DNA of 64,000 nucleotides, taken from Erodium maritimum. Its lineage: Eukaryota > Streptophyta > Magnoliopsida > Geraniales > Geraniaceae. The DNA lies in contig OY997596.1 in assembly GCA_963921825.1 (NCBI GenBank), positions 61,082,754 through 61,146,753 on the forward strand. Direction: 5' to 3'. Each line of letters begins with the position of its first letter. Positions within the stretch are counted from its first letter, which is position 1. This document shows, one piece after another, positions 1 to 64,000 of the stretch. The notes beneath the pieces were generated by a model. The model ran no database searches. It saw nothing but the letters and a program-made list of their open reading frames with translations, and was not told where the DNA came from. A program made the translations under genes and the position numbers.

Positions 1-1309
1 CTGAGCTCTCGATAGCTCAATGTCTTCTTTCCTATTGTGCAGTTGAGCTTCAACAATCCAATAACTAGGTTGGGTTTTAATTGAAAATTTAAGGGTGTTT
101 GTCAAAAGTTGAGCTTGGATTTCGATTTCAGAATCCTTAGGAAATTGGGAATTTGGATTGATTGGAGCTTGTACTGTTAATGATTCATGGAACTTTTCTG
201 GGTTCAGAGCTCTCGCTAGCTCAATGTCTTCACTTTCCTATTGTGCAATTGAGCTTGAACAAGCCAATAACTAGGTTGGGATTTCATTGAATATAGGGAT
301 AATTGCAAAAACTTTCTGTGAACTATGCGCGTTTTGCAAATACTACGGGTGAACTATCTTTTTTTGCAAATGACATCCCTAACTATTTTCCATATGCAAA
401 TTCGCTAATGGGGTTAAAAAAAAATTGTGCAAAAAGTTGGAAGTCACCATGCAAAGGTGTATACATAAGGGTTCCAAATTGCAGAACATGTATAATGTAA
501 AGGGCAAAACTGTCATTTCCAAAAAATGAAGTCACGTGACTGTCACATGACTAATTTCCATTAAAGATAATGAATTTTCTGACGGAAAATATTTAGGGAA
601 TGTCATTTGCAAAAAAAAAAGAGAGTTCATTGATAGTATTTGCAAAACGCTCATAATTCATCGCAAGTTTTTACAATTATCCCTTGAAAATATAAGGATG
701 CTGGTCAAAAGTTGAGCTTGGACTGTCCTGAATCAGTTCTGGTTATTTATTGGGTCTTTACCCGGCGTTTGGTCTATCTTTCATATGGGTCTCAACAAAA
801 AATATGAAATTTGCACTATTTTGTGTTTCTTTATGTTATAATGTATGTCAACTGTCAAGTACCACGTTTCATTTGCTGTGATTTAATGTCATGTTTTTCT
901 TTGTTAAAGCTATCAATTTCATGGTTTTGTGGAATTTTTTGCATAGGCAAGCACGAAACTAAGTGGGTTTTCATGGAAATGTAAAGGGTATCGGGTAAGC
1001 TAAGAAAACTTGACCTTGGATTGTCTTTCACAAGCTCTCCTGGTTGGCCTTTACTCAGTGTTTAATCTCTTCTTCGTTAGCGTCTCCATCTGAAAATATT
1101 AAATTGCACCTTTTTGTTCATTCTACCTGGTTTTCTTGTTGTTATATATGTCAAGTCTGCATTGTTAGGAAATGTGTGTATCAATGATCTTATTTTGACA
1201 AGTCTGCATTGTTAGGAAATCTGTGTATGATTGTATCAATGTCCTACACTTTTTCTCATGGATGTTTTCGAATTCGCGATTCAGGTTGAAACAACTCTCA
1301 TCGGTCCAG
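1..1309 (+). other. Upstream and probable 5' UTR/intron region of the THO7 gene, with diverged tandem copies
   Basis: No coding exon is visible. A segment starting with the motif GAGCTCTCG-TAGCTCAATGTC occurs at about 3 and again at about 207. The phrase GTCAAAAGTTGAGCTTGGA follows each copy (about 101 and 703). A looser third copy runs from about 960 to 1180. So this region grew by tandem duplication, and MITE-A later landed in the second copy. The sequence ATTCAG at about 1279-1284, just before the start codon, is a plausible acceptor of a 5' UTR intron. Confidence 0.5.
296..683 (-). mobile_element. MITE-A copy 1 (Mutator-type non-autonomous element)
   Basis: Palindromic element with ends GGGATAATTGC / GCAAGTTTTTACAATTATCCC. 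It is flanked by TTGAATATA (287-295) and TTGAAAATA (684-692), an 8/9 match to a 9-bp target duplication. The interior, read by the GTATACATAAGGGTT motif, is in minus orientation. It lies upstream of the THO7 start codon. Confidence 0.8.
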
Positions 1310-2681
1310 ATGTTGGCGAAGGGAAGGAAAGTTTCCGGCAAGGGTGAAGCAGTGGCAGCAAACTACGCATTTGCTCCGGGTGAAGATGACATCATAATAA
1401 AACACAGGCTTCTCACCCGCACAACCACCACCAGGGGCGAACCTCCATTGAAGAAGCTTCAAAAGAAGTTTACCTCTTTCTTCCTCGAGATCGATAAGGA
1501 CGAAGATAATTACAACGACTGTGAGAAGTTTTCCAAAGCTTTCTTACAAGAGTTATCGACATTCGAGATCCCACTTCTGAAGAGCAAAGCCGTCATCGAT
1601 GCGAACCTCAGAGAGAAAGGTAACTTCAATGATCTGAAAGAAGAAATAAACAGGCAAATCTTGCAGGCACAGGCAGACATAGAAGATCTCAAGAAACAAC
1701 TCGAAGAGAGCAAGATCGAGAGGCAGCACAAGGAAGAATGTGAAACCATCAGGAAATTGATCGCTATGCAGCCACCGCGATCAGAGACACAGAAGACGAT
1801 AAATGATCTAGAGAAAGAGATTGCGGCGCTGGAGGCTGAGAATACAGCGGGATCTAGGATGCTGGAGCTTCGGAAGAAACAGTTTGCGCTTTTACTGCAT
1901 GTGGTACGTGCTAGTTCGTTATTTCTGTCTGGTTTTCGCTATTGCCTTTTTGTATCGACTAAATCAGAGGCGTATCCTATTGAGTTGATTATTGTCTCCA
2001 TTGAGTTAACTGCGGTGTCTCTCTAGTGTCCGTGTCTCCCATGTATAAATGGCACTTTTGTAATAATCACCAAGTATTAACAATAATTTGGGATAGTTGC
2101 AAAAAAGCACCCCTAGGTATTTTTTTTGCAAATTGTAGTCCTCTTCTTAGATAATTGCAAAAAACTGCCATGAACTTGCCTTTTCATTACAGTTCGTGTA
2201 AATGTGTTTCAAAATGACGATTTTACCCTTGAACTTTCAAGCACAAAAAATAATAAAAACAAAAATCCAAAATTTTCACCTCTTACTTTTCTTCATCCTT
2301 GGAAGTAAAAAGAGGAAGAAAATTTTGGATTTTTTATTTTACTCGAAACAAATTTACACGAAATGCAACAAAAAGTCGAGTTCATGACACTCATGCAATT
2401 ATTAAAGAAGATGGCTACAACTTGCAAAGAATGAATACCTCAGGGTACTTTTTTGCAATCATCCCCAATATTTTTCTTTTTTGCTAGTTTCAATCCGATG
2501 ATTAGTGTGGTTTATCTTTCTCCCGGTCTTGCGACTGGTGTACATGCAGGTGGATGAGTTGCAGAACACCATAGAAGAGGAGCAGAAGAGTATGGTTGAG
2601 GAGATGAGGATGGCTTATGAGGAACAGAAGAATGGTATTGAGGACCCCAGTTGGGGCTCTGAGGCCATGGCCATTGATTAA
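1310..2681 (+). CDS. THO7: THO complex subunit 7 (THOC7/Mft1 family)
   Basis: Two coding exons: 1310-1903 and 2550-2681 (241 aa). The intron starts GTACGT and ends GCAG, phase 0, between two valines. The THO complex couples transcription to mRNP packaging and export in the nucleus, and in plants it also acts in small-RNA production. The family signature [20 protein letters not shown] is at residues 31-50. Predicted coiled coils lie at about 105-148 and 160-235, fitting the THOC5/THOC7 pairing role. Exon 2 supplies the conserved acidic tail, ending near EAMAID. I chose the ATG at 1310 because residues from there align with the family N terminus; codons further upstream in the frame have no counterpart in the family. 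The intron carries a complete MITE-B. Length fits plant THO7. Identity is confident from recognised family sequence, not from a search. Confidence 0.93.
2090..2465 (+). mobile_element. MITE-B copy 1 inside the THO7 intron
   Basis: Element of about 376 bp with ends GGGATAGTTGCAAAAAAG and TTTTTTGCAATCATCCC. It is flanked by CAATAATTT (2081-2089) and CAATATTTT (2466-2474), an 8/9 match to a 9-bp duplication. It makes up more than half of the intron. Confidence 0.75.
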
Positions 2682-3640
2682 GCAAACCTTTGTTGTATTT
2701 TTACCAGCAACCAATTGGATGCTCAAAATTACTGACTTGTACATGACTTAAACTGGTTCTTATGTTGATTTCACAAGGGGATGATTGCAAAAAAGTACCC
2801 TAAGTTATTCACTTTTTGCAGGTTGTAGTTTTCTTTGATGATTGCAAAAAAATGCATTGATCTTGTCTTTTTGTTGCAAGTTGTGTAAATTTGTTTCGAA
2901 GTGACGATTTTGCAATGACGTAATCGTGTTTGTGACGAATTCGATCTCGGTTTCGATCCTTACCCGACCGCCGAATTGCTAATTTGCGTTTGAAACGAGC
3001 TGATCACGTGTTTGTAGATAATCGCTGTTCTTCTATTCTGTCTATGGATGATCACGTGTCAGCAACGAGTAAAACTTGATGCTTAAAGGGAAAATCATGA
3101 ATTTAGGTTTTAATAGTAAGAGTTTGTGCCGTTGAAACGTTCTTCATTTTTTTTTGTAGTCTTCGACATATAATATATTCCTCTTGGGTGAATACGCAAT
3201 AACCCGACTAATCGTCAAATGCGTTATGAGGACTAACCGGCGTCCTGGCTCGGCGATTCAGGTGAATGCGGGACAACGCGACTAATCGTCAAATGCATTG
3301 TGAGAGGCTCGACAATTTGAAGGCTAGCTTGTTGGTGCTGACTGTTCGATTAAAAATATAATAGTTCATCCCTCTCTCAACCAACACTTAGCATGAAAAG
3401 TCAACAACCTCCGATACTAGCATGTTGGTGCTGGCTGTTCGTGCCATTTTCTTCACGAACTTCCAATCGTCGGCGGTTCGTGCCGACAATGAGCTTACCA
3501 CCAGCCCTCACCGCCAGCAACAAAACGCCGACGTTTTCTCCCCGCCTAAGGACGAAAGCTGACTATACCACCAACATTGGAGATGCTCTAATAACGGGAC
3601 TAATCAGTGACCTGGCTCGACGATTCGGGTGAATGCACTC
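2682..3640. repeat. THO7-NOPCHAP1 intergenic: MITE-B fragment, duplicated blocks and a MITE-J piece
   Basis: About 2777-2925 is the left half of a MITE-B. The phrase GACTAATCGTCAAATGC occurs at about 3207 and 3279. GGCTCGGCGATTCAGGTGAATGC (3249) recurs in diverged form at 3613. GTTGGTGCTGRCTGTTCG occurs at 3332 and 3424. About 3430-3592 resembles the hairpin element at 28440-28720 (CCACCAGC-CT-ACCGCCAGCAAC, then an end reading GGAGATGCTCTA). No gene is seen. Confidence 0.5.
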
Positions 3641-4108
3641 ACCGAAGATGCTGGATGGGTCAAAAAGATAAACGGTTCTGGGCTTTAATACCCGACCCGT
3701 TTCTCAGCTCCGACAAGTCTTAAAAAGCTTCAGGGTTTATTGGTTCCAAGGGTTTGTGCCGTTGAAACGTTCTTCTTCTTCCTCTCCGATCTCTCTGTAG
3801 CTGACACTTAAAGGTAAACTCTCCAATCTCTGCTCTGTATTTGGTTTCAGTAACCTGTGCTTGTTTGGTTACCGAGAAAATAAGGCTAACGAACCGAATC
3901 AGCAAGGAAAATGGTGTTTTTTTTTTGCTAATTGCTTGCATCAATTTCCCAAGGAAACAAAAAACCAGTAAAATATTTGTGTATGTGAGACGCAATTTGA
4001 GCTCTGAGTTTGTTTTTTTGTTGATTTGCGATGTTATTGCAAGCTCTGGTTTCACTGAGTTAGTCTGTTTCAGCTCAAATTTTCCCTCTCGTTCAGTTAT
4101 TGACAGAT
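3641..4108 (+). promoter_or_regulatory. Promoter and 5' UTR of the NOPCHAP1-like gene
   Basis: Pyrimidine-rich leader at 3745-3800 (TTCTTCTTCTTCCTCTCC), then CTTAAAG followed by GTAAAC at about 3813, a candidate 5' UTR intron donor. The start codon follows at 4109. The leader phrase GTTTGTGCCGTTGAAACGTTC also occurs at about 3121, so the promoter or leader has a degenerate duplicate 620 bp upstream. Confidence 0.4.
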
Positions 4109-6352
4109 ATGGAGGACACAAGCAAGGATCTTTTGGGGTTTGAGCTCAAGAATCCACCATCTTCGTCATTGGGTTTGATTCTTCTCCATTACAATACATA
4201 TGAATAATTGCAAATACTTGTTGTGAACTAAGCACATGACTTCATATTTTTAAATGACAGTTTTGCCCTTTACATTATTCGTTATTTGTAACCCTTATGT
4301 ATACACTTTTGCACGACTACTTTCAACTTTTTACAAAAAAAAATAACCCCGTTAGCGGATTTGCATTTGCAAACGACAACAAAAATAGTTCACTGATAGT
4401 TTTTGCAAAACAAGCATCTAGAACCCACCTCAGCCATTGGATCGTCAAGATGTAGGGCTCATATATTTAAAATTTTATTACTGGCATAAATGATAACTTT
4501 GAATCCTAAAAATCATTGGGTGTTGGATCATACTGATTCAACGGGTCCAAATGAGTTTTTAGTTTATACTGTAGACGGTTTTTACTATAGATAGTTTCAT
4601 TGCTAATCCTGTATTTGACTATATGTATTTGGGCGTGTTTATGCAGAGTCCACACTTCTTTTTTGCAACAAAGGGTCTAATTTTCAACCAAAGAAAACTA
4701 CTTCGGAGGGGAAGCCAGTTATGGCTCCAATGCCCAAAAGCCAAGGTACTTTTTTCCCTTCATAGTAAATAATCCGTCTTGGTGTAAGTCAATGGTTTGT
4801 GTTTGTATTATTTTGAAATTGCTTGTTATGAACATGATTTTCAAGAGCGGTAAAATGGAAGCTTAAGATAGTTTTCATTTTAAGCCTAGTTTATAGTTGA
4901 TAGTGTCCCTATACATATATATGCTTCATTGAGGAATATTGTCGTTTATAAGTTGTAGAAGCAAGTTAGTTCTAGGTTTATATAGTTGATCTTTTTATAG
5001 CGTTGCTTCAGGTGGTAATGATCTCCAAAAAATTTCCTATGAGGATTTGGAATTTTAAGACCCCTATCAAGTTTTGGTTTATGTTTATCAATCCATTTAA
5101 ATTATAGTGGTGGAAGAACAAAACCGTGAATAGGTTTCATATCGATTATCATCATCTTAAGTAGTTTACCATTTAGACAAGCTCACTGGCTAAAAAAAGT
5201 CCTTTCACGGGAAATGATTTGGTGTTGTGTGAGATATAGAAGTAAAATTATTCTAAACTTTGATCGTCTCTCTCTCCACGAAATGATATGTAAAAAGGAT
5301 TCAAAACTGATATTTTTTTAGCAACTGGCTTTATTTTGTTGCAGTTATGGGAAAAGTTAAAGATTTCTTAGGATTCATGTCAGAAGCTAATAAAAGGCTG
5401 CAAGAGGAAGCAAAGGTTACATATTAATCATATTGGAAATTACATTTCACTGCCCTGTACTTTGAGTTTCAATCAATTCACGGCCCTGTACTTAAAATCG
5501 TATCAGTTCACTGCCTTATTTTCTGTTTAATTTATCAAAAATGAAAAAAAAATGCCATTTACGAAAAAAAAGTTAAAAATTAAGAACAAGCATTGTAAGG
5601 GTATTTTAAAGTAGGGGTATTTTACACATTTCATACATTTATTTATTTATTTATTTTCTAATTGAATCTTAAAGTGTAAAATTTACTCTATATTTTACCT
5701 GTAAGGGTATTTTACACATTTCATACATTTTCAACTTCGTGAAACAAGAACAAAGTTTACTGCGGTAAACTGATACAATTCTAAGAACGGGATAGATTAT
5801 AAAGCTCAAAGTACATGGCTGTGAAGTGTAATTTCCCCTTAATCATACGACTAATCCTAGATTGTTTCCCTAACGGTTCCAATCCTGAACACTGTTAGCT
5901 TTTTTAAATGACACAGGACAATGCTTCAGCATTTGATATCGAAGCGCTCACCGGAGACGAGCCTAATGTCATTGAAATGGTACGACATTGCTCACAACCA
6001 TCGAGTTGCAATCTAGTGTGTGCTTGTGTTTGTACTCAATTTTACACTGTTCACTTGACAGGATCTGATGCTCGGTGTTGCTGATCTTCACACTCCAGAG
6101 GCCATAGCAGCTGCTGAAGCTGCCATTATTGGGTTCCAGCCAGCGATCTCTTTGGATGGAAGCAGCAGCAGGACAGAATCAGAAGATAGCAGTGACTGTG
6201 ACACTGATGAGGAAGACGAGCAATATGATAAGGAAAATTCACGCCCTCCTTCTGAGCTCAAGAGACCTGAGTCCGGGGAAGATGAAGCTATGAGTGAAGC
6301 TGATGGAAAGCGTAAGTCAAAGAAGAGGCCTAAGATCGTTGAGCTCCTGTAA
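4109..6352 (+). CDS. NOPCHAP1: NOPCHAP1-like box C/D snoRNP assembly chaperone
   Basis: Five exons: 4109-4172, 4647-4745, 5345-5415, 5917-5979, 6062-6352 (195 aa); all phases close. In animals and yeast the family bridges NOP58 and the R2TP chaperone during box C/D snoRNP assembly in the nucleus. Two conserved blocks identify it: VKDFLGFMSEANKRLQEE (59-76) and FDIEALTGDEPNVIEMDLML (84-103). They align with the core of human NOPCHAP1 (C12orf45). A plant-type extension, GVADLHTPEAIAAAEAAI, follows. The tail is acidic and ends in a basic stretch, KRKSKKRPK, a likely nuclear signal. The exon 1 donor (G/GTTTGA at 4172) was chosen by phase with the exon 2 acceptor at 4646. Intron 1 holds a decayed MITE-A and intron 3 a MITE-F. 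Function in this plant is inferred from the family. Confidence 0.85.
4202..4415 (+). mobile_element. Internally deleted MITE-A in NOPCHAP1 intron 1
   Basis: Retains the left end (AATAATTGCAAATACTTG), the ATGACAGTTTTGCCCTTTACATT core and the right end (GTTCACTGATAGTTTTTGC), but lacks the CATGTGAC segment. Plus orientation. Confidence 0.65.
5433..5842. mobile_element. MITE-F copy 1 in NOPCHAP1 intron 3
   Basis: Inverted ends GGAAATTACATTTCACTGCC and GGCTGTGAAGTGTAATTTCC, with internal repeats of the type TTCACTGCCCTGTACTT. An AT-rich centre includes a TTTA run at about 5640. The same ends recur, interrupted, at 37257-37990. Confidence 0.7.
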
Positions 6353-7367
6353 AATGTGCTCAGTGAAGTCAGTAGTTTCGATGATCACATTTTGCTTCCA
6401 TAAATGAAAGAAATGTGCAGACTATATGTGATGAGAAGAAGTATGTATGCAAACTGTATTTTCTGCAACATGATCACATTGTCTTGTATACAAAGTTGTT
6501 TTTGTTGTGCCTAGTTGTGATTATGATTCTTAATTCCAAGTCATTTAGTTGAAGGGCCTACTGTGCAATTAATGACTACATATTCTGGTCTTAAAGTTAC
6601 AAATATTCTATTTTTGTTTCCAAGTGGTAAAACAATACCATAACTATTCACCTTTTTTTTGGAACGCTTCATGGCTGTAAAATTCGGGTGTTAGGACCTC
6701 TTATTTTTTCGGTTACTTGCTTCTGGGTCTGCGTACCCTTTCTTTTCTTTTGGGTCTGCGTACCCTTGCTTAGTCTCTGGGTCTGTGTGCCCTTACTTAG
6801 CCTTCGGGTCTGTGTACCCTTGCTTTACTTCTGGGTCTGCGTGCCCTCTCTTTCCTTCGGGGTTTGTGTACCCTTACTTTGCCTTTGGGTCTGCGTACCC
6901 TCTCTTGTCTGTGGTTGGTCTTCCCCGCTGGGGGACTGTTGGGTCGGTGTACCCTTTCTTTGACTCTGGATCTGTGTACCCATTTTTGGCTCCCGGGTCT
7001 GTGCACCCTTACTTTGGTCATTTGCAACCTTTAGGAAGTTCGCGTTTTTTGTGTAATCTTTTCTTGCTCAGAAGAGGTTAATTTAAATATGTTTTCGCCG
7101 ATAAAAAAATACAACTTCATATATCCTATAAACACACGTCCAACCAAAAAGACAAATTCACGATACTTTTTTATAACTATCAAAGAAAAGGATTACAAAT
7201 TACAAAAAATGAATACTTCAAGGTATTCTTTTGCAATTATCCCAACATATTTTTCTTACTGGACACTCTTATTGATTTTATTCCCAATGTCACATACTAT
7301 AACTTCAAATGTCCTATAAACACACACATTCCAACAAAATAAACATAACATAAACGATCATGCCTTC
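6353..7367. other. NOPCHAP1 / PR-1A intergenic
   Basis: Holds the 3' UTR of NOPCHAP1 (to about 6540), the minisatellite at 6718-7022, a retroposon-like tail at about 7030-7110 (GCCGATAAAAAAATAC), and the right half of a MITE-B at 7145-7244. No gene is seen. Confidence 0.5.
6718..7022 (+). repeat. Minisatellite, about ten ~30-bp units with core GGGTCTGCGTACCC
   Basis: Units are GGGTCTGYGTRCCCT followed by a 12-16 nt T/C-rich spacer, starting near 6725, 6752, 6779, 6808, 6832, 6859, 6886, 6942, 6967 and 6996. Both strands have long open frames through the array only because the unit is close to a multiple of three. I regard those frames as incidental. Confidence 0.8.
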
Positions 7368-8394
7368 TCAATACGGACTCTGGCCAACTATGTTCCCTTT
7401 GGGATCATAGTTGCACACAATGAAGGTCCCGCCGTTGTTGCACCTCACCTTGGCGCACCCGATTCGCACCGAGTCGCGCCAAACGACCTGCGTGTAGTGC
7501 CCGCAGACCTTCCCCGTCGCGCACGTGTTACTCGTGTAGTTGTAGAAAGCATTCTCGTTGACCCACATGTTGACGGCGTTGGTGCCCGAGAGGTCGCCGG
7601 AGCTCCCGGCTAGGTTTTCCCCATAGGGCCCGCCCGAGTGCACGAGACTGTTGGTAAAAGACCGGTTATTTAGGAGAGAAAACTCATTGAGAAAAGAGAT
7701 AATGGTCGAGACCAATCAGGGACAATATGTATAACAATAATTATTAGGGATAATTGTAGAAACTTACTATGTCTTTAAAACAAAAAATTACGGTGAATTA
7801 TTTTATTTCCACAAATATGCTAACAGGGTTAATTTTGTTGTTGTTGCAGAAAGCAGAAGGTACCCATATAAAAATGCATACAAAAGCGTTCCAAATTGAA
7901 AAATACGCATGGGTTACAAATAATGAAACACATATACTAATGCCAAGGGTAAATTGTCATTTTCAAAAAGAGAGTTGATGTCACGTGATTAAATTTTGTT
8001 AAAAATAACGGATTTGTAGATGGAAAATAATTAAACAAAAGTTTTTTACAAAAAGAAAAGTTCACTGTGAGATTTTACAATCATCCTTAATTATTACGGT
8101 GAAATTTGAATCCGTGCTCGTGAGGAACACGTCTATGATATTATATTAGATGACTAACTCAACTAAAAACTTAAGTTGATAGTTCTACCTGCAATCGGCG
8201 ATGTGGGAGTTGGCATAGTTCTGGGCGAAATTGGCCACGGTGGTGTCCCACGTCACTGGACCAACGCCCACGGCGGCACGTGCAGTGTTGTGCGCATTCA
8301 GGTAGTCTTGCGGAGTATTCTGGGCGAGGGAGCGGTGGAGGAGAGACGAGACCAAGAAACATGCGATGAATAGGGAAGTTTTTGATAGCTCCAT
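7368..8394 (-). CDS. PR1: Pathogenesis-related protein 1 (CAP superfamily), copy A
   Basis: Two exons: 8189-8394 and 7368-7647 (161 aa). Secreted defence protein of the CAP family; PR-1 members bind sterols and act in the apoplast. Signal peptide at residues 1-24, mature start about Q25. The CAP tetrad is present: H35, E79, E100, H119. All six cysteines (68, 111, 117, 133, 138, 147) are kept. The C terminus has the CAPE cleavage context CNYD-PKGN, releasing an 11-residue peptide ending SPY. The GENLAW tryptophan is glycine here. The 541-bp intron splits codon 69 after DC; without splicing the frame stops. The intron holds a MITE-A. A TATA box at 8461-8467 lies about 70 bp before the ATG. It is the paralogue of the gene at 12737-13761, same exon lengths, same orientation. 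Confidence 0.93.
7747..8087 (-). mobile_element. MITE-A in the PR-1A intron, interior in minus orientation
   Basis: Starts GGGATAATTG and ends CAATCATCCT. The flanks are TAATTATTA (7738-7746) and TAATTATTA (8088-8096), a perfect 9-bp target duplication. The interior reads GGGTTACAAATAATG then GGGTAAATTGTCATTTTC, the minus orientation of the family. Confidence 0.8.
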
Positions 8395-8460
8395 TGTTAG
8401 GGTTTTGCTTAATGAAGGAATGGAAAGGTGAGGTAGTAAATTGAAGCATGGAGTGAAGGA

Positions 8461-8467
8461 ATTTATA
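8461..8467 (-). promoter_or_regulatory. TATA box of PR-1A
   Basis: On the minus strand CTATAAATTCC, about 70 bp upstream of the PR-1A start codon. The same context (TATAAAT-CCTTCACTCC) is at the equivalent place in PR-1B. Confidence 0.6.
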
Positions 8468-10020
8468 GAGTTTCAATAGTTGTCTACTTGACATGAGTAT
8501 GAGTCTTGATTACTTGTAATCTATAAAAAAGGGTCATTTCAAGTGATACATTGAGTTATGTACACTTAACAAAATTGCTACTTGATGATCAAGTGACTAA
8601 AAAATTGTTTATTTAATTGATTAAATGTATGAACTTATATTTTTCGAAATGATTCTCCTTTTGTCAAAATATGTGATATAGTGATAACCGTAAAAAATAA
8701 CGATTAAAATGTCGAGAATTTGTCTTTTTATTGTATATTGTGTAAATTTATTTTAAAATAACGGTCTTCAGCTTTGTACCATACAAAGAGAAATGAAATT
8801 AAAGAGAATGGATATTCTGTTTTTCTTATTATTTTATATTTCAAATTTTAAGAATAATTTTTAATTTTTTGTATACAAACAGTAACAAAAAGATTAGTTC
8901 AAGACATTTTATTGCAATTATCATAGAAGGGGACTACAACTTTCAAAAACTCAATCCCTCGGGTACATTCCTGCAATTATACCTATTATATATCAATCGT
9001 GAAGGTATGTATGATAGAAATTCGATAAATTAATACTTGATTAATTAATAAACTGTTTAAGATAATAATTTTGCATGGTCCCGACTCGATAATATGGTGC
9101 TAAATTAATAAATTTTGATGATCCTATAACTATTAATTTATAGAGTTGACAAAAATAATATTACAAACTCCAAACTCGTTAGGTTATAATACTACAAACT
9201 TCAGCTTAACCAAAAGAATGACAACGTAACTAATATACTTATAAATAACACGGTTATTATCCCCGTCAATATCGAATCCCTGGTGGCCAAAAGGAAAATC
9301 ACACCCTCGATCGATCTACACCCAACAAAAAGAAAAATCTTAAATCTCGAAAAACAAAACAAAGTTATTTCAAAGAGAGAGATGTAAAACAATTGATTAA
9401 TATACACTTGACAATAATTAAAGTAAGTTTTATTTGAACATGACTTACGGAGTAGTTATAATTCACTTAACAGTGGTTGAAGCAAGTGCAATTAGAACAT
9501 GAATTACGGGTATAAGTCTATTTATCACTATCGATCTCACGAGTCACGTCTAATAAAAAAATTGAGCTATCTTTCAAATCAAGCATCACACTTTCTTCAT
9601 CAATAAATATATATATTAACTTTAACGGCTCGGTTTTCCAAAGTAGAAAGAAGAGCACCGTAAACCTTTGTGGATCGTCTCTATTACAACCAAAAATTCA
9701 ACCCAGAGGATCGAGACAGACCTCGGCCTAAATACATACTATCCTGAGCGTTTCAAACAAGGAACCTCAAATGAAAATTCGAAACAAGATAGTGTATGGA
9801 ATGTGACATTTTTTCGTCCAAAACCTAATAGAAAGATAGTGAAGTGAAGTGAATTTTTTGGAAAATTAACTTATCGCCCAACAAAAATAGAGAAAATCAA
9901 GGATTAATATAGGTAGATAAAAGGTCCTAACAATGACCTCGTGAGGAATTCAAAAGAATGAGGGGGTAGCAGAGCCGATTCTCTCTAAAACCCTAGGGTT
10001 TAGAGATTGACTTTTTACGA
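8468..10020. other. PR-1A upstream intergenic, AT-rich
   Basis: About 8695-8985 is a MITE-B (ends CCTGCAATTATACC, with the AACGGTC and AACAAAAAG family motifs). From 8986 to 10020 I see only AT-rich sequence. It includes two related copies of ACTTACGG / ATTACGG blocks at about 9440 and 9500. I see no gene or RNA. Confidence 0.4.
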
Positions 10021-10050
10021 TTATCCTTCATCTTTTCCGACGAAGCACTG

Positions 10051-11115
10051 ATGTTCTCAGAAGGCATAGATGGAGGCGAGGCGGGTCATGAGGATATTCT
10101 CTCTCAGGAGCCAAGCAATCCTTTTGGTCTGGTTTTGTTGGGATCGGAGCCAGAGGAGGAAACGTTCTCGCGACAACCCATCTCATCGGAGGAGCACGAC
10201 GCAGTTCTTGGTGCAGAGGCTCTGGAAGCACGGGCGGGGGCGCTGACGTCGCGAGGGGACGAGGAGGGTCTGATGGCGTTCACGGCGCGGGAGCAGGAGG
10301 CACGTGGACCGTGGCCACCACCGATGATGCCGACGCTGGTGGTGTTTGTGATGTCTGAGTCCGGCGGACGGATGGAGAAGAGGGTGGCGCTGCCGAGAAA
10401 GGAAGCACGGGAGGCTAGGGTTCTGGGAGAGTTGGCTTGGGCCGAGATGGGCTTGGGGTTATGGGGCGGGCCGAGCTGTTTGGGCCGGGTCGGGTGGGCC
10501 GAGGCCAGGTTGGGTCGCGTCTGGACATGCCCGAGTCGAATGCAGCTTGGGTCGCGGATCGGCCAGGGGCAGGGTCTTGGATCGGGGCCCGGGTCTGACT
10601 CAATTCTCGTCGGAATCTCGCACCTGTGGGGAGCCGATGGGGGATGGTGCATCATACACAGCAGCGGCGGGGAGCTTCACGCACCCTCGCCTCGCGGAAT
10701 GAGTCCAGAGGGCTCCAGAGAGGGGTCGGTCGGCTGCACCGCCTCTCTGGTCAACTTGTGGCATTGGTTCCACCAGCAACCGACATGGTACCTCCCTACC
10801 ACTTCAGGGGTCAGCAATCCCGCGCTTTGGAGCCCTACTCCTATCATTCAAGGGAGAACGACGCACGCTGATAACCTGGGGGGATACGTAGTCCACCACT
10901 ACTTGTCTCCACACTTGATCTGCTCGATCAGTGCAATTTTGTTTGGCTCATACTGTATCGGTGTCGATAAACGCTACTGCAGTCCCACGGTCCAGGCAGC
11001 TCCCGATGTCCAAGAGCACATTTACTTTACAGTCTATGCTTTTTCATACTTAGTTGGTTTACTTTTCAATACTGTATGTCAGGGTTTGCATTTTGCGAAC
11101 TCCTTTAATTTATAA
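10051..11115 (+). CDS. GC-rich open frame of 354 codons, probably transposon-derived
   Basis: Runs from an ATG at 10051 to TAA. I do not recognise a domain. The first 200 residues are rich in Glu, Gly, Arg and Pro, and the DNA there is far more GC-rich than its surroundings. The tract after residue 140 (WGGPSCLGRVGWAEARLGR) looks like low-complexity translation. The 3' part (from about 10670: ACCCTCGCCTCGCGGAATGAG, CAACC-ACATGGTACC) resembles segments at about 14270-14400 and 29880-30000. Those segments sit in decayed retroelement DNA that includes a DUF4283/zinc-knuckle fragment. A leader with AAACCCTAGGGTTT precedes the ATG. Most likely a LINE/retroelement remnant with an open frame; an orphan gene cannot be excluded. 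Confidence 0.3.
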   Translation: MFSEGIDGGEAGHEDILSQEPSNPFGLVLLGSEPEEETFSRQPISSEEHDAVLGAEALEARAGALTSRGDEEGLMAFTAREQEARGPWPPPMMPTLVVFVMSESGGRMEKRVALPRKEAREARVLGELAWAEMGLGLWGGPSCLGRVGWAEARLGRVWTCPSRMQLGSRIGQGQGLGSGPGSDSILVGISHLWGADGGWCIIHSSGGELHAPSPRGMSPEGSREGSVGCTASLVNLWHWFHQQPTWYLPTTSGVSNPALWSPTPIIQGRTTHADNLGGYVVHHYLSPHLICSISAILFGSYCIGVDKRYCSPTVQAAPDVQEHIYFTVYAFSYLVGLLFNTVCQGLHFANSFNL

Positions 11116-11229
11116 TATCTACTTGCTTTGATCATAAAATATATATATAGGTAGATAAAATTTTCTATATTTTTTTATTTTTTATTGATATATATGATCT
11201 CAAGTGGATATGTAAATACGATTTTTTTT

Positions 11230-11430
11230 TTGTATTCGTCTAGTGGATCAAGTGATGGATGTAATTAATATCCCATAGGATCGTTAAACTATGGTGTACC
11301 ATACAGGAAAAGTCGTGCAAACATGCAAGTTGAACACAAAGTCTAGGTCTATACATATTCATGTACCACTCACAAAAGCCTTGTTTCTAGTATTGAACTC
11401 ACATGCATATGGTTATGAATCGCGGAGAAA
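11230..11430 (+). repeat. Duplicated block upstream of PR-1A (partner 14968-15160)
   Basis: TATTCGTCTAGTGGATCAAGTGATGG, then CTAAACTATGGTGTA, GTCGTGCAAACATGCAAGTTG, and ACTCACATGCATAT. The same order, with a few changes, is at 14968-15160. With the two PR-1 genes it shows that a unit of several kb was duplicated in direct orientation. Confidence 0.75.
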
Positions 11431-12736
11431 CTCTAGATAATTCGTTCTCGAACGACTTTTTTAACACAGTATTTTCTTCATTTAAGAAAATGTATTTATA
11501 CTAGAAATTTCGTTTATTTTTAAAAAAAAAAATCCGTTAATTTGGATGGAAAAACCTTAGAAAATTCAATAAATCCCTAAAACACCCTCCATGAATCCTA
11601 ACCCGTCTTGCTCTTCTAATTGAGTATAGTTTAGGGTTTTCATGGTCGGATGAATGACATCAAACCCCTAACGAAAAACACCTTCTTCTCCCATATTACC
11701 TTATAGGTGGGGGCGCGCTCCCTTAATTATTCCAGCATATTGTTGATAACTTTAATGGAAAATTTTAATATATTGATACATGTCATGTATCCGATGACGT
11801 CGTTAGGATGGTGCACCCTCGAGCCTCAATGAGGATTGAGAGGGCGGGGAGTTTGGAAGGTTGAGGACGAAGGATCTCCAGTTAAGAGACGGTGATTCGA
11901 GGGCATATCGAACCATGGTAAGTAGTAGCTTGAAAAAGATGAGGGAGGAAGAGGGAATAACTCTAAAAAGCTCTCGGGAGCGTTTTGTCTCTTAGACGTT
12001 TTTTTTCCTAAACTCCCAAACAATCTTATTAATGTTTATGAGAACATCAACATATTTATATGAGTAAATTACAAATATCTACCTCAAACTTGTAGCGTTT
12101 AACTGATACTTATGTTAAAGTTTTTTTAACTGATACCTACTCAGATGTTTAGTTATATAACAAATAGCCCAAGCTGCCAGCTAAAATGACGAAAATGCTC
12201 TCAATGATTTTTTAAATAATTTTTAAAAAATAAAACTGAAGTGATTTTTTTAAATAAAACTGAAGTGATTTAATAAGTAAATATAAATATAAGTGATTTT
12301 TTAAATAATTTTTTAAAATAATCAGTCAAGTGTAGTTCAGGGTATTTTCATCATTTTAGCTGACGGTTTGGGTTATTTGTTACATAACTAAACATCTTAG
12401 TAGGTATTAGTTAAAAAAATTTTAGGTTAGATGTCTAGTTAAACGCAACAAATTTAGGATATGTATATAGAATTTACCCTATTTATATCTTCATTCATGA
12501 GCACAAATCATCTTACATATTTTTGGTGACTGAACAATCTTATTGACTTTATTATCGTATCGAGAACTTTATATATAATGAACACACGCACAATTAAAAG
12601 CTTAAGATATCACACAAGGTAATTCTTTCGGTTCGGCGAGGTAGTTATTTGAAAATCGAACATATTATATGTAGTTAAGTGTAATCATCCATAACACAAA
12701 TAATCGTATCTTGTGATCGCCGAGTATGCCTTGGTA
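11431..12736. other. Between the duplicated unit and PR-1B
   Basis: No gene is seen. About 12063-12480 is a MITE-D palindrome: TACAAATATCTACCTCAAAC near the left end, ACATAACTAAACATCTTAGTAGGTAT inside, TATAGAATTTACCCT at the right. It has a central direct repeat of GATTTTTTAAATAA. At 11640-11720 there is unassigned sequence with AAACCCTAA. Confidence 0.45.
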
Positions 12737-13761
12737 CTAGTATGGACGCTGGCCAACATAGTTCCCTCTAGGAGCGTAGTTGCACCCAATGAAGGTCCCG
12801 CCGTTGTTGCACCTCACTTTGGCGCACCCAATGCGCGTCGAGGCGCGCCAAACCACTTGCGTGTAGTGCCCGCAGACCTTCCCTGTCGCACACGTGTTAC
12901 TCGCGTAGTTGTAGGAACTCTTCTCGCTGACCCACAAGTTGACGGCGCTGGTGCCTGATAAGTCGCCGGAGCCCCACGCGAGGTTCTCCCCATACGGCCC
13001 ATTGGAGTGCACGAGTCTGTTATTAGAAGACCAAATAGTCAGGAGAGAGATCTCATTGAGAAGAGAGATAAACGCTTAGACCCATCGAGCAATAAAGAAA
13101 TATTTATTTGGGATAATTGCAAAAACTTACGTTATGAGTTCTTTTTTCCCAAAATCTTATGGTGAACTATTTTTCATTTAAAAATCCATTATCTTCAATG
13201 GGGTGTAGTCATGTAATAACAGGCACATGACATTAAATTTTTTTAAATGACAATTTTACCCTTCGCATTTCATGTGTTCCGTTATTTGTAACCCTATACA
13301 TGTTTTGCAATTTGGAACCCTTGTATATGTATTTTTATCGGGGGATTTTGACTTTTTACAACAACAAAAAACCGTTAATTGATTTGCGGACGAAAAATTG
13401 TTCACCATAAATTTTTGCAATCATCCCTAATAACAATTTTCGTATATAGTGAGATTTGAACCTATGTTCGTGAGGAATCAGTCTCTGATACAATAATAGA
13501 GGAACCCAACTAAAAATTCAAACTGATAATTGAAGACTCAATTATATATTGATACCTGCAATCACCGATGCGGGCGTTGGCGTAGCTCTGGGCGTATGCA
13601 GCCAACCCGGTGTCCCAAGTCACGGGGCCAACGCCCACGAGGGCACGTGCAGCGTTGTGCGCATTCACGTAGTCTTGTGGGGTGTTTTGGGCGAGAGAAG
13701 GGCGGAGAAGAGACGAGACGAATAAACATGTAATGAGCAGTGAAAACTTGGACAACTCCAT
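12737..13761 (-). CDS. PR1: Pathogenesis-related protein 1 (CAP superfamily), copy B
   Basis: Two exons: 13556-13761 and 12737-13016 (161 aa), identical in length and phase to copy A. Signal peptide 1-24. CAP residues H35, E79, E100, H119 and six cysteines are present. Unlike copy A it keeps the canonical GENLAWGSG and ends with the classic CAPE-type peptide [11 protein letters not shown] after CNYA. The protein is more basic near the C terminus than copy A. The intron (539 bp, 13017-13555) carries a MITE-A at the equivalent place but with flipped interior. The promoter has a duplicated TATA segment. Copy B looks the more typical PR-1; copy A has diverged at some conserved sites. Both appear intact. 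Confidence 0.93.
13110..13427 (+). mobile_element. MITE-A in the PR-1B intron, interior in plus orientation
   Basis: Starts GGGATAATTGCAAAAAC and ends GCAATCATCCC. The interior reads ATGACAATTTTACCCTT, then TTATTTGTAACCC, then TTTTGACTTTTTAC, the plus orientation of the family. That is opposite to the copy in PR-1A. The target duplication is no longer clear. Confidence 0.75.
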
Positions 13762-13828
13762 TGTTATATTTAGGGTTTGCCTAATGGATGAACGAAAGGT
13801 ATGGTTCGAAATGAGGCGCGGAGTGAAG

Positions 13829-13900
13829 GGATTTATAGGATTTTGATTGTTGTCTCATGTGTGGAATTTATAGGACTTTAATGGTTGTCTTAATCATGTG
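13829..13900 (-). promoter_or_regulatory. PR-1B promoter with duplicated TATA segment
   Basis: On the plus strand GGGATTTATAGGATTTTGATTG and then, 35 bp on, GGAATTTATAGGACTTTAATGG, each followed by GTTGTCT-ATGTGTGG. The inner copy (TATAAAT at 13831-13837) is at the position of the single PR-1A TATA box. Confidence 0.6.
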
Positions 13901-14029
13901 TGGAAAACTGATGAAGCCACCCAATTAAAATTTGTTTTTCCAAATGGTGGAATAATTGATTATGAAGTTTCATTGAAATTATAATCTTCAAAAAAATCAT
14001 CTCAAAAAGATAAATGGGATATTTATTTT

Positions 14030-14640
14030 TAACAAAAATGCTATAGGACTTGTTTGTGACGGTGGCGACGTTCGTGCATCCAGTGTGATCGTGTGGCGGG
14101 TACGCTCCTGGCCTCCGGGTATATTGGATCCGAAGATAGGGTGGTCGGGGGACATAAGGGTGCTCTGGATCCGGATCGAATGGCCAACGTGTCGAGGTGT
14201 GATGGTGCCTATCAACTCTGATAGGGTGATAAGGATATCAACGTAGGTATTAGGGATGCTGACGAGGGGTGGTATGTACCCTCGCCTCACTCAATGAGTT
14301 GGAGAGGTTGGTGAGGGGCCCTCATGTACCACCTTCTCACTAACTATATGGTGGCGACGGATTTACCAAATACCAGCACGATACTCTCCTACTTAACGGG
14401 AGCCAACATTTTTGCGTTTTTAGGGCCCTCACTGATTATATAATAGAGGACACGACAATCGTTGGTTTTGGAGGGAAGTATCCAGTCAGTTGTGCACCAC
14501 CACATCTCGTATTTTGGGTAGGCATACCCGTTTTGTCAATCTTTAAAAGTTGTATTAGTGGTCTCGACTGCTACCACAACTGCATCCTGAAGACAACTTA
14601 TTGATTCCTATGCTCAATTTCATTGGTAGTATTCGTTTAG
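14030..14640 (+). mobile_element. Decayed retroelement fragment upstream of PR-1B
   Basis: GC-richer block. TACCCTCGCCTCACTCAATGAG, then TATATGGTGGCGACGGATTTACCAAATACCAGCACGATACTC, parallels 10670-10800 and 29880-29980. No open frame survives. It is the counterpart in the duplicated unit of the 10.0-11.1 kb block. Confidence 0.5.
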
Positions 14641-14967
14641 CTGATTATAATAACACTTACGTTATAATTAAAAACCAACTTCATATATACACATATGGGC
14701 ACTCTATACTTAAAAATCATTTATGTAATATAAGATAAGAACCGTTACGAGCTGTTAAATCAAGTTAATCCGACAACACATACTTTTAGAAGGGGTTAGT
14801 AACAAAATAAATTCAAAATCATATATATTTATAATTTATGTTATTACTATATTTTAATTGAATCAGATATAAAACTTAATCTAATAGTTGTAAATGGTCT
14901 CTAATTTTAATTTATATTGATACATACCATTTTTAATGAATAATAAACCTTACATATATATGCATGA

Positions 14968-15160
14968 TTTATTTTATTCGTCTAGTTGGTCAAATGATGG
15001 ATAGGATCTCTAAACTATGGTGTATCATTGTAAGGTTAGAAATACATAGGAAGAGTGGAAAAGTCATGCAAAAATGCAAGTTGAGCACAAAGTCCATGTC
15101 TATATTCGTGCACTATTGTTTTTAGTATTCGACTCACATGCATATTATTAGATATCGACA
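14968..15160 (+). repeat. Duplicated block upstream of PR-1B (partner 11230-11430)
   Basis: Shares ATTCGTCTAG-TGGTCAA-TGATGGAT, CTAAACTATGGTGTA, GTCATGCAAAAATGCAAGTTG and ACTCACATGCATAT with 11230-11430 in the same order. Confidence 0.75.
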
Positions 15161-16591
15161 TGTCTAGGCCGCCATGTGAATTATATGCTTATCGATCATC
15201 AGATTTTTATTTTATTTCTTTGATATCAGATTTTATTTATTTATAATCCAACAACTTTATTGTGAAGCCGAAGGATAAAGGAAGAACCCTCAGTCCAACC
15301 AGACAATAAGGTAAACTTTCAATTACAACATAAAACATATCGTCTAGACTCCTCAAACCACTACAACCAATAGTTCTAAACACCAGATTTTCCTTACTTA
15401 AAGCCAATGGGGCCCATTGATCATCGTTACGGTGACATCACCCTCGTGTTCGGTATCTCAAAACAAATTTTTGAGATTTGGTAATTTGCCAAGAATGAAT
15501 TGGATTGAAAACACAAAATCATGGTTTGTTTTGATCGGAAGATCCATGATATAGTAGCGGTAAGTATATATAAAACTTCAATTGATTTTATTGATGTGAT
15601 TATTATAATAACGATAAGTACAAAACTATACTTGGTAAATGGTCAATAAGTCAAAAACTGATCCGTTATGATTGTTGTATCACACGTGCATACCTAGTAG
15701 AAGACAAAACCTCATAAGCTTACCGTGCACCATTGTTGATAAGTAGTTGGCAGACGGATCTTATCCGTTGTCCAACGGATGTATCCGCCGACTAAGATCC
15801 GTCGGTTAAGATCCGTCGCCCTGATCGTGTGGACCAAGTATTTGACCAAGGGATAAAGATATCCGTCGGTAGAGACTGAACTTTACCAACAGATCCCTAA
15901 CTGTTTTTTCAATGAGAGGAGCACCGATTTTTTTTAATAATACATTACGTTAAAAGGCATTGTGTGGGGGTGACATAATTACGAAATGAGAAGGAATTAA
16001 ATAGATATTATTAGACATTTCGAAAAATAAATAGTAGAATTTTTCACAATAAAAAATTGTGTCGCACCGCCACTGTATATTTAACCGTTTCACTTATTTG
16101 GGGACAAAAAACTAGCATAAAAACGTGTATGTACTCGAAGTAACCACTAATTTAGCAGAGGCTAGGAGTTTCGTCCCAAAAATAATTGAATTGGTAAGTT
16201 ACATGAGGTTTGACTTCTTCCAAATATGTACGTGAAAACAAAAATCACCACGGATCAATTTTCGAGAAAAACATATCATTGAAGAGTCAATTCTGGTAAT
16301 AATCCGAGGATCAATTTTTGAGAAAAAAAATCATTAAAGAGTCAATTTTCATAATAATCCCATTATAATATTGGATTATTAACCAACATAGCAAATCTCG
16401 GCCGATGAAAGGGTCTCCTCCTTTATTATTGTGCAATTCAAATTCAAATTCAAAACTAACCAAATGCGATTTTTATTTATTTATTTATTTATCACTCTCT
16501 CAAAACCCAAATCTGATGTTATAATTACAAAACCAAAACCAAGTTCATCTTAAGAACACATATAGAACTCTCCATTTTTGCTTATACATCC
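15161..16591. other. PR-1B / BCAT intergenic
   Basis: At 15745-15880 there is a cluster of ATCCGTCG / GACGGAT motifs in both orientations, as in subterminal regions of CACTA elements, but I see no CACTA end. A diverged direct repeat with TCAATTTT-GAGAAAAA occurs at about 16255 and 16310. Just before the BCAT start the sequence is AT-rich with a TTTATTTATTTATTT run at 16470. No gene is seen. Confidence 0.4.
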
Positions 16592-19500
16592 ATGGCTCCA
16601 TTTATCCAATCACCAACTCCAAGCAAGTACGTACCATGATCTCATGCATGCATGCATTTTTTATACGTGTTTTTGTTTTCGAACCCTAATTTATAATGTC
16701 GGTTTCTTTTCGATCGCAGCTCGAGCGACGAGAAGCATGGAAATATCAACTGGGAAGAGCTCAGGATCGGGCAGGTCACCGGAGACTACATGTACGTTAT
16801 GAAATGCACGAAGGGGGAGAAGTTTTCGCAAGGGAGTGTTACTCCCTTTCAGAATATCGAGATCACCCCGTCGTCGGGAGTGTTGAATTACGGTCAGGTG
16901 AGTATAATATAAAATAAGTATCGTTAGTGGGGGAGTTAGCTTTTTCAACGAAGGGGTACCGAAATTTTCCAGTGACAATGCGTGACTTTTAAAATAATTG
17001 AGGGGAGGCACAATTACAAAATTAAAAGGAATTAAAGAGGATTTTTGAAGAAAAAAAATCGAAAAACATACAAAAAATTTGAGGGGGGGCACGTACCCCT
17101 GGACACCATGTGGCTCCGCCACTAAGTATCGTGTCACTGCTTTGAAATTCCGATCTCTTGATAGGTACGAGAAAATATATACTCATTTTGATTAATAACA
17201 TATTCATTTTGACTTTTTCGTTTGCGATAACTTATTTGTGACCTATTTTCTTATATTGTAAACCAATCCTGAAATTTTCATAGTCTACCAAAAATAATGT
17301 TATGATGACATTAGTTTCTCTTGAGAAACATTAATAACACATCCTCCATGACCTTGTAATCTTAAAACACACTGTGTATGTTTTGTCTGTTTTTGCTTTC
17401 TGTTTTTGCGAGTCGGTTTGGACTCTTGTACGGGTTTTCGGTTTGTAGTCCGTGGTTATTGTCTACCCTCGTGTAGACTGCCTTTTCTCTTTTCTGACAT
17501 CAAGGCCTTTATAAAACTTCTCCGATAAAAAAAAACACACTGTGTATGTGTTGTTTTATTTCATTTCTCATAAATACACGAAAACTACATATTTTATTAA
17601 TTTTCTTAGTTTGTTTTTGGGTTAATTACGCTCACCTACCCCGTATTATACACGTTTAACGGATAAATACCCTAAAGTTATTTCGTAACAAATACATACT
17701 CCGAACTAACAGTGTGTAACAACATCCCCTTCCATCCATTTCCCATCTATTTTTAGGGTTAGACTTAGATTTGGAGAGAGATTTAGAGTTGGATTCATGG
17801 TTAGTAAATGAACGGAAAAATGGATGGAATGAGGGATATTGTTACAACTGTTAGTTCGGAGTATGTATACGTTATTTGAGATAGGTATCCGTTAAACGTG
17901 TATCGTTCGGGATAGGTGAATGTAATTAACCTCTTTTTTTTTGCATGTGACATTACATATGTGCATGGGGTTTGACTTGGTCATCCAAATTTTACAAAAT
18001 CCTGCTTTTTATGTATTTATGAGAAAAGTGACCGTGTTTCTGATAAGTTCTCGATAAATTCAACATTAGTTTATGACAAAAAGTAAATCATAGATAAGTT
18101 TTCGATACGTCTTTCATTAAAGTGAAGTGTTATTAAGGTTTTTTCTCGCAAATATATCCTCATTCGTTATGTGATTTTAGGGTTTGTTCGAGGGTCTAAA
18201 GGCTTACAGAAGAGAAGATGACAGCGTCCAACTCTTCCGTCCAGAACAGAATGCAATGAGGATGAAAACGGGCGCTGAGAGGATCTGCATGCCATCACCA
18301 ACTGTTGAACAGTTCGTGGATGCAGTCAAGCAAACTGTACTAGCAAACAAACACTGGGTATATATATGCACATATAATATATATATTTCCTACCAACTAT
18401 ATGTTCATTTTTTGTGTTTTGTTTGCACACTATACATGTTTATCGGTGTTTTAAAAATCTCAATCAGGTCTTGTTTAAGCCTTATTTTCTCGTTGACCGA
18501 CCTGATTAATTCTCGATTAATTTGATTAAATCCCGATTAATCCCCGTTTAGTTCCCGATTTAATCCTCAAAAGACCTTAGTTGTCCGACTAGCGCCTAAC
18601 AATTTTTAAAACCTTGAGAATAACAATAAAAAAAAATGACGGAGCCACTAAAGTCCCAGGAAGATATGTGGCCCACTCGATTTTTTTTTTTTTTTTGCAT
18701 TTTAGTACTTTAAAAAATATATATAATACCCCTTTAATTTCTTATTTATGTCCCCTTAAATATTTTTAATGTTTTTACCATTAAAAAAAATTGATATCCC
18801 TTCTCACTGAAAAAATTGGCTCCGATACTGAGGGTAAGTAAATGAAGATTACCTTCTACCCAGATGTGTACGTGATAACGATGATGACAATGAGTCATCT
18901 TTTGTGGTTCTCCTAAGTTTTGAATTAACCTGAATAACTTTTCGTTTCGAAAAGTACCTAGAACTCTACTTTGAAAAGTTCAAAATCTTTGATTTTTACA
19001 TAAATGTTCCAAGCATGAACTCCGCTACGTAGAAAAGAGTTTTAAATATTGCAATACCGGGGCCATGTTTCAACACTTATGTTAGTGCTCGATTAGTTAG
19101 ACAAACAAACTATAGTAAAAACTCTATAAATTGATAGTCATGGGACCTGGGGCGGAGTTAGCTTTTTCAGTTAGGGGGGACAAAAAATTTTCAGTGTCAA
19201 TACGTGGCTGTAAAAAAATTGAGGAGGGCACAATTACAAAATTAGAAGGAATTAAAGGGTATTTTTGAAAAAAAAATCGAAAAACACAGAATTTTTCAAA
19301 AACAAATTGAGGGGGGCACGTGCCCCCCTGAGCACCATGTGGCTCCGCCACTGCATGGACCATCAAAATTTATTAATTTATATTATTAATTTAGTACCAT
19401 ATCACCAAGTCGGGACCAAACAAAAATATTATCATAAAAAGTTTATTAATTCATTGAGTATTAATTTATCGAGTTTCTACTGTATAATTTTTATCGTTCT

Positions 19501-22500
19501 CGAACGTTGAAACAGGTGCCGCCTTACGGAAGAGGCACATTGTACCTGAGGCCTCTGCTGATGGGAACTGGGCATACTACGGGAATGGGGCCGGCGGAAC
19601 AATACACGTTCCTCGTTTATGCTACTCCTTGCGGACCACAACCCCATCTCAACAAGGTAAGCTCCCAAATTATTAGTGTGAGGGTATTTATGGAAAACTA
19701 GGGATAAAAGATCGGGTTTTTTTATTTATATTTTTGAAAAGGGGAGACGCGTGGCGTCGGCCGTTGGCTAGACACTTATAGCCGTTGGCCTTTAGCGCCC
19801 CATCATTGGACGATTTGCTCAGGCGATAGAATCATCGTCCAGACTATTGTTAGTTTACGTAATTACCTTGAGTCTACTGTGTTAATTTCATCGACAAACA
19901 AGTTTGTAGTTTTATTTTACACGAGTAACTGGGGAAATGCATTACTGAGAACAAAAAACCATACAAGGTAGGGCGTAAAAGCCCTGGGTTCCAGATATTT
20001 GTCCGGGCTGACCGTAACAAGTCCAGTGCTCATGGACCCGTAGAAATAGTCTACTTTTGATCGTAGACACTAAAAGATCAGATTTTTTTATTTATATTTT
20101 TGAATAGGGGAGACGTGTGGCATCGGCCATTGGCTAGACACTTATAGCCGTTGGCCTTTAGCCCATCGCTGGACGATTTGCTCAGGCGATAGAATCATTG
20201 TCCAGACTAATGTGCCCATCGATTCACCGGACCAAATGCTCCAAAAAAAACTTATGTATCCACTCAAAGCTATTCGCCTAGATTGAAAATGTTCTAAGAG
20301 CAATAATAGTGGTAAACTTTGATATTCGACTATCAGTCCTTGGATTGTCGATAAAAAAACGTCGACATTTCTGCAATACTAACGACGATTTCGGATGAAT
20401 ATTGTGTGTTGATTTGCACCGCTAAACGTGTGACTTGATTCCTTTTTTTATCGCCCGGTCCTTAGGGGGAAGGACACGTAACTAACTATTGTAAGATTGT
20501 ACCGTTCAAAAACTAACTATAAACTAGTTAGTCGATCAAATTAACACAATAGACTTAAGGTAATTGTTAGAAAATGATAGAAATCGTTAGAAAAAAGTCC
20601 AAGAACCTACCATATGACTGATGAATTCAAAAACTAATTGTAGACTTGTTAGTTTTTTGAGGTTTTTTCTAACGTTTTCTGTCATTTCTAACGGAAAATG
20701 TTAGTTTACGTAATTACCTTAAAGTCTACTGTGTTAATTTATCGACAAACAAGTTTGTAGTTAGTTTTTGAGTTCAATAGTCAAATAACCGTCAGTTCCA
20801 AGAGTTTTTCCTAAAACGAAGAAAGATTTCTGGAAAAAAATCTGCCACATTTGTTAAAGGTAAAGTTTTTAAGTAACATAAGGACAATTCCTTCTATTGT
20901 GTATCCCCGATTAATACAACCTTAGGTACTTCAATTGTCGATTGATCTAGTTTTGAGTGAAAGGTCATACCTATGTGAGTTCTATTCCCTAATGGGAGGA
21001 AGCCTATTCGATTCGATTAGTCCCCGTCGATACAGATGGTCGAGAGAGCGACGAGTGGATCGAAATTTACTATTTCTCACTTGGGTTTTTGTCTACATAA
21101 CAGGGTCAGCCTCTGAGCTTGCTCGTACAAGACAAGCTCCACCGAGCAGTTCCTGGTGGAACCGGATGTGTCAAAAGTATTGGCAACTATGCACAGGTAA
21201 GGCTGTACAAACGACAACGCTTTTTTTAGAGCCAACGCTTTTTTTCAGAGCCAACGCTTCTTAAACTACTTCGGAATATATTTTTTTAAACCGTCACTAT
21301 AGGTCATGCAAGCAGTAATGGAAGCGAAGGCTAAAGGGTTCTCGGACGTTGTGTTTCTAGATGCGGTGACCGGGAAAAGCGTTGAGGAGGTCTCCATTTG
21401 TAATATTTTCATAGTCAAGGTACAAATTTTAATCGTATATAAGGGATGATTGCAAAAAAAAAATACCATGACGTGTACATTTTTTGCAATTTGTAACCCT
21501 CTTCTTTGATAAATGCAAAAAAAAAACACGTTAATGTGTCTTTTTGTTACGATTTTTTCAGGGAAACCTCATTTCAACCCCGACGATAAATGGAACGATT
21601 CTTCCTGGAATCACACGAAAAAGCATCATCGAAATAGCTCCCGATTTGGGTTACCAGGTTGTTACTTTCACATTGATTGGTTCCACAGTGTAGATGATAA
21701 TCTCGTAAAATTATATCGATCTTATCAAATTTTCTTATTTACGTTACGTTGACCGTTAGATTTTTCTCACACTGTTGAATGTTATCTATTTTTAATAATA
21801 ATTGACAAACTTCTTTATCTCTATTTTAAAATGTGCACAAATGTGACGTTGGTATTTACCCGGCTTCCCAAATTATTATAAGGGTATTTTTGTCATTTAT
21901 CACCAAAACATAGTTTTGAGAGAAGATTTGAATGTTAAGTCCACTTCAGTGAGAAATGTGACAATATCAGTGTAGTTGCGAATATTTTCATCTATTTTAC
22001 CGAAAAATATGTGACATTGTCAGTGTTTTTTCTTCAGGCGGAAGAACGTACCGTTTCCCTGGAGGATTTGATGGTTGCAGACGAAGTTTTCTGCACGGGG
22101 ACTGCTGTGGTTATCACTAGCGTTGGGAGCGTTACCTACAAAGATAAAAGGTACGACTCTAAGGCTATCTACAATGGGGTCGAAACGGTTAGGTCTAATT
22201 CCAGTCGAATGGGTGACAAAATAATAAAAGGTGGGCCCGATTCGTGGAAAAAAGTGGGCTGAAATTATTTTTATATTATTTGGGTCAAGTGGTCGGTCGT
22301 AGATCCACAGACTCAGCTGGGTGTCGAATCAACGGAAATGTAAGCTTTTGGCTTTTTTTCTGAAAAGCTGCCGAATCAGCGCTCCCATTCAAACACGCAA
22401 AAACCTCCATTGTGATAGTCTAAGTTTATAACAACTTTACGTACCCTCCAAACCCCAACTTGTGCATGCATGTGCTTGTAGTAACGTAGTAACAAAAGCA

Positions 22501-22636
22501 ACGTATAATGTGTACGTGCAGGGTTGAATACAGAACCGGACCGGATACGGCGGCTCAGAAACTCTATGCAAGGCTGACCGGGATTCAGACCGGTCGTATC
22601 GAAGACAAGAAAGGATGGACTTCAAAGCTCGATTGA
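16592..22636 (+). CDS. BCAT: Branched-chain-amino-acid aminotransferase, cytosolic type
   Basis: Nine exons: 16592-16626, 16720-16897, 18181-18357, 19516-19656, 21104-21196, 21303-21419, 21562-21657, 22038-22150, 22522-22636 (354 aa). PLP enzyme, fold type IV, transferring amino groups between Leu/Ile/Val and 2-oxoglutarate. The N terminus ([11 protein letters not shown]) lacks a transit peptide, so the cytosol is likely, as for Arabidopsis BCAT4/6. Key motifs: [10 protein letters not shown] (72-81), [21 protein letters not shown], the PLP lysine K201 in [26 protein letters not shown], and FCTGTAVV. Residue 199 is Cys where the family usually has Gly (GGVKS). The ending [11 protein letters not shown] is typical. 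Introns are loaded with repeats: MITE-I, a retroposon with target duplication, MITE-D, and a MITE-B half that supplies the exon 7 acceptor. A SINE starts within ten bases of the stop. Confidence 0.93.
16928..17125 (+). mobile_element. MITE-I copy 1 in BCAT intron 2
   Basis: Starts GGGGGAGTTAGCTTTTTCAA and ends GGACACCATGTGGCTCCGCCAC. The shared core CAATTACAAAATTA-AAGGAATTAAAG is also in the copies at 18636 and 19145. Confidence 0.75.
17364..17549 (+). mobile_element. Retroposon (150 bp, poly-A) with 18-bp target duplication, BCAT intron 2
   Basis: The 18-mer AAAACACACTGTGTATGT occurs at 17364-17381 and 17532-17549. Between them is a 150-bp insert ending CTTCTCCGATAAAAA. A terminal A-run and a long target duplication are the marks of LINE-driven insertion. 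The insert is a SINE or a 5'-truncated LINE 3' end; I see no A/B box. Confidence 0.8.
17624..17935. mobile_element. MITE-D in BCAT intron 2
   Basis: Inverted ends GGGTTAATTACGCTCACCTACC and GGATAGGTGAATGTAATTAACC. Internal pairs such as ACACGTTTAACGGATAAATACC and GGTATCCGTTAAACGTGT match. Relatives are at 12063-12480 and 22975-23185. Confidence 0.75.
18636..19353. mobile_element. Two further MITE-I copies in BCAT intron 3
   Basis: About 18636-18832 is a decayed copy in inverse orientation (GACGGAGCCACTAAAG near its left end). About 19145-19353 is a well-kept plus copy (GGCGGAGTTAGCTTTTTCAG to CACCATGTGGCTCCGCCACT). Confidence 0.7.
19706..20800. repeat. Duplicated segment and a MITE palindrome in BCAT intron 4
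   Basis: About 19706-19850 is repeated at 20072-20222 (AAAAGATC-G-TTTTTTTATTTATATTTTTGAA-AGGGGAGACG, later TAGACACTTATAGCCGTTGGCC). About 20485-20800 is a palindrome around TCTAACG. Its right arm (GTTAGTTTACGTAATTACC) is also found at 19848-19908 next to the first copy. Confidence 0.65.
21444..21561 (+). mobile_element. MITE-B left half that provides the BCAT exon 7 splice acceptor
   Basis: AGGGATGATTGCAAAAAA, TTTTTTGCAATTTGTAACCCTCTTC, then TGATAAATGCAAAAAA and TGTCTTTTTGTTACG, the standard MITE-B order. It runs into GATTTTTTCAG at 21551-21561, directly abutting exon 7 (21562). The pyrimidine tract of the acceptor is at least partly element sequence. Confidence 0.7.
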
Positions 22637-22770
22637 CCTCCCACTCGAGTTGGTCGGGTGGTCAGAAAGCTCTCTCATTGTGTGGGAGTCTAAGGTTCGA
22701 ATTCTAGTGGATACATCCGTTTAGAAGCAGGAGTGATTGAAAGTTAGGGTAAGAATTAGATCACTTTCTT
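22637..22770 (+). mobile_element. tRNA-derived SINE immediately after the BCAT stop codon
   Basis: A-box-like TGGTCGGGTGGTCAGAAAG (about 22652) and B-box GGTTCGAATTC (22693-22703) lie about 40 nt apart. The surrounding fold is not a full tRNA and there is no CCA-proximal acceptor stem. It would form the BCAT 3' UTR. Confidence 0.6.
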
Positions 22771-23539
22771 GATGATAAAAGAACATTTTCGTATCAAATT
22801 GCATTATTAGTCGAAGAAGAAAAGAAAGAACATTACAAGATTTAGATAGACTGGATCGTACTCTTTTCCGTAAAAGGCAAATTGTCTTCACTACTAATAA
22901 ATTACTATTGAGATCGGATGGTTTCGATTGAAGGAAATATATTGCCAAACGTGAAAGCCCATGACATTTTTTGGGGATAATTACGCTTAGCTATACCTAA
23001 TTATCACTGATTATCACTTAGCAATACACCTAATTTTTTTTTCTTCTGAAAGATACCCTAACTTCCAAAAAAAATGGTAGTAAATTGTAAATATTTGAAA
23101 GTTAGGGTATCTATCAGACATAAAAAAATTTGTAAGTGATAATCGGTGATAGTTCGGTGTAGCTAAACGTAATTACCCCCATTTTTTTTGCAATTACCCA
23201 AGACACGGTTACAACTCGTTAAAATTGAATACTTCATGGTACTTTTTTGTGGTGGAAAAAAAAATCATATTTGTATATGATACAACAAATCTACTGTCAA
23301 ATTCATTCATGAATCAACACAACAATTGGCTTTGAATTTACAGCCATATCAAAATAAATGTGTTTATGCAAATCAATCAGAACTATATGAAACTAAAGCC
23401 TGCTCGAAAGAGTACAAAATATGAACACATTGTAACTTCTCGGAGATGTAATTTTACCATATGCATGTGAGAATCGTTCATCGGCGTGCTTCTTAGCCAA
23501 GAACTTCGAGCGATGAGTCTCAGCATGGCGTTGAGATTC
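22771..23539. other. BCAT / CGR convergent intergenic
   Basis: About 22975-23185 is a MITE-D (GGATAATTACGCTTAGCTATACC to GTGTAGCTAAACGTAATTACC). A MITE-B-like right end follows at 23190-23255. The rest is the 3' UTR region of the CGR-like gene. No other gene is seen. Confidence 0.5.
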
Positions 23540-25512
23540 TCAGTTGAATGGCTTGATGTGGAAAACTTGGCATGCTGGCTTGTATGCCTTCTTCACTGCA
23601 GTTTGTTCAAATTTCTTTGAGACATCTTCGTCCACTTCCAAGTTATTCTGTAGAAAATACTTGATCCACCACGATGAGCTCCGTAATTTGGCCTTCAGAG
23701 ATGTAAACACTTCATCGTGTCATGATTCGTAAAAGAGACTAAACGAATAAAAAGATATCTCCTTCAGCCCAACTTGGTTCAATGTTTTTTTTTCCTTAAA
23801 AAAATATATTATGCAAAAACTAATATATGGCCCATATCACATCCAAAACACAGGTTACTAAAGCTTGCTTGCCCAACTGGTCAAGCACAACTTCAGTCCT
23901 GCCTGGGATCTGGGTTCAAGTCCTAGCAATGGTAACTCACTTCTTATTTCTCTTCCCAACTTCTGTTGGGCCCTTGTTGGGCCTCTCTCAAGATGGGGGT
24001 CAAGAATCTAGCGCTCTCTTCTACAAAAGGGAACCCATCTCCCTCTCTCTATCCAGCCTTTTGGGCCTCTCTTACTAGCCCTTATTCGGCCTATCTCAAG
24101 ATTGGGGTCAAGAATTTAGCGCTCTCTTCTACAAAAGGGAGCCCATTTCCTTCTCTCGATCCAGCCTTTTGGGTCCTCTCTTTAACCATCCCTTGTTGGG
24201 CCCTTAGCGCGCACTTCAAACAAAAGGGGGCCCGTTTCTTGCTTGATACATCAATCTTAAAATCTTCTTTAAGAATCAAAATCCTATAAATATTAGTTAC
24301 TTACCGGACGACCGAATTTCGATAGCTCAGCAACTTTTGCTCTCTGTTGACCTGGAAAACCTGCTCATAACTTCGGATTATTAAAAGATGAAGAAAACTA
24401 TAGATGAAGAACACCCAAAATATTCAAAGCTAACAGGAAACATAAAACCTAGTCATCATCACATTTGTCAATTGATCAAAACTATAACACATCACCTAAC
24501 TTCTTTAGGTAGGGGTTTAGGCTTTTCAAGACGAATGTTTAAGAAAAGATAGGCTTATAAACAACTTACCAGCAAATATAACAACACCATCAGCAGCCAC
24601 CCTAGCCAATTCCGGAACAGTTTTGTTTAGATACTTGGGAGACAAGTAATCTAAGGCATCAGAAACTATGATTAGGGAGAATGATTTTGCTCGATATGGC
24701 AAAGGAAACTTGATATCAGCCACACGCACAATGCCTTTGCGTACAAGACTCTTGCAGTTGGCATCAGAATCCTCTATGTCATATGGTTCCACACCCCAGG
24801 CCTCAGTGTCCTCTTCTTTCAGTAATCTGGAAACCACCGAACAAGTGTCGGGTCCCACATGCAACACCTTATGTACGCTGTCACCGTATGCCTTACTTAG
24901 AACAGGCCAAGCTCTCAGAATTTCTGCACTGCATGAAACCCCTCCTGCATACACACAAATTCGCTCTCTGATTAACAAGACTAAGGTTTTAAAAGTCGGC
25001 AAGGGGACAAATAAGGATCTTTTGTCTAGTCAGGGAAAAATACTCTCATTGTCGGAAAAGCCAATAGAATTTACCTTCAATTTTACTACGAAAAGCAAAG
25101 CTATCATTGCTGCCACCTGGTACACAAGCAGATATATTAATTAAGCCAAAAAAAACACTGATATGTGTTCATAAACTTGTCAAAACAACAGGAATTCAAG
25201 ATGACAGATAGAATACCCACCCGATCCCTTATAAAAATAGCCAACGATAAAGATCGCACCCTGAAATTTTTGGAAAATAAAACTACAAGTCAAGATAGGT
25301 AGTGTGATGTCAACAATCTCGTGAAAAATGACAAGTCAAGACTTTGGGTGTGTGTGTGTGCAGAGTACTAAGATAGCAATGAAAAGTACCACAACGAGAA
25401 GCCCTATTGACAGCAACGGCGATGAGCGTGATTTTGAATTAACCAATCCCACAAATGGGATGCTACTGCCATCAGAAGGACGTCTAGAAGGATTTACCGG
25501 TCTTCTTGACAT
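23540..25512 (-). CDS. CGR3: CGR2/CGR3-type Golgi homogalacturonan methyltransferase
   Basis: Six coding exons: 25369-25512, 25221-25260, 25075-25116, 24570-24944, 24305-24360, 23540-23692 (269 aa). The family methylesterifies pectin in the Golgi using S-adenosylmethionine. Short basic N terminus MSRRPVNPSRR, then a membrane anchor at about 32-58 (type II topology, split between exons 1 and 2). The methyltransferase domain has motif I VLHVGPDTC (102-110), then GVEPYDIED, ADIKFPLPYRAKSFSL and VSDALDYLSPKYLNKT. The C-terminal block has SSSWWIKYF and PACQVFHIK. The exon 5 acceptor at 24361-24362 restores the family's G-[FY]-P-GQQ; the nearer AG would delete two residues. An upstream non-coding exon ends at 27102. 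Intron 5 carries a SINE with a tandem duplication. CGR2 or CGR3 cannot be told apart here. Confidence 0.92.
23855..24240 (+). mobile_element. tRNA-derived SINE with a two-copy tandem extension, in CGR intron 5
   Basis: Box-A-like TGCCCAACTGGTCAAGC and box B GGGTTCAAGTCC (about 23908). Then come two copies of a ~110-bp unit containing CAAGAATYTAGCGCTCTC and CTACAAAAGGGARCCCAT, at about 23980-24090 and 24091-24200. Confidence 0.6.
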
Positions 25513-26365
25513 GGTTGTGTAGGGATGTTGAACCTGCAAAGCATATTAGTATTAGGTAAAGAGAACATCTTTTTTTTAGTAAAATGAGAAATTTCATAGC
25601 AATAAGGAAATAGAAGGATAAAGGTGCTGATGACATTGTAGACACCACCATCCAGACAAAGATCTGATTCCCCTTACATGTTGTATAGGGAACCAGATCA
25701 TTTGATGGTCTTGGACTTCGAGGACATCAATCTCGAACAAATACCGAAAAACGTAAGACTCTATAAAAAACTAAACCTAAGACGGCCTGAGGCCGATTAT
25801 TCCTAAAAATATCATACAAAAGGATTGCTAATAAATGTCTTTGCACCATTGTTTTTTGGAATCTCTATATACCTAATAAACCAAGGGGTGTGAAATCCTT
25901 TTTCTACCAATGAAGGTTGAGGCATTTTACATGTGAAAATCAAACAAGGAGATTTCTGTTTAGTTAGATTATAATATCGACTGATGTGAAGCTAAGAAAA
26001 TTTCTTTTATCTAATCCAACAGATTGAGGCACAATTGTTGAATGTTATTTTCCTCATTGGGCAAAAATTTAAGGAACTTTGCGTAACGGGCAGTAACACA
26101 ATCAACTGATATAATCAGATTTATGTTATCTCAGTACATCTAATGTTCTCAAGAAGTTCACATTTGGAAACAAAGTTTTGTGCTTTTTTCAATTCTTCTT
26201 CCTATCACAATCTAAATTGATGTTCGAACACCCATCATTGGTAACCCATTTCCTTCTTCAAGATCCTCAAAAGTTGAATAATTGCCTCAATATCTCAAAC
26301 ACCCTTTCCAAATCATTTTCTACTTCCCACCCTTTATTGTTTCCTACAATCTTTTTTCCATACAT

Positions 26366-26970
26366 TTCTCACTGACCCATCATTTCATTTCCATCTAGAG
26401 CAAAAGTACACTAAGAAAAATCACAATGCTCGGAAGAATTCTCACTGACCCATCATTGCATTTCCATATAAAGCAAAAGCAGACAAAAAAAATCACAATT
26501 CTCACTGACCCATCATTGCACTTCCATCTAAAGCAAAAGTACACTCAAAATAAATCACAATGCTCAGTAGAACTCACTTCCCCATTTAGTTCCTTCAACA
26601 ATTACACACACCCTAACACCAACTTTCACAATTTAAACACATTACAGCAAACTCAGAACAACCCATATCATAAATGGACAAATGTGAACTGAACAACACC
26701 TCTACGAGCAGAGACCATTTCCTACTTCCTACCATCTTTTTCCATACATTTCTCAATGACCCATCAATGCATTTCCATCTAAAGAAAAAGTACACTAAAT
26801 AAAATCACAATGCTAAAAAAAACTTCCACATTAAGTTCCTTCAACAATTACACACACCAAACACAACTTTTCTCCGTCCTGTAAACTTCACAATTCGAAC
26901 ACACCAGAGCAAAATTAGAACAACCCACATCAGAAATGGCCAAATGTGAACTGAACAACACCTCTAAGAG
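26366..26970. repeat. Tandem repeats in the 5' UTR intron of the CGR-like gene
   Basis: A unit starting CTCACTGACCCATCATT, followed by TTCCATCTAAAGCAAAAG and AATCACAATGCTC, occurs at 26370, 26441, 26501 and (diverged) 26751. A larger unit TTCCTTCAACAATTACACACACC to GTGAACTGAACAACACCTCTA occurs at about 26590-26705 and 26832-26968. Confidence 0.75.
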
Positions 26971-27101
26971 ATCGGAGCAGCCAAGCTCGAAATTCACAAA
27001 GCAAAACAGAACCCAGATGCCAAAAACTCGATTACAGAAACATACACGCCGACCCAGATAGCACCAAATCAGGAACAATGACAAGAGAGTGAGTTTATTA
27101 C

Positions 27102-27180
27102 CTGAGATCGAGGAATGGAGGAGGAGAAGAAGGACACGATCCAGATCTGTACTCTCACTCTTTCAGCTGAAATGACTTAA
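27102..27180 (-). other. 5' UTR exon and promoter-proximal region of the CGR-like gene
   Basis: On the minus strand a pyrimidine-rich leader ends CTCGATCTCAG/GTAATAAAC at 27102. The matching acceptor TTTGCAG is at 25534-25540, 21 nt before the ATG, giving a 1.57-kb leader intron. Upstream, at about 27290-27350, are several GGGCCC / GGCCCA (site II-like) motifs. Confidence 0.6.
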
Positions 27181-27424
27181 TGAGGAAAGAGAGAAACTTG
27201 GTCTTTTCTTTTTCTTTATTTATTTTTATTCACCGCCGCAAATGAAGGTTACCTTAAACGACGCCGTTTCCTTGTCCAACGAAACTTGGGCCCTGTTGGG
27301 CTTTCCTTTTCTTAAGCCCAATGAAAGTTCGGTTATATGGCACCGTCGGGCCCAACATGTGCATGAATAATTGCTCAGTTTATATTATTTATCCGTCTGT
27401 GAAAAAATCAAATAGAAACTCACC

Positions 27425-27925
27425 TTTAACTTAACTAGGGTTAAATATTGAAACTTACTTTTAAGTATTGGTCACGAACATTATACTACTTACGTTTTCA
27501 AAATGAACACTACACTACCTTTAAGTATTGGTCACACGATTTTGTTAGTAAAATGGACGGAATTTTCCATTTCGTTAGTCATATGACCTCAAGTGTCATA
27601 TAATGGATGCTAAAATGACGTTTCCCCTTAATTATATGACCTCTACACATTTTATAAGGAACATTACCATTGTACCCTCGTTATTGTTCCTTATAAAATG
27701 TATAGAGGTCAAATACTTAAGGGCAAAAAAAATGTCATTTTACCATTCATTATATGACACTTGAGGTCATATGACTAACGGAATGGAAAATTCCATCCAT
27801 TTTTACTAACAAAGTCACGTGACCAATACTTAAAGGTAGTGTAGTGTTCATTTTGAAAACATGGGTAGTGTAGTGTTCGTGACCAATACTTAAGAGTAAG
27901 TTTCGATATTTAACCCTAAAAACTA
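27425..27925. mobile_element. Long palindromic MITE (family L)
   Basis: The two ~230-bp arms pair almost throughout: GGGTTAAATATTGAAACTTAC with the right end GTAAGTTTCGATATTTAACCC, and TGACCTCAAGTGTCATATAATGG with its partner CATTATATGACACTTGAGGTCA. Motif TTAAGTATTGGTCACGAAC is repeated within each arm. Confidence 0.75.
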
Positions 27926-28150
27926 TGTGAAATCATCCAATTTATTCATTTAAAAAAAACTTTAAAATATGTATCAGTTAAACGCTATAAATTTAGAGTA
28001 CGTATTTATAATTTACCCTTGAAAATATAAAGCTAAAAATATTTCAATGTGTGAACTAATTTGCAAAAAAAAAGTAATAGAAATGTAATGCCACCAACTA
28101 TAATAATAGTGAAGAATATAGTAAAGTGTTACTAGTGATATCACTGACAC

Positions 28151-28270
28151 TTGATTTGGTTTGGCCAGTTGTGTTTTGGAGTTATGGCAAGAGAAAAAGT
28201 TCTCTGTTTGTTGATTTGGTTTGGCCAGTTGTGTTTTGGAGTTATGGCAACAGAAAAAGTTCTCTGTTTG
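28151..28270 (+). repeat. Perfect-length 60-bp tandem duplication
   Basis: Copies 28151-28210 and 28211-28270 start TTGATTTGGTTTGGCCAG and end CTCTGTTTG. I see a single difference (AAGAG versus AACAG). Confidence 0.9.
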
Positions 28271-28439
28271 TTTCCGTGCAATTATTATATTTGTTTCAGA
28301 TTTGGTCTTCTGATGTCATTATTATTGTCTTTAAAATAATATTGAATGTTTTATGTCGGGAAAATATCATGTAATTATATATTTTCGTAAAAATACATGT
28401 GACTGTCGTTATTTGGAATTTGTGGCATGTAATCTCATA

Positions 28440-28720
28440 TTTAGCCTTAGAGTTGTTGGCGGGGAGGCGTTGGGGGAGAAAACGCTGGCGAAGAGGTGGC
28501 GGGGAGTTGGCTGGGAGCTTAAGGCCGGCACTCATCGCCGACTGGGAGCAAAAATGTGAACAAAAGGGCCACTATAAAGCCAACAAAAAGGCTTAACATT
28601 GTAGGATACTGGCTGGGAGAGCTGGCTGTAAGGCAACAAAAAATAATTTTTTATTCTCTCCACCAGCACTACCCGCCAGCAACCAGCTATATGGTTGTGG
28701 ATGCTCTTAGTAGTCGTTCT
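28440..28720. mobile_element. MITE-J, GC-rich hairpin element
   Basis: Right end GGTTGTGGATGCTCTTA is typical of plant MITE ends of the GAGCATC type. The interior ACCAGCACTACCCGCCAGCAAC pairs imperfectly with GTTGGCGGGG segments on the left. A relative lies at 3430-3592. Confidence 0.5.
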
Positions 28721-28784
28721 TCGAAACATCGTTAAGAATATTGTGAAACGTTGAAAATACCCTTTGATAAAGTAATACGTGAGA

Positions 28785-28860
28785 CACTACTACAACAAAG
28801 TATTTGGTCGACATAACGGATTTGTCGGCAATTGAACTCAATCCGTTAGCTTAGTTTTAT
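28785..28860 (+). mobile_element. CACTA (En/Spm) element terminus, isolated
   Basis: CACTACTACAACAAAG is a classic CACTA end. It is followed by subterminal motifs GGATTTGTCGGCA and CAATCCGTTAGC. No partner terminus or transposase is seen, so it is a fragment. Confidence 0.6.
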
Positions 28861-28899
28861 ACGGTACATGTACTTGGGAGCACGCCAGGAATCTGGTAG

Positions 28900-30190
28900 G
28901 GGAACTGTGGGCGTTTAGGCGGTATCTGGTGGTGTTTGCTGATCTTAGGCCGCAAACACGTCTTCTGTACATTTTTTTTACCCATTTCTTGGTGTGGGTT
29001 CTGGTCACCAATCTCACGGTGGGGGTTTGGAGTATGGGTGTTGGTCTTCGGATTGGAGGCACTTTGGGTACCTATTTGACCGTGGACGATGATGTCGATG
29101 GCATGATCTGGGTGGACTTTATGTAGATTAGAGTCCGTCTCGATGCATGTCTTCCGCCCCAACGACAATTGTGGTTCCGTCAAACGGAATTTGAGGTACG
29201 ATATCTCCTACATCTATCATATGAATATCTACTGGACAACTGCTTTGATTGGAATTGTGTTGTCATATGATTGTTGTGGCATGTGTGTCGGGTGGGCATG
29301 GGATCGCGAGGCCTCTCAATGAGAGCCAAGCCGTACCTCGGAACTCTCGGAGGCAATCTCATAATGGTCGCAACCATCCAATTACAAGTCATGGTCACTA
29401 TGGGGGCCTTCTCGCCCCTCGGTGGGCATGGGTGTCGGTTCACCCATGGTGACTGTAGAGAATAGACAATATCTGAATCAGAATGACCCTTATGGCCACA
29501 AGGTTAAGGGCAAGGTGGTAAAAGGGTACGCATAGTCGTCGACACAACACATGTCACTTCCTATTATGAGAGAGCACATCTCCACAAGGACCACAACCAT
29601 CCTCACAATAGATGACACTTACCATTATTATACCTCATCTTGGGATGATAGGTGGAGGAAGTGGGAGCGGGAGGGGCTCTTTGTAATTCTCGTCCTTCTC
29701 CTAAGGACCATCCTAGACATTCCCGAATTGGAGGATATGGAACTTGGCTGAGGGATATCCAAGACCAGGTACGGGATCACTTCCAAGGTTGTGTAAGCGA
29801 CAAGTCGAAGACTTTATGGGTGGGAATCTTAAGGATTGACAAACTCTGATGGAGCGTATGAGACTATCACTCTTGTCTCACCCAATGAGGGGTGACAAGA
29901 CCAATGAGGGGTCATCAAGTATCATCGCCTCATTGCTCGTATGGTGGTAGAGGTTCCACCAAGTACTAGCAAGATATTCTTCTACCATCTCGAGAGACAA
30001 CCTCTCCAAAAAAATTTGTCCCTCATTTATCATCTGAGGGAGGATAACGTAAATTAGTTGGACTCCGGGGGAGTACTCAGTCCAACAGGCCACGACATAT
30101 TTTTCGGTAATGGTCATACTCCGTCCTAGCACCTTGTCATCATTAGGTGTACAAGTGGTTTGGTCCACCATTGTAACATCATCTAACGAC
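28900..30190 (+). mobile_element. Decayed LINE/retroelement with DUF4283 zinc-knuckle ORF1 remnant
   Basis: Around 29040-29170 the plus strand still reads IGGTLGTYLTVDDDVDGM then FMRIRVRLDACL, the pattern of the DUF4283/zf-CCHC_4 region of plant LINE-type ORF1 proteins. A stop interrupts it soon after. A YGTWLRD-like motif is readable near 29735. The downstream part (29880-30000) matches the 14.3-kb and 10.7-kb blocks. Stops and frameshifts throughout mean it is dead. Confidence 0.5.
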
Positions 30191-30359
30191 ATGGTTGGAG
30201 TAGTTCAGCTAGCAACTCTTTTATTTAATCATATGCACGATCAAAGTTAAAATACTATATTTTAAATTTGATTGGTACGTGAATATGCTCTTGTACACAC
30301 ATATATAAATAATTATCAAAGTAAAAAAAACTATTCAGATTTGAATGAGTCTATGAGAC

Positions 30360-31330
30360 TAAATTTCTCTTTAAGAATTAGGGTTTCTTCCCTTGTTTTT
30401 CAGCCTACACAATTACCATGTCTTCGTCGTCCACCCTTGGCGACACAAACGCTGCCCTAGCACACCCTTTCACCCCCGAGCCTCCTCCATCTGCCCGGAG
30501 GATCCTCGCCCCCCTTTTCTCGCCCCTCACTCTGGCCTCCACCTATTCGAGCGTCTAAGTAGCGCCGTCGCGTCCCGGGGTTCTCGATGGCCACTCTTCT
30601 GGTTGGGTCGTCATCGCAAATACCTCAGCAGGTCAACCAAGGTCACCCCCCGTCCCCACGACGACAAGCAGCTCAACTACTTCCCTGACAACCACATGTA
30701 GAGCCACCAATAGCCATTGGGCCGATCTCCGTGCAATTGGGCACCCCGGCTCTACCATGGGTGTCACGAGGCTGGGGTTGCCGTTTCTAACCGCCCCTTC
30801 GGACTTGAATGTGGAGACTATCTAGGACCACTTTGGAGCGTTCTCCCTAGAAGACGAAGACGTCGCGGTACTCATCCCAGATGAGGCTGTTCCATGACCT
30901 ATCAGACCTCACCACCACGATCCACCTGTTACAGGGTGAATGGGAAGACTAATTCCTCTAGGAGATGGCTTCCAATTAACCCCGTCAGGAGCCATGAGTT
31001 AGCCCCCAGATTGGGAGATAGGTGTTAGGGGCCTACCCCCCATGACCGGGGACCAGGATCCCTTGACCTCTCTCGGATTATGTTTATCTATTTCTTGTTT
31101 CTGATTTCTATCACATTTTTGTATGTCGATGGGATGTTGGGAATCATTGTTCTTGTATAAGATGCAAACTAGATTTCTTTTACGTGTCTAAGAGCGTCGA
31201 GAAACCTACGGGGATCTCGGACACATTCTGAAACCCCAGGTCACCAACCCAGATTATGTTACGATCGATCGACACTATTAATAAAAATCATTCGTCGCCT
31301 GTTTAAAAAAAATCAAAAATAAAAATACAT
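30360..31330 (+). mobile_element. GC-rich decayed retroelement, probable LINE remnant
   Basis: A leader with TTAGGGTTTCTTCCC precedes an ATG at 30419 (MSSSSTLGDTNAAL). The frame is broken by stops within 60 codons. Pro/Thr/His-rich remains follow to about 30960. The 3' part is AT-rich and ends AATAAAAATCATTCGTCGCC then A-rich sequence at 31300-31335. This is consistent with a 3' poly-A tail; no target duplication was found. Confidence 0.4.
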
Positions 31331-31683
31331 TTTAGGTATTATTCAAACCCGATAAATAAACAACTTTATAAAACTAAATAAAATAATAGAGTTATCTACA
31401 CTCTACGGACCAATTATTCAGCAACGGTGGGCCCAGATTATTTATTTGCTGACGTGACGTAAGATCGGACGGCGATGAGGACCCGATCAGAGATCCAAAC
31501 ACAAAACAGCTCTCTCAGATACAGAAGAAGAAGAAGAAGACGACGGGTCTCCCCAAGGCCACGCCTCTCTTTCCTCCGCCGTCCGCCGCCGGTTCCGTCG
31601 CACTCGCCGGCCGTCCCCGGTTGTACGTCGATTCCAACGCCGCCCCTGAGGTACAACACTCCCCAACAACCCCTTTTCGTCTC

Positions 31684-31690
31684 TATATAA
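31684..31690 (+). promoter_or_regulatory. Candidate TATA box of the DUF21/CBS gene
   Basis: CTCTATATAAACATC, about 140 bp upstream of the start codon at 31826. The leader that follows is pyrimidine-rich. Confidence 0.5.
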
Positions 31691-31825
31691 ACATCTATAG
31701 ATACACATTTCTCCTGCTCTGCTTCGGAATCGCTTCTCGATTTCTCTGGAAGGCTCGGCGATGATGGTGATGGTGGAGGGGGAGGTTTTGGAGCTGGTCT
31801 GAGTCTCTGGATTAGGGTTTTTGCA

Positions 31826-34800
31826 ATGACGGTGGAGTATAGGTGCTGCGAGACCGCTTTCTTTGTACGGATACTGATTATAACGCTACTGGTTTTGTTC
31901 GCTGGGATGATGTCTGGGCTTACCTTGGGGCTCATGTCCATGAGCCTCGTTGATCTCGAGGTCCTGGCCAAGTCTGGTACTCCCAGCGATCGCAAGCATG
32001 CCGGTATGTTTTCAATTTCTTCTCCATTATTTTAAGTCTGGTGGATTTTGATTTTTTCTGTGAATTGTGCTGTGTTTGGTTACTGAGAATGTGTGAGAAA
32101 ATTGGATGGTGGGTTTTTGGGTCCAGGAAAACAAAAGTTAGATTTGATTGAGCTAGCACAAGTAATATTGTGTACAATTATTGATTCACCTTGGTTGAAG
32201 ACTGACATGAGTTTCAGAGTAAACAAACAGTGACTTAGGTGTTCTGCTGATTTCAGGTTAAAGGGTGTGTGTATAGATATCCCGTGGACTTCAGGTAGCT
32301 TTGTTGAGTAGAAATTTATGTACAGGCTCTTAATTTGGATGGATTAATCTCCAAAATCAGTAGATGGTGTTGAAAATGGAAAGAAAATGTTGAATGGGTG
32401 TTTATAAAATTTATTTATATATGGGAAGTGGATTGCTTGAATAGCTAACTGTTGATGGTATTGTTTCCTAAAAAAATCAAACAAAACAAATTGAGCTGCT
32501 CTGATATATTCTGGAGACTATTATTCATTTTTTTTAACTATCCCCGGATAGTGGTGAGGTGCGTTCTGCTCAGCCTCTTTTGAGGCCAGAGGGTTCACTT
32601 TCTGTGGTCTCATGTGGAACTGTTCACTAGTTCGACGTCTGGAGTTTTAGGCGGGTTCATTCACCCAATCTGAGCGGTGTGGTTAATTCTTTGTTTTTTC
32701 AGCCTTTTTGGGTCTTTTGGACCTTTGTCGGATTCTGTTTTTGGTTTGTGGTTTTCTTCCCAGAACCTACACCGCTTTTTCTATGCATTATTTATAGTAC
32801 GATAAAAATTAGGAATAGGTCTTGCAAGTATACCAGGTGGTACTTATAATATGTGGATTTGTGCTTACGTATGTAGACACCCACAGATACATTTTCCAAC
32901 AGTAGCTCTCCGGTTTCCTGGTTACTTCAAGTTGCTTGCAGTATGGTCTTGTTTTCATGATTACCCTTATGCTGTCTGTGTTATACGCTCTTAAATTTCA
33001 GTACACATAATTGGCTTATCTAAGTAGATTTCCGAAGAACACACTAATTGTTGATCTGTTTCATAACATTACTTTTCAAATAGTTCATTATAATATGCCC
33101 ACTTGAATGCGGATGCTGTTAAGAGTGGAAGTCTTGTTGTGATTAAGAACTGCATACTAGATAACTTATTTATTTATTTATTTTTGTAACAGCAAAAATA
33201 TTACCGGTTGTCAGAAATCAGCATCTTTTGCTTTGCACCCTACTTATTTGCAATGCTGCGGCCATGGAGGTAAAAGCTAATAACTGATTGCAATACAGGC
33301 TATACAGCTTACAAAGCTGTCTCATTACTTATATATCATGAAAGATTAGTTAATATCTGGATTCTGGACACACCCTTGTTTTGTCAGGCACTTCCCATTT
33401 TCCTTGACAGTCTGGTTACAGCTTGGGGTGCTATTTTAATTTCAGTGACACTGATTCTTCTTTTTGGCGAGGTAAGTGATGTTTGCTTGTTATAAGTAGG
33501 GATAATTGCAAAAAACTCGTGGTGAGCTATGCACGTTTTGCAAATACTACTGGTGAACTTTTTTTTTTTTGCAAATGATATCCCCCAATTATTTCCCGTC
33601 TGCAAATCTGTTATATTTAACGGAAATTAGTCATGTGACAGCACTTGACTTCAATTTTTTTTTTGGAAATGACAGTTTTTCCCTTTATACTAGACGTGTT
33701 TTGCAATTTGTAACCCTTATGTATGCGTGTTTTGCAAATTGAAATTCATATGCATACACTTTTGCATGGTTACTTTCGACTTTTTTCAAAAAAAAAATCA
33801 TTAGTGGATTTGCAGACGGAAAATAGTTAGGGGATGTCATTTGCAAAAAAAAAAGTTCACTGATAGTATTTGCAAAACGCGCATAGTTCAGCCTTAGTTT
33901 TTGCAAGTAACCCTTATAAGTATTAATGAAATGAGCATAGACAGTTGGACTGACAAAGAGGGGGTCAGATGGTGGGCCTTCATTGGTTCAGTTGTGTTTC
34001 AAGCTGATAATAAAGCAATATTTGTTTTAAGCTCATTGTAAAATATACTTGTTTTATTTTATATACAGATCATACCACAGTCTCTTTGTTCTCGATATGG
34101 TTTGGCAATTGGTGCAACAGTGTCCCCCTTTGTTCGTGTTCTTGTCTTCATATGCTATCCTATTGCCTTTCCCATAAGCAAGGTGATAAATATTTTGTTT
34201 CAAGTATTACCTTCATTTAATTCTCTACTTTGAAATGGTGTAGACTAGTTTATTTTCTCTTTACAATTTTTTTTCTTCACCATTAATATGTTATGTGGTT
34301 ACCAGCTATTAGACCATTTGCTAGGCCATGGACGCGTGGCTCTTTTTCGCAGAGCTGAATTGAAAACACTTGTAGATTTTCACGGTAATGAGGTGTGTTT
34401 TTAAATCTTTCAGTATTCCAATATTTTGCATCATACAATAACAAGTTGTTTGAAATGAAATTTATAATGCTAACAATATTTATTTTAAAACCTGCTTAAT
34501 GACTTTTATTAGGCGGGGAAAGGTGGAGAATTAACACATGATGAGACAACAATAATTGCTGGTGCACTTGAACTTAGCGCGAAAACAGCTGGTGATGCCA
34601 TGACTCCTATATCTGATACGTTTGCAATTGATATCAACGCTAAGCTTGACAGGTCTGATATAAAATATATGAACTGAATGGTCAAATGCACCACTTTGGT
34701 GTTACATTGTTTTCATCACACTCTGTACTCTTGATGTAGGGAGTTAATGAATTTATTATTGGAGAAGGGGCATAGTAGAATTCCTGTCTTCTATGAGCAA

Positions 34801-37800
34801 CCTACAAATATAATTGGACTTATTCTGGTAAGTGTCTAATTATTCTTCAATGAAGAGTAAACATTTTTTTGGTTCAAATTACTGCATGATCCCGAATCTC
34901 ATGACAATCTGGCTTTAATTTATCTCTCCCCTGTTTGCTAGGTAACAGCTATCTTGTTTAGCCATTTTCCTTAGAAGTTTGTGTCATTAGATTATAACCG
35001 TTAAATCAACGAGCTGGCTGAACATATAATGCAGAGTAGATTTGATAAGGTATACAGATACAACTATTTGCTTACACGAAAATCCAGATGGAAGAATTGT
35101 GGATGCTTTGGGCTTTCATGGAAATAGATTAGACTTTTATCCTTATGTTATTGAATTATATGTTTCATCTCCTGTAAATGGATTGCTTCTACAATGTGAA
35201 GGTGATAAGATCTACTTGGGACTATCATATTTGGCCGTCTATCCATAGGACATAGGTCTAAAATTGTGAATCCCTACAACTCAGGCCAGTTCTTTTTCTT
35301 TATAAGTAATTATAGAAGTTATAGTAACTCATCTGTTTTTCTGCCAGCTAATTGGTTTATTTATAATCTTTGCCTCTACTACAACTAATTTGATTTGTGC
35401 TCATGTAATAATAAATCTTTAGGAAAATCTCATTCAGCTACCCCTAAGCATACACCATTCTCAACTAACTACCCTTAAGTTTAACATGTTTTTTGGGTGT
35501 GAAGTGCCAAAGATACCCTCATGATTACTTTTAAAATAAGGGTATTTTGTCATTACACTCCCAAAAGTTGACGGAATTGGGATACATTGAGACTAGAAAA
35601 AATACTTAAGGGTTGTCAAAAACTTTTTAAACTTGGGGCAGTTGATTGCGAAAGGTGCATACTTAAGGGTAGCTGAGTTACATCATCCCTACATCTTTTA
35701 ATAGAAAATTGTGTACTAACATACGTTATATCTATGTCCTATGCTAATGTTTAGGCCAAGAATTTGTTAACCGTTCACCCAGACGATGAAGTACCTGTTA
35801 AAAATGTCACTATCCGGAGGATTCCAAGGTATCTTGTGTTGTTGAAGCCAATACCGCTTTAGATAATGTTCATACTTGCTTCTTATGGTTTTGTCATATT
35901 TGCTCATACGCCATAATTTGTGGGTTTCAGGGTTGCGGAGAGTTTGCCCTTGTATGACATATTGAATGAATTTCAGAAAGGCCACAGCCACATGGCTGTT
36001 GTTATAAGACAGTGCAACAAGACAAACCTGCCTACTAGCAAGAGCCCTTCTGATGGTAAGAACTAATATTTTGCTATTTCATACTTTGGCTGTATGCTAC
36101 TTTTACTCTCAAGTATCCTCTAAAACATACAAAGAAAATCCTTAAATTTTAAAAATATGTGAGTATTAAATTTTAGGGATCAACTGCAAATACTATCGGT
36201 AAACTATTTTGTTGCAAACGACAGCCCCCAACTATTTCCCATCTGCAAATCCATTATCTTAATGAAAATTAGTCATGTGATAGCCATGTTACTTCAATTT
36301 TTTGGAAATGACAGTTTTCCCTTTACATTATACGTGTTTTGCAATTTGGAACCCTTAATGTATACACTTTTCCGTTGTTACTTTCGATTTTTTTTATAAA
36401 AAAATAACCCCGTTAGTGGATTTGCAGACAGAAAATAGTTAGGGGATGTCATTTGCAAAAAAAAAAAATAGTTCGCCGTACTATTCGCAGAACACGCATA
36501 GTTCACCACAATTTTTTGCAATTACCCCTAAACTTTATTGTTTTTAAGGCATTTTTGACTTACCTTTGATTTTTAACGGTTTCATTTCCGGTGCAAAGAA
36601 AAAATTTGTCCATCGTATCAACTTGCAACAGTTTTTAGAAGATGGTAACAACTTGCAAAAGGTGTAAATCATTTTTTTGTTGCAATTATGCCTTTTTTCT
36701 ACTTTCATCACTTGTTTTGGATCTATTTGAGCATCCGTTTCTCCTTATGCCTCCTGTAACAGTTAAAAGCTGATAAAAGAAATGACATATGGCTTGTTTC
36801 TTTTGCCTCACTTACATTATTTGATCTTTTTTCTTCGATTTCTTATGTTGCTTCTCTCAATAAATCCTTAAATTGCATATAGCCTCTTCTATTTAAATTG
36901 TTATTGTTAAATCAGTATCATAGTAATGTTTCTGAATTGGGATTTGTGATTGGATAAAGTAGATTCTTCGAGGGATGTGAGACTAGACATTGACGGTCAA
37001 GTGCCTCCGCTCGAGAAGATCCTAAAGAGCAAGAGATCTTTTCAGAAGTGGAAGAGTTTTCCCAACCGGAGTAACCGTAATAACTCATTCAAGGGTTCTA
37101 GAAGTAGGAAGTGGACAAAGGACATGTACTCAGACATTTTGCAGATCGATGGCAGTCCTCTCCCAAAGGTCCCCGAGGAAGAAGAAGCTGTTGGCATAAT
37201 TACAATGGAAGATGTCATTGAAGAGCTCTTACAGGTAACAATGGAAGTACATTTGTTTTCGGGTAATTACAGTTCACCATCCTGCACTTTGCATGATTCT
37301 CAATTCAGCAGTATACTTTTTTTTCATATCAGTTCACCATGATAGACTTTATTTTAATCTATTCTAATTTGATGAGGTTTAATAACAAACACCCCCCCCC
37401 CCCCCCCCCCCCCCCCCTCCAAAAAAAACTTGAAAAAGAAATAGAAAATTGAAATTAAGAAGACAAAGATGTTTGTACTTTATAACTTCCACCTTTTAAA
37501 TTATTACTTTTTAGGGAAAATGTTATTTACACCCCCCTCGACAATCTTTAATATTCAAAAACACCCCTTAAAGGTGAGGGGTTATCGATAACACACTGTC
37601 ACCTTTAGGCTTTAGTTACTAATCAAAAACCCTGGATTCACACTGAATAGGTGATGGTTTTATCAGTAACACAGTCACTTTTCTCATTTATCAGTGGGTT
37701 TTTGGAACAAAATGACCCAAATCCGTTGTTTTTTTTATGAATAACGAAAGGTTGTCATGTGTTACTAAACCCCTCACCTTTAGCGTGTGTATTTGAGAAT

Positions 37801-38093
37801 CAAAGGTCGCCCAAGGTGTGAATAAAGCTACCCATTTTTTTTTATAAAGGGCAGTTTCATCATCAAACCTCAAATTAGAATAGTTTGATACCAAAAAAAA
37901 GTTTATCCCGGTGAACTGATGCAGAAAAAGTACATGGGTAGTGAATTGGAAATCATGCAGAATACAAGGTAGTGCACTGCAATCACCTCTTTATTTTTTT
38001 CCCCACAATTATTTGATCAATAAGTTAACATTATTCAACATATTGTAGGAGGAGATCTTTGATGAGACAGATCATCAATTTGAGGACTCATAA
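31826..38093 (+). CDS. CBSDUF: DUF21 and CBS domain membrane protein (CNNM/ACDP family, CBSDUF)
   Basis: Eleven exons: 31826-32003, 33193-33269, 33388-33471, 34069-34182, 34306-34392, 34513-34652, 34740-34827, 35755-35828, 35931-36055, 36960-37234, 38049-38093 (428 aa). CNNM-family proteins are membrane proteins linked to Mg2+ transport; the plant members are little studied. DUF21 spans about 10-180. It has the first membrane segment and [18 protein letters not shown], then hydrophobic segments in exons 2-4, including [16 protein letters not shown]. The CBS pair starts near [12 protein letters not shown] (residue ~205) and continues through [22 protein letters not shown]. The second CBS is split by a basic, Ser-rich insert (about 315-395) and resumes at [21 protein letters not shown]. 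The exon 10 acceptor (GATAAAG, 36959) is pyrimidine-poor but the phase is right. Introns hold many MITEs. Confidence 0.9.
32535..32800 (+). mobile_element. Retroposon-like 3' tail in CBSDUF intron 1
   Basis: Ends AGTACGATAAAAATT after a T/G-rich stretch with TTTTGGGTCTTTTGGACC and CCAGAACCTACACC. It is similar in style to the tail at 17382-17531. No target duplication is evident. Confidence 0.35.
33499..33913 (+). mobile_element. MITE-A with perfect 9-bp target duplication, CBSDUF intron 3
   Basis: Flanked by TTATAAGTA at 33490-33498 and 33914-33922. Ends GGGATAATTGC and GCAAGTAACCC. This is the copy that best defines the family as Mutator-type. Confidence 0.92.
35042..35248 (+). pseudogene. 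Gene fragment in CBSDUF intron 7, possibly F-box-associated domain
   Basis: An open stretch within the intron ends at a TAG. It reads [16 protein letters not shown] and [17 protein letters not shown]. The SPVNGLLL part resembles the (S)CNGLLCL motif of F-box-associated proteins. It is too short and isolated to be a gene. It could also be chance. Confidence 0.25.
35425..35690. mobile_element. MITE-E in CBSDUF intron 7
   Basis: Palindromic ends CTCATTCAGCTACCCCTAAGCA and TACTTAAGGGTAGCTGAGTTAC. Centre CAAAGATACCCTCATGATTAC. Confidence 0.65.
36176..36529 (+). mobile_element. MITE-A in CBSDUF intron 9
   Basis: Flanked by TAAATTTTA (36167-36175) and TAAACTTTA (36530-36538), an 8/9 match. Plus orientation. 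A MITE-B-like fragment follows at about 36595-36694. Confidence 0.75.
37257..37990. mobile_element. MITE-F split by an inserted MITE-C, CBSDUF intron 10
   Basis: Outer ends: TTTTCGGGTAATTACAGTTCACC (37257) and GTAGTGCACTGCAATCACC (about 37970), with internal pieces ATCAGTTCACCATG and GGTGAACTGATGC as in MITE-F. Inside, 37514-37846 is a MITE-C (GTTATTTACACCCCCC to GGTGTGAATAAAGCTACCC). A run of 26 C at 37392-37417 lies in the left MITE-F part. Confidence 0.7.
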
Positions 38094-39174
38094 CAGTGGC
38101 TTTTCTCGGTAGCAGAACATGTTAGATTAAAGATTTGTTTCTGTAGAAGATGAGAATTATTAGTCGGGCTTTACCATGTTCGTCCCGCTGTGTGTAAGAT
38201 CAAGGAGAAGAAATATGTGATTTTGTTGTATTATGTTTCGAGCTACATGTAGAATCTTAGTAGATGCTTGGAGTTTTCAAGCAACTGTAATGTGTTTAGA
38301 TTGCAGAATCATACATTACTATGACTTGTGTAATTGCTGTGTAAAGATATTTGTTATTGCATTCTCAAGGAATTTAAGCTTGGACTCCACTAATTGAGTT
38401 TGAATCATATATGGTGTCAAGAATACATAAGGTCTGAGTAATTCTTTTGAAGGGTTAATTGCTAAAAAGTACATTATGGGTTGTCCACATACGAAAAACT
38501 ACATTATATATTATCCATGCTTTAAACTACCTTTATGTATTGTCTGCGTGCAAAAAACTACATTATGTATTGTATGCGTCCCTAATTTTAACAGAATGTG
38601 GGAATATTTCAAATTTTGTAAGTAAACGACCATGGTCGAAAGATAGTGTAGTTTAAAAGTGTGGACAATACATAATGTAGTTTTTAGCAATCAACCCCTG
38701 TTTGAATTTACTTATTTTGATGCCTGATGAGAATTGCAATTAGGGCATATCCATTGGAAGGCGAGTTGCCGAGAAAAGTTGGTTTTTGGTAGTTTTGGCC
38801 GATCCTCTCTAAGGTGAAGGTTTCATTTCATATCCCCGTGCGTTCGCCGGCAAACTCATTCACAAAGGCCATTTGTCGTGCGACATGTGGGTGTTCGTCC
38901 GGATAATTTCAATTTTCTCAACCTGTCCTACACCTGTTTGAGGTTTGAGCCCACAATCCACACTTACAGTTACAGTTGCTTGTTAAAAGCTTCTTCTGCC
39001 AAGACTAGTTTTGGGATATGCTATTGAATTGGGAACAAAGTTTCCATCATTCAATCTTGATTCACAACCTTGCGGTTCATGACCACACAATAATTAACTC
39101 CACAAACAAAGACTTTTCATCTAGCTTCTTGTAAACAAGTTCAGTTTGATACAAAAACCCACCCTAAACTCTCA
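38094..39174. other. CBSDUF / basic-protein convergent intergenic
   Basis: The CBSDUF 3' UTR runs to roughly 38400. About 38455-38697 is a further MITE (AGGGTTAATTGCTAAAAAGTACATTAT to ATAATGTAGTTTTTAGCAATCAACCC). No gene or RNA is seen in the rest. Confidence 0.5.
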
Positions 39175-41395
39175 CTAGCGATTCTTCGATCTCCTCTCCT
39201 TTTTCTTATCCCTCGACTTCTCTTTAGATCTGAGTTTATGTTTATGAGAGTGCTCCTTTGAGTGACTCTTCCTTGCCTTCTTCACCCTATCCTTGTGAAG
39301 CTCCTCCTCTTCTGAAGAAGTTTCGTATGACCTCAGCGAAGAAGGTTTTGCGGGACCGATCACAACTCGATGATCCCTTATATCATGGCTTGTTGAGAGC
39401 TGCTCCTTAGAGTCTGAATTCTGGGGAAGGTAAGGACCCGTTTCGTCCATCCTTGACCCTACAGCTCCTCTTCCACGCTTGGCCCTGTCACCGGCAAAAA
39501 TATTCATGTTAGACCAATACAAACTATGAACATCACAAACTAATCACTTCTAGCAAGCAAAATACTCCATCCTTCCTCAAAATAAGTGTACTTTTCTACT
39601 TTGCAAGTCATAATCAGTGTTCTAAAATCGATTAAGTACCTTGAGGAATTCAGTTTTTGCGATTTGTAGCCCTCTTCTTCGATAATTGCAAAAAAGTATC
39701 ATTTTTATACAAGTTGCAATAAAAGAACAAAAAAAAACAAAAAAAAAAATCAAATTTTCATATCCCTCAATTCTTCCTCTTTGTACCGTCCAAAGAGTGA
39801 GAAGTTTAGGGGATATGAAAATTTGGATTTTTTGTTCTTTAATAATAATTTTTCAAATGTAATTTTCCAAGGGCAAAATCTATTTTGAGTATTTTTTATA
39901 TACAAAGTGCAACAAAAACATGTTCAGGGATCTTTTTTTTTTTGCAATTATCAAAGAAGAGGACTACTTTCGTCAAAAAAAAGAAGAAGAGGACTACATG
40001 TGGCAAAAAGAGAACATCTCAGGGTACTTTTCCTGCAATTATCCCTTATAACCACTAGGTAAAGTAGTGGGGGATGTGAAACTGATTAGCACTAACTCTA
40101 TCCTTAGGTTTAGCAAGAAAATCAAATCAAACTATCCTCAGTTTCACTCCATCCTCAATTTTGCAAGAAAAACAAATCAAATTATCCTTAGATTTTGCAC
40201 GAAAGTTTAATCAAACGATTATTTTAGGACATAGAGTAACAATTAACACATACACCATAAAGGGAAGCATCCTGACCTTGCATGAAGGAACTCCTCTATC
40301 TCCTCATCTCTCAAACCTTCATCTTCCCTTGAATAGCAACTCTGTGTTACTCTTTTGCTTGAAGAGCAAGAAGCAACAGTACGGCTATCGACTAAGGTAT
40401 GAGTCTTGCTAGTGCTTCCTGATGAGGTAGCTGAATCCCTATGGCTCCTTCTACTGCTACTGATTCTCTCATCCTTTTGTTTCCTTTTAAGCCGATCGTC
40501 CAACTCTTGCTCTTTCTGCCGTACTCGCCACATTTCATTAACCTCCACAACTCGGTTTGCTGCAAAAAGAACAGTGGACTTAGATTTAGGGGTTAACTGC
40601 ACATGATTACCTTTATGAATTGCTCACAAACACATGACTACCATAAGGTTCCACGTGTCATCAAAAAATCCGATCTGTTTCGTCACGTAAATACATGTGA
40701 GTTTAAAATTTCATGATATCCTCCCATCCTTTAATCATCCGATTTCAATATGATTCCGGGGATGATTTTGAGAACGGAGTGAAATTGAAATCAGAACAGT
40801 ATAAGTGTGAGACTGAGTAATTTTGGGATATTTCAAATTTATACTCACTAAATCATGTAACAAAAAATACACATACGCATATTTAACCAACCCCAAACGG
40901 GAGTCCACGGGAGTTTTGGAGACAACCCCAGCCAAACCCAGATAATCCTAAGCAATTTCTTTAAAAAAATGGGGTTGTCTCCAAAAACTCCTGTTTGGAA
41001 GCTTTTTTCTACTGGGGTTGGTTAAATGTGCATATGTGTATTTTTGAAAGAAAATGTAAATTTTGATGGTGACACATGAAAATTCATAAGGATAGTCATG
41101 TGTTTGTGGGTAATTCGTACAGGGTAGTTGTGTGCAATTTACCCTAGACTTAGATTCTTACTTGATGAGGTTGAAACAGTGAATCACAATATGAGAATGA
41201 GACAGAGAGAGAGGGTAAAAGCTAACCTTGTTGTACCCCAAGGACAGTTGCAGTGAGGAAGCGTGAATTTGGTCTACCCCTCGCTGTAGGTTGCCTAAGG
41301 TAAGCTAGGACACCTTCTCTTTCGGATTGTCGCCGTAGTTCTGCAGCTTCTTTCAGAAGCGCTGCAGCTATTCTATTTTCTGTCTCTAAATCCAT
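39175..41395 (-). CDS. Basic Lys/Arg/Ser-rich protein of unknown function (NKAPD1-like?)
   Basis: Three coding exons: 41227-41395, 40277-40559, 39175-39484 (253 aa). I recognise it as a conserved plant protein but know no function. The N terminus (MDLETENRIAAALLKEAAEL) is helical. The conserved core is GRPNSRFLTATVLGVQQ, then ANRVVEVNEMWRVRQKE, and in exon 3 GRGAVGSRMDETGPYLP. The middle is Ser-rich and the last 40 residues are a dense K/R/H tail (HKHKLRSKEKSRDKKK), so a nuclear or RNA-related place is likely. NEMWRVRQKE loosely recalls the SDMWKIRELE motif of animal NKAPD1; that link is only a hint. The ATG follows an acceptor (TTGCTAG) and the non-coding first exon ends at 42664. Both coding introns and the leader intron carry MITEs (B, G, C). 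Confidence 0.75.
39630..40047. mobile_element. MITE-B in intron 2 of the basic-protein gene
   Basis: AGTACCTTGAGGAATTCAG and TTTGTAGCCCTCTTCTTCG on the left; AGGGTACTTTTCCTGCAATTATCCC on the right. An A-rich inner palindrome surrounds TTGTACCGTCCAAAGAG. Confidence 0.7.
40590..41143. mobile_element. MITE-G in intron 1 of the basic-protein gene
   Basis: Ends TAACTGCACATGATTACC and GTAGTTGTGTGCAATTTACCC. Inner pairs include CACAAACACATGACTACC / GATAGTCATGTGTTTGTGGG and GGGGTTGTCTCCAAAAACTCC / CGGGAGTTTTGGAGACAACCCC. Relatives are at 59706-60213 and, as a fragment, 62955-63008. Confidence 0.75.
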
Positions 41396-41440
41396 CTAGC
41401 AACCACAAGTAAATGCAGATAAGGAAAAAAATAGAGTTAA

Positions 41441-41764
41441 GGGGTAACTTCATTAACACCCCTTCTTTGACCTTTGTTTCTCAAATACGCATTGTAAAGC
41501 TGAGGGGATCATCGGTAACACACCGCCACCTTTCATTTATCATCAAAAACACCCGGATTTGGGTCATTTAGATCCAAAAAGACACTGATAAATGAGAAAG
41601 GTGACAGTGTATTCCTGATTTAACCATCACATTTTCTGTTTAGATCCGGGTTTTTTGATTAATAACGGAAGGTTACAGTGTGCTACTAATAACCCCTCAC
41701 CTTTAGGGGGTGTTTTGATAGCTAAAGGTCAAAGTGGGTATGTAAATAACGTTTTCCCTAGGGT
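41441..41764. mobile_element. MITE-C in the leader intron of the basic-protein gene
   Basis: CATTAACACCCCTTCTTTGACC on the left; AAAGTGGGTATGTAAATAACG on the right. The inner AAGGTGACAGTGT and GGTTACAGTGTGC parts match the copies at 37514 and 46870. Confidence 0.7.
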
Positions 41765-42663
41765 TAAACTCCAAAATGGAAGCCAGCACAAGAGTTTCAA
41801 GGTATCAATTACACATATTTAAAACAAAGTTGCACCAAAGAGAATAAACTGCTGTCGTCAAGAAAGCTTCAGAAGTTAGGACTATAAGTTCATAACCCAT
41901 TACACATGTGCATATTGACATGTGTAATGGGTTTGTCAAGTTTTACTTAGTATGCATACAGTAATCCAATATAGAATAATAGGTTCTTGTACCATTTTCA
42001 GTCATACAAACTGCATATTCTCTTACAAGTAATTTTTCGATGAAAAGTTTGTGTTCACAACCCCTACATATTCTGGAACTCGATAAATAAAGACCTCAAA
42101 GCCTAGCTTGCGATAAAGTACAAATTGTCTGAGAAATGTAAGAAGAACCAAAAGCATTTCAGTAATAATACTCGGTAATGTTAACGAACCTGTAATCTCA
42201 GGAACCAAATAGACGAAAATACTATCTTCACTCATCGAAAATAACAGGAAAATTTAAAATACAGAACCTATCAACAAAATAAAATTCTTGCTTCATCCAT
42301 TGGATTACATGTTCTCCTAATCATACACACAAAACTGAAAGGAAAAAAAACAGAGTATAATCACAGCATAAATTAATCAACACTTAAAAGAGTCTACCCA
42401 ACTCAATATCAATATCAAAATCAAATTATACAAAGCCTTTGCAACATAGAACAATCGAACATACCCAGAATCAGCATAGATTTCAATAACAAGCAAAAAA
42501 TTTGACAAATGCCCAGTAATTAACACTTGAATTAGATTACCAAAATGACCAAAATTAAGAGCAATTCATGATTTCACAGACGGAGAGCGATCGTCGTACC
42601 AAACAAGCACGAACCTTTCTACACCGAGCAATAACCGAAGTTGATAGATTTAGAGCTAATTAC

Positions 42664-42800
42664 CTTAATTTCTGGATAATCGGCGACGCCTCTTCTGAAA
42701 ATCCCTAATTTGGAGGTGCCTACTAGGTAGAGCAGGAGATAAGGGATTGGAGAATTTGGGTTTTTAGGGTTCGACGAGAAACCCAATTTGGTTCTGCAGA
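42664..42800 (-). other. 5' UTR exon of the basic-protein gene
   Basis: On the minus strand a leader with CTCTCTCTGCAG and CGCCGATTATCCAG ends AAATTAAG/GTAATTAGC at 42664. The leader intron runs to 41396 and its acceptor abuts the start codon. The 5' end is not determined. Confidence 0.5.
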
Positions 42801-44408
42801 GAGAGAAGAAGATGGAGATCCAGTTCCCGATTTTGCCCCTTTGGGCTGGTTAGCCACGTAATCAAGTGGGCCCCAAGTTTATGTTTAGCTTTGAAGAATT
42901 AGACCAAAAAGTTTTTTTGTTTTTTGAGCAAGGTACATTTATTTTATTAGAAAATAAATAATGTATTGAAAAATGGGGTGGGTTCCGGAAAAAAAACCAC
43001 AAACTATCAATCCAACAACAAAATCGAACAAAAGACAGAGTAGTCAAAATAAAACGCTGCTTAAAAGGGGAGGAGCACGAAAAAGAGATGAAAAGCACAA
43101 GCAACAGTTTTTATTGATAGTAGGGTTAAAGCACTTTCGACATATCAGAAATAGACGTGCACAAACTAAAGTTTATAATAAGTGGGAAGAAGGTCAAATA
43201 TAGTTCTTTAGACATTTAGAATGTTGATCTTGTAATTACTGTCTATTGTCCGGGTAACAAGTAGGATATGGCTTCTTATTCTTTTAATGGGTGGCTTTAG
43301 AGATCCAATTGACTTTTATTATTTCGACTTATTTCAAATTTGTGGTGTCAGGACAGTTTGTCAAGGAGTGATCGGGAGAAAGAGGAAACTGAAGTCGATT
43401 AGATGTCGAACCCTAAGGGTCGGGGTGTGGTTCCTCATGGTCACCCGTAATGCCCTAATTGCCTCTGACGCCCAGCGAGACTGTTTTGTAGGCCTCGCCG
43501 GGGGGGGGGGGGGGGGGGGGGGGGGGTAGCATCCCTACCTCGGTTAGTGTAATGGACATAGTTTCTATCCTACATCCTCAGAAGAGATCTCATCGACGAT
43601 CCTAGCATCTAAGAGTTGTCATTTCCCGTTTCAGAGCGTACCATTCTGATCGAGAAACTGGACATGACGTACTCATCGGCTCTTCGGCCTGGAGGTACTG
43701 CCCCAAGGCGAATATCCATCATGATCAACACCGTATGGGACAAGGGTCTGCCCGATCTCCTCCATACGGTCCCAGCGACGTCCTCTTTCACCATTAGCAC
43801 TTATTTAACTCTTGTTAGTTTTAATTATAAATATCGAATAAAATGGATAAATCTAGAAAAATACACCAACCTTAACACGTTTATCTTTTGTTATAGGAGT
43901 CCCACTATTAATAGTGAGAGGTCAACGTCGCTTCAATCTTTTTGAATCCCTTCTTAACCGAGTTTCAGTAGCAAACCTCCAAACTTTCCGCAAATCTAAC
44001 CAAAATATGGATAATATTCTCTCTTGTACACTCGTCGATCAACGCTGAGAAAAAACCCTGAAAAAACATCTAATAAAGGCCTATCTAAAGACGAAGAAGG
44101 TTCCTTTTTTTCGGCGAGAGATTAAAGAGGGAGAGGTAAAAAGGAGAGAGTTTGGCTTCAGTGTCTAGAAGACATCGAGAAAAGGGTAACAATCGAAAGA
44201 GATGTCGTCTTCCTCGTAGGAGCTCGTTATTGACATAGACGAAGAAGAATGAGACACCGTCTTTTATGTACCCTAGTTCGAACAAATTAATTCGGAATAT
44301 TTTCAAAATATTTTACCCAAAGACGTTCATGCTGTACATAAATAACATTTGGGATACATTTTCAATTTTAAACCAGAAAAGCAAAACCTACTCAACAAAG
44401 CTAGTTAA
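42801..44408. other. Intergenic: LINE-like tail, unassigned block and poly-G tract
   Basis: About 42905-43130 on the minus strand ends TAAATGTACCTTGCTCAAAAAAC, the style of plant LINE 3' ends. 43287-43800 is a GC-richer unassigned block interrupted by 27 consecutive G (43500-43526). 43801-44340 is unassigned AT-rich sequence. No gene is seen. Confidence 0.4.
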
Positions 44409-46304
44409 CTAAAACTGTTCTATGCTCTTCATCACCTCAGCTTTGCAAGTTGTCTTGTAATGCCCAGTTTGGTTGCACCTGCTACAATGTACAGTGTGTT
44501 TCTCCCTGTTAACCTCTTCCACACATACCCTCTTCTTCTCGGGCCGTCCTGGTGGCCTGCGGCACTTCGGCGGCCACACGGTCTGACTCCCGTCGCCCAC
44601 GGTCTTCCTCCACTCGATTGCTCCGGTGACGGGGTGTATCCGCCCGGCGTATGCTTCCCGGTAACTCGCTGTCGTGAAGCATTTCTCGGCGAATGTGTAG
44701 ACGTCTTTCTGACAGGAGATCAGGGCCGCTGCAGCGTGAGAGCATGGTATTCCGTGATGCTGCCAATCCCGACAGGAGCAGGAACGGGCACCGATGTTCA
44801 CAATGTCGGACCTGTCAGCAAATAACAACTTAATCATAACCATTAAGTTGCAATTTTAACGCTGGGATTGAGTGTGGAACTTTAAAAGACTAAAATCCAA
44901 CAATCCAATAAACACAGAAGTTTTCAAACTATATACAGATCACACATTAAGCCATTCACATAAATACCTGTTAGCGGACAAAACCTCGAACTCCACTTCG
45001 TCTGACCGGAGGACTTGGTAACTGGAAGCACGACGGATGGATTCTACGATACGCGCCTCAGCAGAAGGGGCGAGTGTGGAAGACCAAGAACTACTCTTCA
45101 CACAACGTTCCTCAAACTCGATCATCAACAGGTTCAGAATCCGCTCAATGACCTGAACAACGGGTAGATCCAGAGCTTCATCGATCCATTTGTTGAGCTC
45201 CTCGATGTTTGAAGAAAGATGGCCATAGCACGTTCCTTCGAAGTGTACCAACGCCCAACAAGATGGTTGGAGCTCTCGTAACCACTCCGCGGCTCCGGGA
45301 GATAGCTCCTCGATTTCCCCCATTTTTTCTTTGAAACCAACGACGGTAGTGACATACGCGGCTTTCCAGATGAGATTCGCGAGTCTCGGGTTCTTGAACT
45401 CTTTCCCGACGGTTTCGCTCAAGTGGCGCACACAGAAGGCGTGAGCAGAACCAGGAAATCTCGTTTGAACTGCATCAACAATACCCTTTTGGACACCTGA
45501 CAAGAATGTGAACCTTGGCATTTCCTCAGTCACTGTCACAAGTGCCTTATGAATCTCCGATAAGAACCAATTCCAATTCTCATCACTTTCCATGTCCACA
45601 ACTGCAAATGCAAGCGGAAACAACCCGCCATTACCGTCAAAAGAACAAGCAGAGAGTAACGTCCCTAGGTACTTGCTCCTAAGCTGTGTCGTGCCCAGAC
45701 CAACGAGCGGCAAGCATCCACCGAGGAACCCGCAGACCGACATGTTAAACGAAACAAACAGACGATAGAACCGATTATCTGTTCCAACAGTATAAACCTC
45801 GGCAAAACTCCCAGGATTCGTTCTCTTTATTTCCTCGCAGAATGCGGGAAGCAAGCAATACCCTTCCTCAGAAGATCCATAAATCGTTGCCATACCACGT
45901 TCCTTCGCACGCCAAGCCTGCTTATACGGCACGGTGATGCCATACTGCTTCTGTATATCGTGCAATATATCCTTCGGTTTGTAATTCACATTACCGCGCA
46001 GCCTCTCCTCGATAAAGCTCACGATCCAATCCACAGAAGCCTGATGATGACCATTCTGCGCGTTCTTCCCACACGTGTGCACCGCTTCGAGGCTTCTCAC
46101 GGTGAAAGTCGGGGAGTGAGGGAGCTTCACTGCACGAATGCGCCACGGGCAATCCTCCGCCGCACATTTTGCAAAGTATCGGATAAGGTCACTCTTCACG
46201 ATGCGGAGCTCGAAGTGTTGTGCAATGGCTGCTTCTTTGATTGCATTTCGAAATGCCTTGACATCGAGAAACTCCTGACCGACCTCAAAAGCGTGATCCT
46301 CCAT
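44409..46304 (-). CDS. Domesticated Mutator-like transposase (MUSTANG-type, SWIM zinc finger), catalytic Asp lost
   Basis: Two exons: 44968-46304 and 44409-44811 (579 aa). The order is that of MULE-derived plant proteins. A MuDR-type zinc-binding N terminus has CAAEDCPWR (47-55) and HTC (76-78). The transposase core is about 160-400, with AFAVVDMESDENWNWFL and HAFCVRHL. A SWIM finger follows (C457, C459, C469, H471), then a terminal zinc knuckle (C555, C558, H563, C568). In active MULE transposases the first two acids of the DDE triad fall at D-x-T-x-L and S-D-x-Q/K-G. Here they read LVGLGTTQL (G204) and FLSGVQKG (G270). The frame is intact and spliced, and no terminal inverted repeats flank it. 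It is therefore a host gene, probably a DNA-binding regulator. The first non-coding exon is likely at 48365 and beyond, with a ~2-kb leader intron. Confidence 0.9.
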
Positions 46305-48364
46305 GCAGCCTCATTAACAGCCTGAGTTTCAGCCTTCCCCAGAAAAATATCGAAAATACCTCTTTTCTGGGATATTTAGTACTCCAACAGCTAGCTCTGA
46401 AGTGAGCTATGCAACATATTATCATCAGAGAATCTGCAATGTTTAAATTCGGTAGATATAAGTATAGGCTTCATCTAAAGATAAAGCTTGAGAACTAGGA
46501 TTAGATTAATGAATCATAATTACACAAAACTAAGTTACGAATTGAACCATAACAACATAAAGCATTGAATATATCCGGAGTCAGTATACATTTCAATAAC
46601 GGATGAACTTCAGAGTGCATATGCAGATAACAAGCAGTGTTGTCGTAAATAAATAGACAAGAAGAGAATTATCTACCAGGTAAGTTCACCATTTCATACA
46701 TGAACATGTTAAGAGCAGTCTCGTGCATAAGACTAGTAACCACTATGCTAACAAGTACTCATACATGTTAGGACTCAATCTCGTAGAGAATTGGCCCGTT
46801 GAAGCTAAATAAAACTTGGCCATGTTGCAGTTCACTTCATATGCAGATAACAAAGAGCAGCATTGTAAACAAGGGAGGACGTTATTTACACCCCGGCCTG
46901 TGATTCTCAAAAACACCCCCTAAAGGTGTGGGGTTATCAGTCACACACTGTTAGCTTTCGTTATTCATCAAAAAAGTCCACTGAGAAGGTGGGTTTTGTG
47001 CCAAAAAAAAACATGATAAATGGCCGGGTTTTTTGACACAAAACCCGCCTTTTCAGTGGTTTTTTGATGAATAACGAAAGATTAGTGTGATACTGATAAC
47101 CCCTCACCTTTACAGTGTGTGTTTGAGAAACTAAGGTCGAAGAGGGCGCGTCAGCGAAGTTACTCCTGGTAAACAAATAGACAAGAAGTGAATCATCTAT
47201 CATACATGAACATGTGAGTTCAAAGCTGCCCCATACGGCCATAAACAAAGCTAGTAACTAACCACTATGCTAACAAGAACACGAGGATTCAATTCTAGTA
47301 GAGAAGAGAAGTACAAGGTTTTAATGACGCGGGAATCAAAATTTTCATAAACTTTCAGATTTCCAAGTCAACTGCAATACATTGACTTTTGGGTAAAAAA
47401 CTAAAAATCATTACACATGAATGTCAATAAGAAGTCCATCCTTTCATACATAAACATGTTAAGAGCTGCTCCATGCATAAACACTAGTAACTATTATGCT
47501 AACAAGAACGCGGATTCAACTCTCATACTTGTAGAGAAGAGACATACAAGGTTTTGACTTCCGATCACGGGGATCAAAATCTTCATTCAAATTTTAAAAT
47601 CAACAGCAACAAGTTGACTCCTGGGTAAAATCGTTACACATAAACGTCAATAAGACAGAGAATTCAGCCAAAAGGGCTATCGAAAGGAAAGGTCTTGCTA
47701 CTTTTATCTGAAAAAAAAAACACTTCTCTCTGATTATGTGAACATAATCACATGCTGACATAGATTCCACACAACAACTAACCAACATAAACATCATAAG
47801 TTCATAACAGTGAAAATTTAAACAAGAACACTGAGAGCCCAAATAATTCTAAAATGGGATAAGTTGTAAGAACTTGCGGTGAATTATGCGTGTTTTGCAA
47901 ATACTATCGGTGAACTATTTTCTTTTTGCAAAAAACTTCCCCAACTATATTCACTCTCCAAATCCGTTATCTTCAACTGAAATCAGTCATGTGACATCAA
48001 ATGTTTTCCGGAAATGACGGTTTCGCCCTTTACATTATAAGCGCTTTGCAATTTGTAACACTAATGTATATGTGTGTTTTGCAATGTGACACCCTTATGT
48101 ATACCTTTTGCATGGTTACTTTTGTTAGTGGGTTTGAAAATAGTTGGGGAGGTTTAATGCAAAAAATAGTTCAATTTCCAAAACTTCACAGCTAGTTTTT
48201 ACAATCATGCCTAATTATTATCAAAGATGCATCTCTTCCTCACAAAATTACACTACATAGCAGAGTAATTCAACGAAACACATGTTTCAATCCTTATAAT
48301 CCCAATAAAATCAAAGCAAAATCCAACAAGAAAAAACGAACAATTCGCAAAAGAGTAAGCTTAC
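46305..48364 (-). other. 5' UTR and leader intron of the MULE-derived gene, with MITEs
   Basis: Non-coding. Candidate acceptor ACTCAG about 20 nt before the ATG. 46870-47170 is a MITE-C (GTTATTTACACCCCGG to CAGCGAAGTTACTCC). 47856-48211 is a MITE-A, plus orientation, with decayed flanks. Between them are diverged repeats of AACATGTTAAGAGC-G-TC-ATGCATAA (about 46705 and 47456). No gene is seen. Confidence 0.5.
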
Positions 48365-48450
48365 CGGCGAGAGAAAAAAGTGTCAGATCTCGAGAATCAG
48401 AGAGGGTAAGTATCTGGAAACAGAGCAGAGGAGACGAACCGTCGCCATGT
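48365..48450 (-). other. Candidate first non-coding exon with a 21-codon upstream ORF
   Basis: On the minus strand the exon ends CTCTCGCCG/GTAAGC at 48365. It contains an ATG at 48448-48446 and a short frame (MATVRLLCSVSRYLP...) that stops at 48383, inside the exon. If transcribed as proposed, it would be an upstream ORF. Transcript start is not determined. Confidence 0.35.
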
Positions 48451-49118
48451 GAGAGATTTGAAGAGAGACAGTGATTTGGGGATTTTGTTGATTAGGGTTG
48501 ATTATGTCCGAATTAAGGGTACTGCTGTCATTCTTTCGTCAGATAGGGGCATTTTCGTCATTCAGATTCAAATGCAGGATCATGTTGTTACTTTTATTTT
48601 GAGGGTATTATTGTCCTTCTTCATTAGTACGTTTTTTCTTACCTATAAATGATTTGATATTATAAATATAAACTGATGAAAAATAGTATATAAATCCATT
48701 TTTATGGTTATATGAATGCATTTACAAATAAAACATATTTATTGGATACCTTTCGGATTATTTTACAATTCGATGTCGAGCTTCTGTATCGGACGGTAGG
48801 CTTCAACTCCAGCAACACGACGGCTTCGGCATTGATCACAACCAGAATATTGGGCATTGACAATGCGAGTTCCACGCATTTGCTCATGTTCAAAACAACC
48901 CGACCTACTTTCCCAGTAACCACAAACAAACCGTATCATTTTGAGTATCCCCCATCTTCCATTCACCGTCGTTTGTCAAATACAATACCCTTGTAAGAAA
49001 GCCAATAAAACTGCCCTCGACTTATCGATAAACAAAATACCCTCGAACTCCTGAATAACGATTATATTTATTAAAAGACGGATTTGGGAAACTATTTTTT
49101 TGTAGTTATTTCAAAATA
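48451..49118. other. Intergenic, nothing assigned
   Basis: Short open stretches exist on both strands around 48710-48990. They overlap each other, have no recognisable domain, and the sequence around them is AT-rich. I assign nothing. Confidence 0.35.
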
Positions 49119-49170
49119 GTCCCACATCGGCTAAGTGAAGGAATTGCCGTGAAAGAGTTGTATATATAAA
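49119..49170 (+). promoter_or_regulatory. Plant snRNA promoter (USE and TATA) of the U4 gene
   Basis: USE GTCCCACATCG at 49119-49129 matches the plant consensus RTCCCACATCG. The TATA box is TATATATAAA at 49161-49170. The gap of about 31 bp (three helical turns) is the spacing of RNA polymerase II snRNA genes; Pol III genes have about one turn less. Confidence 0.92.
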
Positions 49171-49195
49171 AGAGCTTGCTAAGATTTATAAATTT

Positions 49196-49353
49196 ATCTT
49201 TGCGCTTGGGGCAATGACGCAGCTAGTGAGGTACTAACCGAGGCGCGTCTATTGCTGGTTGAAAACTATTTCCAAACCCCCTCTTGGGCCTTGGGCTTGC
49301 CCGTTGGGCCCTCGAGAATTTTTGGAAGGGCTTGCCTTTGGGCTTGAGCCCTA
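49196..49353 (+). ncRNA. U4: U4 spliceosomal snRNA
   Basis: Begins ATCTTTGCGCTTGGGGCA 30 or so bases after the TATA box. The U6-pairing stem II strand is followed by the 5' stem-loop (kink-turn arms around GAGG and CCGAGG). Then come CTATTGCTGGTTGAAAAC (the stem I region) and the central CCAAACCCCCTCTTGGGCC domain. The Sm site AATTTTTGG is at 49317-49325, and a 3' hairpin AGGGCT...AGCCCT ends near 49352. All parts needed for U4/U6 pairing and Sm assembly are present. The 5' loop reads AGTGAGGTACTAACC, which may differ from common plant copies at one or two loop positions. The 3' end is set by the hairpin and is uncertain by a few bases. Gene looks functional. Confidence 0.95.
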
Positions 49354-49369
49354 CAATTTTAGAGTTTAA
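49354..49369 (+). terminator. snRNA 3' box
   Basis: CAATTTTAGAGTTTAA fits the plant snRNA 3'-end signal CA(N)3-10AGTNNAA, directly after the terminal hairpin of U4. Confidence 0.75.
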
Positions 49370-49752
49370 ACTTTATCTCTGTACCTTGGTGAGTTTAAAA
49401 GCCCGATTAGATTTCTATGCCCAGTTTAGCCCATTCATGAAATTCTCTCCAGCTGGAAAGTTCTGTTGGTTGTGGGACCCATGTTAGACCATCCCCAAAA
49501 AGTTTTGTTGACGGTTCGATTTCACTTTTCCCTCTCTTTGTGATTCGACGTTGTTCGAGTTTATAAAATTCATCGGCGTCGATTATGCGATCATTCTTAC
49601 TCTCCTTCTCTCTATCTCTCTCCTCCCTCAACCACTCTTCGTCTAACACACATTTAATTTGGTCTGATTCGACTCGACGAACCCGACTTCTATTATAGAA
49701 ACTACCGATCCCGACTTTGATTTAACCTAAGGTTCAACAGACTCCACCAACC

Positions 49753-50343
49753 CCAGTGTAGATGGTCTCAGTAATTGGGGTAGATAGATCTGTCGATAAT
49801 TCACCTGCATGCTCATGATACCAAACTCAATTTAATACATGGATACTAACCAACCATACTACAAAACTCAAATCGATATTTTTATAACTAAAAATCGAGT
49901 GTAATACTTTTATAATGTAACCAAGTGTTTAGGGTCACGGGAATTAGATCTGATCCCTGCTTGACAGATGGAAATTTTCTCAAACGGATACCCGCCCATG
50001 AACACAAATATGAAGGGAATAATTAGCATATCAAAACACAAGCAAACTTACTGAGACCATCTACACTGGAGTTGCTTGTGTTTTGATATGCTAATTATTC
50101 CCTTCATATTTGTGTTCATGGGCGGGTATCCGTTTGAGAAAATTTCCATCTGTCAAGCAGGGATCAGATCTAATTCCCGTGACCCTAAACACTTGGTTAC
50201 ATTATAAAAGTATTACACTCGATTTTTAGTTATAAAAATATCGATTTGAGTTTTGTAGTATGGTTGGTTAGTATCCATGTATTAAATTGAGTTTGGTATC
50301 ATGAGCATGCAGGTGAATTATCGACAGATCTATCTACCCCAAT
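49753..50343. repeat. Perfect 272-bp inverted repeat with 26-bp spacer
   Basis: Arms 49774-50045 and 50072-50343 are exact reverse complements over all 272 bases I compared. The 26-bp spacer contains a 21-mer (50049-50069) that is the exact reverse complement of the 21 bases preceding the left arm (49753-49773). No such 21-mer follows the right arm. I see no coding potential in the arms. Confidence 0.95.
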
Positions 50344-51279
50344 CCGCCATTCCCCACATTGTTGGGGATCAATAAAATTCAACCCATTATATATCCACTC
50401 ATATGCAAATGGATAGCTGGTCGGGCACAATCCCGCACATTGTTTCAGATCAATAAAATTCAATCAACTATTTATCGAATCATATGCAAATGGATAGCTA
50501 ACAGGACGAATAAACATGCATAGTGGATCACCGAACGTTTTTTTAACATTCCTACTTCGTAATGTTGGTTTCTTTTTTTCTTATGATTAAAAGTAACGAT
50601 GGTTTCAGAGTATTTGATCCAAGTTCATTAAAATATAAATTTAGTATTCATAATATTTGTTTCCTAAAATCGAATATACCATACTTTTCAATTCACATTA
50701 TATTTTGTTCAAATATTTTTTTCCAAAAAATATTATTATTTATTTTTTACAATTTTCATTATTTCGTAATCATTTTGTGCACATATTTTGTAATATGGAA
50801 CCATCAAATATATGCTAATTCTACCCATTATTTTGCAAAACTGTATAATTTATCTGTTTTATCATTATTTCTATTAAAAATGATTTTATATATTATCAAA
50901 AAAATGATTTTATATATATATATTTTTTTGAGTGGTCATTTTATATATTCTGATTACTATATAAAAAAGTAATATGACCTCACGAGGTAAACGCCTCGTT
51001 AGGATCACGCCACCTGTCAGTGGGCCACAGAGCTCAGTGGTCCCCACACAAATGCTTTTCAAATGACCGTTACACCCCTGTAGAAATCAGTTTCTTACCT
51101 TCCTGTCCGAATCCATCATCTCTTCTCTCTAACGGCTATTTTCATCGATCCGAGCATTTAAACTCTCTATCTGAACCAATAAGCCACCACTCTCCACCGC
51201 TCCACCGTCGATCAATCACCAGAACCTCTCTCTCTCTCACACACATCACACGCTCCTCTCGAGTCCTTCTCTACAAAAA
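50344..51279 (+). other. Intergenic and 5' leader of the TPX2-like gene
   Basis: A two-copy ~80-bp tandem repeat lies at 50354-50433 and 50434-50512 (CACATTGTT--GGATCAATAAAATTCAA, ATATGCAAATGGATAGCT). 50540-50990 is very AT-rich. From about 51080 the sequence is pyrimidine-rich (CTCTCTCTCTCTCACACAC), as in plant leaders, up to the ATG at 51280. Confidence 0.5.
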
Positions 51280-54200
51280 ATGGACGGAGATCTGGGGACA
51301 TTGTCGCCGGAGCAGATAATCAACGGCGGAGAGGAAGAAGAAGGAGGAGGAGAACAGTGCGACGAGGAGTTCTACGAGCAGATCGAAGCGCCCAAGTTCG
51401 TGGACTTCACCGCACCGGAGCGGCGCCGCCCGGACGAGGATTGCTACTGGTTCTGCATGAGGGTTGGTCAGTATTTCCATCTTAGTTCTAATTTTGAATT
51501 TTTCTCGTCGATTGGAACCTCTGATTGTTGATTTATCGCATATATTTTGAATCCCTTTGATGGGTTTTGCATGAAATGTTGAAATTTCTAGTGGGTCTGT
51601 GCGCAGAGTTGTTTGCTATTTTGTTGCTAGGTTTTGGGGGAATGTGGAGTTTGATGATGAATTGGGTTAGGTGATAGGATTATATGAAGTTTTATTGTGT
51701 TGGGATTGTTGAATTGTTACTAATTTTGCTCAGAAATGTGGAGATTTTGTTGATTCCTATTTGGATTTGTTGTGTTAAAAAATTTAGAATTATTTCTATT
51801 TTTGCACAGAATCTGGAGTTTGTTGATGAACTGGGTTAGGTGATAAGATTATATGAACTTGAATCGTGTGGGGATCGTAAAATTGTTACTAATTTTGCAC
51901 AGAAATCTGGGGATTTTGTTGATTCCTATTTGGATTTGTCTATTTACAGTGATTAGTAAGGCTTTTGTTGTGCTGAAAATTTAGAATCATTTCTATTTTT
52001 GCTCAGAATCTGGAGATTTTGTTGACTGCTTACATTAATTGAATCAGTTTTGGCCTTATTGATGACATGATTTTGGATTTGTTTTGCATAGCTCTAGTTT
52101 TGCCCCCCAAATGGAGCAAGTTTGGTTTGTTGGTATAGATGATATGGAAGAGTTTTGGATTTGTTACCGAAGCTTACACATGAACAAATGGTCAAGTGTT
52201 TGAATTCTCCCCTTGGTGTAGTGTAAAATATACTGTGAGGGGCCATTTTGTTCTTTAGATGGAAACAGGTTTTGTTTTGAGCTTAACCTGTTGCAATTAC
52301 CCTAATTATGCTTAGGTTATCACCATTTACAATTTAGCCATCTTCTTTGATAATTGCAAAATGTACCATAGACTTGTCTTTTTGTCGTAATTTTGTATAA
52401 AAATGACAATCTTACCTTTACAATTTAGGTTTTATCTCTCTTGTTATTTGGTTTTGTTGATACTTGAGCTTCATTACCATTACAATACACCTTTTATTTT
52501 AGCTTGTTCATCACTCGTCAGTAATCAAAATCTTGGCTTCAGCTCGGTTCATCTTATACATATTGTCCCTCAGGATGTGACAGGAAGCACGAAGAAGAAA
52601 TAGATCCCGAAGCAATCTACAAGAACTTTGTCCTTAGAGTAATGGCAGCAAGAAGTCCCAATGTTCGATTTGGAAGAGCATTACAAAGAAAAGCCCTGAG
52701 GTTTGTATAAAGCACTCTTGGTCATTGATCTTCACCTCCAAATGCTTGTGTGGATGCAACTAAACTCTGAGTCTTTCATATTTTGTAGTACAAATCCGAA
52801 GTGTCCACAGACAGCTCCTCCCAAGTCCTCCAGACCACGAGCATCGAGATTTTCAATCTCTAAGAAGACGGTTAAGTCTCTTACGAGGCTTAGCACAACA
52901 CCAAAGGTTAAGCCCAATGGGCCAGGTTTTGGAGGCAAGGCCTTGACTACACCGAGGAATAAGAGGCGTGTCTCAAATCCACGGCCCTTCCAAAGTGTGA
53001 GGAAGCCCAACGGGCTTGATGTTGGGCTTGCAAAGAACAAGGTGGTTGCAAAGGCTTTGGTGTTTCACTCTCCAAAGAAGGCAGTCAGATTGAAAGCTTC
53101 ATTGGAGATGAGTACACCATTGAGAAAGGTTAAGCCCGATGGGCCAGGTTTTGGAGGCAAGGCCTTGACTACACCGAGGAATAGGAGGCGTGTCTCAAAT
53201 CCACGACCCTTCCAAAGTGTGAGGAAGCCCAATGGGCTTGATGATGCTGGGCTTGCAAAGAACAAGGTGGTTGGAAAGGCTTTGGTGTTTCACTCTCCAA
53301 AGAAGGCAGTGAGATTGAAAGCTTCATTGGAGTTGAGTACACCATTGAGAAAGATCTGTTCGGGGATGAAGAAGCTCGAGATCACCAGCCAAAAGAAGGC
53401 AGTGAGATTGAAAGCTTCATTGGAATTGAGTACACCATTGAGAAATATCTGTTCGGGGATGAAGAAGCTCGAGATCACCAGCCAAAAGAAGCAGGTATTG
53501 GAACGCAACAAAGCAGCATTGGCTTTAGATGTTTCTAAGAAGAAACTTGGTGGAAGAGAGGTTAAGAGCCGGTTCTTCGATTCCTTGCATTGCAAGGCTC
53601 AGGACGCTAAGAAAGAGCGCAAAGAATGTGAATCAGGACCTTGTGAACATGACTCTAGTGACATGGAGATTGATGAGAAGTCAAGGAAGGGTTCTCTGGA
53701 TGTGCACAATGCAGGGACTGTGCCTGAGAAGAGCTTGGCAGATTCGAAAACCTTGGAACCGGTAAATGAGAACTCAGCTGAAGCCATATCGAATGATTCA
53801 GGAGCCAGTTACAGTAAGAACTCAAGAGCAGAAGAAGAAAAGATCCAAGAAGGTAGAGATGGTGATCATGATGAGGAAGATGGTGAGAAAAAGACTGGAT
53901 CAGCCTCTGATGTCAAAGAAAATCATGATGGTGTTGTGGAGAGTGATGATAAAGAAAATGAGTCAGCCCCTGATGCTAATAGGTATGGATCTTATACGGT
54001 TTCTATGTGTTATATTCTCGGATAATTGCAAAAAAGTAACACTAGGTTTTCACTTTTTGAACCTTGTAGACATTTTCTTTGATATTTGCAAAAAACTGTC
54101 ATGAACTTGTCTTTTTGTTGCACTCCGTACAAATTTGTTTCAAAATGGCGGTTTTACCCTTGGAAATCTATTTTTTTAAATGATAATTAAAGAATAACAA

Positions 54201-56002
54201 AATTATTTTCATATCCTTTAAATTTCTTATACTTTGTGTGCTACAAAGAGGAAGAAAATTAAGGCATGTGTTTTTACTTATTATTTTTTAAATGTAAATT
54301 ATATGGGTAGAATTGTCATATTGTACAAATTACAACTAAAAGATGAGTTTATGGTACTTTTGCAATTATCAAAGGAGTGGGCCACAAGTTACAAAAAATA
54401 TGTACCTCAGGGTACTTTTTGTTGTTGCAAATATCCCTTATATTTTGTCGGGATTTTAAACATTTTCACAACGAATGAGTTATATTTTGTTCTATTTTAT
54501 CGCAGAGAACATGATCATTCGAGGAGTACAGTTCTTGGCAAGCAAAAGAGTTCAAAGTACACCCAAAAGGTAGATTTGTTGAACTAGGAAATGCAATGGT
54601 TAACTCTCATAATGCTCTACTACTTAAAAGGGTTGGTTCTGGTTTTTGCATAATTGTTCGATATCTGATTTTGTGCAATCGAAAACAATTACAGGTCACT
54701 CAAGTATTGGGGAAGAAGATGAAGGATACTACTAACTCTGCAGCTAAGGAGGTGCAAGTGGTGAAGTATAGAAAGCCAAAACCCACAAATCCCAAGCCTT
54801 TTAGGCTGAGAACTGATGTATGTTTATTTATTTATGCAAGCTTTTGTTGTTGACAAGTTACTTAAGGATGATGACATAACATTTTCTGTTTGTTTCTCAG
54901 GAAAGACGTATTCTCAAGGAAGCAAATATGGAGAAGAAACTACATCTTCAACCTCTGAAGGAGATCACAACCGTCACGAGGATCATCTCTAGGAGAACTG
55001 ATGTATGTGTATGCAATGCAAGATTTTGTTGGCAAGTTAGTTTAAGGATGGTGAAAACATTGATGATGATGACATTTTCTGTTTGTTTCTCAGGAAAGAC
55101 GTGTTCTCAAAGAAGCAGATATGGAGAAGAAACTACATCTTCAACCTCTGAAGGAGATCACAACTGTCACGAGGATCATCTCTAGGAGAAAACAAACAGA
55201 TAAAGAAGTGAATGACATGGGGAAAAGGGCTAAGCCATCACCATTGATGAAACAACCTGCAAGACCACAAGGGTATGTAGTAGTAACTTAGTTACATCAC
55301 TTACGTCCAAATACCTGAACTTTCAACAAATTACAGATAGCTCTTTTTTTGCCAAAATGACAATAATGTCCTTGACCCTAATGTTAAAAAATACCATTTT
55401 TTCCATCTTCTAAGGGGTTTCTATACATCCGTTCAACAGCTTTCTACATTTAATCAAGATGTTGTTGGTAGTTGCGAAATCTTTTTCTAAGATTAGGTTT
55501 AAGGGCATTTTCGTCATTTCTTGACAACAATGTCCTTGACCATAATATAAAAATACCATTTTTTCGTCTTATACACATCTACTCAATCATTTTCCACCTC
55601 TAATCAAGGTGTTTTGGGTAGTTATGAATTCTTTTTTGAAAGGTCAAGGGCATTTTCATCATTCCCTGAAAATGATCTAAACTTTCAAAAGATAAAACAA
55701 TAGCTAAATATGCAACTTAGCAACTTTCACATGTCCAAAAACCAGACACAAGATTCTTAGTACTGAAAACTTGAGTACACCATGCTCTCAACAGTTCTGA
55801 ACTCGATATGGCGCAGAGCGAAACATCAAAAACAACAGTGAAGCCTAAGAAGGCAACAACGAAGCCAAGCGAAAAGGGTACAATAGTCTCAACAGCTAAA
55901 GCTCCACCTTCCTCCTCAACTTGCAGATCGTTGCCACGACGAAGAAGGCCTACAATTCCCAAGGAACCAAGTCTCCATAACAGCACCAAGGAAATTAGCT
56001 GA
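51280..56002 (+). CDS. TPXL: TPX2-like microtubule-associated protein
   Basis: Eight exons: 51280-51466, 52574-52700, 52789-53982, 54506-54569, 54695-54817, 54901-55002, 55094-55272, 55795-56002 (727 aa). TPX2-type proteins bind spindle microtubules; this plant subgroup is annotated as cell-cycle-regulated MAPs. The N terminus has the subgroup block FYEQIEAPKFVDFTAPERRR, then GCDRKHEEEIDPEAIYKNFVL. The C terminus has KPKPTNPKPFRLRTDERR (TPX2-like) and EANMEKKLHLQPLKEITT. The middle is basic, rich in PKK and TPR motifs, and built of internal repeats (residues 144-217, 218-292, 293-323, 324 on). An acidic segment follows with two KEN motifs (VKENHD, DDKENE), candidate APC/C degrons. Exons 6 and 7 encode near-identical 32-residue repeats. 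Exon 7 donor GG/GTATGT joins exon 8 in frame to the basic tail. Confidence 0.85.
51641..52006 (+). repeat. Two-copy tandem repeat in TPX2-like intron 1
   Basis: Copy 1 at 51641-51809 and copy 2 at 51810-52006 share GGAGTTTG-TGATGAA-TGGGTTAGGTGATA and GATTCCTATTTGGATTTGT. Copy 2 has a ~30-bp insertion. A third start (AATCTGGAGATTTTG) follows at 52007. Confidence 0.8.
52293..52435 (+). mobile_element. MITE-B left fragment in TPX2-like intron 1
   Basis: TTACAATTTAGCCATCTTCTTTGATAATTGCAAAATG, then GACTTGTCTTTTTGTCG and AATGACAATCTTACC, the family order without a right half. Confidence 0.55.
52904..53491 (+). repeat. Coding tandem repeats in TPX2-like exon 3
   Basis: Unit 1 at 52904-53125 (74 codons) and unit 2 at 53126-53350 (75 codons, one codon longer) both run from K-V-K-P-[ND]-G to STPLR. 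A shorter 93-bp unit (KICSGMKKLEITSQKK to STPLR) follows at 53351-53443 and restarts at 53444-53491. Both duplications keep the frame. Confidence 0.93.
54023..54439. mobile_element. MITE-B in TPX2-like intron 3
   Basis: Left GGATAATTGCAAAAAAGTAAC; right CCTCAGGGTACTTTTTG then GCAAATATCCC. The AAAATGGCGGTTTTACCC family core is at about 54143. Confidence 0.75.
54811..55195 (+). repeat. Tandem duplication of intron plus exon (exons 6 and 7) in the TPX2-like gene
   Basis: The segment from AGAACTGAT/GTATGT through intron 5 and exon 6 (to 55002) is repeated as intron 6 and the first ~100 bp of exon 7. Both introns end CATTTTCTGTTTGTTTCTCAG. The exon copies differ at only a few bases. Confidence 0.93.
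55310..55690. repeat. Repeat in TPX2-like intron 7
   Basis: AATGACAATAATGTCCTTGACC at about 55355 and GACAACAATGTCCTTGACC at 55523, each followed by AAAAATACCATTTTTTC. Ends (ACCTGAACTTTCAACAA / GATCTAAACTTTCAAAAG) suggest a decayed palindromic element. Confidence 0.5.
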
Positions 56003-57240
56003 GGTGTCTTGTAAGTATTGTAACACTTGCTTGTTCTTGTTGTTGTTCAATTGATGCATTGAATTGATTTTTTTGATTGCTTAGAGAAGGTGGTAATGTA
56101 TGTAAGGTTGAGAAGATGGATAAATTTATTTGTATTCTTTTATTTTTGTTTTTGTCAAAGATACAATGTACCTTAGTTTCTCCACACAAGTAGTTTGGTT
56201 CTAATGTATGTTGTAAATGTATCTATGAATGTTTTTACCACCATTTTTGTGTTGATAATATATGAACAGGTAGACTGAAAAAACTTGTAATTTATATCAC
56301 TTATGTGAAAATCAAGTCACAACGAATGTGACAAAATTACATAATTTTAATAATTGACATTTACCGTGAGATATCAAATCAACGAGAAAATACGTTGAAG
56401 TTATATTTTAAAATATTGTAATGTAAATTATATACATAAATGTTCATTTTACAATCTGTATCCTTAAACTAAAAGTCCTAACTGTTTGTATTCTTATACT
56501 TTTCCTTAATTTGTGTCTCATTTATCATAGAGCTAAAAAAATAAAGAAAAATACCTATTTATTTTGTTACAAATTATTCAAATATCATACATAAGAGACA
56601 TTTTCTGTAAAAATATAACATATGAGGGACATTTTCTTCTACGAATATATAATATTTAAGGGATATTTTCGTTTTGCTAAAAGTCTATTGTAGTATAAGG
56701 ATAAAAGTGGCATTTTAGAGATTTGAGTGACCCGTAGCTTTTTTGAACGGAAAATGTAACTTTTCATTGACGATGCAAATTAAAGAAAGAATAGGGATAC
56801 AAATTGTTAGAGTCTTTTTGTTTAGGGACACAAGTTACAAAAACCAAAACTTGAGGGTCATTTTTTACAATTATCCTTTAAAACAAATATTTACAATTTA
56901 CAAGTGAAAATTTAAGAAATAGTTTTAAATTTGGCCAGAATAAATGGTTTGCAAATAAAAATAAAAAGGAGGGGCATTTCTGTCATTTCGACACAACATC
57001 TAAAAACAGTGGGCCCTATAAAGTAATGCACACGTGTTGCGTTTCGTTTCACAGAGCTAAAAAAAAAGGAGAATAATTGAGGCACCTATTTCCCCCCTGT
57101 AAATAACAAAAAAAGCCAGGGGCATTACCGTAAATACACCCGCATCCACCACAAACTGCTCCAATTCCATTTTAGCAAATATATATATAAATAATTAAAT
57201 AAATCGCCTAAAATTATTTATATCATTTTCTTATTTTTTT
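56003..57240. other. TPX2-like / SKIP35 intergenic
   Basis: The TPX2-like 3' UTR runs to about 56270. 56440-56880 is a palindromic MITE-like element (TTTTACAATCTGTATCC on the left; TTGAGGGTCATTTTTTACAATTATCC on the right). AT-rich promoter sequence with ATATATATATAAATAA follows at about 57178. No other gene is seen. Confidence 0.45.
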
Positions 57241-57249
57241 ATATATTTT

Positions 57250-57413
57250 TTTTATTTCGTAGATTATAGATTGTTCTGTCTCCATACAAATCCTGCAGAT
57301 TTCTCTCTCCACCAGAATCTCGCCGGCGACGCCGCTGATCGGAGACTCGCCTCTCTCCTCCGCCGATCTGTGTAGCTCGGAGCAATCTTCTACGGCGACT
57401 ATCATCAGCCTTG
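57250..57413 (+). other. 5' UTR exon of SKIP35
   Basis: Pyrimidine-rich, GC-richer leader (CGCCGGCGACGCCG) ending CATCAGCCTTG/GTGAGCC at 57413. The leader intron runs to about 58060-58105; the exact acceptor is not settled (AAG at about 58079 or 58100). Confidence 0.5.
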
Positions 57414-58124
57414 GTGAGCCTCCTTTTGTTCTACGGTTCTGTTTCTCTCGATTTTGCTCTATAATTCTCAATTCTCGTACGGGCTCAAGCTACTGATTCG
57501 TGTTCTTCGATTTTATAATCCTCCGATTTTCTCTGTGTTTTACCTCAAATTCCAGATTTATCCGGAGATTTTGTGATAAAATACGAGTAGTTCCAAATAT
57601 TCGATGTTTGTTCTGGAATTTGGTAATTGTGGGTTCAGATTGAGGAGGAGGAGTGTTATCTTAGGTTTCTGGATGTTTGTGTATTTTTTTTCACTTTGAT
57701 TTTGTGTTGATTGTGAATTGATGAATTTGGTTTTGGTGATTTAGGGTTTTTTTCTGGATCGCTTGTCCTTCTCTGGATTCCTGTGGATTCGAAGAAGTGG
57801 GGTTTTTGGCTGATGGGATTCGTGGTTCGTGCTGTGGTTTGATTATTGATTGGATTAGATTTGGATTGTCTGAAACGAGCCATAAATTGCACTATGTTGA
57901 TCTAATAATTAGATTTAGTAGGGAAGAACTTTTTATTGGGGTTGTAAGGGTTTTAGATTTTGCTTGTATTTGGCCCTTTTTTATTAGTTTGTGGGGAGAA
58001 ATCTTTTGGGTCCTATGTCGATCTCTTAGGATGTATCCTTGCACTCCTTAGCAGAACCTAGTTTTTGCTTGATTAAGGAGGGTTGTTCTTATCTGGAAAG
58101 TGAGTCGTTTGTTTGTGGAGGGGA

Positions 58125-61100
58125 ATGGAAAAGGCGGCAACACCTGTTGATGAGATTGGGGGGTTGCATCTGGTGAATGAGATGAACCCGGAAGAGCCTT
58201 TGTGCGTGGACATGGAGTCAGATGAAAATGGAACTGAAGTTCCTTTGGATGAACTGCACGGGTTTACCTCAGAAAAGGGCGAAGGGAGTAATGTAGTGTT
58301 CTCAAGAGAAGCCCCTCTTATTAGAAAGGAATCGAGAATATCTGGTGGCTGTAGTTGTAGTGGCAGCAGAAGTAAATCCAGAGTTCTTGCACCAGATTCG
58401 GAGCTTTCAAAGAAGGACAAGGTTGAGCAAGAGAAGAAACTAAGTAGGCAGGATAGGATCGAGTTGGGTCGATTGTTTCAGGGTGCAGTAAGTTCACATG
58501 ACTGGGAACTTGCAGAGAGTTTGATATTGCTGGCAGATCCGCAGACTCTGAATGATGCACTGTGCATCACATTGGACTCGATCTGGTTCTTGAGCACACA
58601 ACTAGAACTTCATGGAATAACAGGATTGATTAAAAAGATCATTGCTAATGGAGCTTACGACTTCACAAGAGCTGCTCTTAGGACTTCATTCCTTGCTTCA
58701 TGCGTCTCTGCATGCCAGAGCCGAACAATGAGTTTGGCAGATACAGTGACTGTGATGGCCCAAAGGTAAAGATTCTGTTCTTAGTCATGACTAATGATTG
58801 TTATGACTTTCAATCTATTTGTTTAAAATTTATTGGTTTCTTTCTTTGATGGTTACATGAATCTATAGCTTTTATTTCACCTTCATTTTTACATGTAAAG
58901 TACCTCACATTTGCAATTATACTAACACATGAACTGCTAGCCTTGGTAGAAGCAATTGACTAAAACCACTAAAAGTTGCACCCTTTCTTTTTGTCATTGT
59001 TCTGAATATTCTGATATCTCCCCGGAACTCGGTGAAATGTAACCACTGAGTTCGGTAAGTAGAAATTGGTCTAAACTCAGTCAAACTTCGAGGGTAGAAC
59101 TAGTGAAAGTTAGTGAAGCAAATTCACCAAAAAAAACACATAAATATGGAAGGTGAGGAGTTATTAGAGAAAGGTTTTTAGATCGAGTGCTACACACAAT
59201 AAGCCATTCCGATATATGTTTTAATCTGCTATTCTGTGTGAACTGTACTTGTTAATCAGGTTACATGAGCGACTCCAAGAATGCAATGGGGACGAAGTCT
59301 TAAAGGCAGAAGCTGGGGCCAAAGTTCAAAAGTTCACTGAATGGGCTTTGAAATGTATAGGCTTTCATTCTCGTTGCCAAGGGAACAGGGACAAAGTGAG
59401 TCAAAGCTCAGCTGTTGAGATCCAACTCCAGTTATCTGCATTCAAGACCTTTCTAGATCTTGCTGGCAACCACCTAACAGGGAAAGACTTCACAGAGGCC
59501 TTTGATGCAGCCTGCTTCCCCCTTACACTCTTCTCCAGCTCGTTCGATCCAGGTTGGGCTTCTGGGATTTCAGCAACCGCAGTTCAAGGGCTGCTGGGTA
59601 TGTTGGTAGAAGGAGGTGCAGACAATGTGAACCAGTGCTTCCTTGAAGCCTCGCGTTTCGGGAGTACAGAACTTGTTCGAATTTTGTTGCAGGTAATATT
59701 GATTATAGGGTTAAGTACACGTAATTACCTTTATGAAATGACCACAAATACATGACGGTAAATATCCATAAACACGACCCCATAATAAATTTTCAGACAC
59801 GACTACCCTTTTGAATTTTCATGTCTCATCATGCTGCAAAGTAGATGGAAAACCATCAAAATTTTCGATTTTCACGTGACTTGACCTACACATGAATTTA
59901 ATTTTTTATAATACTCTAAACTATTCATTCCCGTTCTTTAATCTTCCAATTTCAATATGATGTCGTTGAGGATTTTGAGAACGGAATCAAACTGAAATCG
60001 GAAGATCAAATCTTGGGAGTAGGTTTGAGATATTGTAAATTTTACTCTTACATGTAAGTCATGTTATGAAAAAAAGGAAAAACTTGATGGTTTTCTCTGT
60101 TTTGTACAATGGTGGCACGTGAAAATTCACAAGGTAGTCATGTGTGGTAAATTTGTTATGGGGTTATGTGTTTGTGGGCAATTCAAAAGGGTAATTATGT
60201 GCAATTTACCTTCTTTTTATACCAGCAATAACCATAGCGATGATGATTGGAACCAGCGAACTCATATTATATGTATTGCTTGTTCACTTAATTTCAAGAA
60301 TATATTACGATGTTAAAGTTATTGGTTATATGACAATGATACTTTCATGACATGCAAATTTACCTAGTTCCTGTCCTTTATGATCTTTGCTTGACAATCT
60401 CTGTATTTTTCTCTTTAGATTGCACAAAGGAACAGCTTAGACGTTGATGTGGACCTAGCTTTGGGTTTCGCTTCACACTACTGCAAGATCGGCACAATGG
60501 AGTGCCTTGTCGAAGAAGGCAACGCCATGGCCTTCCTAGGCCCCCTAATGAGAGCAGCTGAGCGGGGATGCATGCAAGTCGTCCAGTGGTTCGTAAAACG
60601 AGGTTGCCGGGACATGGAGCTCTGCCTCGCCTTAACAGCCGCAACATCAAGCAGCCAAGTCAGCATTGCCGCCTACCTCCTCCCACACGTCCCACAGCAC
60701 GTCATCGCCGCCCTCAGCATAGAGATCCTCAAAGCGGCCGGAGAAAGAAGCTGCGGGTCCCTCGACGGCGTTGGCTTCCTCCTGCGTTCCGATTTCCTAG
60801 GCGACCCCGCCGCCACATACGCAGTCGCGGACAACATCGCTAGATCCGACGACCAAGCCATTGCTCCCGACTTACGGTCTTTCCTCCACGAGCACTGGTC
60901 AGAGGCGGCTTTCCTAGACGGGATCAGGCAAGGAGAAGAGCATTACATGAACTTAGTGAGGATTTTGAAGTGGGGCGGGTCTCCTGTCTGTCTAAGAGAC
61001 TTACCGGGCCCTCTGAGAGTGGCTGTAGGGTACCTACCCTTGTACAGGGAATGTCTTGACGTCGGAGGATCCCTCCTGTCCCAGAGGCTGAGGGGCCGGC

Positions 61101-61225
61101 TCGTCGAAGCTGCGAGGAGGCTCGGGAACATGGTATTCGAGGAGGCGAGCCAGGGCCGAGAGCTCTTGGCCGTTTTGGAGCATCACCTTCCTCCATTTTT
61201 GGTTCGGGCTCGGAGCCTCGGGTAA
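58125..61225 (+). CDS. SKIP35: Ankyrin repeat protein SKIP35 (SKP1-interacting partner)
   Basis: Three exons: 58125-58765, 59260-59692, 60419-61225 (626 aa). Arabidopsis SKIP35 was found as an SKP1/ASK partner, suggesting a link to SCF ubiquitin ligases; its biochemical role is open. The N terminus is acidic and variable, with a Cys/Ser cluster GGCSCSGSRSKS. The conserved domain begins at KKLSRQDRIELGRLFQGAV, then DWELAESLILLADPQTLND and LDSIWFLSTQLELHGITGL. Ankyrin-like helices cover about 110-560, including GMLVEGGADNVNQCFLEAS, ELVRILLQIAQRN, FLGPLMRAAERGCMQVVQWFVKRG. Exon 3 is clearly more GC-rich than its surroundings, so antisense open frames appear there. The ATG at 58125 was chosen as the first after the leader acceptor. 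Intron 2 holds a MITE-G. Confidence 0.92.
59706..60213. mobile_element. MITE-G in SKIP35 intron 2
   Basis: GGTTAAGTACACGTAATTACC-like left end; GGGTAATTATGTGCAATTTACC right end. Inner pairs GATTTTGAGAACGG and CATGTGT. It begins just 13 bp after the exon 2 donor. Confidence 0.75.
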
Positions 61226-62712
61226 TACGAGGTTTTGTCTGTGTTTTTTTCTTTCTTTTTACATCTCTGTGATGTTTTTAGGGCGTATAGGTAATAAGAA
61301 CAACGCTGGTTTGTATTTTGGATGTAAGGGAGCAGAGAGATCTAACTCTTGTCGGATCGGTTGGAGTATGGTTTGTAACGTCTATCCATTTGGAAAAGTG
61401 CACAGCCTCTTTAAGCTATGTTAGAGAATGGAAATGTGTTAATGGATGTAGATTATTTATCGTGTCTTTGTATTCTTATAATTATCGGTTGTCGATTGTT
61501 CGATTCTAGTCTGTTTGATGACGATATGAACGAGGTGAACTGATTCAAAATTGGTCGGGTTTCGCTTGGAAAAAAAAATGCCCGGTTCAAGCTCAATTGA
61601 GCTTTAAACGCAACGAATTTGACTCTAGTCGATTTAATTTGTATTTATTAAAAACATATGCTCTCAAGTTCTAGAGGTTCGATTTGAGCCCGGCTTGTTT
61701 ATTTCTAACCTTGAGCTGACAAATTCGAATCAAATACTTAGAGCATCTCTAACACTAGGGGATTAGCCCCAGTTCTTCCCCCCTTCAACAATGCTGGTAG
61801 CCAACTAGCCAGAAGAATCCAGACTAATAGCCACGTGTCACGAGAGGGCGATCAATACTTCGCCCAGGGGAGAGAACCGTCCAAACCTGTCGAAAACTAA
61901 CTTTTTCAGCGATTCACCCGTTGTATTCACCCCCGATTCGCCCTTGGATGTGGATCCCCTTAGCGAATCAAGCTCAAAAAGCTCGTCTACAACACTAAAT
62001 GTTAGGATAGGCCTAGTGTCGAGTCGATACTCTTTCAAATGAGATCCAATTTCCAAATCCTAATGAGTCAAATGCTTGGAAGCAGGTATTGCTGATATAT
62101 ATATATAGGGTAGCTATCCAGTAAAAACCACCCTTATTGTGCAAACTACGAACTCACCAGGTGCTGACACGTGGCGCGCATAGTGCTGATAGTTTGGGAC
62201 TATTAGCACTGTGCGCCCAAACTATTAGCACTCTGCGCGCCACGTGTCAGCGCCTGGTGAGTTCGTAGTTTGCACAATAAGGTGCGGTGTTTTATATATA
62301 TATTGTCCACGTGTCAGCATCTGATGCGCTCTGCTGACATCACTTTGGGGGATCCTATGGCTCTCATGGGTTCGTAGTTTGCACAATAAGGTGGGGTTTG
62401 TACCTGATACCAATCCTATATATATATATATATATAAATAACCTTGAATACAAAAATTGAAGAAAACATACCTTGAATATTATTTTCAAATAAAATGGTT
62501 ACTTGATGGTTCCTAAACATTCCCATATTTTCAACCAAATGCATCTCATCTCAGTTGCTTTATAATTTCAAAACAATCAACACAAGAAAATGCATTTTGA
62601 AGATGACAAGCCAGCTTCCCCAAATATATGAGAACATTAGAAAGTCAAAGTATGTATGAACTTGGAAAAAACTACCAATGCCCGATAATATAATCCTTAA
62701 ACGATTAGGAAT
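61226..62712. other. Convergent intergenic with a foldback element
   Basis: The SKIP35 3' UTR runs to about 61500. From 61740 (GAGCATCTCTAACACTAGGGG) starts a MITE-like sequence. 62139-62284 is a foldback: ATTGTGCAAACTACGAACTCACCAGG pairs with its reverse complement at 62258-62283. A third copy of GGTTCGTAGTTTGCACAATAAGGTGG is at 62369-62394. No gene is seen. Confidence 0.55.
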
Positions 62713-63485
62713 TTAGGATATATTTGCATTCTTCAAAGACGTGGACATCACCAATCCCGCACTTGTTCGCATTTCAAGATCCCCCAACATGGCAATACCG
62801 GAATCGCTTGTACTGAGATTAGGCTGCACCGTTTCCCATATCTTCTTCTTACTAATCTGCGCATTTTCATAGAACGGGTAATCCAAAATCAAAAACTTGC
62901 TTTGGGTATATATGGTAATCATCACCTAAGAACCTTAGTCACAAATAAGAGGAAAAATTACTATGGGTTTATGTGCAATTCATAAAGGTAGATATATGCA
63001 ATTAACCCTTCAAACAAAACTACATGTCCAACATTGTAGAAGGAGCCCACTCATACCGGGATTCTGAAATAACCAAAACAACACTAGATCGTAACCATGC
63101 TAGTTATATCAGAGCACACAATCAACTGCAGATCTCGAGTTTCTAATTGCCATACGTATTAACAAAAAGGATCGGGAATATTGACGATCAGATTTGTACT
63201 GACATGATGCTTCTTATTGAAATAATTTAGAAACATGGAAGACTGAGACTAAACTTCTTCGGTGTATGAAATTGCTACCTGGTTAGCTGTGGCAGCAGCC
63301 TTTTGGTTTTCTTTATCTTCTTCTGAGCCAAACCATATTCTTTCTCCAGGGAGTGAATCTTCGGGAGGCACGAGAAGCTCAACATTCTCGTGTGACTCAT
63401 CAGAAGCAGCCAAAAGCATTCCATGAGACTTGACACCTCGCATGTTCCTTGCCTTCAGATTAGCAAGGACGACTACTTTTCTATC
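62713..63485 (-). CDS. tRNA-binding EMAPII-like OB-fold protein (AIMP1/Arc1p-type), C-terminal part
   Basis: Two exons are in the window: 63279-63485 and 62713-62856 (117 codons including stop). The 5' part lies beyond 64000; 63486-64000 holds intron and a MITE-A. Family members bind tRNA and associate with aminoacyl-tRNA synthetases. The first exon reads [29 protein letters not shown], then [19 protein letters not shown], the second half of the tRNA-binding OB fold. The last exon carries the extension of the plant At2g40660-type protein: [38 protein letters not shown]. The donor AACCAG/GTAGCA and the acceptor GCGCAG join in phase 0; reading through the donor would stop after nine codons. This extension distinguishes it from plant MetRS, which ends soon after the fold. 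Confidence 0.88.
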
Positions 63486-63745
63486 CTACAGGTTCATACG
63501 ATTCACATATATTATAAACACGTCAGTAAAATATCATAGGACACCTATCAATTGCTCTTGCTCCTGATTCCCAAGGAACTAATTCCAATTTCTCATTTTC
63601 TCCTCAAATCTGCAACTCTTAAAATGTTCCAAGCAGATTACTCGATTCAATACACACATTGAACCTTGGTTTAATGAATATTGCTACACTAGCATCTTCA
63701 AAAAGGAGAGAAACTTAATTTCTCTTGTACTGATAAAAATTAAAA

Positions 63746-64000
63746 GGGATAATTGCAAAAACTTGCGGTCAACTATGTGCGTTTTGCAAATACTATAGGT
63801 GAACTGTTTTTTTTTTTGCAAAAAACATCCCCCAACTATATTTGTCTGCAAATCCATTATGTTTAACGGAAATTGGCCATGTGACAGTCACGTGACCTCA
63901 TTTTTTTTGGAAATGACAGTTTTGCAATTTAAAACCCTTATATATACACTTGTGCATGGTTACTTTCGACGTTTTGCAAACAAAATAACCCCGTTAGTGG
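63746..64000 (+). mobile_element. MITE-A, cut by the window end
   Basis: Starts GGGATAATTGCAAAAACTTGC and keeps the GTGACAGTCACGTGACC core and the ACCCTTATATATACAC marker, plus orientation. It continues beyond 64000. Confidence 0.85.

Follow-up and report, generated by a model that had tools for sequence, protein, structure and literature searches.

Features of the locus

The inverted repeat described here lies in the window, the whole 64,000-nt stretch of Erodium maritimum DNA that was analysed (contig C9:61082754-61146753; the genome totals 763 Mb in 40 contigs). The repeat and its neighbours, in window coordinates, are as follows.

49196-49350, plus strand: U4 spliceosomal RNA gene, a neighbour outside the repeat (Rfam RF00015, 106.2 bits against a gathering score of 46).
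49430-49767, plus strand: MITE-A copy (F-T), a dispersed element of ~320 bp with the ends GACCA...TGGTC, defined from genome copies and alignment.
49751-49774, plus strand: T, the spacer source, which is the right end of MITE-A plus 7 local flank bases; switch points 3 (49751) and 1 (49774) of the model proposed below.
49774-50045, minus strand: left arm, the derived copy; ~49774-50010 mirrors MITE-B and the remainder mirrors the MITE-B flank.
50046-50071, minus strand: spacer T', the reverse complement of T plus 2 bases (GT) that are absent from the direct strand.
49775-50071, minus strand: inserted inverted copy of 297 nt, made up of the left arm and spacer T'; four-point rebuild with 1 mismatch.
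50072-50343, plus strand: right arm M, where it originally stood; MITE-B does not include its first ~35 bases, and MITE-B similarity continues beyond 50343.
50107-50554, plus strand: MITE-B copy, called hAT-like, with its outermost bases placed by eye; it carries a tandem duplication of ~81 bp.

The U4 gene is apparently intact and adjoins both MITEs. It is followed at 49354-49369 by CAATTTTAGAGTTTAA, a 3'-box-like element. Given this end, transcription of U4, from the nearest promoter seen, would be expected to stop before the repeat, the left arm of which starts 424 bp beyond the U4 3' end. The promoter comprises a plant USE at 49119-49129, matching the consensus RTCCCACATCG given in PMC9845283, and a TATA element at 49161.

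Further away in the window, a MULE transposase-like gene occupies two ORFs on the minus strand (44409-46304), with a MuDR DNA-binding domain, a MULE domain and a SWIM zinc finger, and could be a domesticated MULE. An ORF at 52.7-54.0 kb matched no Pfam family, and a tandem array of ~27-bp, GGGTCTGCGTACCCTT-like units lies at 6690-7014.

A perfect inverted repeat whose spacer matches its own flank

As the original prediction had it, the two arms (49774-50045 and 50072-50343) pair perfectly, with 272 of 272 bases complementary, and enclose a spacer of 26 nt (50046-50071). A 21-mer in this spacer had also been described as the exact reverse complement of the left flank; the match is there but its length is 22 bases (49753-49774), the final base belonging to the left arm as well. 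The 22-mer from T occurs at two places in the window, at 49753 on the plus strand and at 50048 on the minus strand, and by formula a match of 22 bases would arise by chance in the 100 adjoining bases with a probability of ~2e-11. Under the switch model, the spacer and 49751-49774 agree at 23 of 24 bases. The layout T-arm-T'-arm' had been read correctly, whereas its description as an inverted dimer lacking the last T gives way to a simpler one, in which the reverse complement of T+M is inserted between T and M and nothing is missing.

The window holds 44 inverted pairs, and the statement that all other palindromes in it have decayed is a fair one: among the 25 longest pairs, all except this repeat (24 pairs) are 71-96% complementary. 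A sample of 282,627 bases in 27 sequences was scanned for inverted repeats whose arms measure at least 50 bp, with a spacer of at most 1500 bp and an exact 16-base seed. It comprised the window, 20 pieces of 10 kb taken from two contigs, and 6 MITE-B loci; L001 and L002, which are copies of the window, were left out. This sample amounts to ~0.04% of the genome and gives no precise rates; of the 17 inverted repeats in it, one is 100% identical, and that is the repeat at 49774-50343. Spacers were then compared with flanking sequence at 31 flanks (34 minus 3 that were short of letters), each against 200 shuffles. Only at the 49774-50343 repeat did none of the 200 shuffles do as well. The runner-up, L016, has a 10-point match and a 145-nt spacer; 1 of its 200 shuffles did as well, and we take its match as chance among 31 tests.

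Other inverted structures were noted in the same sequences. On contig C2, L022 holds a near-perfect palindrome at 3327-3449 (a 61-bp, 98% inverted repeat with a spacer of 1 base), and L021 holds a 332-bp inverted repeat of 94% at 8725-9427, with a 39-base spacer that has no match to its own flanks. The window itself contains a MITE-like element at 62124-62399, with a 67-bp inverted pair of 96% (62132-62198/62216-62282), a central direct repeat of 22 bases (86%) and, at 62367-62399, another inverted end; this may record an earlier event of similar kind within a MITE.

Relatives of MITE-B identify the right arm as the original

A genome search with positions 49753-50024 returned 45 matched pieces, in which both arms matched at 100% and the other 43 pieces, of 67-86% identity, were spread over a minimum of 39 further places, with 40 of 102 candidates scored. 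Six of these 39 places (L003-L008) formed the comparison set. They are mutually alike over about 400-560 bp and have the form TAGGGGTG...CACCCCTA. By eye, an exact 8-mer stands at both ends of two copies, a 7/8 match in one and a 6/8 match in one, while two copies, and the window copy too, are ambiguous. From these ends and 8-mers, as read by eye, MITE-B is provisionally called a hAT-like MITE, with no transposase linked to it. Its relatives, like those of MITE-A, are dispersed copies and not orthologues.

In all six relatives, BLAST similarity to MITE-B extends unbroken for 49-74 bp beyond 50343, the end of the right arm, and two of the six show an additional piece that reaches 50555-50558. 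Leftward, the similarity ends within 49773-49779, again in 6/6 relatives. Because MITE-B similarity continues past the right arm only, the right arm is the original and the left arm the copy; the reverse assignment, with the left arm as the original, is rejected on the same ground.

The start of MITE-B was placed by eye at ~50107 and then tested by pairwise alignment. Five of the six relatives back a start at ~50112-50114 (earlier in L005, at 50088), where 0-4 of 200 shuffles scored equally well; L008 disagrees. A start at ~50107 leaves ~35 bases at the beginning of the right arm as MITE-B flank. The inner 123 arm bases (query 49923-50045) matched only the two arms among the matches listed in the genome. 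The window copy of MITE-B also carries the tandem duplication of ~81 bp (1.9 copies, 50351-50499), which is missing from the six aligned relatives.

Relatives of MITE-A and the age of the event

The left end of the window MITE-A is eroded and its position approximate, with BLAST similarity beginning at 49497. A search with 49674-49775 found 18 places, the locus itself and 17 others at 74-85%. Seven of the 17 (L030-L036) align as an element of ~320 bp with the ends GACCA...TGGTC; by eye, these seven mostly adjoin TAA. MITE-A may be PIF/Harbinger-like or Tc1/mariner-like, and we prefer neither assignment. Because spacer T' includes local flank bases, it was copied from the local site and not from another MITE-A.

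The sole mismatch between T and T' is CCCC in T against CTCC in T' (as reverse complement). At this column, 7/7 aligned MITE-A relatives have the base of the spacer, T, and it is therefore T' that keeps the older state, the flank having mutated after the event. Alternatively, a chance copying error may have restored the family base, a single base being at stake. The mismatch suits an event that took place some time ago and argues against an artefact. At assumed substitution rates of 3e-9 to 1.3e-8 per site per year, 1 difference in 297 bases gives an age of ~0.13-0.56 million years, with limits of ~3 thousand to ~3 million years. The repeat had been thought either young or maintained; youth is supported, and maintenance is unnecessary, since the lone T/T' difference fits a simple recent origin.

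A template switch as the probable origin

We consider that a single template-switch mutation, with four points in the order 3-1-4-2, probably built the present arrangement T-M'-T'-M. Replication template switching was among the explanations first offered for the repeat, and it is well supported by the junctions, by the rebuild and by the polarity taken from relatives. We infer an ancestor of the form F-T-GT-M-G, with a predicted T/M joint of ...CAGTAAGTTTGCTTG..., and a replication fork as the setting of the event. The growing strand would have copied MITE-A slightly beyond its end, through T to 49774, and would have left its template there with 1 bp of microhomology. It would then have moved, 273 bp ahead, onto the opposite strand of a second, intact copy of the locus and copied 297 bases backwards: M except for its final base, then the T/M joint, then T as far back as 49751. 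A return to the original template through 3 bp of microhomology (TTG), 2 bases beyond the point of departure, would complete the event. The hairpin would be a by-product, and is taken as unselected.

Rebuilding the present sequence from these four points gives the correct length with 1 mismatch, and the present sequence has the form descendant = anc[..1]+RC(anc[3..2])+anc[4..], with the ancestor inferred from the descendant. As the ancestor was derived from the present sequence, this fit is partly built in, and the GT at the joint is known from the spacer alone. Independent support comes from the arm and spacer, which as one piece match, in the natural order, M and 23/24 bases of T, and from the relatives, which give the direction of the event at MITE-B (6/6) and at the MITE-A base (7/7 aligned).

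Junction 1 has 1 bp of microhomology, which is no better than chance, and junction 2 has 3 bp (TTG). The two bases GT are gone from the direct strand and retained in the inverted copy. Because this copy crosses the joint and keeps the lost GT, its template was an unbroken second copy, either the other fork strand or a sister chromatid. With the order 3-1-4-2, the template also has to be inter-strand or a sister: point 2 is ahead of point 1, which in the framework presented in PMC7954356 excludes switching within one nascent strand. The inner half of the arm has no listed place in the genome besides the two arms, and F has no other perfect place among the matches listed; the origin is therefore local.

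Other routes to the same structure

A double-strand break at the T/M joint, repaired with a templated inverted filler, is the strongest alternative, and we regard it as possible though rather unlikely. One end would have copied 297 bases inversely from the sister chromatid and would have been joined by short microhomology, through alternative end joining or SDSA. From the sequence, repair of a break and switching at a fork are not separable. Just 2 bp were lost at the joint, and microhomologies of 1-3 bp suit end joining; the joint is only 7 bp from the MITE-A end, but it does not fall exactly at that end. Templated inverted insertions are acquired at the yeast breaks described in PMC11724301, and fillers of 1-123 bp at the rice transposon excisions described in PMC4423477, but an insert of 297 bases exceeds these ranges too, the yeast insertions reported there being mostly ~5-34 bp. 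Moreover, the copy crosses the joint, so the broken molecule itself was not the template. Length bears on both routes: the great-ape set, as presented in PMC7954356, is without template switches this long, and 297 nt lies outside the published template-switch range, which is a range and not a definition. We take this as a difference of size and not of kind, one that slightly favours an origin by break repair.

It is very unlikely that the repeat is an artefact of assembly, library or hairpin adapter. Its structure is known from one assembly, but the spacer has the base of 7/7 aligned MITE-A relatives where the flank has a private one, and an artefact would copy the present flank. In addition, a 297-base inverted piece that returns within 2 bp is unlike a read folded to its end.

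More improbable still is snap-back synthesis of one nascent strand, or the trimmed remnant of a small inverted triplication. Snap-back yields inverted arms with a short spacer, but that spacer is the original loop and would not repeat a far flank, and with point 2 ahead of point 1 the required nascent strand would not yet have been made. Snap-back is rejected, as the spacer copies the outer flank and crosses the joint. Small inverted triplications have spacers of ~30 bp in the cases described in PMC13334657, but no segment was found here in three copies, and a trimmed triplication would require two independent deletions ending at one joint. ODIRA, which in the description of PMC10766186 begins from inverted triplications, was set aside.

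Scarcely credible is the aberrant MITE dimer of the original prediction, or a transposable unit T-arm-T' inserted at the locus: each arm does contain roughly half of a MITE-B, and T is the end of a MITE-A, but these are two different MITEs, the arm ends fall within MITE-B and ~35 bp before its start so that neither is a MITE-B end, no target-site duplication is seen by eye around the insert, and the genome searches with the arm and with the left flank gave no second perfect arm or left flank among the matches listed.

Comparison with known systems

The template switch that we favour is a known kind of mutation, of which the repeat at 49774-50343 is a clear, sizeable and recent example. With the short-range four-point switches described in PMC7954356 and PMC8794818 it shares one local reverse-complement copy, four points, a return near the point of departure, and a perfect inverted repeat made in a single step. 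It differs from them in order, being 3-1-4-2 with a source that overlaps both sides of the insertion point, whereas the majority patterns published are 1-4-3-2 and 3-2-1-4. It also differs in the length of the copy, 297 nt against a maximum of 128 (median 12) in the great-ape set of PMC7954356 and a largest case of 59 bp in the rRNA set of PMC8794818, which itself failed quality control there.

The small inverted triplications presented in PMC13334657 resemble the repeat in size class, in a spacer of ~30 bp, in short junction homology and in a hairpin product; here, in contrast, nothing was found thrice, and the source and order of the switch points differ. Two direct copies around an inverted one (DUP/IN/DUP) were not seen: the T 22-mer occurs once direct and once inverted in the window, as do the arms among the matches listed in the genome search. 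Break insertions (PMC11724301) and rice fillers (PMC4423477) are likewise copied inserts at a joint, and the yeast ones, as reported, are local, inverted and joined by microhomology. They are, however, shorter (mostly ~5-34 bp and 1-123 bp, respectively, against 297), and here the template crosses the joint.

The hairpin as a possible source of small RNAs

The locus folds as RNA at -495.1 kcal/mol, compared with a mean of -127.9 for shuffled sequences, none of which (0/100) was as stable. Any transcript would form a long perfect hairpin, a Dicer substrate in plants, and could feed siRNA production as originally predicted. One 24-mer from the arm, searched in the genome, was located three times, once in each arm and once in a MITE-B copy on contig C1; because it matches this further MITE-B copy perfectly, targets in trans exist and action in trans is possible. 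An Rfam search of 49400-50700 gave 8 matches, 7 of them in the hairpin and all below the gathering score. MIR2871 (41.9 bits, gathering 99) and MIR1222 (36.6 bits, gathering 90) were far under the cut-off and are taken as effects of the perfect hairpin.

Inverted duplications and MITEs have been proposed as starting points of plant miRNA genes, as outlined in PMC3237417. The repeat resembles the starting points outlined there in being an inverted duplication that bears a MITE and forms a potential hairpin precursor; unlike the miRNA genes themselves, its hairpin is known from sequence and belongs to no Rfam family at the gathering score. A limited literature search on long-hairpin MITE siRNAs in plants, and on template switching as a source of new miRNAs, returned nothing on topic, from which absence is not implied.

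We see a slim chance that this is a putative founder small-RNA locus, in which one inter-strand switch, over twice the length of the longest great-ape case, made a perfect hairpin of 272 bp out of half a hAT-like MITE, and this hairpin could immediately be diced into siRNAs against its own MITE family. Otherwise, the locus is a recent structural mutation of an ordinary sort, lying between genes. The one-step origin of a long perfect hairpin is seldom legible; here, thanks to the repeat families on its two sides, a single assembly shows both junctions of the event, its direction and what kind of template was used. The locus also suggests a survey for inverted repeats in which the spacer reads as the reverse complement of an adjoining flank.
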